Below the pieces are notes generated by a model. That model did no database searches, had not been told where the DNA came from, and saw only the letters and a list, made by a program, of their open reading frames with translations. The position numbers and the translations under genes are program-made. Positions 1 through 49,091 of a DNA stretch of 49,091 bases are shown here, in pieces. This DNA is from Bacilli bacterium (GTDB lineage: Bacteria > Bacillota > Bacilli > Paenibacillales > KCTC-25726), in NCBI GenBank assembly GCA_036381315.1, contig DASVDB010000094.1, positions 1 to 49,091 on the forward strand. Direction: 5' to 3'. Each line of letters opens with the position of its first letter. Position 1 is the first letter of the stretch.

Positions 1-623
1 CGGAAGCGGAAATTCGCGAACTGCGCGACCATGAAGTGTATTGCAAGGTAATCGAACGACGGCAGGCGGACGGCGAACCGAAGCACCGCGTCTGGATTGC
101 GCAGGGTTTGCCGAAGGCGGACAAAATGGAGACCGTTGTGCAAAAATGCACCGAGCTTGGCGCCGCCCGGTTCATCCCGTTTTCCTCCAGCCGGACGGTT
201 GTCCGATATGATGAAAAGCAGGCGGCAAAGCGCGTGGAACGTTGGCGCAAAATCGCCAAGGAAGCCGCAGAACAAGCGCATCGCGGGAAAATACCCGAGA
301 TCGCTTCGCCGGTAACATGGCCGGAGTTGGTGAAGCTTGCGGCAAAAGCGGATATCGCCTTCCTGCTTTATGAACAGACGCGCCATGCGTCATTCAAAGC
401 GGCTTTGCGCCGCGCCCTCGCCGCGTTTGGCCCGGCGGATCGGGCGTTGGATGTGCTCATCGTGACGGGTCCCGAAGGCGGTATTGCCCCAGAGGAAGCT
501 TTAAGCGCGCAAAACGCGGGCTTCATTCCCGTAGGGCTGGGAAATCGGATCTTGCGCACGGAAACAGCCGCGATGGCGGCGCTTACGTGCTTTTTATATG
601 AAACTGACGAAATGGGAGGATAA
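1..623 (+). CDS. rsmE: 16S rRNA m3U1498 methyltransferase RsmE, 5' truncated by window edge
   Basis: This is the C-terminal part of RsmE, a SPOUT-class enzyme that methylates N3 of U1498 in 16S rRNA using S-adenosylmethionine. The reading frame is open from base 3, so the true start lies before the window; the GTG at 36 is internal. Visible family signatures are a KADKMETVVQKCTELG stretch, the VTGPEGG SAM-binding segment of the knotted SPOUT fold, and LGNRILRTETAA near the C-terminus. The stop is three bases before mtaB, and a GGGAGG site for mtaB overlaps its last codons, so the two are almost certainly co-transcribed. The rsmE-mtaB order matches yqeU-yqeV of Bacillus subtilis. Confidence 0.95.
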   Translation, partial: EAEIRELRDHEVYCKVIERRQADGEPKHRVWIAQGLPKADKMETVVQKCTELGAARFIPFSSSRTVVRYDEKQAAKRVERWRKIAKEAAEQAHRGKIPEIASPVTWPELVKLAAKADIAFLLYEQTRHASFKAALRRALAAFGPADRALDVLIVTGPEGGIAPEEALSAQNAGFIPVGLGNRILRTETAAMAALTCFLYETDEMGG

Positions 624-626
624 ACA

Positions 627-1973
627 ATGCCGAAAATTGCTTTTTATACGTTGGGTTGCAAGGTGAATTTTTACGATTCGGAAGCCATTTGGCAAATGTT
701 TAAACAAGACGGCTGGGAGCGGGTGGACTTTGAAGAAGACGACGCCGACGTGTATTTGATCAACACGTGCACCGTCACCAACACGGGTGACAAAAAGAGC
801 CGGCAAGTCATCCGCCGGGCGATCCGCCGCAATCCCGAAGCGATCATTGCCGTGACCGGCTGCTACGCGCAAACGTCGCCCAAGGAAATCATGGACATTC
901 CCGGGGTTGATCTGGTTGTCGGCACGCAGGACCGCGATAAAATTTTGCCGTACGTTTACAAAATTCAAAAAGAGCGGCAGCCAATCAACGGCGTGCATAA
1001 CATTATGAAGGCGCGGGAGTTTGAGGAGTTGAACGTTCCCGATTTTTCCGACCGCACGCGGGCATATTTGAAAATACAGGACGGTTGCAACAACTTCTGC
1101 ACCTTTTGCATCATCCCCTGGTCGCGGGGACTTTCCCGCAGCCGCGCCGCCGACAGTGTGCTGCATCAGGCCCGGCAGCTGGTTGCGTCCGGTTATAAGG
1201 AAATTGTGCTGACCGGCATTCACACCGGCGGCTATGGCGACGATCTGGAAAATTACAAGCTGCATCATCTGTTGCAGGATTTGAGCAAAATCGAAGGGTT
1301 AAGCCGCATCCGCATCAGCTCGATCGAAGCGAGCCAGGTTTCCGACGAGATGATTGCCGTTTTGCAAGAAACGCCGAAAATGTGCCGCCACTTGCATATC
1401 CCGCTGCAGGCCGGCGACAACGATGTGCTGAGGAGAATGCGAAGAAAATATACGGCCGAGGAATACGCCGAGAAAATCGCCAAAATTAAACAGGCCATGC
1501 CCGGCGTCGCCATCACGACCGATGTAATCGTCGGTTTTCCCGGGGAAACCGACGAAATGTTTATGAACGGTTACCGGTTGATGGAGGAGCTTGCGTTTTC
1601 CCGCTTGCATGTGTTTCCGTATTCGCGGCGCAACGGCACTCCCGCCGCGCGCATGGACGGCCAGGTGGACGAGGAAGAAAAACACCGCCGCGTCCAAATG
1701 CTGATCGGGCTGTCGGAACGGTTGCAGCTCAAATATGCCGAAACCCAGGTCGGACAGGTGCTTGAGGTCATTCCGGAACGTGGATCGATGGCTATCGCAA
1801 ACGGATTGTTGGCCGGCCACGCCGACAACTACCTGCATGTCGCTTTCCACGGAACAAGCGATATGATCGGCAAGATTTGCCGGGTTAAAGTTACGGAAGC
1901 GGGCGTGGAAACCTGCAAAGGCGAATTGGCCCGGGTATTGGAAGACAGGCGGGCATGGGCGGCCAACGAATAA
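627..1973 (+). CDS. mtaB: tRNA (N6-threonylcarbamoyladenosine37-C2) methylthiotransferase MtaB
   Basis: MtaB converts t6A37 to ms2t6A37 in tRNAs reading ANN codons. It is a radical-SAM enzyme with two 4Fe-4S clusters. The 448-residue protein has the three cysteines of the N-terminal UPF0004 domain at about residues 11, 48 and 79, followed by the radical-SAM triad C154, C158 and C161 in the CxxxCxxC pattern. The C-terminal 65 or so residues fit a TRAM RNA-binding domain. The ATG at 627 follows GGGAGG with normal spacing. The length is normal for YqeV-type MtaB rather than MiaB, and the neighbour rsmE supports the assignment. Confidence 0.95.
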   Translation: MPKIAFYTLGCKVNFYDSEAIWQMFKQDGWERVDFEEDDADVYLINTCTVTNTGDKKSRQVIRRAIRRNPEAIIAVTGCYAQTSPKEIMDIPGVDLVVGTQDRDKILPYVYKIQKERQPINGVHNIMKAREFEELNVPDFSDRTRAYLKIQDGCNNFCTFCIIPWSRGLSRSRAADSVLHQARQLVASGYKEIVLTGIHTGGYGDDLENYKLHHLLQDLSKIEGLSRIRISSIEASQVSDEMIAVLQETPKMCRHLHIPLQAGDNDVLRRMRRKYTAEEYAEKIAKIKQAMPGVAITTDVIVGFPGETDEMFMNGYRLMEELAFSRLHVFPYSRRNGTPAARMDGQVDEEEKHRRVQMLIGLSERLQLKYAETQVGQVLEVIPERGSMAIANGLLAGHADNYLHVAFHGTSDMIGKICRVKVTEAGVETCKGELARVLEDRRAWAANE

Positions 1974-2017
1974 CAGCGTCGATTCCGCTTGCAAAAAGTG
2001 AATGGAGTGAACGAAAT

Positions 2018-2437
2018 ATGAACGAACTTTCAGCGGGCGGCGTTGTATATCGGCGGGACAATGGCGATATGCGGATACTGTTGATTCAGGACCGGTTTGG
2101 GAATATGACGCTGCCCAAGGGCAAGCTGGAGCATGGCGAAACGATGGAAGCGGCGGCGCTGCGGGAAATCCGCGAGGAAACGGGAATTGTCGGCAGAATC
2201 GTGGCGCCGCTTGCGACGGTGGCTTATCAATTTGACCACGCGGAACGCGGGCGCGTAGACAAAGAAGTGCATTATTTTCTTGTGGAGGCTGTGCAAGGGG
2301 AAATTCAGCCGCAGCTGGCGGAAATTCGCGCAGTCGCCTGGTTTTCCGTTAAAGAGGCGCAACAACAACAGCTTAAGTTCGGATACCGGAACAACGATGA
2401 AGTGTTGGCCAAAGCGTTGGCCGCGCTGCGCCATTAA
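2018..2437 (+). CDS. Nudix hydrolase
   Basis: This is a 139-residue single-domain Nudix protein that would hydrolyse a nucleoside diphosphate linked to another group. The Nudix box (G-x5-E-x7-R-E-x2-E-E-x-G) is complete at about residues 32 to 54, including the metal-binding REIREE helix. I chose the ATG at 2018 because GGAGTGA lies just upstream and the protein then begins directly with the first beta strand. An in-frame extension back to 1955 would overlap mtaB. The substrate cannot be read from the sequence; Ap4A-type or oxidised nucleotide substrates are possible. The stop overlaps the stop of the convergent yqeW by four bases, with no terminator visible between them. Confidence 0.88.
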   Translation: MNELSAGGVVYRRDNGDMRILLIQDRFGNMTLPKGKLEHGETMEAAALREIREETGIVGRIVAPLATVAYQFDHAERGRVDKEVHYFLVEAVQGEIQPQLAEIRAVAWFSVKEAQQQQLKFGYRNNDEVLAKALAALRH

Positions 2438-3405
2438 CGGTTCCCGTTTTGGATACGGGAGAGCCACGGCATGTAGCAGAAGGGAAGCGCCAATAACGAG
2501 CAGACGATGTTGTAAATCGTCTGGGCGTGGGCCAGCTGGCCGGACGGATTTGCCGCCAGCCATTCGGTTATGTGTCTGAGCTCGCCGATCAGCGGATAGA
2601 ACACAATGGCTCCGCCAATGTTTAACAGCACGTGCGCCCAGGCGACGAGCTGTCCGTATTTGCTGCCGCCGATACTGGCGATGAGAGCGGTCACGCATGT
2701 GCCGATGTTGGCGCCCAGAATGATGGCGACGCCAAGTTCAACCGAAATTGCCTGTACGGACGCAAGCCCCATCGTAATCGCAATGGAAGCGGCGCTGCTT
2801 TGGATGACTGCCGTCAAAGCGGCTCCGGCCAATATACCCCACACCAGACTTTTTTGTGATTGCTCCAGAAACCAGGCGAACAACCCGCGTGTTTGCACGG
2901 CTGGAACGAATGCCTCCATGATCTTCATGCCTATTAAAATGCAGGCAAAACCAGCTAACGCAAGCGACAGATGGCGAATGATCCACACGGACTTTTCGCC
3001 CAACGGCGTGAATTTTTCCGCCGGCAGCCCCCAGGCGATCAGCCATATGGCGGCCGTAACGAGCAGCAAGGGCAGCGCCAGATGGGAGATGTTTAATCCG
3101 ATCAATTCCGTCGTGAGGCAAGTGCCGATATTGGTGCCGAGAATGATGCCCAATGTTTGCGGAAACGTGATGACTCCGGCATTTACCAGACCGATCGTTA
3201 TGACCGTGACGGCGCTGCTGCTTTGCAACGCGGCCGTAATCGCGGTTCCGGTTACCAGCCCGCGCCACGGGTTGCGCGTCAAGTTTTGCAGGACGCGTCG
3301 TAAAAACGGCGCCGCCCATACATGCAGCGCAAGCTCCATCACCTTCAAGCCGAACAGAAACACGGAGAGACCCGCCAGGAGCGGAAGCAATATGTCTCTA
3401 AACAT
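2434..3405 (-). CDS. yqeW: Na/Pi-cotransporter family membrane protein (YqeW-like)
   Basis: This 323-residue integral membrane protein belongs to the Na+/Pi cotransporter family (PF02690), which imports or balances phosphate or a similar anion with sodium. It shows the two inverted halves expected of the family. Each has a QSSSA or QSSAA motif (ALQSSSAVTV near residue 60 and VIQSSAASIA near 210) and a GxNIGTC motif. Most of the rest is hydrophobic helices. B. subtilis yqeW stands directly after yqeV (mtaB), so position and family agree. The ATG at 3405 follows AAAGGGG, and a sigma-A-like promoter is visible upstream on the minus strand. The transported anion is not proven by sequence. Confidence 0.88.
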   Translation of the reverse strand: MFRDILLPLLAGLSVFLFGLKVMELALHVWAAPFLRRVLQNLTRNPWRGLVTGTAITAALQSSSAVTVITIGLVNAGVITFPQTLGIILGTNIGTCLTTELIGLNISHLALPLLLVTAAIWLIAWGLPAEKFTPLGEKSVWIIRHLSLALAGFACILIGMKIMEAFVPAVQTRGLFAWFLEQSQKSLVWGILAGAALTAVIQSSAASIAITMGLASVQAISVELGVAIILGANIGTCVTALIASIGGSKYGQLVAWAHVLLNIGGAIVFYPLIGELRHITEWLAANPSGQLAHAQTIYNIVCSLLALPFCYMPWLSRIQNGNR

Positions 3406-3434
3406 GGACGGGTATCCCCTTTCGTCCGAATTCG

Positions 3435-3463
3435 TGTATACTGAGAGCGGATAACAACATCAA
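3435..3463 (-). promoter_or_regulatory. Candidate sigma-A promoter of yqeW
   Basis: Read on the minus strand, TTGATG (3463 to 3458) is followed after 17 bases by TATACA (3440 to 3435), about 30 bases before the yqeW ATG. The spacing is ideal and both hexamers have four or five consensus bases. It is based only on pattern matching. Confidence 0.5.
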
Positions 3464-3609
3464 GCGCCAATGTTCAGTTACCATATATATGACTGCTTGC
3501 GGACAGGCATGACAAGCTTATCGGCCATATGTTTTCGGCAAAGCCGGCGATAAGCGCGCCGCATATCCGCATGGCATTTCGCATTTCATTCCGATTGCAG
3601 GTGAGGCAT

Positions 3610-6600
3610 ATGCCGATTCAGTTTATCGTCGGGCGTTCGGGCAGCGGCAAAACCGCCGCTTGTTTGGCAGCGATACAAAACAAATTGACGGCGGAGCCGT
3701 TCGGTTCCCCGCTCATCATGCTGGTTCCCGAGCAGGCCACTTTCCAAACGGAGGTGAAGCTTGCGACTACTCCCGGCGTGCAAGGCGTCATTCGCGCGCA
3801 GGTGCTCAGTTTTCGCCGGCTTGCCCATCGGGTGCTGCAGGAGACGGGAGGATTGGCCGGCGTACCGATTAGTGAAACGGGCAAAAAAATGCTGCTGTAT
3901 CGCATCCTCCGGCAAAGCGCCGGACAATTGCGGATTTATCGGAACGCCGAGCGGGCCCCGGGGCTGATCGACCGTTTTTTGGACATGTTTAATGAGCTGA
4001 AGCGTTATCTGGTCTCGGCGGCGGAGCTTCGCGCGCATGCCGGAAAATACAACGGTTTTTTTGCCGAACGGGCGAACATGCTGCCGGACAAGCTGCATGA
4101 CCTCGCGTTGATTTACGAGCAATATGAAGAAGCGCTGGCAGGGCATTACAGCGACGGAGAAGATTTGCTGAACAAGCTGGCGGCAAACGCGAAAGCATCC
4201 GGCATGCTGGCCAACGCGGAAATCTGGATTGACGGTTTTCATGGCTTCACTCCGCAGGAGTACGCCGTTTTGCGCGAATTAATGCAAATTTGCCGGGACA
4301 TCCATCTGACGATTTGCGCGGATCGGGAATATGCGGCGGGTGAGCAGTTGGACGAGCTCAACTTGTTTTATCCCGGCGCGGCGACGATGGTCAAGCTCAA
4401 AGAAATGGCGGCGGAGTTGGGCGTTCGTGTGGAAAAAACGGTTTGCCTAACCGAGCATCCGTCCCCGCGATTTGCCGCTAGGCCCGTGCTGTCCCATCTG
4501 GAGCGGCATTTTTCCCGCATGCGCGCCTACCCGGAAGGAGCAAAAACGCAAGGGCTGCGGCTTTACGCGGCGGTTCACCGGCAGGCGGAAGTGGAGGGCG
4601 CTGCTCGCGAGATGATCCGGCTTGTGCGCGATGAAGGATACCGCTTTCGGGATATGGTTGTCATGATTCGCGATGAGGAGCACTATCGGCATCTGCTCGA
4701 AAATGTGCTGACAGACTACGGGATTCCGTATTTTTTTGATGCGAAAAAACATGCCGCCCACCACCCCGTTGTCGAATTCATCCGTTCAGCGCTGGAAGTT
4801 GTCACGCACAATTGGCGTTATGAGGCGGTTTTTCGTTGCGTGAAAACCGATTTGCTGCTGCCGCTAAACGAGCGGCATGAACCGGCTGAAGGCGACCGGC
4901 TCCGCGCGCTGCGCAATCGAATGGACAGGCTGGAAAATGTCGTGCTCGCTTTTGGCGTAAGCGGCGCCGCAAAATGGACCGATCCCGCGCCGTGGAACGT
5001 GCGAATGTACCGGTCGCTGGAAGACGAAACGCCGGAAGCGGAAAATCCCGCCGCATTGGAGGAGCTCATTCACCGCGACAGATTGCGGATTGCCGAGCCG
5101 CTGCGGCAATTTCAGCAGGCGATGGCGAACGCGGCCCATGTGAAGGAAATGGTGGAAGCGGTTTTTGCGCTGCTCATGACGCTGCAGGTTCCGCGCAAGC
5201 TGGAAGTATGGGCAAACCGCGCGCTGGCGGCGGGTAATCCGGAGGAGGCCAGGACGCATACGGCGGTATGGGGCGCCATTGTCGATACGCTGGACCAGTT
5301 GGTTGAAACCATGGGCGACGACACAATCAGCATCGGCATGTTTGCCAACGTTCTGGAAACCGGGCTGGAAGCGATTCGGCTAAGCCTTGTGCCGCCGTCG
5401 CTTGATCAAGTGCTGATCGGCAACGCCGATCGCACACGTCCCGCGGATGTGCGCTGCTGCTTTTTGTTGGGGGTAAGCGAAGGTGTCTACCCCGCGAAAA
5501 CGGCGGAAGGCGGCGCATTGTCGGAGACGGAACGGGATTGGCTGGCCAGGACCGGAATGAAGCTCGCGCCGGGCAGCACGCGCAAGCTGTTGGACGAACA
5601 ATTTGTCTTTTACACGCTCGTTACATTGCCTTCGGAACAGTTATGGCTCAGTTTTCCGCTTGCCGACGAAGAAGGAAAGGCGCTGTTGCCGGCGCCGTTT
5701 ATGCGCCGGGTGGCCCGCATGTTCCCGACGCTTACGCTTCGGCAACTTGCCGCGGACCCGACGGACGAGCCCGCGGAGCGGCAAACGGATTATATCGTTC
5801 GCCCCGGAAACGCTCTTACCTGTTTGCTGGTTCATCTGCGCCGGTGGAAAGCCGGGGAAGAGATGCCCGCCGTCTGGTGGCAAGTATACAATTGGTTTGC
5901 CGAAAATAAGGCGTGGCGGGAAAAGCTGGCCCGCTTGACGCCGGGGCTTGCGGCCGCCAATGTGGAAAAGCCGCTCAGGCGGGAAACGGCCCTGAAGCTG
6001 TACGGAAGCCCGCTCATCACGACCGTATCGCGGATGGAGCAGTTTGCCGCTTGCCCGTTCGCGCATTTTGCCGCTTACGGTTTGCGCTTGAAGGAGCGGA
6101 AAATATACCGTCTGCAAGCTCCCGACGTAGGCGTGCTCTTTCATGGCGCTCTCCGCAAGATCGGCGTCGATTTGCTGAATATGGGCAAATCGTGGGGCGA
6201 CTTAACCCCGGCGGATTGCCAGGCGTGGGCGGCAAAGGCCGTGGAGGCGCTGGCGCCGAAACTGCAAGGGGAAATTTTGCTCAGCTCGAACCGGTATAAA
6301 TACATAGCGCGAAAATTGCGCGATACGGTCGGCCAAACCGCCGCGGCGCTCAGCGAGCAGGCGCGGCGCGGAGAATTTGTTCCCTATGGCTTTGAGCTCA
6401 AGTTCGGCCCTGCGGCGGACGTGCCCGCTTTATCGATTCCGCTTGCGGGCGGAGCGACGGCGGAGATCGCCGGACAGATCGACAGGATCGATCGGGCGCG
6501 ACTGGGCGAACAGGTGTATTACCGGATTATTGATTACAAATCGGGCAAAGCGACGCTTGATTACACGGAAATTTACCATGGCTTGGCGCTGCAGCTGTTG

Positions 6601-7164
6601 ACCTATCTGGACGCCATTGTCAGCTACGCCGAAAGTTCGGGCGAATACGCGCTTCCGGCGGGCGCATTTTATTTCCATGTGCACAATCCGCTCATTAACG
6701 GACGGATTGTTTCCGCCGAGGCGGCTCAGCGGGAACGTTTCAAACGATTTAAAATGGACGGGTTGGTGCTTGCCGATCGCGATATCATCCGCCTGATGGA
6801 TCGTGATCTGACCGGCCATTCCGCGATCATACCGGTCAACATTTTAAAAAGCGGCGAACTCGGCAAATCATCGAAAACTTTTGCGCCGGAACAGTGGCGG
6901 GCTTTGCGGCGGCATTTGCACGACACATTTCGGCGTATCGGCTCGGAAATAACCGCCGGCAATGTCGATTTGAAAGTGTACGGGACAAAAGCGGAGCACC
7001 GTTGCGCCGGCTGCCCGTTCAAAGCGGTTTGCCAAATCGACCCGCAAACGAACCCCGACGCGTGCCGCCAATTGCGGCGTTTCAGCAAAGACGAGTTTTG
7101 GCGGGCGTTGGCGGAAACGGCGGCGGACTCGGAGTATGGGACGATCGGAAGGTGGACGCCGTGA
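3610..7164 (+). CDS. addB: ATP-dependent helicase/nuclease subunit B (AddB)
   Basis: AddB pairs with AddA to process double-strand DNA ends for RecA loading; in Bacillus it recognises Chi and degrades the 5' strand. The 1184-residue protein has a Walker A GRSGSGKT at residues 8 to 15 and a RecB-like nuclease motif DYKSGKA with D975 and K977. Four cysteines fit the iron-sulfur cluster that pins the nuclease domain: C815, then C1132, C1135 and C1141. This spacing mirrors the B. subtilis protein. The ATG at 3610 follows AGGTGAGG; the upstream in-frame ATG at 3529 has no such site. The stop overlaps the GTG of addA (GTGA), which suggests coupled translation. The AddAB pair is not found at this place in B. 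subtilis. Confidence 0.95.
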   Translation: MPIQFIVGRSGSGKTAACLAAIQNKLTAEPFGSPLIMLVPEQATFQTEVKLATTPGVQGVIRAQVLSFRRLAHRVLQETGGLAGVPISETGKKMLLYRILRQSAGQLRIYRNAERAPGLIDRFLDMFNELKRYLVSAAELRAHAGKYNGFFAERANMLPDKLHDLALIYEQYEEALAGHYSDGEDLLNKLAANAKASGMLANAEIWIDGFHGFTPQEYAVLRELMQICRDIHLTICADREYAAGEQLDELNLFYPGAATMVKLKEMAAELGVRVEKTVCLTEHPSPRFAARPVLSHLERHFSRMRAYPEGAKTQGLRLYAAVHRQAEVEGAAREMIRLVRDEGYRFRDMVVMIRDEEHYRHLLENVLTDYGIPYFFDAKKHAAHHPVVEFIRSALEVVTHNWRYEAVFRCVKTDLLLPLNERHEPAEGDRLRALRNRMDRLENVVLAFGVSGAAKWTDPAPWNVRMYRSLEDETPEAENPAALEELIHRDRLRIAEPLRQFQQAMANAAHVKEMVEAVFALLMTLQVPRKLEVWANRALAAGNPEEARTHTAVWGAIVDTLDQLVETMGDDTISIGMFANVLETGLEAIRLSLVPPSLDQVLIGNADRTRPADVRCCFLLGVSEGVYPAKTAEGGALSETERDWLARTGMKLAPGSTRKLLDEQFVFYTLVTLPSEQLWLSFPLADEEGKALLPAPFMRRVARMFPTLTLRQLAADPTDEPAERQTDYIVRPGNALTCLLVHLRRWKAGEEMPAVWWQVYNWFAENKAWREKLARLTPGLAAANVEKPLRRETALKLYGSPLITTVSRMEQFAACPFAHFAAYGLRLKERKIYRLQAPDVGVLFHGALRKIGVDLLNMGKSWGDLTPADCQAWAAKAVEALAPKLQGEILLSSNRYKYIARKLRDTVGQTAAALSEQARRGEFVPYGFELKFGPAADVPALSIPLAGGATAEIAGQIDRIDRARLGEQVYYRIIDYKSGKATLDYTEIYHGLALQLLTYLDAIVSYAESSGEYALPAGAFYFHVHNPLINGRIVSAEAAQRERFKRFKMDGLVLADRDIIRLMDRDLTGHSAIIPVNILKSGELGKSSKTFAPEQWRALRRHLHDTFRRIGSEITAGNVDLKVYGTKAEHRCAGCPFKAVCQIDPQTNPDACRQLRRFSKDEFWRALAETAADSEYGTIGRWTP

Positions 7165-10100
7165 CTGAACAGCAAAACGGAACGAGTGTAAAAAAATGGA
7201 CAAAAGCGCAAGAAGCGGCGATTACCGCAACCGGCGGCAGCGTGTTGGTCGCGGCGGCGGCCGGCTCGGGCAAAACGGCGGTGCTGGTCGAGCGGATCGT
7301 GCGAAAAATAACGGATGAAAACAGGCCGCTCGATGTCGACAAGCTTCTGATCGCCACCTTTACGAATGCCGCGGCCGCGGAAATGCGGCAGCGGATTCGC
7401 GAGGCGCTGGAGCGCGAACTCATAAAAAATCCGAACTCGGGCCATTTGCGCCGGCAAATCGCTTTGCTGCAGCAAGCGCCGATTACGACGCTGCATTCCT
7501 TTTGCCTGGATGTGGTCAGACGCCATTACGAAAAGCTGGAATTGGATCCCGGCTTCCGCATCGCCAATGAAACGGAGAACGAACTGCTAAAACAGGATGT
7601 GCTGGAACAACTTTTCGAAGAATGCTATGCGGAATGCCCCGAGCAGGATCCGTTTTGGCAAGTGTTGGACTGGTTTGGCAGCGAGCGCTCCGATGAACCG
7701 GTTTTGCAATTGGTGGTGGAGCTGTACGAATTTTCGCGGGGCCATCCGCAGCCGGAAACATGGCTGAAAGAAATGGCGGCGGCTTTTCAAAACGGCGGCG
7801 ATGTGGCCGACTTGTGGCTGAAGACGCTGTTAAAAAGCGCCGAACGGACGCTGGCAAAAACGCTCGGCCTGCTTACGGAAGCGCTGGAATTGGCGGAACG
7901 TCCGGCAGGCCCCGGGAAATACGGGGATAATCTTCGCGACGATATCGCGCGTGTCGGCGCGCTCATGCGACTTGTGCAAGCCGGCGATTGGGACGGGTTT
8001 TCCGCCGGACTGCAAGAGTTCGAATTTTCCAAACTCGCCGCCATCCGCGGCAATGAAGGCGATAAAGCGCTGCAGGAGCGGGCGAAAGAACTGCGTTCGC
8101 AGGCGAAGCAAGAATTGGGCAGCCTTAACGAAGACGTATACGGGCGTTCATTGTCGGAACATCGTCAGGAAATGGCGGCAATGGCGCCGGTTATGGCCAA
8201 ACTCGCGGAATTGGTCATCGCGTTCGCCGAGCGGTTTAAAGCGGCGAAGCGGGAAAAACGGCTGCTCGATTTTTCCGATATGGAGCATTATTGCCTGCAA
8301 ATTTTGGGCGAGCCGGCGGAAACGGGCGACTTGCGCCCGACCGCGGCGGCTCTTGAATACCGCGGCCAGTTTGCCGAAATCATGCTGGACGAGTACCAGG
8401 ATACAAGCATGGTGCAGGATGAAATCATCCGGTTGATTTCGGCCGAACATCCCGGAAATTTGTTTTTGGTCGGCGATGTGAAGCAAAGCATTTACCGCTT
8501 CCGGCAGGCGGAACCAGGCCTTTTTCTCGAAAAATATAAAACCTTTCAGGCTTACGATGGAAATGTGCCGCCCGAATTTGCGAATCATGCCGCTTCGGGT
8601 AGCGGCACGCGGATTGATTTATCCAGCAATTTTCGCAGCACGAAGGCGATCCTGGATGCCGTGAACTGGATTTTCCGGCAAATTATGCGCGAGGACGCGG
8701 CGGAAATCAGTTACGATGACAAGGCGGAGCTAATCCCGGGCAAAGCGGAAGCGGAACAATCTTTTTCTGCCGCCGTAGAGGTCATTTTGGTCGATCAGGC
8801 AAACGCGGATGCGAACAATGAATTAGCGGATGAAGCTAACATTACGGGCAACGAAGACGGCGACGCGGCGGAACTGTCGGCGATGGAATTGGAAGGCCGC
8901 GCGATCGCCGCAAAAATCACCGAACTGATGGGCGCAAATGGCTCCGGCGCACAGGTTTACGATAAACAAAGCGGGTTTTACCGCCCGTTGCGCTTTTCCG
9001 ACATCGTCATTTTATTGCGCAGTCATCGCAGCAAAGCGCATCCGATTATGGAACAATTGCAAGCGGCGGGCATTCCGGCATACGCGGAGCTGAAGACAGG
9101 GTATTTTACCGCTACCGAAGTGGATGTGATGCTGTCTTTGTTGAAAGTGATCGACAATCCGCTGCAGGATATTCCGCTTGCCGGCGTGCTGCGCTCGCCG
9201 CTCGTGGGGCTTAATGCGGAACAGCTGGCGCAAATCCGTTTGGCGGACAAGCGGGCCGCTTTTTATGATGCGGTGACGGCGTTTTTGCAAGCGGATGACG
9301 GCAACGATGCGGAAAACGGCGAAAGCACAAAGTTGCGCGAAACGTTGCGGTCGTTCATGCGGTTGTTGGACGGGTGGCGGGACGCCGCCCGACAGGGCGC
9401 GCTGTCCGAACTGATCTGGGATATTTATGCCAAAACCGGCTATTTTGATTTGGTGGGCGCTTATCCCGGAGGCCGGCAGCGGCAGGCAAACCTGCGCGCG
9501 CTGTACGATCGGGCGAGACAGTATGAGGAAACATCTTCGCGCGGCTTGTTCCGCTTTTTGCGGTTTATCGCGCGGCTGACCGAAAGCGGCGGCGATTTGG
9601 GCACGGCGCGGGCGCTTGGCGAACAGGATAACGTCGTGCGCGTGATGACGATTCACGCCAGCAAAGGGCTTGAGTTTCCCGTCGTGTTTGTGGCGGGATT
9701 GGGCGCCAAGTTCAACATGCTTGACAGTACGCGTCCCTTTTTGCTGCACAAGCAACTGGGATTTGGCCCCAGATTTGTGGATACGGCCAATCGCGCCGTC
9801 TTCCCGTCTTTGCCGCATGCCGCGATCAGGCAAATAAAGCAGGCGGAACTGCTGGCGGAAGAAATGCGCATCCTCTATGTCGCCTTAACCCGCGCCCGCG
9901 AGCGCATGTTTTTGCTTGGCACCGTCAAAGATTTGCCGGCTGCGGCGGAAAAATGGGGCAGACAGGCAAAAGGCGGGGAATGGCCGCTTCCGGTTGATAC
10001 GGTGGCAAGCGCCCGGTCCTGTCTTGATTGGCTTGGGCCCGCGCTGCTGCGGCATCCGCACATGGCGGAATTGCGCCGGCTTGGCAACAGCGCTGACGCG

Positions 10101-11021
10101 GTGCCGGCCACGCTGGCAACCGACCCGTCGCGTTGGCGGCTAACCGTCGTGCCGGCCGGCCAGCTTGCCGATATGGCGGAAGCGGCCGTCGCGCGGGAAG
10201 ATTCCGCGCTCCTTGCACGGGTTAAACGGGCGGAACCGCTTCCGCTTGCCGCGGGCCTTGCGCAAAGCGAAGCGCTCGCTGCGGAAATCGACCGCCGTTT
10301 GCGCTGGGATTCGCCGCATCATGCCGCACAGACGATCCCGGCCAAAACATCCGTATCCGAATGGAAACGGCTAGGCGAAACCGATCCGTCGGCTGCGATG
10401 GAAGCCGCGGAATTGCCGGAAGCGCAACATGATCATGCGGCTTTCCGGCAAAAAATAACGGTCTCGCTGCTGCGCCGGCCGCGCTTTTTGACGGAGGAGA
10501 AATTGTCGCCGACCGAGCGCGGCGTCGCTTACCACGCCGTCATGCAGCATTTGCCGCTTGACGGAATGCCCGATGAAGCGCGCGTGGCTGAGGCCATCGC
10601 GAATATGGTCGAAAGGCGCTTGCTGACGGAAACGGAACGCGCGGCAATCGATATCGCCTCTATCGCCGCCTTTTTCCGGACCGCGATCGGGCGGCGTTTG
10701 CTGAACGCGTCCACCGTGCTGCGGGAAGTTCCGTTTTCGTTGGCGGTTGCGGCTGGCGAATTGCACCGGGAAATAAGCGGAGACGTCGCCCGCGAACCCG
10801 TGCTGCTGCAAGGGGTTATCGACTGCATGTTTAAGGAAGACGACGGCTGGGTGCTGATCGATTACAAAACGGATCGGGTGGCCGGCAGGTTGCAGCAGGC
10901 CGTCGCGAACTATCGGCGGCAGTTGGAACTGTATGCGGCGGCGGTGGAGCGGATTTTGCGGCAGCCCGTTGTCGCGAAGGCGTTGTACTTTTTCGACGGT
11001 GCGCAAGCCGTATTTCTGTGA
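7161..11021 (+). CDS. addA: ATP-dependent helicase/nuclease subunit A (AddA)
   Basis: AddA is the UvrD-type 3'-5' helicase and 3'-strand nuclease of the AddAB complex. The 1286-residue protein carries Walker A AAAGSGKT ending at T39, helicase motif II DEYQDTS starting at D410, a VGDVKQSIYRFR motif III region, a VMTIHASKGLEFP motif V region, and a C-terminal RecB-like nuclease motif DYKTD starting at D1234. The GTG at 7161 overlaps the addB stop as GTGA and gives a normal N-terminus just ahead of the Q-motif (TKAQEAAI). The upstream open frame back to 6894 is overlap with addB. It is slightly longer than the B. subtilis protein because of low-complexity insertions around residues 550 to 580. 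Confidence 0.96.
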   Translation: MTEQQNGTSVKKWTKAQEAAITATGGSVLVAAAAGSGKTAVLVERIVRKITDENRPLDVDKLLIATFTNAAAAEMRQRIREALERELIKNPNSGHLRRQIALLQQAPITTLHSFCLDVVRRHYEKLELDPGFRIANETENELLKQDVLEQLFEECYAECPEQDPFWQVLDWFGSERSDEPVLQLVVELYEFSRGHPQPETWLKEMAAAFQNGGDVADLWLKTLLKSAERTLAKTLGLLTEALELAERPAGPGKYGDNLRDDIARVGALMRLVQAGDWDGFSAGLQEFEFSKLAAIRGNEGDKALQERAKELRSQAKQELGSLNEDVYGRSLSEHRQEMAAMAPVMAKLAELVIAFAERFKAAKREKRLLDFSDMEHYCLQILGEPAETGDLRPTAAALEYRGQFAEIMLDEYQDTSMVQDEIIRLISAEHPGNLFLVGDVKQSIYRFRQAEPGLFLEKYKTFQAYDGNVPPEFANHAASGSGTRIDLSSNFRSTKAILDAVNWIFRQIMREDAAEISYDDKAELIPGKAEAEQSFSAAVEVILVDQANADANNELADEANITGNEDGDAAELSAMELEGRAIAAKITELMGANGSGAQVYDKQSGFYRPLRFSDIVILLRSHRSKAHPIMEQLQAAGIPAYAELKTGYFTATEVDVMLSLLKVIDNPLQDIPLAGVLRSPLVGLNAEQLAQIRLADKRAAFYDAVTAFLQADDGNDAENGESTKLRETLRSFMRLLDGWRDAARQGALSELIWDIYAKTGYFDLVGAYPGGRQRQANLRALYDRARQYEETSSRGLFRFLRFIARLTESGGDLGTARALGEQDNVVRVMTIHASKGLEFPVVFVAGLGAKFNMLDSTRPFLLHKQLGFGPRFVDTANRAVFPSLPHAAIRQIKQAELLAEEMRILYVALTRARERMFLLGTVKDLPAAAEKWGRQAKGGEWPLPVDTVASARSCLDWLGPALLRHPHMAELRRLGNSADAVPATLATDPSRWRLTVVPAGQLADMAEAAVAREDSALLARVKRAEPLPLAAGLAQSEALAAEIDRRLRWDSPHHAAQTIPAKTSVSEWKRLGETDPSAAMEAAELPEAQHDHAAFRQKITVSLLRRPRFLTEEKLSPTERGVAYHAVMQHLPLDGMPDEARVAEAIANMVERRLLTETERAAIDIASIAAFFRTAIGRRLLNASTVLREVPFSLAVAAGELHREISGDVAREPVLLQGVIDCMFKEDDGWVLIDYKTDRVAGRLQQAVANYRRQLELYAAAVERILRQPVVAKALYFFDGAQAVFL

Positions 11022-11029
11022 GGGGCAAA

Positions 11030-11058
11030 TTGGCTGCCGGACAGTGTTCTGGTATACT
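11030..11058 (+). promoter_or_regulatory. Candidate sigma-A promoter of the HIT gene
   Basis: TTGGCT (11030-11035) and TATACT (11053-11058) are separated by 17 bases. They lie just after the addA stop and 48 bases before the HIT start codon. This would give the HIT gene its own start of transcription. Confidence 0.55.
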
Positions 11059-11105
11059 TAGCGTAATTGAAACGAATTAAATTGATGATTTCGGGAGGAT
11101 TCCAA

Positions 11106-11453
11106 ATGAGCGACTGCATTTTCTGCAAAATCGTCAAAGGCGAACTGCCGGCAAAAAAAGTGCTGGAAACCGATGATGTGCTTGTTTTTCATGATATCGA
11201 ACCCGCCGCTCCGGTGCATGTGCTGATTATTCCCAAAAAACATATCGCTTCGCTGAACGACGCCGGAGCGGACGATTGGGCAGTGATCGGAAAAGTGCAT
11301 GAAGCGGCGCAAAAAGCGGCGGAGCAACTGGGCGTCGCCCAATCGGGATACCGGCTGATTAATAATTGCGGCAAGGACTCCGGCCAGGTTGTTTTTCACA
11401 TTCATTACCATTTGCTCGGCGGTGAAAAATTGGGGCCGCTCAACGCAAAGTAA
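11106..11453 (+). CDS. HIT family hydrolase (HINT-like)
   Basis: This 115-residue protein is a histidine-triad nucleotide hydrolase or transferase of the HINT branch, which acts on AMP-linked or similar purine nucleotide conjugates. The triad HIHYH (H98, H100, H102) is intact and is preceded by a conserved NNCGKDSGQ segment. C4 and C7, in a CxxC near the N-terminus, are typical of HINT proteins that bind zinc. The ATG at 11106 follows GGGAGGATT. The frame opens earlier, at 11067, but without a ribosome binding site. It is probably transcribed from the promoter at 11030-11058. The physiological substrate cannot be read from sequence. Confidence 0.92.
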   Translation: MSDCIFCKIVKGELPAKKVLETDDVLVFHDIEPAAPVHVLIIPKKHIASLNDAGADDWAVIGKVHEAAQKAAEQLGVAQSGYRLINNCGKDSGQVVFHIHYHLLGGEKLGPLNAK

Positions 11454-11485
11454 TCGGATGCGGTTTGTTTGTCGGGTGGATGCTT

Positions 11486-11501
11486 CGCCGGCAAGCCGGC
11501 G
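11486..11501. repeat. Perfect GC-rich inverted repeat upstream of rpsU
   Basis: CGCCGGC and GCCGGCG, seven bases each, are separated by AA and end four bases before the -35 hexamer of the rpsU promoter. No T-run follows, so it is a poor intrinsic terminator. It could be a weak transcription end for the HIT gene or a protein binding site. Confidence 0.55.
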
Positions 11502-11505
11502 CAAG

Positions 11506-11535
11506 TTGACACCCCATTTTATTTTCACTTATAAT
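11506..11535 (+). promoter_or_regulatory. Near-consensus sigma-A promoter of rpsU-yqeY
   Basis: A perfect TTGACA (11506-11511) and a perfect TATAAT (11530-11535) are 18 bases apart. The rpsU start codon is 56 bases downstream of the -10. Such strength is expected for a ribosomal protein gene. Confidence 0.85.
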
Positions 11536-11590
11536 GTTGTTTGATAACCGTGTGTGTTTGGGACGGTCTGTTCGGAGGGAGGGAAATCCG

Positions 11591-11764
11591 GTGTCAGAAA
11601 CGAAAGTTCGCAAAAACGAAACGATCGATTCCGCTCTTCGCCGCTTTAAGCGTTCGATTGCAAAAGATGGTGTGCTGGCTGAAATCAAAAAACGCAAACA
11701 CTATGAAAAGCCGAGCGTAAAGCGCAAAAAGAAATCGGAAGCAGCGCGCAAGCGTAAGTACTAG
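11591..11764 (+). CDS. rpsU: 30S ribosomal protein S21
   Basis: This is a 57-residue basic protein with the standard S21 sequence: a [14 protein letters not shown] segment near the N-terminus and a lysine/arginine-rich tail ending RKRKY. S21 binds the 30S platform near the anti-Shine-Dalgarno region. The GTG at 11591 is chosen because the protein then begins [10 protein letters not shown], the normal length; GGAGGGAGGG lies just upstream. It is followed ten bases later by yqeY and shares its promoter. The rpsU-yqeY pairing is conserved in Bacilli. Confidence 0.97.
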
Positions 11765-11774
11765 GAGGATGGCA

Positions 11775-12218
11775 ATGAGTCTTAGCGAACGATTGGACGA
11801 AGATATGAAGCAGGCGATGAAGAGCCAGGATAAATTCAAACTCTCCGTATTACGTATGATCCGTTCCGCGGTTAAATATCAAGAAATCGGACAGAAGAGA
11901 GCCTTGAATGACGATGAAGTGCTCGACATTTTAAATCGTGAGCTTAAGCAACGCAAAGAATCCCTCCAGGAATTCGAACGTGCCGGTCGCGAAGATTTGA
12001 TTGACAACGTAAAAGGCGAAATTTCCATTATCAGTGCATATATGCCGAGCCAGCTGAGCGCCGAGGAACTGCAGGCGATCGTGCAAGCGACAATCGCCGA
12101 AGTGAAAGCAAGCGGCAAAGCGGATATGGGAAAGGTAATGGGCGCATTGATGCCCAAAGTGAAAGGCAAAGCGGACGGCAAAGAAGTCAACCGGCTGGTG
12201 CAACAACTGTTAAGCTGA
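11775..12218 (+). CDS. yqeY: GatB/YqeY domain protein
   Basis: YqeY is a 147-residue helical protein related to the tail domain of GatB, the amidotransferase subunit that binds tRNA. Its own role is not established, although some relatives assist tRNA-dependent amidation. The N-terminal MSLSERLDEDMKQAMKSQDKFKLSVLRMIRS-type helix and the C-terminal GKADMGKVMGALMPKVKGKADG region are characteristic. The ATG at 11775 has AGGAGG six bases upstream; the ATG at 11769 directly abuts that site and is an unlikely start. It is the last gene of the rpsU transcript, and a terminator follows. Confidence 0.93.
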   Translation: MSLSERLDEDMKQAMKSQDKFKLSVLRMIRSAVKYQEIGQKRALNDDEVLDILNRELKQRKESLQEFERAGREDLIDNVKGEISIISAYMPSQLSAEELQAIVQATIAEVKASGKADMGKVMGALMPKVKGKADGKEVNRLVQQLLS

Positions 12219-12235
12219 TGATAAATAACGGATGA

Positions 12236-12268
12236 AACTCCGGCATCTTAATGGTGCGGGAGTTTTTT
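12236..12268 (+). terminator. Intrinsic terminator after yqeY
   Basis: AACTCC pairs with GGAGTT, and the stem continues inside as GCATC with GGTGC around a TTAAT loop after one G-G mismatch. Six T residues follow. It lies 17 bases after the yqeY stop and between convergent genes. Confidence 0.85.
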
Positions 12269-12281
12269 GCGCCGCAAGCTT

Positions 12282-13712
12282 TCAGTCCCGCGGGATGCGG
12301 CGCGCCACGCCGGTTTTAATCGCCGCCTGAATCACTTTTTCGCGAACCGTTTCCACGACCTTCTGGTTGAATACGCCGGGGATGATGTACAAACGGTTTC
12401 GCTCCGCGTCATCGATGACCGAGGCGATCGCTTCCGCCGCGGCAATCTTCATTTCCTCATTGATCATGCGGGCGCGGCAATCCAACGCGCCGCGAAATAT
12501 TCCCGGAAAGCATAGTACGTTGTTGATTTGATTCGGATAATCCGAGCGGCCGGTGGCGATCACCGCCGCAATATCCTCGATCTCTTGCGGATTGATTTCC
12601 GGCACCGGGTTGGCCATGGCGAACACGATCGGATCTTTCGCCATTTTGCGCACGTCCTCGCGGCGCAAAATGTTGCCGACGGACAGCCCGATAAACACAT
12701 CGGCGCCGATAAGACAATCGGTCAGACTGCCGTGTTGCCGCTCCGGGTTTGTGTGCCTGGCGATCCAGTCCCAAACCGCGTGTCCATATGTTTGTTTTGC
12801 CGTTAACGCCCCTGTTTTGTCTACTCCGATGACGTTTTTCACGCCCGCCGACAAAAGCATTTTAATGCAGGCCACCCCCGCCGCGCCGACGCCCGCAACG
12901 ACAACTTTTATTTGTTCCAAAGTTTTGCCGACCAGTTGCAACGCGCTGAGCAATCCGGCCAGCAGCACTACGGATGTGCCGTGTTGGTCGTCATGAAACA
13001 CCGGAATATCCAACTCTTCCTGCAAGCGCTGTTCGATCTCAAAACAGCGGGGCGAAGCGATATCCTCCAGATTAATCCCGCCGAAGGCGGGCGCGATCAG
13101 CTTTACCGTCCTGATGATTTCTTCCGTGTCCTGCGTGTCAAGGCAAATCGGGAATGCGTCCACATCCGCCAATTGCTTGAACAGCATCGCTTTCCCTTCC
13201 ATGACCGGCATGCCCGCGAGCGGGCCGATATTGCCCAGGCCCAATACGGCGGAGCCGTCGGATATGACGGCGACGGTGTTGCGCTTGATCGTCAGGCTGA
13301 ACGCTTTTTGCGGCTCTTCCGATATGGCGGCGCAAACGCGGGCGACATCCGGCGTGTACACGCGCGATAAATCGTCCCGGTTCGCAATCGGCTTTTTCGG
13401 CTTCACTTCGATTTTTCCGCCGAGATGCAGCAAAAACGTGCGGTCCGAGACATTGATGATCGTAACATGCGGCAACCGCCTGATCGCTTGCGTAACCGCC
13501 GTGATTTGCCCGGAATCTTTCACCGCAACGGTCAGGTCGCGCACGGTGACATTGCGGGATGTTTGAATCACGTCGATCGCCACGATATCCCCGCCCGCTT
13601 CGTTGATGGACGTGGCGATTTTGCCGAAATGGATCCGGTCCGTCCGGATTTCCAGGCGATAGATGACATTTTTCCCTTCCAGCGTTTGCAAGTCCCCCAG
13701 GTTCATGGCCAT
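12282..13712 (-). CDS. NAD-type malic enzyme with N-terminal ACT domain
   Basis: This 476-residue cytoplasmic enzyme would decarboxylate malate to pyruvate with reduction of NAD or NADP. The N-terminal 85 residues look like an ACT regulatory domain, which usually senses a small metabolite. The malic domain follows, with VYTPDVARVC, the DGSAVLGLGNIGP motif, a lysine in EGKAMLFK, and FHDDQHGTSVV for metal and NAD binding. A GAGVGAAG-like dinucleotide fold begins near residue 290. I chose the ATG at 13712 because GAGG lies eight bases upstream; further in-frame codons upstream have no such site. The gene stands reversed between yqeY and yqfC, where B. subtilis has yqeZ-yqfA. Whether it prefers NAD or NADP cannot be read. 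Confidence 0.9.
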   Translation of the reverse strand: MAMNLGDLQTLEGKNVIYRLEIRTDRIHFGKIATSINEAGGDIVAIDVIQTSRNVTVRDLTVAVKDSGQITAVTQAIRRLPHVTIINVSDRTFLLHLGGKIEVKPKKPIANRDDLSRVYTPDVARVCAAISEEPQKAFSLTIKRNTVAVISDGSAVLGLGNIGPLAGMPVMEGKAMLFKQLADVDAFPICLDTQDTEEIIRTVKLIAPAFGGINLEDIASPRCFEIEQRLQEELDIPVFHDDQHGTSVVLLAGLLSALQLVGKTLEQIKVVVAGVGAAGVACIKMLLSAGVKNVIGVDKTGALTAKQTYGHAVWDWIARHTNPERQHGSLTDCLIGADVFIGLSVGNILRREDVRKMAKDPIVFAMANPVPEINPQEIEDIAAVIATGRSDYPNQINNVLCFPGIFRGALDCRARMINEEMKIAAAEAIASVIDDAERNRLYIIPGVFNQKVVETVREKVIQAAIKTGVARRIPRD

Positions 13713-13790
13713 CACCGTTGCCTCGAATTTTGCTTTGCTGTTATTTTGTCCTTCCGCTCCGAAACAAAACAAAGCGCAAAGCATCCCGCT

Positions 13791-13819
13791 TCATAAATTG
13801 CGCCATGGCCGCATATGGT
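13791..13819 (+). promoter_or_regulatory. Candidate sigma-E promoter of yqfC-yqfD
   Basis: TCATAAA (13791-13797) and CATATGGT (13812-13819) are 14 bases apart. They resemble the B. subtilis sigma-E elements (kmATATT, 14 bases, CATACAmT) at five of seven and five of eight positions. B. subtilis yqfC and yqfD are known to be under sigma-E, which is why I list this imperfect match. Confidence 0.35.
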
Positions 13820-13911
13820 TGTATAAGCGGATTGCGGACGAAACAGCCGCTTGTGCACCGCATCGGGATACCGGCAATTGCACGGAACAATACGGAAGGG
13901 TTGACGCGTCA

Positions 13912-14193
13912 ATGCGCCGTTTGCGCCGTCAGCTGTCCAAATGGGCAGGAAGCATGCTTGATCTTCCCAAAGACGTCATTTATGACTTGCCGCGGATTAC
14001 GATGATCGGCAACATGCAGACATATATTGAAAATCACCGCGGGGTCGTGCGATTTTCCGACCAGGAGCTGGAATTGCTCTTGTCGAAGGGCAAGCTTGCG
14101 ATCAGGGGCAGCGGACTGGTCATGCGGGCCATTTTGCCGGAAGAGGTGTTTGTCGAGGGCAGAATCGATGAAGTGAAGTATCTGGATACGTGA
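13912..14193 (+). CDS. yqfC: Sporulation protein YqfC
   Basis: YqfC is a 93-residue protein of the YabP/YqfC family, made in the mother cell during sporulation and of unknown biochemical role. The sequence has the family pattern DLPKDVIYDLPRITMIGN near the N-terminus, and a beta-rich remainder with LLLSKGKLAIRGSGLVMRAILPEEVFVEG. The ATG at 13912 gives the usual length of 93 residues, with GGAAGGG about 11 bases upstream. The frame is open further upstream but would add unrelated residues. yqfD follows after 49 bases, as in B. subtilis. Confidence 0.93.
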   Translation: MRRLRRQLSKWAGSMLDLPKDVIYDLPRITMIGNMQTYIENHRGVVRFSDQELELLLSKGKLAIRGSGLVMRAILPEEVFVEGRIDEVKYLDT

Positions 14194-14242
14194 CGATGAT
14201 GGTGGAGAATAAGCGGCAAATGCTTATGAAGGAGTGACAACC

Positions 14243-15433
14243 ATGCGGCAAACAATGGCCGTTTTGCGCATCATGGGATATGCTGATGTGGAAATATACG
14301 GCGGAAATATTGAACAACTGCTCAACTTGCTGGCAAAGCGGCAATTCCGGTTTTGGGATGTCAGGCGCGGCGAAGGGAATACGGCCTTTTTTGGCATTGT
14401 GCTGCGCGATTTTTTCCGCCTTCGCCCGCTGTTGAAAGAGACAGGCTGCCGCATTCATGTTGCAGGCCGGCACGGCCTTCCCTTTTTGTTGGACAAACTG
14501 GGAAAACGGAAGTTTTTCGCGGCCGGATTCGTGCTTTTTGTGGCAGTTGTTTATACCGGGTCGCTGCTCGTCTGGCATGTGCAGGTGATCGGCAACGAAA
14601 AAATCGCCACGCAGGAAATTTTGGCAAAGGCCAAAAATTTGGGCATTTACCAGTTTCAATGGAATTTTCGCCTGGGCGATCTGGATTTGGCGGCGAAAAA
14701 AATGGCGGCGCAGTTGCCGAACGCCGCGTGGGTAGGAATTGAAACGCGCGGAACGCGCGTTCTCATCAAAGTGGTTGAAGCGAACAAGCCGGAAAAGCGC
14801 CCCTTGCTCAGTCCGCGAAATTTGGTGGCGGACGCGGATGCGGTCGTGACCAAAATTCAGGTTGAACAGGGCAAGCCGGTTGTGAAAACGAATATGCGTG
14901 TGAAAAAGGGGCAAATTCTTGTCTCCGGACTGGTGGGGGAGGGCGAATTTACCCACAGTGTGGTCGCCAAAGGCACGGTGCGCGGGCTGGTATGGCGGCA
15001 GTATCGAATCGCGGTGCCCCTGGTGCAACGGAAAAAGGTGTATACGGGCGTATCCGCTTCCCGCAATTACCTTGTTTTCGGCAACTGGGCGCTTAAGATC
15101 TCCGGTTTCGGCAAGCTCAACTTTGCGCAATACGAAACCATGAACGTGTTAAAAAAGCCGCAATGGCGGGGCAAATCGCTGCCATTCGGCTTTTTGCGGC
15201 AGACGTTAAGGGAAGTCCGCACCGAAGTTGCAACCCTGTCGATACAGAAGGCGCGGCAAATCGGCATCGCGCAGGCAAAATGGGAAATCGAACGGACAAA
15301 AGGCGCGGACGCAACCGTAAAAAGCGAAAAAATTTTGCAAGAGCGCAGCGAAGGTGGTAAAGTGGTGTTGGAAGTGCTTTTTGAAGTAGATGAAGATATC
15401 GCCATGGAACAACCGATTGTGCAAGGAGAATGA
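14243..15433 (+). CDS. yqfD: Sporulation protein YqfD
   Basis: YqfD is a 396-residue mother-cell membrane protein needed for efficient sporulation in B. subtilis; its mechanism is unknown. The first 85 or so residues form a soluble domain. One clear transmembrane helix follows at about residues 92 to 112, and the large remainder would be outside the mother-cell membrane or in the intermembrane space. Characteristic stretches are the VWHVQVIGNEKIA region and PRNLVADADAVVTKIQVEQGKPVV. The ATG at 14243 follows AAGGAGTGA; a GTG at 14234 overlaps the site and is less likely. The stop lies three bases before the phoH start. Confidence 0.93.
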   Translation: MRQTMAVLRIMGYADVEIYGGNIEQLLNLLAKRQFRFWDVRRGEGNTAFFGIVLRDFFRLRPLLKETGCRIHVAGRHGLPFLLDKLGKRKFFAAGFVLFVAVVYTGSLLVWHVQVIGNEKIATQEILAKAKNLGIYQFQWNFRLGDLDLAAKKMAAQLPNAAWVGIETRGTRVLIKVVEANKPEKRPLLSPRNLVADADAVVTKIQVEQGKPVVKTNMRVKKGQILVSGLVGEGEFTHSVVAKGTVRGLVWRQYRIAVPLVQRKKVYTGVSASRNYLVFGNWALKISGFGKLNFAQYETMNVLKKPQWRGKSLPFGFLRQTLREVRTEVATLSIQKARQIGIAQAKWEIERTKGADATVKSEKILQERSEGGKVVLEVLFEVDEDIAMEQPIVQGE

Positions 15434-15436
15434 GAT

Positions 15437-16423
15437 TTGCCGGAAAATCCCGCCACTGCCAAAATACCATTGCAAAATGCCGCGGAAGCGCTCGCTTTGT
15501 TTGGTCCGCAGGACAAGTTTCTGCGTTTGATCGAATCCGCCGTATCCGCCAAGATTACGACAAGGGAGGCGGAAATCGCCATCCTGGGCGACCGCGACGA
15601 AACCGACATGCTGCTGCATCTGTTCGGGGTGCTGCTTGAACTGGTGCGGGGCGGATACTCCTTGTCCGAGCGGGATGTCGCATGCGCCATCGAATTGGCG
15701 GAAAAAATGCAGGCGGATCAATTGCTGGATTTGCTAAAGGGTGAAATCGCCTACGCGTACAAGGGCAAGCCGATCCGGGCGAAAACGCTCGGGCAAAAGG
15801 TATATGTTTCGGCTATTCGCAAACATGATATCGTTTTTGGCATCGGCCCCGCCGGCACCGGAAAAACCTATTTGGCTGTCGCGATGGCGGTCGTTGCGCT
15901 TAGGGAAGGCGCCGTCAAGCGCATCATCCTGACGCGCCCGGCGGTGGAGGCCGGCGAAAATCTCGGATTTTTGCCGGGAGATTTGCAGGAAAAGGTTGAC
16001 CCGTATTTGCGTCCGTTGTATGATGCGCTTAACGACGTATTGGGGCCTGACCATGTGGCGAAGGCGCTCGAACGCGGCACCATTGAAATCGCCCCGCTTG
16101 CCTATATGCGCGGCAGGACGCTGGATGATTCGTTTATTATATTGGATGAAGCGCAAAATACGACCGCCGAGCAGATGAAAATGTTCTTGACCAGGCTCGG
16201 TTTCGGCTCAAAGATGGTTATTACCGGAGACATTACACAGATCGATCTGCCCAAAGGAAAAGTGTCCGGATTGGTGGACGCCGAACGGATTTTGCAGCAT
16301 ATTGCGGAAATCGGGTTTGTCCGTTTTGCCGAACAGGATGTCGTCCGTCACTCGCTCGTACAAAAGATCATAACGGCTTACAGGAACAAGGAGCAGAAAA
16401 GCTCGTCGGCGAATGATCGATGA
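15437..16423 (+). CDS. phoH: PhoH family ATPase (PhoL/YbeZ type)
   Basis: This 328-residue PhoH1-type ATPase works with YbeY and Era in rRNA maturation in many bacteria. It has Walker A GPAGTGKT near residue 140, a TRPAVEAGENLGFLPGD segment, a Walker B FIILDEAQNTT, and a MVITGDITQIDLP sensor region. An N-terminal extension of about 110 residues is typical of the family and RNA-binding in character. The start is TTG at 15437, with AAGGAG eight bases upstream. The stop overlaps the ATG of pgpH (ATGA). The gene order phoH-pgpH-ybeY-dgkA-era is conserved in Bacilli. A second PhoH protein with an added PIN domain lies at 44702-46033. Confidence 0.93.
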   Translation: MPENPATAKIPLQNAAEALALFGPQDKFLRLIESAVSAKITTREAEIAILGDRDETDMLLHLFGVLLELVRGGYSLSERDVACAIELAEKMQADQLLDLLKGEIAYAYKGKPIRAKTLGQKVYVSAIRKHDIVFGIGPAGTGKTYLAVAMAVVALREGAVKRIILTRPAVEAGENLGFLPGDLQEKVDPYLRPLYDALNDVLGPDHVAKALERGTIEIAPLAYMRGRTLDDSFIILDEAQNTTAEQMKMFLTRLGFGSKMVITGDITQIDLPKGKVSGLVDAERILQHIAEIGFVRFAEQDVVRHSLVQKIITAYRNKEQKSSSANDR

Positions 16424-18672
16424 AGGGATTGACTTCCGGCATGATCCAAAAATCGTTTACCGGAAAAAAAATCGCGAACGACCGGAGCAGGGAATGGCGG
16501 CAGAGCGCGTACTTGCGCTTTGTCTTGTTCCTCAGTTTTCCGGTTATGTTTTATTTGGCGATTTCCGGATATTTGATACCGCAAACTTATGATATCAAGG
16601 AAGGCGCGATCAGCGAAATCAGCATCGCGGCGCCGAAAACAATCTATGACGCGGATGCGACGGAGACAGCGAAAGAGGCGGCCGCGGACCGTGTCGTGCC
16701 TGTCTATACGAATATAGCAATGAAAAACGCCGGTTTGGCGGAAACGATTTTCAACAAGCTGGAGCAGCTGAACGCCGACGAAACGATCACTTTTGAGCAA
16801 AAAGTCGCGATATACCGTGAAGAAATTCCGGACATGTTTAACGATTATTACAACCGTTTGCTCAAGCAGTACGAAAATATATATTCGGCCAAACTGCTGG
16901 CGGAAGCCCGCCGGCAATTGGACGATCAGCGCTACCGCATTCCGGAAGACGTGTTTTTCAAATTGCCGAAGCTTTCGGGTAAGCAATTGACCGCAATGAA
17001 ACAGGTGGCAAAAGACACCGTCGACAGATTGACTTCCGATCCGCTTACCGACGCGCAAACGGCGCGAACCAAAGTGGCGGAATTCATTAACGCTTCCCAA
17101 TTGCCGAGCAAGACGGAGCGGGAATTGGTGCAGGAAATTTCCACTTTCGTCATTACGCCGAACCGTTTTGCCGATGAAGAGGCCACGGATGAAGCCAGGG
17201 CAAAAGCGCGGGAGCAGGTTTCTCCGGTGTACATCGAGAAAGGGCAATACCTCGTCAAAAAAGGCGAAATGGTTACGAAGGATATCTTTAACAGACTCGA
17301 TCATTTGGGATTGCTGAAAAGCAAAATCAACTATCCTCCCTACATCGGGGCGGCGCTGTTGGCATTGCTTTTTGCCGGCGTATTGTTCATGTTTGTCCGT
17401 TACGGACGCGCGCGACTGCTGGAGAGCAATTGGCAAATATTGCTGCTCTTTCTGATTTATTTGCTCACCATCGCGGCCATCGGCATCACCGCGCTGGGCG
17501 TGAACGAAAAAACGCCGTACGTCGGATTTGTCGCACCGGTGGCGATGGGGACGATGCTGATCGCCATTTTGCTGGATGAACAAATCGCCTTTATTTCCGC
17601 TGTTTTGTTTGGCCTCATCGTAAGTATCGCGTTTAACCATAGCGATTTGCCGTTTGATTTCCGCTACGGTTTTGTCGCCGTGGTAGCCTGCTATGTTTCC
17701 ATTTTTGCCGTGCATGGCGCCACACAGCGGTCTGCCGTGCTGCGCGCGGGGATTTTCATTGCGCTCGCTTCCTGCCTGGCAATCGGCACGCTCATTTTGC
17801 TCGATCAGGAGTTTGCGATGAAAAACGCCATGCTGTCGCTTGCTTTCGCCGTGATCGGCGGCTTGCTGACGGCGATTCTGGTGATCGGGCTGTTGCCGTT
17901 TCTGGAAGCGGCGTTCGGCATTTTATCGCCACTGAAAATGGTTGAATTATCGAACCCGAACCATCCGCTTTTGCGCAAACTGCTTACGGAAACGCCGGGG
18001 ACTTATCATCACAGCGTGATGGTGGGAAATTTGGCGGAAACGGCGGCTGTCGCCATAAACGCAAACGGCCTTTTGTGCAGAGTCGGGTCGTTTTATCATG
18101 ATATCGGCAAGACGAAGCGCCCGAGTTATTTTATTGAAAACCAGAACAATATGGAAAATCCGCATGATAAAATCGACCCGCAATTAAGCAAGTCGATTAT
18201 CATCGCGCATGCCCGCGACGGCGTGGAAATGTTGAAAGAACATAACATTCCGAAGCCGATCCGCGATATTGCCGAGCAGCACCACGGCACGACGCTGTTG
18301 CAATATTTTTACCACAAGGCGAAAAAACAGGCGGCGGGAAAAGGTTTGGATCCTGCGCACATTCGCGAGGAAGATTACCGCTATCCCGGCCCGAAGGCGC
18401 AAACAAAAGAAGCGGCGGTCGTCGGCATTGCCGACAGCGTGGAAGCCGCCGTGCGGTCGCTGAAAAACCCGACAATCGAGCAAATCGACGCGGTTGTTAC
18501 CAAAATTGTCAAGCAGCGTTTGGACGACGGGCAATTTAACGAATGCGATTTGACGATAAAAGAATTGGATATCATCACCAAAACATTAAATGAAACCTTG
18601 CTTGGGATTTTTCATTCGCGAATCGAGTATCCCGCAGAGGCTGCTCCCAAACAGGCGGAAAAGGATGCGTGA
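16420..18672 (+). CDS. pgpH: Cyclic-di-AMP phosphodiesterase PgpH (7TMR-HDED/HD membrane protein)
   Basis: PgpH degrades the second messenger c-di-AMP. The 750-residue protein has a first membrane helix near residues 30 to 53 and an extracellular 7TMR-HDED domain to about residue 300. A seven-helix membrane domain follows to about 500, then a cytoplasmic HD domain. HD-domain metal ligands are visible: H530 region (THHSVMVGN), H560-D561 in FYHDIGK, a later IAHARDG histidine and EQHHGT. The ATG at 16420 overlaps the phoH stop; an ATG at 16441 is an alternative. YqfF of B. subtilis is the positional counterpart. ybeY follows after three bases. Confidence 0.94.
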   Translation: MKGLTSGMIQKSFTGKKIANDRSREWRQSAYLRFVLFLSFPVMFYLAISGYLIPQTYDIKEGAISEISIAAPKTIYDADATETAKEAAADRVVPVYTNIAMKNAGLAETIFNKLEQLNADETITFEQKVAIYREEIPDMFNDYYNRLLKQYENIYSAKLLAEARRQLDDQRYRIPEDVFFKLPKLSGKQLTAMKQVAKDTVDRLTSDPLTDAQTARTKVAEFINASQLPSKTERELVQEISTFVITPNRFADEEATDEARAKAREQVSPVYIEKGQYLVKKGEMVTKDIFNRLDHLGLLKSKINYPPYIGAALLALLFAGVLFMFVRYGRARLLESNWQILLLFLIYLLTIAAIGITALGVNEKTPYVGFVAPVAMGTMLIAILLDEQIAFISAVLFGLIVSIAFNHSDLPFDFRYGFVAVVACYVSIFAVHGATQRSAVLRAGIFIALASCLAIGTLILLDQEFAMKNAMLSLAFAVIGGLLTAILVIGLLPFLEAAFGILSPLKMVELSNPNHPLLRKLLTETPGTYHHSVMVGNLAETAAVAINANGLLCRVGSFYHDIGKTKRPSYFIENQNNMENPHDKIDPQLSKSIIIAHARDGVEMLKEHNIPKPIRDIAEQHHGTTLLQYFYHKAKKQAAGKGLDPAHIREEDYRYPGPKAQTKEAAVVGIADSVEAAVRSLKNPTIEQIDAVVTKIVKQRLDDGQFNECDLTIKELDIITKTLNETLLGIFHSRIEYPAEAAPKQAEKDA

Positions 18673-18675
18673 ACG

Positions 18676-19164
18676 ATGAGTTTGCAACTGATGGTGAACA
18701 ACGAATTGCCGGACTTTGCGATTCCGGCGGAGTGGATGGCGATGCTTCATAAGCTGCTCGGTACGGCCGGGAAAAAAGAAGGGATTGCGGAAGGCGAAGT
18801 CGCCTTAACGTTTGTCGATGATGCAAAAATACGGGCTTTAAACAAAGAATACCGGGGGTTGGACAAGGCCACCGATGTTCTTTCTTTCCCCATGCTGGAA
18901 AGTAAAGAAGAAGAGCCGGAAATTTTCTACGATGCAAAAGAGGCGGATACATTGCCCGAATTGCTGGGCGATATCGTCATTTCCGTGCCGCGGGCGCAGG
19001 CGCAAAGCGAAGAATACGGCCACTCGCTGGAACGCGAGATCGGTTTTTTGTTTGTGCACGGCTTTCTGCATTTGTTGGGTTATGACCATCAGGATGAAGC
19101 TTCCGAAAAGGCGATGTTTACTTTGCAGGAAGAAATTTTGCGCGAAGCGGGGGTCGCACGGTGA
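18676..19164 (+). CDS. ybeY: Endoribonuclease YbeY
   Basis: YbeY is a zinc-dependent endoribonuclease required for 16S rRNA 3'-end maturation and 70S ribosome quality control. The 162-residue protein contains the zinc motif HxxxHxxxxxH at H128, H132 and H138 within [11 protein letters not shown], and the conserved [17 protein letters not shown] segment. The ATG at 18676 follows the pgpH stop by three bases. It overlaps dgkA by four bases (GTGA), so pgpH, ybeY and dgkA look translationally linked. Length is normal. Confidence 0.95.
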
Positions 19165-19868
19165 ATGCGCTTGGCCGGTGGCTGCGTTCCGTCCGCTATG
19201 CCGTGGACGGGTTGAAGTATATATTGCTTACGCAGCCCAATATGCGCATTCATTTTGGCGCCGCGCTGATCGTACTGACGCTTTCCTGGCTGTTGCGAAT
19301 CGGCGAAACGAAAATTTTGTTTCTGCTTTTGGCCATCACCATTGTCACCGTGACCGAGGCGGTCAATACCGCCGTGGAAAAAGCCGTGGATCTGGCCAGC
19401 CGGGAAATTCATCCGTTGGCCAAAATCGCAAAGGATGTCGCCGCCGCCGCTGTGCTTCTCGCCGCGGTTTTTGCCGTTGTGACGGGTATCGTTGTGTTTT
19501 GGCAGCCGGTAGTCGACGCATTTGGCGGCTCGTTTGCCGAACCGGGCATGTCCGGATTGTTCCGCGCCTTGATTCTACTTATAGTTACGGCATTGGCGGC
19601 TTTTTTGCTGCAAACGGCGGGCAGCCGCAAGAAAGGCGGCGAAAGCGGGCGTTTTTCCGCGCCGAGCGTTCCGGTTGCTTTGGCCTGGACCGCCGCGGGA
19701 TGGATTTCGCTTGCTGCGGCGCGCCGCGAAATGATGCTTCTGGCGCTTTTCTTGGCGGCGCTTGCCAGTGTCCTATTTTTGGAGAGATCGAAAGCTTCGC
19801 TGTTTGCGGTTGCCACCGGCGCCGGATTAGGCATTCTGATCGCCGTTATTGGCTATATTACGATTTGA
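19161..19868 (+). CDS. dgkA: Diacylglycerol/undecaprenol kinase DgkA with a C-terminal membrane extension
   Basis: Residues 1 to about 112 are a complete DgkA-family lipid kinase, which in Gram-positive bacteria phosphorylates undecaprenol. The signature [14 protein letters not shown] followed by [15 protein letters not shown], with E66 and N69, is intact. The protein continues to 235 residues, roughly twice the normal length, with three or four more hydrophobic segments. This tail has the outline of a PAP2 phosphatase helix bundle ([11 protein letters not shown] near residue 166, then [17 protein letters not shown]). It lacks the catalytic PSGH and SRxxxxxH residues, so I infer a decayed phosphatase or a purely structural domain. 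The start GTG at 19161 overlaps ybeY. There is no cdd before era. Confidence 0.9.
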
Positions 19869-19891
19869 TGAAGCATGAAGGAGAGACAGGC

Positions 19892-20791
19892 ATGAGCAAG
19901 TTTCATTCCGGGTTTGTGGCGATCATCGGCAGGCCGAACGTCGGAAAGTCGACGCTGTTAAACCAAATGATTGGACAAAAAATCGCCATCATGTCGGATA
20001 AGCCGCAAACGACGCGAAATCGCATCCATGGCGTATACACGACGGAAGACATGCAAATCGTATTTTTGGACACGCCGGGGATTCATAAGCCGCAGTCGCG
20101 TTTGGGCGATTATATGGTAAGGGCGGCGCAAAGCGCGCTTCAGGAAGTCGATGCGGTGCTTTTTTTGGCCGATGTGGCGCAAGGCTTGGGCGGCGGCGAC
20201 AGATTTATCATTGAACGGCTGAAAGGGATTGAAACTCCCGTTTTTTTGGTGTTAAACAAAATTGACCAGGTGCATCCCGAACAACTGTTGCCAATGATCG
20301 CGCAATATAAAGAACTTTACGACTTTGCGGAAATCATCCCGGTTTCGGCGCTTTTGGGCAATAACGTGGCGACCTTGCTTGCGCAAATCCGCAAAGTGCT
20401 GCCCGAAGGCCCGATGTATTATCCCGCCGACCAAGTGACGGACCATCCCGAGCAGTTTGTGTGCGCGGAGTTGATCCGCGAAAAAATTTTGCAGCTGACC
20501 CATGACGAAGTGCCGCATTCGGTTGCGGTCGCGATCGAAAATATGCGCGTCGCGGAAAACGGGATCGTGCACATTTCCGCCATTATTTTCGTCGAACGCG
20601 ATTCGCAAAAAGGGATTGTAATCGGCAAGCAGGGCGCGCTGTTGAAGCAGGTCGGCAAAGAAGCGCGCCACGATATCGAGCGCCTCCTGGGTTCCAAAGC
20701 GTTTTTGCAATTATGGGTCAAAGTGAAGAAAGATTGGCGCAATCGCGATCAATTGTTGCAGGAATTCGGCTTTCGCAATGAGGAAATTTGA
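19892..20791 (+). CDS. era: GTPase Era
   Basis: Era is the essential GTPase that binds the 3' end of 16S rRNA during 30S assembly. The 299-residue protein has the G1 loop GRPNVGKST (residues 13 to 21), the G2 region around TTRNRI, the G3 DTPG, the G4 NKID, and a C-terminal KH domain with [17 protein letters not shown]. The ATG at 19892 follows AAGGAGAG; the open frame further upstream overlaps ybeY and dgkA. It stands 23 bases after dgkA, in the conserved ybeY-dgkA-era order. Confidence 0.97.
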
Positions 20792-20886
20792 GCGGTCCTG
20801 GCGGTTTTTTCCCGGATAGATTCGGCTTGTATTGCCCATCCTAACAGTGTGCCTGAGCAGTCTGTTCTGCGAAAGGATGAGAACAT

Positions 20887-21045
20887 ATGAGAGATTTTTC
20901 CTGGCAAGTTTTCGCATTGACCGGGAATGTAGACGCGTATATGTTGTATCGGGACATTGGGGAAAACGGCGGCGAAGAAACGGTGGAAAAAGCGCAGGAG
21001 GGCGAACGGCAGGACGGCGACGAGCGGCAAGCGGAAGCAAATTGA
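20887..21045 (+). CDS. yqzL: YqzL family small protein
   Basis: This is a 52-residue small protein starting at the ATG at 20887, with AAAGGATG about ten bases upstream. The first 24 residues (MRDFSWQVFALTGNVDAYML and onward) match the short YqzL proteins that lie between era and recO in Bacilli: an aromatic tryptophan region, then TGNVDAYxLY. The tail from residue 27 is unusually acidic and glutamine-rich (GGEETVEKAQEGERQDGDE) and probably disordered. The function of the family is unknown. The position between era and recO is exactly the conserved one, which is the main reason for confidence at this size. Confidence 0.82.
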   Translation: MRDFSWQVFALTGNVDAYMLYRDIGENGGEETVEKAQEGERQDGDERQAEAN

Positions 21046-21114
21046 GCGAACCACCAGCTATCATCAATTTTTAACCGATTATCCAGTCTGCGTGCTCATG
21101 GGGGAAACGAACCG

Positions 21115-21864
21115 GTGCTGAAAAGGGTGGAAGGGCTTGTCATCCGCACCAACGATTACGGGGAAGGACATAAAATCTTGACGCTATATACCTGTGATGC
21201 GGGGAAAACAAGCGTAATGGCGCGCGGCGCGAAAAAGCTGAACAGCCGCTTTGCCGCTGCCGCGCAATTGTTTACATATGGCGAATACGCCTTTTATAAA
21301 TCCGGGCAGATCGGCACGCTGCAGTCTGCCGAGATCCTAGACTCCCACCATTTGCTGCGGGAAGACCTGGAAAAGACGGCGTATTCGGCCTACATCGCCG
21401 AACTGGTCGATCGCTTGGCCGACGAGGAGCCGAACGCCGGTTTGTTTGGGCAGCTTTTGGCGGCGCTTAGGGCGATCGAGGAAGGAAAAGACCCGCAGAT
21501 CACCACGCATGTGATGGAAATGAAACTGATGGCGTTGGCCGGTTATGCGCCTGTGTTGGATCGGTGCGCGAACTGCGGCAAGGATATCGGCGGCTCCGCC
21601 ATGTTCAGCGCGGCGGCGGGGGGTGTGCTGTGTGCCGCGTGCGCCAATGCGCATGCGCAGGCAATGCCGCTTGCCGACAGCGTTTGGAAATTGCTGCGCT
21701 TACTTAATCGTGTTGATTTGCGCCGAATCGGCACGATCAGCGTTAAGCCGGAGACAAAGCGAGTACTGAAGCAAGTGTTGCGCCGCTACATGGATGGGCA
21801 TGTGGAAGTGTCGCGCTGGAAGGCGCGAAGTTTTCTTGACCAGATGAGCAAATACGAGTTATAA
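21115..21864 (+). CDS. recO: DNA repair protein RecO
   Basis: RecO helps load RecA onto SSB-coated single-stranded DNA in the RecFOR pathway. The 249-residue protein has the N-terminal OB-fold (GLVIRTNDYGEGHKILTLYT) and a helical C-terminal part. The zinc-ribbon cysteines are present as CANC near residue 150 and CAAC about 25 residues later. The start is GTG at 21115 with a GGGGGAAA site upstream. The last 30 bases of the gene also contain the promoter of the glyQS leader, whose -10 hexamer overlaps the recO stop codon. Confidence 0.95.
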   Translation: MLKRVEGLVIRTNDYGEGHKILTLYTCDAGKTSVMARGAKKLNSRFAAAAQLFTYGEYAFYKSGQIGTLQSAEILDSHHLLREDLEKTAYSAYIAELVDRLADEEPNAGLFGQLLAALRAIEEGKDPQITTHVMEMKLMALAGYAPVLDRCANCGKDIGGSAMFSAAAGGVLCAACANAHAQAMPLADSVWKLLRLLNRVDLRRIGTISVKPETKRVLKQVLRRYMDGHVEVSRWKARSFLDQMSKYEL

Positions 21865-21865
21865 T
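21836..21865 (+). promoter_or_regulatory. sigma-A promoter of the glyQS T-box leader, inside the end of recO
   Basis: TTGACC (21836-21841) and a perfect TATAAT (21860-21865) are 18 bases apart. The -10 element spans the recO stop codon TAA at 21862-21864. Transcription would begin near 21872, at the expected 5' end of the T-box leader. Confidence 0.75.
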
Positions 21866-21871
21866 ATGTAA

Positions 21872-22110
21872 TTGGTTTTGCGATGAAGGAAAAAGAGTAC
21901 CCGCGGCAGTTTCGGCATAGCGAACCGGGGGCGGTGCAAGCCCGGTCCGAAAGTCCGGCGAAAGGCGCTTCCAGAGCATACGTTGGCGAAAAGAGGGCAG
22001 TCGCGTTTGCCGTGCCTAGGCCGGCAAAAACGGTTGCCAAGTAGGGTGGAACCGCGGGAAATAACCTCCCGTCCCTATGTGTTGGGAAGACGCATAGAGG
22101 CGGGTTTTTT
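21872..22110 (+). ncRNA. Glycyl-tRNA T-box riboswitch leader
   Basis: The leader carries the T-box sequence AGGGTGGAACCGCGGG at 22043-22058, which pairs with the uncharged tRNA acceptor end. Upstream are stem I features: a GATGAAGGAAAAAGAGTA block with the k-turn-like AGAGTA near 21891-21899, and a GC-rich apical hairpin with CCGGG and CCCGG arms. GGC triplets at 21957-21959 and 21964-21966 are candidate glycine specifiers; I could not decide between them by hand. Downstream, the terminator competes with the T-box antiterminator. The leader sits directly before glyQS, so charged tRNA-Gly should switch transcription off. The leader is compact and may lack stem II, as known glycine T-boxes do. 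Confidence 0.9.
22068..22110 (+). terminator. T-box regulated terminator before glyQ
   Basis: CCCGTCCCTATG (22068-22079) pairs with CATAGAGGCGGG (22093-22104), and six T residues follow (22105-22110). The 5' arm overlaps the region that would form the antiterminator with the T-box, as expected for tRNA-controlled attenuation. Confidence 0.88.
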
Positions 22111-22150
22111 CATGGATAGAAACGATCAATTATATGAGGAGATGGAAGCA

Positions 22151-23044
22151 GTGAATTTTCAGGAGATCATTTTGACCCTGCAAAATTTTTGGGCGGAACA
22201 AAACTGCGTAATCATGCAACCGTATGACGTGGAAAAAGGCGCCGGCACGATGAATCCGATGACCTTTTTGCGCAGCATCGGCCCCGAACCATGGAACGTG
22301 GCTTATGTGGAGCCTTCCCGCCGCCCGGCGGACGGCAGATACGGAGAAAACCCGAACCGGCTGTACCAGCACCATCAGTACCAGGTCATTATGAAGCCGT
22401 CGCCGGACAACATTCAGGAAATATATTTGGAAAGCCTGAAGCGGTTGGGCATCGATCCGTTGCATCACGACATCCGTTTTGTCGAGGATAACTGGGAATC
22501 GCCCACGCTGGGAGCATGGGGGCTTGGCTGGGAAGTGTGGCTGGACGGAATGGAGATTACGCAATTTACGTACTTCCAACAGGTCGGCGGCATCGACGCC
22601 AATCCCGTCGCCATCGAAATTACATACGGACTGGAGCGGCTGGCTTCGTATATCCAGCAAAAAGAAAACGTGTTTGATCTCGAATGGGTCGGCAATGTGA
22701 CTTATGGCGACGTCTTTTTGCAGCCCGAATACGAACATTCCAGGTACACTTTCGAGGTCTCCGACGCCAAGCTTTTGTTTACGCTGTTCGGCATGTATGA
22801 GGCGGAAGCCAAACGCGCGCTTGAGGCGCGGCTTATTTTCCCGGCATACGATTATGTGCTGAAATGCTCCCACACGTTTAATTTGTTGGATGCCCGCGGC
22901 GCAATCAGCGTTACGGAACGCACCGGCTATATCGCCAGGGTGCGCAATCTCGCCAGAATGTGTGCGTCCGCCTATTTGGAAGAACGGGAGCGCTTGGGCT
23001 TTCCGCTGATCAAGACTACGGCAAACGGAGGGCAAAACAAATGA
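22151..23044 (+). CDS. glyQ: Glycyl-tRNA synthetase alpha subunit
   Basis: GlyQ is the catalytic subunit of the alpha2-beta2 class II glycyl-tRNA synthetase. The 297-residue protein starts [19 protein letters not shown] and contains the conserved [14 protein letters not shown], the [14 protein letters not shown] stretch, and the class II core [31 protein letters not shown]-type region. GTG at 22151 is chosen because GAGGAG (22136-22141) lies nine bases upstream and the protein then matches the family start. ATG codons at 22112 and 22142 are badly spaced. The stop overlaps glyS (ATGA). Expression is controlled by the T-box leader. Confidence 0.95.
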
Positions 23045-25113
23045 GCAAAGACCTTTTACTGGAAATCGGCATGGAGGAAATCCCCGCCCGTTTTGTGCGC
23101 GACGCGGTGGAACAGCTGGCGCAAAAAACGGAAGAGTGGCTGCAAAACTCCCGGATAGCGCACGCTAGCGTCATCCCGTACGCCACGCCTCGTCGGATCG
23201 CCGTATATGTGCGGGATGTCGCGGAAAAACAAGGAGACATAACGGAAGAAGCGAAAGGGCCGGCGAAAAAAATCGCGCAGGACGATCAGGGCAACTGGAC
23301 CAAAGCGGCGCTCGGATTCGCCCGCAGCCAGGGCGTAAAGCCCGAGGAGCTTTATTTTAAGGAAATTTCCGGCGTGGAATACGCGCATGCGCGCAAGCAC
23401 AGCGTCGGCGTGCAAACCGCCGATATTCTTGCCGACGGACTTAAGCAGCTTGTGTTGTCTTTGCATTTTCCGAAAAATATGCGCTGGGGCAGCAACGACC
23501 TGAAATACGTCCGCCCGATCCGCTGGCTGGTCGCTTTGTTTGGCGCCGATGTTGTCGATTTTGCGATATCCGGCGTGCGCACGGGGCGCGTAACGCGCGG
23601 GCACCGTTTTTTGGGAACGGAAACGGCGCTTGCCGTTGCGAATGACTATAAAGAAGCGCTGCGCGCGCAGCAGGTAATTGTCGATATTGCCGAACGCAAG
23701 GCGGCGATTGTGGCGCAGATTGAACAATTGGCGCAAGCGAACGGATGGCAAGTTCCGATGAAGGCGGATTTGCTGGAAGAGGTGCTGTTTCTCGTGGAGA
23801 TGCCGACGGCGCTTCACGGCAGCTTTGATCCGGCATTTTTAAGCATCCCCCGGGAAGTGCTGATTACTTCCATGCGGGAGCATCAGCGCTATTTCCCGGT
23901 ATTTTCCGCCGACGGGAAGCTTTTGCCCCATTTTGTCACCATCAGAAACGGCGACAGCGTTTCGCTCGATACGGTAGCCAGAGGCAACGAAAAAGTGCTG
24001 CGGGCCAGGCTTTCCGACGCCAAATTCTTTTATGTGGAAGACCAAAAACTGTCGATCGACAACGCGCTTTCGCGTTTGGAAACGATTGTGTTTCATGAGG
24101 AGCTGGGCACCATTGGCGACAAGGTGCGGCGGATACGCGCCATAGCCGAAGCCTTGGCGGAAAAACTGTCCCTTACGGGCGAGACGGCAGAACTGGTTCG
24201 CCGCGCCGCGGCGATTTGCAAATTTGACCTGGTGACGCAAATGGTGTACGAGTTCCCCGAGCTGCAGGGCATCATGGGCGAAGACTACGCCCGCAAAGCC
24301 GGGGAAAAGGCGGAAGTCGCGCGCGCTATCTTTGAACATTATAAGCCGCGCTTTTCCGGAGACAGCGTTCCGGAATCGCCAATCGGCGCCATCGTAAGCA
24401 TAGCGGATAAAATCGACACGATCGCCGGCTGCTTTTCCATCGGCATCGTGCCGACCGGGTCGCAGGATCCGTACGCGTTGCGAAGGCAGGCGGCCGGCAT
24501 CGTGCAAATTTTGCTGGAAAAGAGCCTGCCGCTCCGTTTATCGGAGCTGTTCGCCATCGCATTGGACGTATTGGAACGCGCCCGCGGATTAAAACGCGAA
24601 CATCATGAAATTGTGCAGGATTTAACCGACTTTTTCGGCTTGCGGGTCAAAAATCTGTTTTCCGACCGCATCCGGTATGATGTCGCCGATGCCGTCATGG
24701 CCGCCGGTTTCGACAATGTCGCGTTGACGGTGCAAAAAGGCGAGGCGCTGATGCAGGCGGTTGCCGGGGGCGGCTTTAAAGAAGCCGCGGACGCGCTTGT
24801 TCGCGTCGGCAATTTGGCCCAGAAAGCGGCTACGGCCGAATTTTCCGCCGCGCTATTCGCCGATCGGAGCGAACGCGAATTGTACGATTCCTTTCTCGTG
24901 CAGCACGGCCAATTTGCCGATGCTTTGGCGCAAGGAAACGCTTCTTCCGCGCTTTATGCGTTAACGGCTTTGCGGGAGCCGATCAACCGATATTTTGCGG
25001 CGGTTATGGTAATGGTCGACGATGAAGCGTTGCGGAACAACCGGTTGGGCTTGCTGCGGGCGATCGCCGACGACATAAGCCAATTCGCCGATTTTCAGAA
25101 AATTGTATGGTGA
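23041..25113 (+). CDS. glyS: Glycyl-tRNA synthetase beta subunit
   Basis: GlyS provides tRNA binding for the tetrameric glycyl-tRNA synthetase. The 690-residue protein begins with the family pattern [14 protein letters not shown] and has the RGHRFLG segment. It also has an HD-like domain around residues 320 to 470 (with [12 protein letters not shown] and [12 protein letters not shown]) and a C-terminal DALR-like anticodon-binding region containing [11 protein letters not shown]. The ATG at 23041 overlaps the glyQ stop. It ends 78 bases before yqxD; the ccpN and yqfL genes that follow glyS in B. subtilis are missing. Confidence 0.96.
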
Positions 25114-25191
25114 TTTGTCCACAAGCAGGATTTCCGCTTGCTTAAAGCGTATATTATAGATGTTATTCAAAAGGGTGGAGTTGTTCAAATC

Positions 25192-25650
25192 TTGCCAAAG
25201 ATCGTAGTGGATGCGGATGCCTGCCCGGTCAAGGATGAAATCAGGGCCGCCGGGAAAAAGCACGGGATTGAAGTGCTGATGGTCGCTTCGTTTGATCATC
25301 GGCTCATTCCCGAAGATGGTGTACAAGTTGTCCAGGTTGACCGTTCGGATCAATCCGCGGACCTTTATATTGCCAACCATTTGCAAGGCGGTGACGTTCT
25401 AATCACCCAGGACTTTGGGCTGGCCGCCATCGGTCTTGGCAAGGGCGCCTACGTTCTGTCAAACAGAGGGCAAAACTATAAAGATGAAACGATGGCATTT
25501 TTGTTGGAACAACGGCATCGTAACGCCAAGCTGCGGCGGAAAGGCCGCTACGGGAAAGGCCCGAAGCCTTTTACGGACGAAGACCGGCATTTTTTTCTAC
25601 ATGCTTTGACAAAACTTTTGACCGCTTTGCAGGAAATTGAACCGGGATAG
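25192..25650 (+). CDS. yqxD: YaiI/YqxD family protein (DUF188)
   Basis: This 152-residue protein belongs to the UPF0178/DUF188 family, a PIN-like fold often placed before dnaG; no activity is firmly assigned. The N-terminal IVVDADACPVKDEI motif, the central TQDFGLAAIGLGKGAYVLSNRG stretch and the acidic residues around them are diagnostic. The start is TTG at 25192, with GGTGGAG 11 bases upstream; no better start exists in the frame. yqxD-dnaG-sigA is the conserved macromolecular synthesis operon order of Bacilli. Confidence 0.9.
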   Translation: MPKIVVDADACPVKDEIRAAGKKHGIEVLMVASFDHRLIPEDGVQVVQVDRSDQSADLYIANHLQGGDVLITQDFGLAAIGLGKGAYVLSNRGQNYKDETMAFLLEQRHRNAKLRRKGRYGKGPKPFTDEDRHFFLHALTKLLTALQEIEPG

Positions 25651-25688
25651 CGAATAGTAATTTACGAGTTAATCGGGATGTGAAAGTT

Positions 25689-27509
25689 ATGCGTGACGGC
25701 AGACTACCGGACGATTTGATTGCGGCTGTTTTAAAGCGTCACGATATCGTAGAAACGGTACGGAAATATCTGCAACTTACGAAGGCGGGCAAGTATTTTA
25801 AAGGATTATGCCCGTTTCATTCAGAGAAAACCCCGTCTTTTACGGTTTCCCCCGATAAACAGATTTTTCACTGTTTCGGTTGCGGGAAAACCGGCAGCGT
25901 CGTTACATTTATCATGGAAGTAGAAGGCTTGTCATTTGCGGAAGCGGTTCGCCATTTGGCCGCCGAAGCGGGAATTGCGACTGATTGGGCGCCGCTTGCC
26001 GCAACGGAGACGAAAGAGCAGCGGGAACAGCGCGCCATTATCGAAGGCCACGAGCTATCCGCCCACTGGTATCACTATCTCCTGAAAAATGCGAAGATTG
26101 CCAGAGCGGCTCTTCATTATTTGCGGGATCGTGGCTTCACCGACAAAATGATCGACGAATTTCAACTTGGCTACTCCCCGCCTATGCGGGACAAGCTGTA
26201 CAGCATGCTGCAAAGCAAGGAAAAAGATTTGCGGTTGATGGAAAAAGGCGGCCTGTTAACGCCTATTGAAGGCGGCGGATACGCCGACCGGTTTCGCGAC
26301 CGCATCATGTTTCCGATCCGGAATGCCCAAGGGCAAACGATCGCTTTCGCCGGAAGGGTGCTCAACCCCGAGGTGCAACCGAAATATTTGAATTCTCCGG
26401 AAACCCCGCTATTTAACAAAAGCCGAACTCTATTCAATCTCGACAAAGCAAAAAACGCAATGCGCAAATCGCAAACTTCCGTACTATTTGAAGGGTATGC
26501 CGATGTAATGAAAGCATGGGCGGCCGGGGTGGAAAACGGCGTCGCCACGATGGGAACCGCGTTAACCGAGTATCATGTCAAATTGTTAAAGCGTTATGTG
26601 CAAACCGTTATCGTCTGTTATGACGGCGATGACGCCGGTCAGGCCGCCGCGTATAAAAGCATTCCGCTTCTGCAAGCGGCCGGCCTGGAAACATTGATTG
26701 CCGTCATCCCCGGCAAAATGGATCCGGATGAATACATTACTGTGAATGGCGGTGAACGATTTAAAAGCGCAATTATCGAAAGTGCGGTACCGGCAATTAA
26801 ATTCAAATTAATTTATTTGCGGCGGAACCATATACTACAAGAAGACACGGGGAAATTAAAGTACATTGACTCGGCTCTGCGGGCAATCGCGGAACTGAAG
26901 TCTCCGACGGAACGGGAGTTTTATGTAAAGGAATTATCGGCCGAGTTCCAATTCTCCGTTGCTTCGCTTACGGAACAGTTGCATCAAATCAGGCAGGAAT
27001 TGCAAAAGAATGCGGCAATAAGGGATAAAGAGGAAAAACCGTGGAATAATGTTATGAATGACGGGAAAAGCGGGAAAAGCGCCCCGCCGCTGCTCCCTGC
27101 GTATCATGTTGCGGAAAGAAACCTGCTTTATGCGATGATGACTGACCGTGATGTTTGTCTGTATGTCCAGGAACACCTCGGCGGTCAATTCAACGTTGAA
27201 GAATATGCAGCACTGGCTGCTTATTTATATGCATTTTACGGGGAAAACCCGGAACCCGACATAAGCAAGTTCATCACCATGCTTGCGGATGAACAATTGG
27301 CGCAGGTTGCCGCCGCGATCGCCGCGTTGGAGGCTGTAGACGTCCGTCCCATTGACGAATATATAAAGGAAATCAGGAAAGTTCCGGTTTTACAGCAACT
27401 GAAGGCCAAAGAGGAAATGGCGCTGACAGCGAGCCGCACCGGGAATTCCATAGAGGCAGCCCGTATCTTTAACGAAATCGTATTATTAAAAAGGGAGCTT
27501 GATTCATAA
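25689..27509 (+). CDS. dnaG: DNA primase DnaG
   Basis: DnaG makes RNA primers for replication. The 606-residue protein has the N-terminal CHC2 zinc finger (C41, H44, C62, C65). The TOPRIM catalytic domain has the [10 protein letters not shown] glutamate and the DGDDAGQAA aspartates. A C-terminal helicase-interaction domain follows. I chose the ATG at 25689, which has GGGAT about ten bases upstream; the GTG at 25680 would add three residues. Some stretches (26740-27050) are richer in A and T than neighbouring genes, with no break in the frame. The sigA gene begins 67 bases downstream. Confidence 0.96.
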
Positions 27510-27576
27510 TATGGAAATTCCCGAAATTGAAACCAGAAACGAATCGGATGGGCGTCCAGGGAGGAGGAAGATAACC

Positions 27577-28698
27577 ATGGCGAATGACCAGCATGCAGAA
27601 ACAGAACACGAAATGACGCTGGAACAAATGAAAGAGCAATTGATTGAACAGGGCAAAAAACGTTCTTCGCTGACGTATAAAGAAATTATGGATAAGCTTA
27701 GCCCTTTCGAACAAGACGCGGAGCAAATCGAGGAATTTTTCGACCAGCTTGCGGATTTGGAAATCGATGTCGTCAATGAAAACGACGAAGATTTGCCCTT
27801 GCACGCCAACGAACATAGAGAAGCGGAAGACTTGAATTTCGACGATGATTTGGCTCTTCCTCCCGGCGTTAAAATCAATGACCCGGTTCGCATGTATCTG
27901 AAAGAAATCGGGCGCGTCCCGTTATTGTCAGCCGATGAAGAAGTGAAATTGGCCAACCTGATTGAACAGGGAGACGAGGAAGCAAAGCGCCGCCTCGCGG
28001 AAGCGAACCTTCGCCTTGTCGTAAGCATCGCCAAACGCTATGTCGGGCGCGGGATGCTGTTTTTGGACCTTATCCAGGAAGGCAACATGGGTTTGATCAA
28101 AGCGGTGGAAAAGTTTGATTACCGGAAGGGATTCAAATTCAGCACGTACGCAACCTGGTGGATTCGGCAGGCAATCACGCGGGCCATCGCCGACCAGGCA
28201 AGGACGATTCGGATTCCGGTGCATATGGTGGAAACGATCAACAAGTTGATCCGCGTATCGCGCCAACTGCTGCAGGAATTGGGGCGCGAACCCACTCCCG
28301 AGGAAATTGCCGCGGAAATGGAGTTAAGCACGGAAAAAGTGCGGGAAATTATGAAAATCGCCCAAGAGCCCGTCTCGCTGGAAACCCCGATCGGCGAAGA
28401 AGACGATTCGCATCTCGGCGATTTTATCGAAGACCAGGAAGCGCTCGCCCCCGCCGATGCGGCCGCCTACGAATTGCTGAAAGAGCAGTTGGAAGACGTG
28501 CTGGACACGCTGACCGAACGTGAAGAAAACGTGCTGCGGCTGCGGTTCGGTTTGGATGACGGGCGGACAAGAACGCTGGAAGAAGTCGGCAAAGTTTTTG
28601 GCGTTACGCGCGAGCGGATTCGCCAAATCGAGGCGAAAGCTTTGCGCAAGCTGCGCCATCCAAGCCGCAGCAAACGGCTGAAAGATTTTCTTGAATAA
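27577..28698 (+). CDS. sigA: Primary sigma factor SigA (RpoD)
   Basis: SigA directs RNA polymerase to housekeeping promoters. The 373-residue protein has an acidic region 1.1 (residues 1 to 90), region 1.2 ([16 protein letters not shown]), and the very conserved region 2 with [20 protein letters not shown] and ATWWIRQAI. Region 3 follows, then region 4.2 with [20 protein letters not shown]. The ATG at 27577 follows GGAGGAAG and gives a normal Bacillus-type length. The frame is open upstream to 27499 but overlaps dnaG. A terminator follows 32 bases after the stop. Confidence 0.97.
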
Positions 28699-28730
28699 GC
28701 GCGGGCGAAAACCGTAAATGCGCTACATCC

Positions 28731-28765
28731 GGGCCTTCTGCTAGTTTGCAGCTGGGCCCTTTTTT
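28731..28765 (+). terminator. Intrinsic terminator after sigA
   Basis: GGGCC pairs with GGCCC, with an inner CTGC/GCAG stem around a TAGTTT loop and small internal bulges. Six T residues follow. It ends the yqxD-dnaG-sigA transcript. Confidence 0.8.
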
Positions 28766-28803
28766 CCCCCTGTATATGTTACGATGAGATCGGGAGGAAG
28801 CTT

Positions 28804-29631
28804 ATGGAACCGGAACGAAGAAAAGTCATTGTCCGAGAAATCGAATATTGGCGCAAAAACAGGCTATTGCCTGAACAATATTGCGACTTTTTGCACAATT
28901 TGTACGCCGAGCATTCTTCAGCGGGCCCGAAAAACCGCGGTTTTGCCGCAATCGTCCGGGAAAGCAAAGGCAAAACATGGTTGATTGCCGCAGGAATAAT
29001 TGCCATAATTTCATTTTCCTTTATTAATTTTAACGCTTTTCCAATCGTATTGCAAATCGTACTGGCGGGAATTCCGGTTATCGGGCTTTCGATTCGCGGG
29101 TCCATGTTATTGCGGCGCCATCCTGTCCCCGCCAATGTGCTGATCGGGCTTTCTTCGTTTGTCACGCTTTTGGCCGGCGAATATATCGTCCGCGAACTTG
29201 ACCGCAATCCGCCGTGGGATGCTGCCCTCTATATAGCGGCCTGCGGCCTGCTTTGGGTCGCGCTGGGGATTGCGTGCGGAAGCGTGCTCTGGCATGTGAG
29301 CGGGTGGATGGCGCTTAATGTGTATTACGCATGTGTGGTCTACGCCGTTTTTTCGCCGGCGAGCGTTTGGGAAGCTGAACTTTTCTGGCTGCCTTTCGTT
29401 CTTTTGTTCGGCTGGGTCGGGCATGCTGCGGCCGGGAAAAATAAATCCGTTGGGGGCGTGTTTTCGCTGAGTGCGCTCATCTATCTGGCGATGCCGGAAA
29501 TATACGGTTTTGCCGTGCTGGGAAGCTCGGCTGCCGTACAAATCATGGCCGCCGTTAAACTGGCGGTTGTCTTTTTCTTGTTGTTTATATCGCGCAAAAA
29601 ATGGACGGGGTGGATTTCACGGCATGATTAA
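28804..29631 (+). CDS. Polytopic membrane protein of unknown function
   Basis: I do not recognise a named family. The 275-residue protein has a cytoplasmic, charged N-terminus of about 55 residues (REIEYWRKNRLLPEQYCDF) that resembles the start of DUF2157-type membrane proteins. About eight hydrophobic segments follow, from residue 58 to the end. The ATG at 28804 follows GGAGGAAG. The last eight bases overlap trmK, so the two are probably co-translated. It lies between the sigA terminator and the tRNA methyltransferase gene; no catalytic motif is visible. Confidence 0.8.
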   Translation: MEPERRKVIVREIEYWRKNRLLPEQYCDFLHNLYAEHSSAGPKNRGFAAIVRESKGKTWLIAAGIIAIISFSFINFNAFPIVLQIVLAGIPVIGLSIRGSMLLRRHPVPANVLIGLSSFVTLLAGEYIVRELDRNPPWDAALYIAACGLLWVALGIACGSVLWHVSGWMALNVYYACVVYAVFSPASVWEAELFWLPFVLLFGWVGHAAAGKNKSVGGVFSLSALIYLAMPEIYGFAVLGSSAAVQIMAAVKLAVVFFLLFISRKKWTGWISRHD

Positions 29632-30385
29632 ATTATCGGAACGTCTGGCCGCAATCGCGAGCCGCGTCCCGGCTGGAGCGGCGCTTGCCGACATCGGTTC
29701 CGACCATGCGCTTCTGCCGTGTTATTTGGCGGAACAAGGAATCGTCCGCACAGCCATTGCCGGGGAAATAAACGAGGGCCCCTATTTGGCGGCATGCGAA
29801 CAGGTGCGGCAGCATCGTTTGCAAGCGCGAATTTCCGTCCGCCGCGGCGACGGGCTTTCCGTGCTGCATACGGGGGAAGCGGACGTGGTTGTGATAGCCG
29901 GAATGGGAGGCGGCACGATCGTTCGGATTTTGGCCGACGGGAAAGAAAAGTTGGCTTACGTTCGCCGGCTTTTGCTGCAGCCCAATGCGGGCGAAAAACT
30001 GGTGCGGGAATGGTTGATTGCCCAAGGCTGGCTTTTGGCGGAAGAAACGATTTTGCTGGATGGCGGCAAAATTTATGAAGTGATTGTCGCCGATTGCCAT
30101 CCGCAGGCGCGGCGGTTGAACAGCGCGCTGCTTGCGCAAACCGGCGCGCGAATTGGCGGCGGACAGGCGGAAGATTTGGTGCTGGAGATGGGGCCGCATC
30201 TGTTGGCCGCCCCGCCGCCGGCTTTTTTCGCCAAATGGGAAGGCGAGCTGATAAAACGGGAAAAAGTAATGGCCGGACTTAAGCGCTCCATTAACCCGCA
30301 TGCGCAGCGGAAATTGGCGCTGATGAAAGAGCAAACGCGAAAAATCAGGGAGGTGCTGCAATGTTTGCAAACGGTGAAACCGTAA
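29624..30385 (+). CDS. trmK: tRNA (adenine22-N1)-methyltransferase TrmK
   Basis: TrmK methylates N1 of A22 in tRNA using SAM. The 253-residue protein starts with KLSERLAAIASRVPAGA and contains the SAM-binding motif ADIGSDHALLP, then VVIAGMGGGTIVRIL and the LLLQPNAGEKLVREWL catalytic region. All are typical of the YqfN family. The ATG at 29624 overlaps the preceding gene by eight bases. The open frame back to 29471 is overlap with that gene. The C-terminal coiled-coil-like helix overlaps nif3 by 25 bases. Position after sigA matches B. subtilis yqfN. Confidence 0.94.
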   Translation: MIKLSERLAAIASRVPAGAALADIGSDHALLPCYLAEQGIVRTAIAGEINEGPYLAACEQVRQHRLQARISVRRGDGLSVLHTGEADVVVIAGMGGGTIVRILADGKEKLAYVRRLLLQPNAGEKLVREWLIAQGWLLAEETILLDGGKIYEVIVADCHPQARRLNSALLAQTGARIGGGQAEDLVLEMGPHLLAAPPPAFFAKWEGELIKREKVMAGLKRSINPHAQRKLALMKEQTRKIREVLQCLQTVKP

Positions 30386-31476
30386 TCCAACTGTTTGAAC
30401 AATTCGCCCCCAAATATTATGCCGTACCCGATGACAGGATCGGCTTGCAGCTTGGCACCCTGCAGAAAGAAATCAAAAAAGTGCTGGTTACGCTGGATGT
30501 GACGGACGAGGTCGCGGAAGAAGCGATCGCCCTCAAGGCGGACCTTATTATCGCGCATCATGCCATCATTTTTCGCCCGCTCGTAAACCTTCGCACCGAT
30601 TTGCCCGCAGGCAGGCTATATGAAAAATTGCTCAAAGCGGATATTGCCGTTTATATCGCGCATACAAACCTGGATGTGGCCGAAGGCGGCATCAATGATT
30701 TGCTGGCGGAAGCGCTTGGACTTTCCGAAGTCAGTTGCCTGGAAGAAATCCATACGGACAAGCTGCGCAAGCTGGTGGTGTTTGTGCCCGAGGAGCATCA
30801 TGAGCGGGTAATGGATGCGATTTTCGCGGCCGGAGCGGGCTTTATCGGTCAGTACAGCCACTGCAGCTTCCATTTGCCGGGTACGGGCACGTTCAAGCCG
30901 CAAGCCGGCGCGAAACCTTACGTCGGATCGATCGGAAATATCGAAAAAGTGCGGGAAGTCAGAATTGAAACGATCGTGCCGGAGAGCCTGCAAAAGAAAG
31001 TCGTAGCCGCCATGCTGGCGGCGCATCCGTACGAAGAACCGGCCTATGATCTGTATCCGCTTGATTTGCCCGGCAAAGCGTACGGTCTTGGCCGGGTCGG
31101 GCGGTTGCCAGGCGCGGTTAAGCTTAGGGAACTTGCCGAAACGGTAAAACGGTCATTTGCCGTATCCGCGGTGCGCGTAGTCGGGGATTTGTCCCGTTCC
31201 ATCAGGAAGGTTGCCGTATTGGGCGGATCGGGCGGGCGCTATGTAAAACACGCGTTGCTGGCGGGCGCCGATGTGCTGATCACCGGCGATATCGATTACC
31301 ATACGGCGCATGATGCGCTGGCTGCCGGACTTGCCATTATCGATTGCGGACATCATGCCGAGAAAATCATGAAAGACAAAGTTGCCGGCGTGTTACGGGA
31401 AAAATTGGCGGAAAAGCAATTCGCGACGGAAATCGCCGTATCCGCGGTCAATACCGAGCCGTTTCAGTTTTTGTAA
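30361..31476 (+). CDS. Nif3-like dinuclear metal centre protein (YqfO)
   Basis: This 371-residue protein belongs to the NIF3/YqfO family, a hexameric fold with a two-metal site; related proteins include GTP cyclohydrolase-like and uncharacterised members. Metal ligands fit IIAHHAIIF (H62, H63 region), the HTNLDVAEGG aspartate and the C-terminal DCGHHAEK histidine. The central 130 to 220 region is the CutA-like insertion of the longer YqfO type. The ATG at 30361 follows GGGAGG inside trmK. Its function is not established. It ends 14 bases before the rnpB promoter. Confidence 0.9.
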   Translation: MFANGETVIQLFEQFAPKYYAVPDDRIGLQLGTLQKEIKKVLVTLDVTDEVAEEAIALKADLIIAHHAIIFRPLVNLRTDLPAGRLYEKLLKADIAVYIAHTNLDVAEGGINDLLAEALGLSEVSCLEEIHTDKLRKLVVFVPEEHHERVMDAIFAAGAGFIGQYSHCSFHLPGTGTFKPQAGAKPYVGSIGNIEKVREVRIETIVPESLQKKVVAAMLAAHPYEEPAYDLYPLDLPGKAYGLGRVGRLPGAVKLRELAETVKRSFAVSAVRVVGDLSRSIRKVAVLGGSGGRYVKHALLAGADVLITGDIDYHTAHDALAAGLAIIDCGHHAEKIMKDKVAGVLREKLAEKQFATEIAVSAVNTEPFQFL

Positions 31477-31490
31477 CCAAAAAAAAGAAC

Positions 31491-31519
31491 TTGGATGATC
31501 GCGCGCGATCTGCTATACT
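31491..31519 (+). promoter_or_regulatory. rnpB promoter with a perfect palindrome in the spacer
   Basis: TTGGAT (31491-31496) and TATACT (31514-31519) are 17 bases apart and precede rnpB by about 12 bases. The spacer contains the 14-base perfect palindrome GATCGCGCGCGATC (31497-31510), which fills almost all of it. Confidence 0.8.
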
Positions 31520-31531
31520 GGCTTTTGACGC

Positions 31532-31944
31532 GAAAAGTTTGTCGGACAATCGCCGGCATGCGCCGCAAGGCGTGTGCGGGAGGAAAGTCCGGGCTTCGCA
31601 GGGCAGGGTGCTGGATAACGTCCAGTCAGCGCGAGCTGAAGGATAGTGCCACAGAAACGGACCGCCGATGGCGCTGATGCGCACAGGCAAGGGTGGAACC
31701 GTGGTGTAAGAGACCACGAGGGAATATGGCGACTTATTCCCTGGTAAACCCCACTCGAAGCAAGACCAAAGAGGAACGCGGCGCCGCTATTGCGGCGCAG
31801 CCTTTGCCCGAGGCGCGTTCGGGTTGGTCGCTCGAGCCGTTCAGCAATGGACGGCCTAGACAGATGATTGTCGCTTCAATGGTGGGAGGGAGACCCCCGC
31901 GATACCACCGGAAGTACAGAACCCGGCTTACAGACAAACTTTTC
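31532..31944 (+). ncRNA. rnpB: RNase P RNA, bacillar (type B)
   Basis: The catalytic RNA of RNase P, which trims the 5' leader of tRNA precursors. Conserved blocks are present in order: GAGGAAAGTCCGGGCT near the 5' end, CACAGAAAC, AGGGTGGAACCGTGG followed by TAAGAGACCAC, and ACAGAACCCGGCTTA near the 3' end. The ends pair as AAAAGTTTGTC (31533-31543) with GACAAACTTTT (31933-31943), forming helix P1. The length of about 410 bases and arrangement fit the Bacillus type. It is transcribed from the promoter at 31491-31519. Exact ends are taken from the P1 pairing. Open frames across this region are not genes. Confidence 0.96.
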
Positions 31945-31963
31945 CCAAATAACCCCAAGCATG

Positions 31964-33781
31964 TTAATCCAACAACCGCTCAAAAAGCCTCGTCCAAAAA
32001 TGGACCAAAGGACGGTCGTTTCCCTGCGCCCGCTTTAACGCCCTCGCCACGTCGATTTGTCCGTATCCGTAATATTTGTCTTTTCCCGGCGCGCCAAGAT
32101 CTTGCGCGGTTTTGCGGATGATATCCATCACCTCCACATTTGATAGCTTCGGATTGGTTGAGCGGATGAGCGCCGCCAACGCGGCAACATGCGGGCTGGC
32201 CATGGAAGTTCCGGAAAGCGCGGCATAGCGGTTTTGCGGGAACGTGCTGGCAATGCTGACGCCGGGCGCGACCACGTCGATATAATCGCCGTAGTTGGAG
32301 AAAGGCGCCCGCTGTTGCGCAAAATCAATTGCCGATACCGCCAGCACTTCCGGATAAGCCGCGGGATAGCCCGGTTTTTCCGTATTGTCGTTGCCGCTTG
32401 CGGCAATCAGCACCACATCCTTGGCGAAGGCGTAGCGAATCGCATCGTGCAAAAACCGCGAGCTGGCGTAATTCCCCAGACTCATATTGATCACTTTGGC
32501 TCCGTGGTCCGCCGCCCAAATAATCCCTTGCGCAACGGAATACGTGCTGCCGGAGCCGGATTGATCCAACACTTTAACGGGCAAAATCGGGTTGCGCCAG
32601 GTCATGCCGGCGACGCCTTCCCCGTTGTTTACCACCGCCGAGATGATGCCGGCAACATGCGTGCCGTGCCCGACGTCGTCCAGCGGCGATTTTTGCTCAT
32701 CGACTACGTTGACGCCCGGCAGCAAATGTCCGCGCAAATCGGGGTGTCGCGGGTCGACGCCGGTATCGACAATGCCGACGATAACGTCTTTGCTGCCGCG
32801 GTTTACTCTCCACCCTTGTTCGGTATCCACCAACGGCAAATTCCATTGGAATTCGGAATACAAAACGTCATTCGGAACGAAAACCCCGTCGTTTTGATCG
32901 TTTGTCATATAAAAAAAATGCGGCTCGGCATATTCGACGTCCCATTGCCGGAAATATTCCAACATTTCCCGGGCGGTTTTTTTGCGGGACTCGAATACAT
33001 ACGCATACCCCAGCCTTTTTACATGCGTCGCCTGCAAATCCTGGTGAATCCGGGCCAATTGCCGCGGAGTAGGCGCGCTCCGGAATTTCACCACGACCTG
33101 GTATTGATGAAAATGGCTTGTCCGGCCGTTGTCGTCGCCCGATTTTACTTTTACGCCGCGCAGCGTGTCGGAGTCTACCGTCTCAAGCTTTTCCGCATGC
33201 CCGCCGGGCAAAGCGATAAGCCGTAAATTTTTGCGCTGATGCCGCCTTACTTCGTCGATAATATCTTGCTTGATCAGGCCGATGAGTGAAGCGTCCGCGT
33301 TGCGGGACGGCACGCCCAGCACAAAATAGGTTGCGCCGTTTAGGCGCAGCGGTTTGGATTGGTACATTTTACCCCGGTTTACGATTTCCTTTGCCCGGGA
33401 AATTTGTTTTGCGGCTTTGTTCCATTCGATCCGCCCTTCGTTCTGGACCGCTTTCACGCCTTGCGAAAAGGGCTCGTCGCGTTTGCTGTAAATGAGCATT
33501 TGCATGTGGCGATGCATGCGCAGCATATTCTCCAATTTGCGGGCAATCGTTTCTGTTCCGGAATTTTCGCCCATTTCGCTTAAAGCTTGCCGGAAATTGC
33601 GCGCGCATTGGATGCGGCACAAACGGTCCGTATGCGCCACATCTTGTTCAAGCAGCGACATTTTGCGCGAGTGTTCCGCCGTTTGCGCAATGTGCGGCCG
33701 CGGGTTGCCATTTTGCCGCGGTATGAGAATGAGGGCTACGGCCAAAGCCGCTGCCGCCAATATCCATATTTTTGTTTGCAT
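31964..33781 (-). CDS. Secreted subtilisin-like serine protease (S8 family)
   Basis: The 605-residue protein has an N-terminal signal sequence or anchor (hydrophobic residues 5 to 21). A long pro-region of about 300 residues follows, the last 70 of which look like an I9 inhibitor domain (QYQVVVKFRSAPTPRQLA). The catalytic domain carries D339 (VDTGVDP), H372 (GHGTHVAG), the AASGNDN oxyanion asparagine, and S526 (GTSMASPH). The triad is complete, so it should be active. The ATG at 33781 is the start that exposes the signal sequence; AAGGTGGG is about 13 bases upstream. A CATAATA with TGAATA 19 bases ahead on the minus strand resembles a sigma-G promoter but is one base too widely spaced. It is convergent with rnpB. 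Confidence 0.92.
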   Translation of the reverse strand: MQTKIWILAAAALAVALILIPRQNGNPRPHIAQTAEHSRKMSLLEQDVAHTDRLCRIQCARNFRQALSEMGENSGTETIARKLENMLRMHRHMQMLIYSKRDEPFSQGVKAVQNEGRIEWNKAAKQISRAKEIVNRGKMYQSKPLRLNGATYFVLGVPSRNADASLIGLIKQDIIDEVRRHQRKNLRLIALPGGHAEKLETVDSDTLRGVKVKSGDDNGRTSHFHQYQVVVKFRSAPTPRQLARIHQDLQATHVKRLGYAYVFESRKKTAREMLEYFRQWDVEYAEPHFFYMTNDQNDGVFVPNDVLYSEFQWNLPLVDTEQGWRVNRGSKDVIVGIVDTGVDPRHPDLRGHLLPGVNVVDEQKSPLDDVGHGTHVAGIISAVVNNGEGVAGMTWRNPILPVKVLDQSGSGSTYSVAQGIIWAADHGAKVINMSLGNYASSRFLHDAIRYAFAKDVVLIAASGNDNTEKPGYPAAYPEVLAVSAIDFAQQRAPFSNYGDYIDVVAPGVSIASTFPQNRYAALSGTSMASPHVAALAALIRSTNPKLSNVEVMDIIRKTAQDLGAPGKDKYYGYGQIDVARALKRAQGNDRPLVHFWTRLFERLLD

Positions 33782-33937
33782 GACGCCAATGTCCCACCTT
33801 TTTGCCTTGATATGCGCTATTATGCCGTTTAGCACGCGCATCGTATTCAGGAAACAGGATTGCCTTCTGTTATCGGAAAAAGCCGCCGGGTATATGTTGA
33901 AATTCCCTCGGGGAAACTTGACTTGGGGGTGATAAAC

Positions 33938-34144
33938 ATGCCTAAAGTCGCGTGCAGCGTTGCCAACTGCGAGTATTGGTCGCCGGGAAACAACTGTCGG
34001 GCGGATGCAATCATGATTGACATTGATCAGCATGCAAATGCGAATTATAAGGAAGAATTTGCAGGGGAACCGGAGCACCAGGATGTGGCGGAAAGCGTTT
34101 CGCACACTTGCTGCCATACGTTTAAGAAGCGAACCGCCAAGTAA
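33938..34144 (+). CDS. DUF1540 domain protein
   Basis: A 68-residue protein with a single DUF1540-like module: VACSVANCEYWSPGNNCRADAI at the N-terminus and a CC pair (about C58, C59) near the end. The cysteines suggest zinc or other metal binding, but no role is known. The ATG at 33938 follows a GGGGGTG site. It is divergent from the protease gene, with 156 bases between their start codons. Confidence 0.85.
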   Translation: MPKVACSVANCEYWSPGNNCRADAIMIDIDQHANANYKEEFAGEPEHQDVAESVSHTCCHTFKKRTAK

Positions 34145-34200
34145 GTTAAAATGAATCATTTGTGAATCATTTGCCCGGAAAATGCAGGGAGGTTGCACAC

Positions 34201-34734
34201 ATGGCTGGAAACGATGACGCAACGCGGAAAAACGGTCAAAATCAAGATGACGCGCAGTCGCGCGAGGAAAACGCGTTTGCGGAAAAAATCAACGCTTTCG
34301 GCGCGGATGCCGACTTGACCGAAGCCCGAACGTATGCGGGAACTTCTGCCGCGACGGATCCGGATGCAGCGCTTAAAAACAACGATGACTTCGATTGGGA
34401 TCCCGAGGCAACCGAATGGAGGCGGGGCTTCGCCGATACCGAGTTCGCCGCGGAAGCCGCTCCGGAACCGATTACCCGGCCGCCGGCGGCTGAACCGAAG
34501 CGTATGAACGGCAACGAGCGAAACAATCGTATCGGGAGCGCTACCCTTGGCTGGGTCGCCTTGATATTGGCGGTTGCCGCATTATTTGTCTGGCCTGCCG
34601 TATTGGGGCCCGCCGGAGCGGTGGTGGGCTTTTTCGCGTATATGCGGGGGAGCAGGGCGCTGGGAGTTTGGTCCATCGCCATCGGGCTGATCGCTTTTAT
34701 CGCTTATGTTGTCATCACGCCGTTTTACTCGTAA
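34201..34734 (+). CDS. Acidic protein with a two-helix membrane end
   Basis: I do not recognise a specific family. The 177-residue protein has a hydrophilic, acidic, alanine-rich first 115 residues, probably disordered. Two membrane helices follow at about 123 to 150 and 155 to 175, separated by a short positively charged loop (YMRGSRALG). This end resembles the DUF4190-type small membrane domain. The ATG at 34201 has GGGAGG seven bases upstream; the open frame back to 34162 has no such site. A strong terminator follows eight bases after the stop. Confidence 0.75.
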   Translation: MAGNDDATRKNGQNQDDAQSREENAFAEKINAFGADADLTEARTYAGTSAATDPDAALKNNDDFDWDPEATEWRRGFADTEFAAEAAPEPITRPPAAEPKRMNGNERNNRIGSATLGWVALILAVAALFVWPAVLGPAGAVVGFFAYMRGSRALGVWSIAIGLIAFIAYVVITPFYS

Positions 34735-34742
34735 ACACGCGC

Positions 34743-34776
34743 AAAACCCGGAAAGCCGCGAGGCTTGCCGGGTTTT
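34743..34776 (+). terminator. Strong intrinsic terminator
   Basis: AAAACCCGG pairs with CCGGGTTTT, and an inner AAGCC/GGCTT stem closes on a GCGA tetraloop. The A-run and T-run on both sides would allow it to work in both directions between this gene and the convergent permease. Confidence 0.88.
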
Positions 34777-34875
34777 CCAACGCTGCAGCAAAGGCGTCGA
34801 TTCACTCCGCATGGGGCGCTATATCCGCATTTTTGCCGTTATACGCACCGGCTCGCTCCTTACGGGTTGCGAAAC

Positions 34876-35913
34876 TCAGACCGTTTTCAGCTTTACGTAA
34901 AGCAAACATGCGGTCGTTACAAAAACGCTGGCAAATATCCATAAAAACAGCGCGGAATGCATAATGAAAGCCTCAACCAGTATGAGTGAAACCAGCATTG
35001 AAATAAACGGCGACAGACTCCATATTTTCAGGATTTTCCTGACCACGGGCTGTTTGAAAACGCGCAAGCAAAGCGCGTCGCTGCCGGCGCCGATAATCGC
35101 CATCGTTGTCGCCTGCGTCAACGGCACGGGAATGCCGAACAAGGAAGCGGCAATGACCAGCGAGCCGCTCGTAAACGAAGCTATGCTGCCCTGCGCCAAA
35201 GTCAGACTGGCGATTTTTTTGCCGCCCGTTTCCAACACTTTTCCCCCCAGCGTAATCGCCCCTAACGCCAAAAAGACGGCCCCAAAGAAAACGCCTGTGC
35301 GTATGTCAATCAGACCGGCCCCAATCAGCGGCCCGACGGCATTGCCGACATTGTTCATGCCGGCGGAAAACGCTTCATAACAGCCCGCGGCGATTAATAA
35401 ACAGGACAACCATTTCGCGCTCATCCCCAAGCGGACAGTTTCTTTCCGGCCGATTTTGGCGCACAGCTTGCGGATTGCAAAGGCGATAAGCAGCGCGCAT
35501 ACGGGCAGCATAAGCCAAGCCGCAATGATCGCAAACAGCGTCGGCCAATGGATTTGTTGAAATGCGACGCCGACGCCGACAATGCTGCCGACGGTCACCT
35601 CGCTTGTCGACAGCGGCAAACCCAGCCGGTTGGCGTAAAACAATGTCATGCAGGCGGAAATAAGGATGATCAACGTGATTTCGCTGCCGGACAGTTCGTG
35701 CGGAATGATTCCTTTCCCCAACGTTCGGACAACTTCGGCGCCGCCGAAATTCGCGCCCAGAAACGCGCATACGGCCACAAGCCAAACAGCAGCCCTGCGG
35801 CTTTGCACCGCGCCCGCTCCATAGGCCGCGCTCATGGCCGCCGCCGTCCCGCTGGCTCCGATATTGACTGCGAAAAAAAATGCCGCGGCAAATGTAGCCA
35901 AAACCAAAATCAC
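34876..35913 (-). CDS. cysP: PiT-family anion permease, CysP-like (probable sulfate permease)
   Basis: This 345-residue polytopic membrane protein belongs to the PiT/PHO4 transporter family. Its N-terminus (FAVNIGASGTAAAMSAAYG), GGAEVVRTL-GIIP region and LPLSTSEVTVGSIVGVGVA motif resemble B. subtilis CysP, a sulfate permease of this family, more than classical phosphate transporters. I therefore favour sulfate, but phosphate cannot be excluded. The second half repeats the fold with AGMNNVGNAVGPLIGAG. GTG at 35913 is preferred because GGAG lies ten bases upstream and the protein then begins at the first helix. An ATG at 35949 lacks a ribosome binding site. It is divergent from nifZ-thiI, which also handle sulfur. 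Confidence 0.82.
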   Translation of the reverse strand: MILVLATFAAAFFFAVNIGASGTAAAMSAAYGAGAVQSRRAAVWLVAVCAFLGANFGGAEVVRTLGKGIIPHELSGSEITLIILISACMTLFYANRLGLPLSTSEVTVGSIVGVGVAFQQIHWPTLFAIIAAWLMLPVCALLIAFAIRKLCAKIGRKETVRLGMSAKWLSCLLIAAGCYEAFSAGMNNVGNAVGPLIGAGLIDIRTGVFFGAVFLALGAITLGGKVLETGGKKIASLTLAQGSIASFTSGSLVIAASLFGIPVPLTQATTMAIIGAGSDALCLRVFKQPVVRKILKIWSLSPFISMLVSLILVEAFIMHSALFLWIFASVFVTTACLLYVKLKTV

Positions 35914-35989
35914 CTGTTCCACTCTCCATAGGTTCGCATACCTCAGCATATGGGTAACAAACTATCACGGTGACGGCAAAACGTCTGAT

Positions 35990-36018
35990 TTATTAACCCT
36001 TTTTTGCATATTCATCAA
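35990..36018 (-). promoter_or_regulatory. Candidate promoter of the CysP-like permease
   Basis: On the minus strand, TTGATG (36018 to 36013) and TAATAA (35995 to 35990) are 17 bases apart. A leader of about 70 bases would lie before the GTG start. The surrounding sequence (35950-36060) is AT-rich and holds no gene. Confidence 0.4.
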
Positions 36019-36120
36019 TAAAAGTTATAAATAGCCGCGCCTTTTTCCCAAAAACTAGCGGGCGCAAGCGATTGGGTGTACAATGGTTGAGGACATTTCG
36101 GCTGATGGAGGAAACGGTAC

Positions 36121-37275
36121 ATGCAATATTTTGATCATAGCGCCACGACCCCCCCTTATGATGAAGTGGCGGCAACGGTTGCCCAGGTAATGCGCGAATT
36201 TTACGGCAATCCGTCTTCGCTGCACAAAATTGGCGGCGCGGCGGAAAATTTGCTTGAGCAAGCCAGGGAAGTGATCGCCCGACATATGCGGGTTAAACCG
36301 GGGGAAGTGATTTTTACATCCGGAGGGACGGAAAGCAACAACCTGGCGATCAAAGGCGTCGCCAGGCGGTTTAAATCCCGCGGCAGGCACGTGATCACGA
36401 GCGCGATCGAACATCCTTCCGTATTGCAGCCGTTTGCCGAACTTGCCAGCGAAGGTTTTCGCGTGACCTATTTGCCGGTCGATAAAACCGGCTCCGTGCG
36501 CACGGAAGATGTGGAACGCGCGCTCTCCGACGACACCATTCTGGTCAGCATCATGCATGTGAACAATGAGATGGGCAGAATACAGCCGATCCGCGAAATC
36601 GGGAACATGTTAAAAAAGTTTCCGAAAATATGCTTCCACGTGGACGCCGTACAAAGCGTCGGCAAAATTCCCGTTTACTTTAAAGATTGGGGAATCGATT
36701 TGCTTAGTTCGTCCGCGCATAAATTTCGCGGGCCCAAAGGGATAGGCTTTTTGCTCAAGCGCGAGGGCCTGGAGATTGCCCCGCTCATTGTCGGTGGCGG
36801 CCAGGAAAAAGGCCTGCGGTCGGGGACGGAAAATGTCCCGTTAATCGTCGGCATGGCCAAAGCTTTGCGCATGACCATGGAACAGCAAGCGAACAACATG
36901 GAACTCTTATATCGCTATCGGGCGCAGCTAATCGATCGGTTGCGCCGCATTTCCGCGATTGCCGTTACCGGATCGCATGAGATGCCGGAAATGGCGCCGC
37001 ATATTGTGCATTTTACCTTTCCCGGGATGCGGGCGGAAGTGGTCGTACACGCTTTGGAGGAGAAAGGCTATTGCGTGTCGTCGCAATCGGCCTGCTCATC
37101 GGGCGAAGAAAAACCAAGCCGCGTGCTCATGGCGATGGGCATGAGCGAAGCGGCGGCGAAAAGCGGCATTCGCGTCAGCATGTCGCCGATGCATACGGCT
37201 GACGACATTGCCGGCATTGCCGAAGCGATTGCCGCGACGGTTGATGAATTCAAGAAAGTGGTGAAAACGCGTTGA
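36121..37275 (+). CDS. nifZ: Cysteine desulfurase, NifZ/IscS type
   Basis: This 384-residue PLP enzyme takes sulfur from cysteine as an enzyme-bound persulfide. The PLP lysine is K201 in SSSAHKFRGPKG, and the persulfide cysteine is C325 in SSQSACSSGEEK. The TSGGTESNNLAI and HVDAVQSVGK motifs of class V aminotransferases are present. The ATG at 36121 follows GGAGGAAA. The stop overlaps the TTG of thiI. In B. subtilis, NifZ is the dedicated sulfur donor of ThiI, and the same pairing supports that role here rather than general iron-sulfur assembly. A TACAAT at 36079-36084 may be its -10 element, but no good -35 is seen. Confidence 0.92.
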   Translation: MQYFDHSATTPPYDEVAATVAQVMREFYGNPSSLHKIGGAAENLLEQAREVIARHMRVKPGEVIFTSGGTESNNLAIKGVARRFKSRGRHVITSAIEHPSVLQPFAELASEGFRVTYLPVDKTGSVRTEDVERALSDDTILVSIMHVNNEMGRIQPIREIGNMLKKFPKICFHVDAVQSVGKIPVYFKDWGIDLLSSSAHKFRGPKGIGFLLKREGLEIAPLIVGGGQEKGLRSGTENVPLIVGMAKALRMTMEQQANNMELLYRYRAQLIDRLRRISAIAVTGSHEMPEMAPHIVHFTFPGMRAEVVVHALEEKGYCVSSQSACSSGEEKPSRVLMAMGMSEAAAKSGIRVSMSPMHTADDIAGIAEAIAATVDEFKKVVKTR

Positions 37276-38483
37276 GCGGTATCGGCATGATTTTGCTCAG
37301 ATTCGGTGAATTGACGCTAAAAGGGAAAAACCGCAATGTGTTTGAAAACCGGGTCATGAGTCATATTTCTGAAACATTGGCGCCTTATCCCCGTATTAAA
37401 TTTACGAAAGCATTCGGCAGATGCTATCTGGAGTTGAACGGCGAACCGTATGAAGATGTGGCGGAAAAACTCAAGACTGTTTTTGGCCTCGTAAGCTTTA
37501 GCCCGGTGCGCAAGGCGCCGCTCGATCTGCAGGCGATCCGGGAAGCGGCGCTTTCGGAAATGCGCCGGCTGCCGCAGCCGCCCCGCACATTTAAAGTATC
37601 CGCAAGGCGCGCCGACAAGACATTCCCGTACTCGTCGATGGAACTGAATCATCTGATCGGCGGTTATTTGCTGAAACATACGCCGGGATTAAAAGTTGAT
37701 GTCCATCAGCCCGAGGTGGAACTGCATGCCGAAGTGAGGCAGGAAGGAGCGTTTGTCTACTGCGAAACGATCCCTGGACTTGGCGGCTACCCGCGCGGCA
37801 GCAACGGCAAAGCGATGCTCATGTTATCGGGCGGGATCGACAGCCCGGTTGCGGGATGGCTGGCGATGCGAAAAGGGCTTTTGCTTGAGGCGGTGCATTT
37901 TCACAGTTTTCCGTACACGAGCGAACGCGCGCAGCAGAAAGTCATTGACTTGACGCGCAAACTGGCGATTTATGGAGGCAGCATCAAGCTGCATATGGTG
38001 CCGTTTACGGATATTCAGGTAAAGCTGAACGAGCATAAGATGAAGCATTTGTTGATCACCTTGATGCGCCGGGCGATGTTTGCCATCACGGAAAAGCTGG
38101 CGCTAAAACATGACGCCGGCGGAATCGTTACGGGCGAAAGCCTGGGGCAGGTAGCCAGCCAAACGCTCGCCAGCTTGCACGTCATTGGCCGGGAGGTGCG
38201 TTTGCCGGTGCTGCGCCCGCTCATTGCCATGGACAAAAGCGAAATTATCAAAATTGCCGAAAAAATCGACACGTATGCGACCTCCATTTTACCATATGAA
38301 GATTGCTGCACATTATTTGTTCCCAAATCGCCCAGCACGAAGCCGAATTTGCGTATTACGGAAACGATCGAACGAAGGCTTCTGTGGCTGCCGGACATGC
38401 TAAATTTGGCGGTTGAGCGCACGGAGACGTTGACGATCGGCGGCAATGAAACGGATTTTCGGAAAAATGAGCAATTGTTTTAG
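37272..38483 (+). CDS. thiI: tRNA 4-thiouridine synthetase ThiI
   Basis: ThiI makes 4-thiouridine at position 8 of tRNA, using ATP and sulfur from its partner desulfurase. The 403-residue protein has an N-terminal ferredoxin-like and THUMP region (LRFGELTLKGKNR, then VFGLVSFSPV). The adenylating PP-loop is SGGIDS at residues 186 to 191. It ends without the rhodanese domain found in E. coli, as is usual in Bacilli; the persulfide is then passed by NifZ. The TTG at 37272 overlaps the nifZ stop; an ATG at 37287 is the alternative start. Confidence in function is high, in the start moderate. Confidence 0.94.
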   Translation: MSGIGMILLRFGELTLKGKNRNVFENRVMSHISETLAPYPRIKFTKAFGRCYLELNGEPYEDVAEKLKTVFGLVSFSPVRKAPLDLQAIREAALSEMRRLPQPPRTFKVSARRADKTFPYSSMELNHLIGGYLLKHTPGLKVDVHQPEVELHAEVRQEGAFVYCETIPGLGGYPRGSNGKAMLMLSGGIDSPVAGWLAMRKGLLLEAVHFHSFPYTSERAQQKVIDLTRKLAIYGGSIKLHMVPFTDIQVKLNEHKMKHLLITLMRRAMFAITEKLALKHDAGGIVTGESLGQVASQTLASLHVIGREVRLPVLRPLIAMDKSEIIKIAEKIDTYATSILPYEDCCTLFVPKSPSTKPNLRITETIERRLLWLPDMLNLAVERTETLTIGGNETDFRKNEQLF

Positions 38484-38503
38484 ATTATTGGGAGGTTGCG
38501 ACG

Positions 38504-39172
38504 ATGCTCGAACAGTTATTGTTGTTTTTGGAAATCATGCTGATTAATATCGTTCTAAGCGGTGACAATGCCGTAGTGATTGCCATGGCAAGCAAAAATT
38601 TGCCGCTCGATCAGCGGAAAAAAGCAATATGGTGGGGCGCCTTTGGCGCGGTGGGGCTGCGGGTCGTCCTGACGGTTGTAGCTGTGGCGTTATTGAAAGT
38701 TCCTTACATACAAGCCGCCGGTTCGCTATTGTTAATGTATATCGCGTTGAAATTGCTGCTTGAAGAAAACGGCCATTCCAATGTAAAGTCGGCCGCTACG
38801 TTGTTTAGCGCTGTTTGGACGATCATTTTGGCCGACTTCGTCATGAGTTTGGACAACGTGCTGGCGATCGCCGCCATCGCGAAAAACGATTTTCTGCTTA
38901 TCGTGTTGGGTATCGGGCTCAGCATTCCGCTTATTATATGGGGAAGCACGCTGATCATGAAATTGCTGCATAAATTTCCGGTTCTCGTTTATCTCGGAGC
39001 GGCCATTTTGGGATACACCGCCGGCGAAATGCTGACCGAGGACGCGAAGATCGCGCAGCTCTTGCACAACGCGCATCCCTCCTATCATTGGCTTGTCCCG
39101 CTAGCCGGAGCGCTGATTGTGATTATCGCCGGATTGGTCAAACAATTCGCCGCGAAAAAGGGGCCCCATTAA
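38504..39172 (+). CDS. TerC family membrane protein (YjbE type)
   Basis: The 222-residue protein has seven or so membrane helices and the TerC signature acidic residues: NIVLSGDNAVVIAMA in helix 1 and ADFVMSLDNVLAIAAIA in the middle. These form a metal-binding site within the membrane. B. subtilis TerC proteins have been linked to manganese export and metal loading of secreted enzymes. No yybP-ykoY manganese riboswitch is visible upstream; the gap to thiI is only 20 bases. The ATG at 38504 follows GGGAGG. Confidence 0.9.
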   Translation: MLEQLLLFLEIMLINIVLSGDNAVVIAMASKNLPLDQRKKAIWWGAFGAVGLRVVLTVVAVALLKVPYIQAAGSLLLMYIALKLLLEENGHSNVKSAATLFSAVWTIILADFVMSLDNVLAIAAIAKNDFLLIVLGIGLSIPLIIWGSTLIMKLLHKFPVLVYLGAAILGYTAGEMLTEDAKIAQLLHNAHPSYHWLVPLAGALIVIIAGLVKQFAAKKGPH

Positions 39173-39229
39173 CCCGGCATTTTTCCATCGGCGGGATAAG
39201 CCGAACCAACACTCAATCATGCCGGTAGT

Positions 39230-39263
39230 AATTTTTTAACAATTCGTTTAAAATAAACGTATC
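39230..39263 (+). promoter_or_regulatory. Possible ECF-type promoter upstream of the LiaI/LiaF-like gene
   Basis: TTTAAC (ending 39240) and CGTATC (39258-39263) are 17 bases apart and resemble the AAC and CGTA cores of extracytoplasmic-function sigma promoters. Apart from this, the gap 39173-39300 is AT-rich and holds no gene. The match is weak. Confidence 0.25.
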
Positions 39264-39300
39264 GGCATGTCAAAAACTGACGGAAATTGGAGGGGGCCAA

Positions 39301-39786
39301 ATGGCCAGAAATCCGTATACGGGCGGGCTTGTTTTGCTGGGTGTTGGTCTATTGATCTTGTTGGGCAAACTTGGCGTCATTGGAATGCTGTTTGCCTGGT
39401 TCTGGCCGGCTTTTATTCTGCTCTTGGGGTTGGCGTTCCACTATTTCTTTTTTGCCGGGACGGCGCCCGCGGGAGTGCTTGTGCCCGGCGGGATGCTGAT
39501 TGTGTACGCTTTGCTGTTTTTTGTTTGCGCCTGGTTTGGCTGGCACTTGATGGGCGCGCTTTGGCCCGGGTTTATCCTGGGAGCGGCCGCGGGCCTGTAT
39601 GAATGGCACTTTTTTTCCGCGCGCAAGCCTCCGGGCGTTATGTTCGCGGCGCTTATTCTGACTGCTTTATCCGTCATTTTTTTCAGTTTTAGCATCCTGT
39701 TTTCCGCGGGGGTTTATTTGCTCGCCATCGCACTGATTGTAGTCGGCGCATTGTTGCTGCTGCAAAAATCCCGCGTTACCTGGTAA
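39301..39786 (+). CDS. Small polytopic membrane protein, LiaF-like transmembrane region
   Basis: A 161-residue protein made almost entirely of five or six membrane helices. Its GLVLLGVGLLILLGKLG beginning and FWPAFILLLGL segment resemble the LiaI/LiaF-type transmembrane domain found in envelope-stress proteins. It lacks the C-terminal soluble domain of LiaF. The ATG at 39301 follows GGAGGGGG. No function can be assigned from sequence, and homology to LiaF is only at the level of the membrane pattern. Confidence 0.75.
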   Translation: MARNPYTGGLVLLGVGLLILLGKLGVIGMLFAWFWPAFILLLGLAFHYFFFAGTAPAGVLVPGGMLIVYALLFFVCAWFGWHLMGALWPGFILGAAAGLYEWHFFSARKPPGVMFAALILTALSVIFFSFSILFSAGVYLLAIALIVVGALLLLQKSRVTW

Positions 39787-39805
39787 AAGGGATGCTAGGA
39801 TTTGC

Positions 39806-39834
39806 TTGTATATCGCGGTTTGAAAGGGTATAAT
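39806..39834 (+). promoter_or_regulatory. sigma-A promoter of typA
   Basis: TTGTAT (39806-39811) and a perfect TATAAT (39829-39834) are 17 bases apart. The start of transcription should be near 39841, where an ATG stands. Confidence 0.75.
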
Positions 39835-39840
39835 AATAGA

Positions 39841-39912
39841 ATGCCAGGCGTCGGTGTCATGAACGGTGTCCGGCGCTTTTTCATTTCTATTCACCGAGAG
39901 GAATTTGCCTGA
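39841..39912 (+). CDS. Possible leaderless 23-residue leader peptide of typA
   Basis: The ATG at 39841 stands at the predicted 5' end of the typA transcript. The frame runs 23 codons (MPGVGVMNGVRRFFISIHRE and three more) and stops at 39910-39912, where TGATG joins it to the typA start. No ribosome binding site precedes it, so translation would be leaderless; an internal ATG at 39859 has none either. An open frame of this length occurs by chance about one time in three, so this is a candidate only. Confidence 0.3.
   Translation: MPGVGVMNGVRRFFISIHREEFA
39848..39881 (+). terminator. Terminator-like hairpin in the typA leader
   Basis: GCGTCGG (39848-39854) pairs with CCGGCGC (39870-39876) over seven base pairs with one G-T pair. 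Five T residues follow at once (39877-39881). It lies within 10 bases of the predicted transcript start and before typA, so it could act as an attenuator. Confidence 0.5.
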
Positions 39913-41756
39913 TGAATCCAAGAAATAAAATTCGCAATATTGCCATCATCGCCCATGTCGATCATGGAAAAACAACATTGGTTGACAAATTGCTGCGGCA
40001 ATCCGGCATTTTTCGGGATAACGAAGACGTGGCCGAGCGGGTGCTCGATTCACACGATCTGGAGCGCGAGCGGGGAATTACCATTTTGGCGAAAAACACC
40101 GGCATAGAATATCAGGATATATGGATCAATATTGTCGACACGCCGGGACATGCCGATTTTGGCGGCGAAGTGGAGCGGATCATGAAAATGGTCGACGGCG
40201 TTCTCCTTGTTGTCGATGCTTTCGAAGGAGTCATGCCGCAAACGAAATTTGTGCTGCGCAAAGCGCTTGCGCAAGGTTTGACGCCGATCGTGGTGCTGAA
40301 TAAGATTGACCGGCCGAATGCGCGTCCGGAAGAAGTTGTCGACGAAGTTTTGGAATTGTTTATCGAACTCGAAGCAAACGACGAGCAGCTTGACTTCCCG
40401 GTCGTATACGCTTCCGCGCTGAAAGGCGTGGCGGGCACTTCTCCCGATGCGCTGGCGGATGACATGCGCCCGTTGTTTGCGGCGATAATCAAACATATTC
40501 CGGCGCCCCCCGATACGAGGGATGAACCGCTGCAGATGCAGATTACGTTGATGGATTACAACGAATACATGGGCAGAATCGGGATTGGACGCGTCAACCG
40601 CGGGATAGTGAAAAGCGGGCAAGCCATTGCCGTGTTGTCCGGCGATGGAAGCCGTAAACAGGCGCGCATTGAAAAATTGTTCGGTTTTCGCGGATTGAAG
40701 CGACTGGAAATCGCGGAAGCGGGCGCGGGCGACATCGTCGCCATCGCAGGCATTAAAGATATTCAGATCGGCGACACGGTTTGCGATCCGGCGCATCCGG
40801 AGGCTATGCCGATGCTGCACATCGACGAACCGACCATACGCATGACCTTCCTCGTCAATGACAGTCCTTTTGCCGGGAAAGAAGGCAAATGGGTCACATC
40901 GCGCAAGTTGAAGGAACGTCTCTACAAAGAACTCGAAAGCGATGTCAGTTTGCGCGTCGAGGATACGGATAACGCCGACGCGTTTATCGTTTCCGGCAGA
41001 GGCGAGCTGCACCTGGGGATTTTAATCGAGACGATGCGCCGCGAAGGGTACGAACTGCAGGTTTCCAAACCGGAAGTCATTATCAAGGAAATCGACGGCG
41101 TGCCGATGGAGCCGATGGAGCGGCTGATTGTCGACATTCCCGAAGATGCGGTGGGCGGCGTGATGGAATCGCTCGGGCAGCGGAAAGCGGAAATGGTCAA
41201 TATGATCCAATACGGTAACGGCAATGTGCGCATTGAGTTTGTGATTCCCTCCCGCGGCTTGATCGGGTATCGCACGCAATTTCTCACGTTGACGCGCGGG
41301 TACGGCGTGATGAACCACGCGTTCGACCATTATGCGCCGGCGGTTTTAGGCGAGTTGGGCGGACGCAGGCAAGGGGTGCTGATTGCCAGCGAAACGGGCG
41401 TGTCGACGCTGTATGGCATTTTATCGGTGGAAGATCGCGGCATTTTGTTTGTGCAACCCGGGGTGGATGTTTACGAAGGCATGATCGTCGGCGAACATAC
41501 GCGCGATAACGATATTGTCGTGAATATTTGCAAGGAAAAGCATTTGACCAACGTGCGTTCCGCCACCAAAGACGAGACGGTGAAAATGAAAACCGCCAAA
41601 GTGTTCAGTTTGGAGCAAGCCCTGGAATACTTGAACGATGATGAACTTTGCGAAATTACGCCGAAATCGGTTCGCCTCCGCAAAAAGATTTTGCCTAAAG
41701 GCGAGCGGGAGCGCATGGAAAAGCACCGCAAAATGGCTGAATCGCAAGCCCGGTAA
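39912..41756 (+). CDS. typA: Ribosome-associated GTPase TypA/BipA
   Basis: TypA is a translational GTPase related to EF-G that assists 50S assembly and growth under cold or stress. The 614-residue protein has G1 AHVDHGKTT (residues 11 to 19), G2 RGITI, G3 DTPGH, and G4 NKID. EF-G-like domains II, III and V follow, then the TypA-specific C-terminal domain. The ATG at 39912 follows GAGAGGAATT and overlaps a possible upstream leader ORF through TGATG. B. subtilis ylaG-ylaH has the same order as typA and the next gene here. Confidence 0.97.
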
Positions 41757-41780
41757 TCCCCCGAAGGCGAGGTGTTCAAC

Positions 41781-42110
41781 ATGGATCAGGAGAAAAGCCT
41801 GAACGCTTGGCTTTTGTATCATCCTTGGGTCACTTACATTCTGATCTTTGTTTGTCTGGTATATATTTATAACAAAGTGTTTCGCGTGCGCAAGCTGCCG
41901 CTATTGAAAGAGTTCATCGTCTATGCGCTGCTCGCGCTGGGCTCTTTTATGCTGCTCATTTTCTCGACGAAGCTGCCTGTTGTGTACAGCTTGCTTTCGA
42001 TTATCGCGGCAATGCTGTTGCTGCGTGTGCGGAATTTTTTCACAAACAGGGCAAACAGGACAAAATCGAAACAGGAACAGATAAAAGTTCAGCGGGGGGA
42101 TCGTTCATGA
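41781..42110 (+). CDS. ylaH: YlaH-like membrane protein
   Basis: A 109-residue membrane protein of the YlaH family, which lies after typA in Bacilli; function unknown. It has three hydrophobic helices at about 14 to 30, 45 to 62 and 66 to 84, with a basic, probably cytoplasmic tail (FFTNRANRTKSKQEQ). The ATG at 41781 has GAGG eight bases upstream; a GTG at 41772 in the same frame overlaps that site. The stop overlaps the next gene (ATGA). Confidence 0.85.
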   Translation: MDQEKSLNAWLLYHPWVTYILIFVCLVYIYNKVFRVRKLPLLKEFIVYALLALGSFMLLIFSTKLPVVYSLLSIIAAMLLLRVRNFFTNRANRTKSKQEQIKVQRGDRS

Positions 42111-42385
42111 ATTTGAAAGACACGCTGTTTAACTGGCTGCAAATGAAAATTGTGGCGGATGGTCGCCCCGATGATCGTTCCGCCAAAGATACGCTGGATT
42201 TCTTTGCGGATATGCTTGCTACCGATCATCATTTGACGCAAGTGGCCGTCACCGGCGTTTTTGATTCATATTTTCATGTTGAATATGTCGAGAACGGCGA
42301 AAAGAAAACGATGAAATTCCGGCGGGAATTGGCGGAAAAACTGTTGGCCGACATCAATTCCAATCCCAAGTACAACAATCAGTGA
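42107..42385 (+). CDS. Hypothetical 92-residue protein
   Basis: I do not recognise this family. The protein is small, soluble and has no cysteines. Its predicted order is helix (KDTLFNWLQMKIVA), helix (AKDTLDFFADMLAT), three strands (VAVTGVFDSYFHVEYVENG and KKTMKFR) and a final helix. The ATG at 42107 overlaps the ylaH stop, with GGGGGGAT just upstream. It overlaps or abuts the LCP gene, so ylaH, this gene and the LCP gene form one unit. The frame and ribosome binding site support a real gene. Confidence 0.78.
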   Translation: MNLKDTLFNWLQMKIVADGRPDDRSAKDTLDFFADMLATDHHLTQVAVTGVFDSYFHVEYVENGEKKTMKFRRELAEKLLADINSNPKYNNQ

Positions 42386-42399
42386 AATCGGGTGTAATC

Positions 42400-43437
42400 A
42401 TGTACAACGAGAGTTTGCCGCCCATGCCTCCCCGCCGGTTGGCAAAACGCGGCAACCGGCGTTTATTGAAAACGGTTTTTGGTTTCCTCTTCATGATCTG
42501 TTTAGCCGGCGCCGGTTATGCCGGCTATTTGTACCTCAAGTTCGACAATGCCCTGGAAAACGCGAAACTTCCCGGCACCCCGGCGGAAGTCCCGAAACCG
42601 GAGGCGGCTGCGCACAAACCGATCACCATATTGCTGCTCGGGCTGGACACAAGGGCGCAAACGGGCACGCTGAACACCGACGTAATCATGACGGCAACTT
42701 TCAATCCGCAAACAAAATCGGCCACCATCGTATCCATACCGCGCGATACGTATTTTCAGCCGGAAGGCTACCGGGCGCGCAAAATCAACGCGTTTTATTC
42801 CGTCGCCGTCCGCGCGGACAAAGAACATGCGCCGGAGCAAATGAAAACATGGATCGGCGATTTTCTTGGCGTTACGATTGACTATGTTGCCATTGTCGAT
42901 TTTAAAACGTTTGAGGACGTAATCGACGCTTTCGGCGGCATTGATGTCGATGTCGATATGGATATGCGTTATGTCGATCATGCCGACGGAACGGATATCA
43001 ATTTGCGGAAAGGCTTTCAGCATTTAAACGGCGAACAGGCGCTCGATTTTGTCAGGTACCGGAAATCAAACATGGGCACCGGCCCTTCCAGCGATTTTGA
43101 CCGCAACCGCAGGCAGCAGCAAGTGCTGGCGGCCATTGTCGGCAAGCTGAAATCAATCGGCGGCGTGCTCAAACTTGGCGAAATTTTTACAGCGATCGGC
43201 AGCAATATCAAAACGGATATGCCGAAAAAACAAGTGCAAAATTTTCTTAAAACCTATATCGGCATTAAAAACGACCACATTCGTTATATCCCGCTTGACG
43301 GAAAATGGGTGAGCCCGTATACCGAATTGAATCCGGAAACGCTTAATATGGCGAAAAGCGCGCTGCAGGAAGAATTGCGCGGCGAGGACGGGAACATCGC
43401 GCCGGAAGAAACCGAACCGCCGGCGACAGCGGACTAG
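42400..43437 (+). CDS. LytR-CpsA-Psr (LCP) family cell wall ligase
   Basis: LCP enzymes attach wall teichoic acid or other anionic polymers to peptidoglycan on the outer face of the membrane. The 345-residue protein has a basic cytoplasmic N-terminus and one membrane helix (about residues 28 to 46). The LCP domain shows LLLGLDTR, NTDVIMTATFNP, the SIPRDTYF arginine-aspartate pair and DRNRRQQQVL, which bind pyrophosphate and polyprenyl chains. The ATG at 42400 has GGGTG seven bases upstream; a GTG at 42382 is less likely. The acidic tail (EDGNIAPEETEPP) is probably disordered. Confidence 0.92.
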   Translation: MYNESLPPMPPRRLAKRGNRRLLKTVFGFLFMICLAGAGYAGYLYLKFDNALENAKLPGTPAEVPKPEAAAHKPITILLLGLDTRAQTGTLNTDVIMTATFNPQTKSATIVSIPRDTYFQPEGYRARKINAFYSVAVRADKEHAPEQMKTWIGDFLGVTIDYVAIVDFKTFEDVIDAFGGIDVDVDMDMRYVDHADGTDINLRKGFQHLNGEQALDFVRYRKSNMGTGPSSDFDRNRRQQQVLAAIVGKLKSIGGVLKLGEIFTAIGSNIKTDMPKKQVQNFLKTYIGIKNDHIRYIPLDGKWVSPYTELNPETLNMAKSALQEELRGEDGNIAPEETEPPATAD

Positions 43438-43469
43438 CCCGGCGCCGTGGCTGCGGAAACGGGCGCTAT

Positions 43470-43497
43470 TTGAAGATGCGGCCGGCTATGATATACT
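43470..43497 (+). promoter_or_regulatory. Candidate sigma-A promoter of the PNPOx-fold gene
   Basis: TTGAAG (43470-43475) and TATACT (43492-43497) are 16 bases apart and lie about 50 bases before the start codon. Confidence 0.5.
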
Positions 43498-43547
43498 GAT
43501 TCTAAGGTAAAAAAAGATTCGGCCTGTGTTGAACGGGAGGTATGCCA

Positions 43548-44009
43548 ATGGCTGAAATAGTCGCCGAATTGTCGGATCTCCAACTGCATCAATTGCAAAA
43601 AGAACCATTCGTTTTGCTTGGCACGATCGATGCCGAGACTTCTGTCCCGGTAAGCAGCGCAATTTCCTGGGTTTATGCGCCGGATTCCCGCCGCATTCGC
43701 TTTGCCATCGATCAGCGGTCGCGCTTGATAAGCAACATTCAGGCCGCCCCGCATGTTACGATTACTTTTTTTGCCGGCGGATCCGTGTACGCGGCGTCCG
43801 GCAAGGCAAAAATTGCCGCCGATGCGCTGGAAGGCGTTCCGTTCAAGCTTGCTTGCTTTGAAATGGCCGTCGAGTCGGTAAAAGATATTATGTTTTACGG
43901 CGCGCGCGTGTCGGTTGAGCCGGAATACGAAAAAACATATGACAAGCGTGCGGCCGAGAAGCTTGACAATCAAGTGTTCGCAGCCATAAAAAAAGCCTGG
44001 TTTGGTTAA
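43548..44009 (+). CDS. Pyridoxamine 5'-phosphate oxidase-like FMN-binding protein
   Basis: The 153-residue protein has the split-barrel pattern of the PNPOx-like superfamily: PFVLLGTIDAETSVPVSSAISWV, then RRIRFAIDQRSRLISNIQAAPHVTITFF. These proteins bind FMN, F420 or heme and often reduce small molecules; the substrate is unknown. The second ATG (43548) is preferred because GGGAGG lies seven bases upstream, while the ATG at 43542 is only one base from it. A clear terminator follows. Confidence 0.85.
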   Translation: MAEIVAELSDLQLHQLQKEPFVLLGTIDAETSVPVSSAISWVYAPDSRRIRFAIDQRSRLISNIQAAPHVTITFFAGGSVYAASGKAKIAADALEGVPFKLACFEMAVESVKDIMFYGARVSVEPEYEKTYDKRAAEKLDNQVFAAIKKAWFG

Positions 44010-44023
44010 ACTCGGCTTTTTTT
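43988..44023. terminator. Bidirectional intrinsic terminator
   Basis: AAAAAAGCC and GGCTTTTTT flank an inner GTTT/AAAC stem around GGTT. The A-run and T-run on opposite sides suit both the plus-strand PNPOx gene and the convergent minus-strand lipoprotein gene. Confidence 0.85.
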
Positions 44024-44040
44024 GTATACCGTCTGGCAAG

Positions 44041-44583
44041 TTACAGGCTGCGGTTTTTTAACCGGCTTCGCTCGTCCACGTTTGCCGGCGGTTTGGCGGG
44101 AGGAGCGACGTCGTGCGGGAATTGCGGCATGATGCGGCCGATGATATCGGACATTTCGTCGGCGAAGCCGGCGATCGGCTCACCCTTCCGCAGTTTGTCC
44201 CGCAATTCGGCGAGCCGGTGATTCAAATCGATGTCTGCGGTTACGAGGGCGTTTGCTCCGTAAGGATCTTTTTGCAACGCCTGCGCCACGGAATATTTGA
44301 TTGTTCCCACGCGGGAACGGTCAAGATTTCCTTGCACATCGATACCGACTACCGCGGTTTTGCCGAAAACGACGCACGTTGCGTTGCGAACTTGCGGAAT
44401 GCTCTCAGCCAGCATTTCCAGCCGGTCGGCCACCGCAGTCCGATTGGGCGATGTTTGCGTTTGTTGCGTTGATTCTTTGACGCGAATCTGATTGCGCGGG
44501 GGAGGGGATGCCTGACCGTTGTCAAACCAGTTGCATCCGCCAAGCAACAGCATGACGGCAAACAGCAAGATTAAACGCGGCAT
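44041..44583 (-). CDS. ylaJ: YhcN/YlaJ family sporulation lipoprotein
   Basis: The 180-residue protein has a lipoprotein signal (MPRLILLFAVMLLLGGC, cysteine at 17), so it should be anchored on the outer membrane leaflet or in the spore membrane. The rest matches the YhcN/YlaJ family: ADRLEMLAESIPQVRNATCVVFGKTAVVGIDV and the IKYSVAQALQKDPYGANALVTAD segment. Family members are made in the forespore and help spore resistance or germination. The ATG at 44583 follows AAAGGACG. A GTATG 18 bases before a CATAGCT on the minus strand only partly resembles a sigma-G site. The gene lies beside phoH, as ylaJ-ylaK in B. subtilis. Confidence 0.88.
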   Translation of the reverse strand: MPRLILLFAVMLLLGGCNWFDNGQASPPPRNQIRVKESTQQTQTSPNRTAVADRLEMLAESIPQVRNATCVVFGKTAVVGIDVQGNLDRSRVGTIKYSVAQALQKDPYGANALVTADIDLNHRLAELRDKLRKGEPIAGFADEMSDIIGRIMPQFPHDVAPPAKPPANVDERSRLKNRSL

Positions 44584-44701
44584 AAAAGTCGTCCTTTCAT
44601 TTCATTTTAAGCATTTTCTATTTTGTCCAATCTGAAAAAAGCTATGTATTTTCCACCTTTTTAGCATACGGTTCACAGTCGAACGGATCCGGAGGGCTGA
44701 A

Positions 44702-46033
44702 ATGAAAAAAATATATGTGCTTGATACCAATGTTCTGCTGCACGATCCCAACTCCATTTTTGCTTTTGAGGATAATGAAATTATCATACCTTCAGTCGTT
44801 TTGGAAGAAATAGATTCGAAAAAGCGGAATGTGGACGAAATTGGCCGCAATGCGCGCCATGTTTCCCGGCTGCTTGACGGATTGCGCGCCAAAGGGCATC
44901 TGTACGATGGGGTGGAACTGGAAAACGGCGGCAGCATCAAGGTTGAATTAAATCATCGAAGCTACAACAAGACCCAGGAACATTTCGGCGACATGACGAA
45001 CGACAACAGGATTTTATCGGTCGCGTTGAACTATCATTTGGAGGAAAAAGCCAAAAAACGGGCCAAACCGGTAATCCTTGTCAGCAAAGATACGCTTGTC
45101 CGCGTTAAGGCCGATGTGCTTGGCGTAACCGCGCAAGACTATTTATCGGACAGAATCGCAACGTTCTCGGAATTATATACCGGCTGCATTGCCATACAGG
45201 TTCACCCTTCGCTGATCGACGCGTTTTACTCGCATCGCGTGCTGGAAACGAAAGCAATCAAAGCAATCAGGGAATTTTATCCCCATGAATTTGTCCTCTT
45301 AAAAGATGAAATGGGCAGCACCAAATCGGCGCTGCTCAAGGTGAGCCCCGACGCCAGGAAGTTGGAACCGCTGCATTTGGGCAATGAAGCGATCTGGGGA
45401 ATTACCGCGCGCAACGCGCAGCAGCGCATGGCGCTGGAATTGCTGTTGAACGATGACATCCCGCTGGTGACGATTACCGGCCGCGCCGGCACGGGAAAAA
45501 CGCTGTTGGCGCTCGCCGCGGGTTTAATGAAAGTGGAAGACGAACGGAAATACAAAAAGCTGTTGATTGCCCGGCCGGTTGTGCCGATGGGCAAAGACAT
45601 CGGCTTTTTGCCGGGCGAAAAAGACGAGAAATTGCGTCCTTGGATGCAGCCCATTTATGATAATCTGGAGTTTTTGTTCGATACGAAGAAACCCGGTGAT
45701 ATCGAGAAAATATTAATGGGGCTGGGCAGCATTCAGGTGGAAGCGTTGACGTATATCCGGGGAAGGTCGATCCCGGGCCAGTACATCATTATCGACGAAG
45801 CGCAAAACCTGTCGCGCCATGAAGTGAAGACGATCGTGTCGCGCGTCGGCGAAGGCAGCAAAATCATCCTGATGGGCGACCCCGAGCAGATTGACCATCC
45901 GTATCTGGATTCGACCAGCAACGGATTGACGTGCGTGGTCGAGCGCTTCAAGGAACAGGCGGCAAGCGGGCACATCACGCTGGAAAAGGGCGAGCGTTCG
46001 CGGATTGCGCAGCTGGCAACGGATCTGCTGTAA
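44702..46033 (+). CDS. PIN-PhoH fusion ATPase/ribonuclease (PhoH2, YlaK type)
   Basis: The 443-residue protein joins an N-terminal PIN nuclease domain to a PhoH ATPase domain. PIN acids are visible in YVLDTNVLLHDP (D8 region), EEIDSKKR, and TNDNRILSVAL. The ATPase has Walker A GRAGTGKT near residue 262, VPMGKDIGFLPGEKDEK, Walker B IIIDEAQNLS, and LMGDPEQIDHP. Such proteins act as RNA helicase-nucleases in other bacteria. It is distinct from the shorter PhoH at 15437. The ATG at 44702 follows GGAGGG. The gap 44584-44701 holds no other gene. Confidence 0.92.
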   Translation: MKKIYVLDTNVLLHDPNSIFAFEDNEIIIPSVVLEEIDSKKRNVDEIGRNARHVSRLLDGLRAKGHLYDGVELENGGSIKVELNHRSYNKTQEHFGDMTNDNRILSVALNYHLEEKAKKRAKPVILVSKDTLVRVKADVLGVTAQDYLSDRIATFSELYTGCIAIQVHPSLIDAFYSHRVLETKAIKAIREFYPHEFVLLKDEMGSTKSALLKVSPDARKLEPLHLGNEAIWGITARNAQQRMALELLLNDDIPLVTITGRAGTGKTLLALAAGLMKVEDERKYKKLLIARPVVPMGKDIGFLPGEKDEKLRPWMQPIYDNLEFLFDTKKPGDIEKILMGLGSIQVEALTYIRGRSIPGQYIIIDEAQNLSRHEVKTIVSRVGEGSKIILMGDPEQIDHPYLDSTSNGLTCVVERFKEQAASGHITLEKGERSRIAQLATDLL

Positions 46034-46084
46034 GCTCATCGCCCCGTCCACGCGCGCCTTGGTACTAATTGGGGAGTTGGTGTT

Positions 46085-47440
46085 GTGTTTGGGAAAAGAA
46101 GCGCCGTCATCTTATTTGCCGTTGCGTTAAGTTCGGTCGTTTTGCTCACGCAATTGATGGACCGCAATGTCCCCGGGAAAAATGCGCCGGCATCCGGAAA
46201 CGGGGCGAATTTGCCGGCTGATCCCGATATATCCAGGCAAACGGACGCGCCCCGGAAGTTGAAAGTGATCGTTTCCATGTCTCCCGACGAATTTTTTACG
46301 TTGCAAAAAATGAATCAGGTGTTTGAGCGGCAGCATGCGGAAATAACCGTAACCCTGGAAAATATAACGGATCGCAACGTGTATGCGCGGATGAAAGAGA
46401 GCGCCGCCGCCGGATTAGCCGATATTTTCCTGTTGGACAACGCCTGGGTCAGCGAATTTGCCGCGCTGGGCCTGCTCGCCCCGGAACCGGAGGCGGTTGC
46501 CGCGGGCAATACCGACAGCCGCCCGTTTGACCAATTGCTTGCGCAGGTGAAATGGAACGGGTTCAGTTGGGGAATACCGAAGGAGGCCGAACTGTACGTA
46601 TTGATCTGGAGCAAGAAAGCGTTTTCGGACAACCGGATCGGGCAGCCTCCGCAAACCCCGGCGGAGCTTTTGCAAGTCAATCAAAAGTTTGCGGAAGCTA
46701 ACGGCGCATTTTCCGGCATCTATGTGAATCCCGCGGACCCGTACGCATTTTTGACATTGGCCTGGTATATGCGCGCGCAATCCGCCGAAGATTCCGGGGC
46801 GCAAGCGGCTGCGGAAGCCGCGGGCGAACTCGGTCCGCTGGCCAGCTTGTATTTTCCCGACGGCAAAGCGGCCGGAATCTTGAAAAACTATTATCCCGGA
46901 ACAAATGATTTTGACCCGTGGGAACTCCTTGCCAGTGGGGAAATGCCCATGATGGTGGGGAAGGCCAGCGATTATTTGCGGCATTTGTCCGACGCGACCG
47001 CCTTGCAACCGTTCAACGCGGCGAAGGATAAAGAAGGGGATTCAGCCCCGGTCTTAACCGGCAAAAGTTATGTCGTATCCGCCTATACGGACGATGCGCA
47101 AACGGCGTTTTCCTGGATTTATGAAGCCGTGTCCGCCCAATATGAAGAGGCGGCATTGCAGGAAGCGCAAATCCTTCCGGCTTTGCAACATGTGTTCGGC
47201 GAACATTCCAGGCTGTATGGCGGAATCTTGCCGGGCTTGCGTCAGGCAATCGCATCAGGCGTTGCGCTGGCGGGAAATCCCGATTTGCCGGCCAAGCTGG
47301 CCGCGACGGAGCAAGCGGCGGCGGCATTTTACGCCGGGGGAAGCCCATGGCCGCAGCTTGCCGAAGAGTTTGACCGTCTCTGGCAAGCCCAAGCGGAACG
47401 GCAAAAGCCGCAACCTGCCGGAAATTCGGCGGAAAATTAA
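46085..47440 (+). CDS. Orphan extracellular solute-binding protein, family 1 type
   Basis: The 451-residue protein resembles ABC importer sugar-binding proteins. After a hydrophobic N-terminal segment (residues 8 to 23) comes KLKVIVSMSPDEFFTLQKMNQVFERQHAEITV, then MKESAAAGLADIFLLDNAWVSEFAALGLL and the hinge pattern FSWGIPKEAELYVLIWSKKAF. No cysteine follows the signal segment and none was seen in the protein, so it is membrane-anchored or secreted, not a lipoprotein. No permease or ATPase gene is next to it in the window, so its transport partner, if any, is elsewhere. The start is GTG at 46085 after GGGGAG. It ends overlapping the convergent gene by four bases. Confidence 0.8.
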   Translation: MFGKRSAVILFAVALSSVVLLTQLMDRNVPGKNAPASGNGANLPADPDISRQTDAPRKLKVIVSMSPDEFFTLQKMNQVFERQHAEITVTLENITDRNVYARMKESAAAGLADIFLLDNAWVSEFAALGLLAPEPEAVAAGNTDSRPFDQLLAQVKWNGFSWGIPKEAELYVLIWSKKAFSDNRIGQPPQTPAELLQVNQKFAEANGAFSGIYVNPADPYAFLTLAWYMRAQSAEDSGAQAAAEAAGELGPLASLYFPDGKAAGILKNYYPGTNDFDPWELLASGEMPMMVGKASDYLRHLSDATALQPFNAAKDKEGDSAPVLTGKSYVVSAYTDDAQTAFSWIYEAVSAQYEEAALQEAQILPALQHVFGEHSRLYGGILPGLRQAIASGVALAGNPDLPAKLAATEQAAAAFYAGGSPWPQLAEEFDRLWQAQAERQKPQPAGNSAEN

Positions 47441-48516
47441 AAGTCGAAAACGAGTTTCACCAGCAACTTGTTTTTCTCAATTTTAACTTCGGTCGCTCGA
47501 TAAAAAGCGACCAATTTTTTTATATAGATAGCCAAATCATATTTTTCTTCCAAAGAAGCGATGGTCGTTTCAGGCAATTCGTATCCGGCGAACGTCAAAC
47601 TGTCGATCAGGAAAAGAATGGAGTTTTCCGGTTTGTCGCGTACGACATAATGGCCTGTTATCACCATCTCGCGATCGTTTAGCGTGCCGGTGAGCGTCAG
47701 CGTTCCGTCGCCAAAGGCGATCGTGATGCGCTTGAATTTTTCGTCTTTCTCCCGCAGAAAAGCGTTCAATTCGCTTTCCGCAAGCTCCAGCGTAATGTCC
47801 GATCCGGCAAACTTTAAACTTGCGCCGTGCTCGTTCAAATAATCGGGAAGCAAATCCATCGCCTGCGTGAACGTCGCCAGATATTCGTTGAACTGCGGCA
47901 GCCCGTCTTTTTCCCATGTTTCGTTCAATTGTTCGATTTGCCGCCGCAACAGTTCGGCGTCGTTGCGCCGCACAAGCTCTTTGTCCAGTTCATTTTGCAA
48001 TTCGACGAGGTGTTTGCGCTGCGCCAAAAATTGCGCTTTGACCTGCGCCAATTCATGCAAAGTTTCATCCAACCGCTCGTTCGCGGCGGCGATTTCCCGC
48101 ATGCTGTCGGCATAACCGTTCAGTATTTTCCGGTCACCATCGAGGATGGCGTTTAAATAGTTGTAAATGAGAAGCAAATCGTGAAAGTTTTGCGCGTAAA
48201 AAATGAACAGCCATAAGTTGTCGCGCTCTCCCATATAATAGGCCCGCAGCACATTTCCAGCCGCTTCGCGTCTGATTTTGGTCTCGTTTTCCAAAGCGGC
48301 GATCTCTCGTTTGTTGGCCGCGATTTTTTCCATGACTGTTTTTTCGCTCGCGGACAGCCGCTCGACTTCCCGGTCGATTTCGTTAATCGTCAGCCCTTTT
48401 TGCAACAATTTTTTTGTGTCATCCCATGATGTGTCCGCGGTTGAATTTGTTGCGTAAGCCGATGCGATAAAAGTGAACGCTAAAATTGGCGGCAGCATTT
48501 TCAACAGCAAACGCAT
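47437..48516 (-). CDS. Exported coiled-coil protein of unknown function
   Basis: I do not recognise a named family. The 359-residue protein has a signal peptide (residues 1 to 22, ending near SAYA). A long coiled coil of about residues 40 to 210 resembles the N-terminal parts of PcsB and CwlO (EIDREVERLSASEKTVMEKIAANKREIAALE). The C-terminal 130 residues are beta-rich with ITLELAESELNAFL and GTLTLTGTLNDREMVITG. This pattern recalls YpmS-like (DUF2140) or other lipid-binding domains, by inference only. No peptidase motif is present. The ATG at 48516 follows GGGGGAG five bases upstream. It is co-directional with the next gene, 39 bases upstream. Confidence 0.75.
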   Translation of the reverse strand: MRLLLKMLPPILAFTFIASAYATNSTADTSWDDTKKLLQKGLTINEIDREVERLSASEKTVMEKIAANKREIAALENETKIRREAAGNVLRAYYMGERDNLWLFIFYAQNFHDLLLIYNYLNAILDGDRKILNGYADSMREIAAANERLDETLHELAQVKAQFLAQRKHLVELQNELDKELVRRNDAELLRRQIEQLNETWEKDGLPQFNEYLATFTQAMDLLPDYLNEHGASLKFAGSDITLELAESELNAFLREKDEKFKRITIAFGDGTLTLTGTLNDREMVITGHYVVRDKPENSILFLIDSLTFAGYELPETTIASLEEKYDLAIYIKKLVAFYRATEVKIEKNKLLVKLVFDF

Positions 48517-48555
48517 GTGAACTCCCCCATTGTGGCGGCGTGGCAAACAACCGAT

Positions 48556-49091
48556 CTATTGATTCAATAAACGCAAAACGTCGGCAAACGGCTTCGTGTT
48601 TGTGGGGATTTCCATCGTAAAAGCCGGATTTTGGTTGATATCGTCCGTTTGCAAGGCCAAATCCAGCATCATGCTTCTTGTTTTGCCGTCTTTTGGCGGC
48701 AGATTCAATGCCAAAAACACGTTTTCCTTGCGCACAAATCCTTCCTCGTCAATCGCCAGCTTCAAGACGGCCGGTTGTTGCAACTCGCTGCCTTTTAACA
48801 GTTCGGCCCAATCTTTAAGCGGCAATTGGCCGCGAAACGGCTGATCGGCGGTTGCGTTTGCCTGCGTTTGCAGTAAACCGGCTGTTGCGGAAGCGACAAA
48901 CTTGCCCCAATCCGCTGGCTTGATCTCTGCCGTAATGCGGTTTAGTCCATCATTTGCGGAGTCTTCATTCTCATGGCGGAACCATTTGGGATCCATCGCG
49001 TCCAGACTGATTTTCATGAACGCCGTGATCGCCTGCGAAGTTTGCTTGACGACCTCGGGGTTCAAGGAATGGTTTTGGTTTGCCGATTTCG
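48556..49091 (-). CDS. Hypothetical exported protein, 5' truncated by window edge
   Basis: The frame is open to the window edge, and the TTG at 49065 is internal, so the N-terminus lies outside. The visible 177 or so residues contain KWFRHENEDSANDGL, then a repeated pattern of short strands and turns (KPADWGKFVASATAG and LPLKDWAELLKGSELQQ). No cysteine or known motif is seen. It stops 39 bases before the exported coiled-coil gene on the same strand, so they probably form an operon. A role outside the membrane is inferred from composition and the neighbour, not shown. No function is assigned. Confidence 0.65.
   Translation of the reverse strand, partial: KSANQNHSLNPEVVKQTSQAITAFMKISLDAMDPKWFRHENEDSANDGLNRITAEIKPADWGKFVASATAGLLQTQANATADQPFRGQLPLKDWAELLKGSELQQPAVLKLAIDEEGFVRKENVFLALNLPPKDGKTRSMMLDLALQTDDINQNPAFTMEIPTNTKPFADVLRLLNQ

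Follow-up and report, generated by a model that had tools for sequence, protein, structure and literature searches.

An apparently exported protein with the coiled coil of a cell-wall hydrolase and a predicted lipid-binding-type domain

What might an exported protein do that carries a coiled coil of the kind found in cell-wall hydrolases but ends in a domain of lipid-binding type where the peptidase would be? This question is raised by a gene in the window analysed here, a stretch of 49,091 nucleotides that makes up one whole contig of a 2.8-Mb draft genome of the order Paenibacillales. We confirmed the open reading frame for a 359-amino acid protein given in a preliminary description of this DNA, on the minus strand (Table 1). 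The frame starts with an ATG at 48516, preceded by a GGGGGAG resembling a ribosome-binding site, and stops at 47437-47439. An alternative in-frame TTG upstream of the ATG would lengthen the protein by 10 amino acids.

Table 1 Features of the gene, its product and the upstream frame
Feature	Residues	Position	Strand	Basis
Whole gene, apparently exported coiled-coil and TULIP-like protein, 359 aa		47437..48516	-	Open reading frame, order-wide conservation, model
Signal peptide, probable cleavage after ASAYA	1-22	48451..48516	-	Hydropathy and A-x-A test; without lipobox
Coiled-coil hairpin, CC_PcsB-like	29-182	47971..48432	-	Model; CC_PcsB; Foldseek EnvC, PcsB, RipC; own-genome profile match
Conserved motif VLRAYYMGER, within hairpin and CC_PcsB match	89-98	48223..48252	-	A1 conservation
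Extra long helix between coiled coil and C-terminal domain	187-230	47827..47958	-	Model
C-terminal TULIP-like domain, related to the LmeA/DUF2993 C-terminal half	228-359	47440..47835	-	Model, VIA-align 2, LmeA matches
ELNAFL motif, first helix of TULIP-like domain	249-254	47755..47772	-	Model, domain consensus
Upstream lipoprotein, C-terminal part, unnamed family, cut by contig end		48556..49089	-	39 nt before the gene

The N-terminus has a hydrophobic stretch with an A-x-A site after it. By a crude hydropathy test, 41 of the 45 members of the family score above the threshold of 2.0; the 359-amino acid protein, at exactly 2.0, is among the four not counted. The same test revealed neither a lipobox nor a later membrane segment in any of the 45. 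Judged from its sequence, the protein is apparently exported. Its Pfam matches at E ≤ 10 include no peptidase model, and NCBIfam yielded a RipA coiled-coil stretch alone (E 8.6) and no peptidase domain, which agrees with the preliminary description that the peptidase is missing. No Pfam or NCBIfam model matched the protein above its cut-off. PDB sequence searches at E ≤ 0.01 returned nothing for the protein or for the A1, A2 or A3 queries, and a scan of genome contigs with the single sequence gave no matches. AlphaFold predicted the full-length structure with a pLDDT of 87.8 and a pTM of 0.71.

Conservation within and beyond Bacilli

Of 198 genomes of the order, 196 carry the gene, and 194 of these have a single copy; identity among the matches listed is 30-40%. 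The two genomes without it are G027 (1.4 Mb) and G161 (78% complete). For wider searches, we used profile A1, built from 30 members, and profile A2, built from the C-terminal domain of 45 sequences. A1 matched 210 of 398 genomes of the class. The full-length protein is present in at least 78 of the 398: 38 of the order, 35 of family f32 and five of four further families. Outside those families, the other A1 matches listed end before the C-terminal domain. Among 398 genomes of the phylum, A2 matched 51, of which 44 lie outside the order. Among 13 of these 44 that were inspected, two encode LmeA proteins of about 240 amino acids and 11 encode full-length proteins with coiled coil and C-terminal domain (five in family f156 and six in f104, with A1 domain E values from 1e-20 to 2e-29 against a small database). 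The architecture therefore extends beyond the class, and the family is widely conserved and unnamed.

The coiled coil is of the PcsB/EnvC type

The predicted structure of the N-terminal region consists of helices at residues 29-94, 99-106 and 111-182. In the A1 alignment of 30 members, Y93 and Y94 are invariant and V89, R91, G96 and R98 are conserved in at least 90%. CC_PcsB was the commonest Pfam match, found in 18 of the 30 members at E ≤ 0.1 (best E 6.5e-6); Mis12 followed with 9 of 30. It also matched all six scanned members outside the class. The match in the 359-amino acid protein covers residues 72-141 at 16.4 bits, below the cut-off of 27 bits, and wherever bits were given no member exceeded this cut-off (maximum 25.1).

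A Foldseek search with the whole model returned EnvC (8tzl) as the best match (E 5.9e-4, probability 1.00) and the sole row at E ≤ 0.001. PcsB (4cgk) and RipC (8idc) were matched with probabilities of 0.98-1.00, at TM-scores of just 0.36-0.38 by query length, and an entry of the SteB-RipA complex ranked 45th. With VIA-align 2, p85 coiled coils of PI3K filled the list for the whole model (Z 12); we took these as generic helices. Because such unrelated coiled coils fill the list, the coiled-coil fold by itself is not specific, and the sequence is the more specific guide to PcsB-type kinship. When the family profile was run against the whole of the protein's own genome (9 candidates scored), it retrieved one other protein (E 1.1e-5), an M23 hydrolase encoded beside ftsE-ftsX that carries CC_PcsB (67.3 bits) and M23.

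These results lend good support to a PcsB/EnvC-type hairpin at the N-terminal end, and the PcsB-like coiled coil of the preliminary description stands on the model helices, the CC_PcsB matches and EnvC. The protein resembles PcsB/CwlO-type hydrolases and RipC in being secreted, in the hairpin and in the CC_PcsB and Foldseek matches, whereas PcsB/CwlO-type hydrolases have a peptidase where it has a TULIP-like domain.

The C-terminal domain has a TULIP-like predicted fold

Residues 228-359 were also predicted alone (pLDDT 90.7, pTM 0.79); in the models the β-rich region spans residues 233-359. We ran VIA-align 2 with the domain model on the 1000 best chains. The first seven ranks were all TULIP structures, with 120-126 of 132 residues aligned and Z of 5.6-7.9, a range in which a match can reflect mere arrangement and is weak by itself (Table 2). 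The first unrelated row, a small heat-shock protein, had a Z of 4.7 with 60 residues aligned. Foldseek gave nothing for the domain model at E ≤ 0.001 and no TULIP structure among the best 50 rows; Argonaute-complex (SPARTA) chains, small heat-shock proteins and sliding clamps were at the top. YceB, BPI, CETP, P47 and LBP thus share the predicted fold of the domain but differ in architecture and show no sequence match. The VIA-align 2 rows for the domain include no SMP chain, which does not exclude SMP.

Table 2 Best VIA-align 2 matches of the C-terminal domain model
Rank	Protein	PDB entry	Z	rmsd	Residues aligned
1	BPI	1bp1	7.9	3.5	125
2	CETP	2obd	7.5	3.5	126
3	YceB	3l6i	7.1	4.2	121
4	BPI	1ewf	6.1	3.9	120
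5	P47	6ekt	6.0	4.4	123
6	LBP	4m4d	5.8	3.8	120
7	P47	5wix	5.6	4.7	123

The β-rich end had been suspected to be of lipid-binding type from its ELNAFL and LTGTLND (residues 275-281) patterns. Both patterns lie at conserved places and are therefore more than chance: DxELNxFLRxK is the consensus of the domain, and none of the 30 A1 members departs from F268 or G277. The predicted fold likewise favours the suspected lipid-binding type, since the best matches are all TULIP proteins; a fold unrelated to lipid-binding families was not what the models gave.

Sequence kinship with LmeA is visible through relatives

Levine 2019 ascribes a TULIP fold both to DUF2140 and, in DUF2993 (today called LmeA), to the C-terminal half, and describes a Chorein-N-like half that precedes the TULIP half in DUF2993 proteins (PMC6791001). 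The Pfam LmeA model matched 17 of 45 relatives at E ≤ 1 (best 1.2e-4), and the next family matched 2 of 45. In six members inspected, the match spans positions 88-100 to 213-216 of 217, so that LmeA/DUF2993 (PF11209) aligns with the C-terminal domain through its C-terminal, TULIP half only; in place of the Chorein-N-like half, the 359-amino acid protein has a PcsB-type coiled coil. These six comprise two of ten members in one scan and four of six outside the class, the match being missing in the other eight and two. Wherever bits were given, members reached at most 22.9 bits against the LmeA cut-off of 27.3, the bits of the best members not being among these. The 359-amino acid protein had no LmeA match at E ≤ 10, and its domain alone had none at E ≤ 1. 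In the other direction, A2 retrieved two proteins above LmeA's own cut-off (48.6 and 61.2 bits vs. 27.3). The LmeA model found nothing above its cut-off in 61 genomes of the class and nothing in the protein's own genome.

At the sequence level, kinship with LmeA is visible through relatives. The doubt left by Z values below 8 is lessened because this evidence was obtained independently. We consider it very probable that the C-terminal domain is a tube-shaped, lipid-binding domain of the TULIP type. The 359-amino acid protein might instead be a degenerate hydrolase that lost its peptidase and now ends in an unrelated β domain without lipid binding, as a PcsB-like coiled coil lacking a peptidase could suggest; we consider this very improbable, since the C-terminal domain is kept across the order and in distant families, and lipid binding is what both the predicted fold and the kinship with LmeA suggest.

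Kinship with LmeA also bears on another explanation, in which the protein carries lipids and its coiled coil is no more than a spacer, serving as a rigid stalk or oligomeriser. Lipids or lipid-linked polymers such as teichoic-acid precursors would be moved across the space that separates membrane and wall, and the protein would take no part in hydrolysis. The predicted TULIP-type domain fits this explanation. LmeA, the sequence relative, is reported to help preserve both the mannosyltransferase MptA and the lipomannan that it makes when mycobacteria are under stress (PMC7643837), and a role in polymer synthesis therefore stays a rival. The coiled coil argues against it, being closer to PcsB (18 of 30) than to the next family (9 of 30), as does the sole other profile match in the own genome, an FtsEX-linked hydrolase. 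Together with the gene neighbourhood described below, this leaves the lipid carrier as a distinct though minor possibility.

Comparison with YpmS/DUF2140

According to Levine 2019, YpmS/DUF2140 is an exported TULIP-type domain in Bacilli (PMC6791001). The C-terminal domain here is very probably another, and the preliminary description had proposed a possible kinship between them. Pfam gave no DUF2140 match for the 359-amino acid protein, and DUF2140 (PF09911) was found at E ≤ 0.001 in none of 40 genomes of the order, the protein's own included. We compared the 45 C-terminal domains by hhalign with 10, then 16, of 30 YpmS loci fetched, the others being dropped by selection rules. The 16 frames used encode 190-235 amino acids, too short for the coiled coil of the 359-amino acid protein. 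With the domain as query the scores against YpmS were 14.7 and 14.0, and in reverse 21.7 and 17.9; 23 decoy families scored up to 19.7 and, in reverse, up to 23.4. A specific kinship with YpmS/DUF2140, scoring no better than the decoys in either direction, is unsupported, not disproved, and the shared fold type stands. The reverse YpmS alignment was the longest, at 111-113 columns vs. at most 74 for decoys.

We then considered the two families across the same 398 genomes of the class. DUF2140 is present in 156 and the full-length family in at least 78, with an overlap of 0 against 30.6 expected if they were independent. Such exclusion, together with the TULIP type of both (PMC6791001 for DUF2140), could mean that the 359-amino acid protein fills the role that YpmS/DUF2140 has in other Bacilli, the coiled coil being an addition. 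However, no family among the matches listed has both, and because the split follows families, one or two events in their ancestry may account for it. Moreover, 164 of the 398 genomes have neither, and the profiles match no better than decoys. We regard such a replacement as rather unlikely.

Gene neighbourhood and FtsEX

The preliminary description also treated the gene and the frame upstream of it, at 48556-49091, as a two-gene unit. This frame is real but incomplete; the lipoprotein of relatives has 308-428 amino acids, with start codons guessed. Among 37 loci chosen for diversity, a homologous lipoprotein was found at 19, adjacent at 18 and with an intervening gene at one (L036). It was missing at 17, namely 7 of 22 loci of the own order and 10 of 14 testable loci of other families; the remaining locus (L135) lies at a contig end and could not be assessed. 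The unit is thus borne out at about half of the loci and absent from most others, and the lipoprotein is an old but dispensable neighbour. No Pfam or NCBIfam match was common to more than 3 of the 19 lipoproteins. For the lipid carrier, the lipoprotein at 19 loci could be a handing-over partner, but its absence from 17 speaks against this.

In all five genomes of family f156, a LysM protein of 323-326 amino acids is encoded 119-138 nt downstream on the same strand. The three that were scanned have three LysM stretches and Hydrolase_2, a Pfam cell wall hydrolase of the SleB type. This neighbour counts against a carrier without a role in hydrolysis, and it is the only direct link by context to wall cutting, coming from distant relatives. 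The downstream frames found in all six f104 genomes contain no LysM pattern, and no hydrolase neighbour was noticed at the Bacilli loci, where frames were labelled by clusters and partly identified. The gene context in Bacilli (phoH, rsfA and midA, named by eye) gives no functional hint.

FtsX was found in all 40 genomes of the order that were searched, including one without the gene, which makes FtsEX co-occurrence uninformative and gives no sign of contact with the protein. FtsEX in the own genome has a dedicated coiled-coil-M23 hydrolase partner, so FtsX need not be the partner of the 359-amino acid protein.

A putative link between membrane lipid and wall hydrolysis

EnvC and SteB dock on coiled-coil partners of wall hydrolysis, and EnvC ends in a degenerate LytM domain. 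Like these two, the 359-amino acid protein has a coiled coil and is apparently no hydrolase itself; it differs from EnvC in having a TULIP-like domain rather than a LytM end. EnvC (PMC7668044) and the SteB-RipA system (PMC9897464) are precedents for regulation by non-catalytic coiled-coil proteins. The reading we favour, with roughly even confidence, is that the 359-amino acid protein is a secreted, non-catalytic factor of wall hydrolysis with a putative lipid-binding domain, which would dock on a partner and couple wall hydrolysis to a membrane lipid. Its architecture, a coiled coil with a TULIP-like end, is well supported; the mechanism is what we infer from it.

After export, the protein would stay between membrane and wall. 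Its coiled coil would dock on a coiled-coil partner of wall hydrolysis, either FtsX or a hydrolase with a coiled coil, and the TULIP domain would hold a lipid, or an envelope polymer by its lipid end, with phospholipid, the undecaprenyl carrier and a teichoic-acid anchor as candidate ligands. Wall hydrolysis could then be positioned or gated according to membrane lipid, and the upstream lipoprotein, where present, may be an auxiliary membrane-anchored partner. According to Levine 2019, TULIP domains of single-membrane bacteria are unable to ferry lipid from one membrane to another and might capture lipids or export them (PMC6791001).

A stronger version of the favoured reading would be that, in this ancient Bacillota family, the TULIP domain has taken the place of a PcsB-type catalytic domain and that its occupancy by a lipid, such as a teichoic-acid anchor or the undecaprenyl carrier, acts directly as the gate of a cell-wall hydrolase or of the FtsEX switch, making cutting of the wall track membrane lipid supply. 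We hold this to be rather improbable.

The protein is very probably a TULIP protein with a new architecture, and the best-ranked open-access entries on TULIP and DUF2993 describe no combination of coiled coil and TULIP domain in their titles and abstract openings. To the question of what TULIP domains do in single-membrane bacteria, this combination with the coiled coil of a wall-hydrolase regulator, present in nearly all genomes of an order, offers a testable answer: lipid sensing coupled to wall turnover. These bacteria may in this way link membrane lipid to cell-wall control.

The surroundings of the gene include a YhcN/YlaJ sporulation lipoprotein and the rsfA-like gene (named by eye), which had raised the possibility of a role in spores. 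G027, which lacks the gene, has spoIVA. Conversely, 8 of the order's 198 genomes, which belong to a single genus, lack spoIVA, and each of the eight keeps the gene; we rejected a role in sporulation, which is not needed as an explanation.

Distribution and copy number in the order

The gene encoding the exported coiled-coil protein with a TULIP-like domain was present in two copies per genome in G091 and G123, and was single in the other 194 carriers of the order. It was absent from G027, a 1.4-Mb genome that is 91% complete and retains both ftsX and the sporulation marker spoIVA. The homologue at locus L048 (genome G079) contains an in-frame TAG and has a frame of 297 aa terminating within the TULIP-like domain; this copy is either a pseudogene or the product of a sequencing error. 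spoIVA itself was present in 190 genomes and absent from the remaining eight, all of genus g18 (G021, G068, G078, G086, G106, G114, G152 and G197).

Coordinates of the genes discussed
Feature	Sequence	Position	Strand
Gene studied	window	47437-48516	-
Convergent gene, 451-aa exported protein	window	46085-47440	+
Homologue at L048	G079:C1	1576553-1577611	

Neighbouring genes

The gene studied and the convergent gene share 4 nt at their 3' ends. Judged by eye, the convergent product looks like a solute-binding protein; a Pfam scan of it returned zero matches at E ≤ 0.01, and its cluster was present at 15 of 21 loci. When profiles were compared in reverse with the TULIP-like domain, the upstream lipoprotein family (A3) scored highest among 23 decoy families (23.4 over 67 columns, not significant). 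This top-scoring decoy is a neighbour of the gene studied.

Loci in other families

In the distant family f104, genes named by eye as CcdA-like and thioredoxin-like lie close to the homologue at several of the loci L165, L166 and L155-L161 except L158, whereas in f156 this position near the homologue is taken by a LysM hydrolase. In family f16, two 163-aa frames at L081 and L084 matched LmeA positions 94-216 below the cut-off. These frames perhaps represent another small TULIP protein, and both genomes carry DUF2140 as well.
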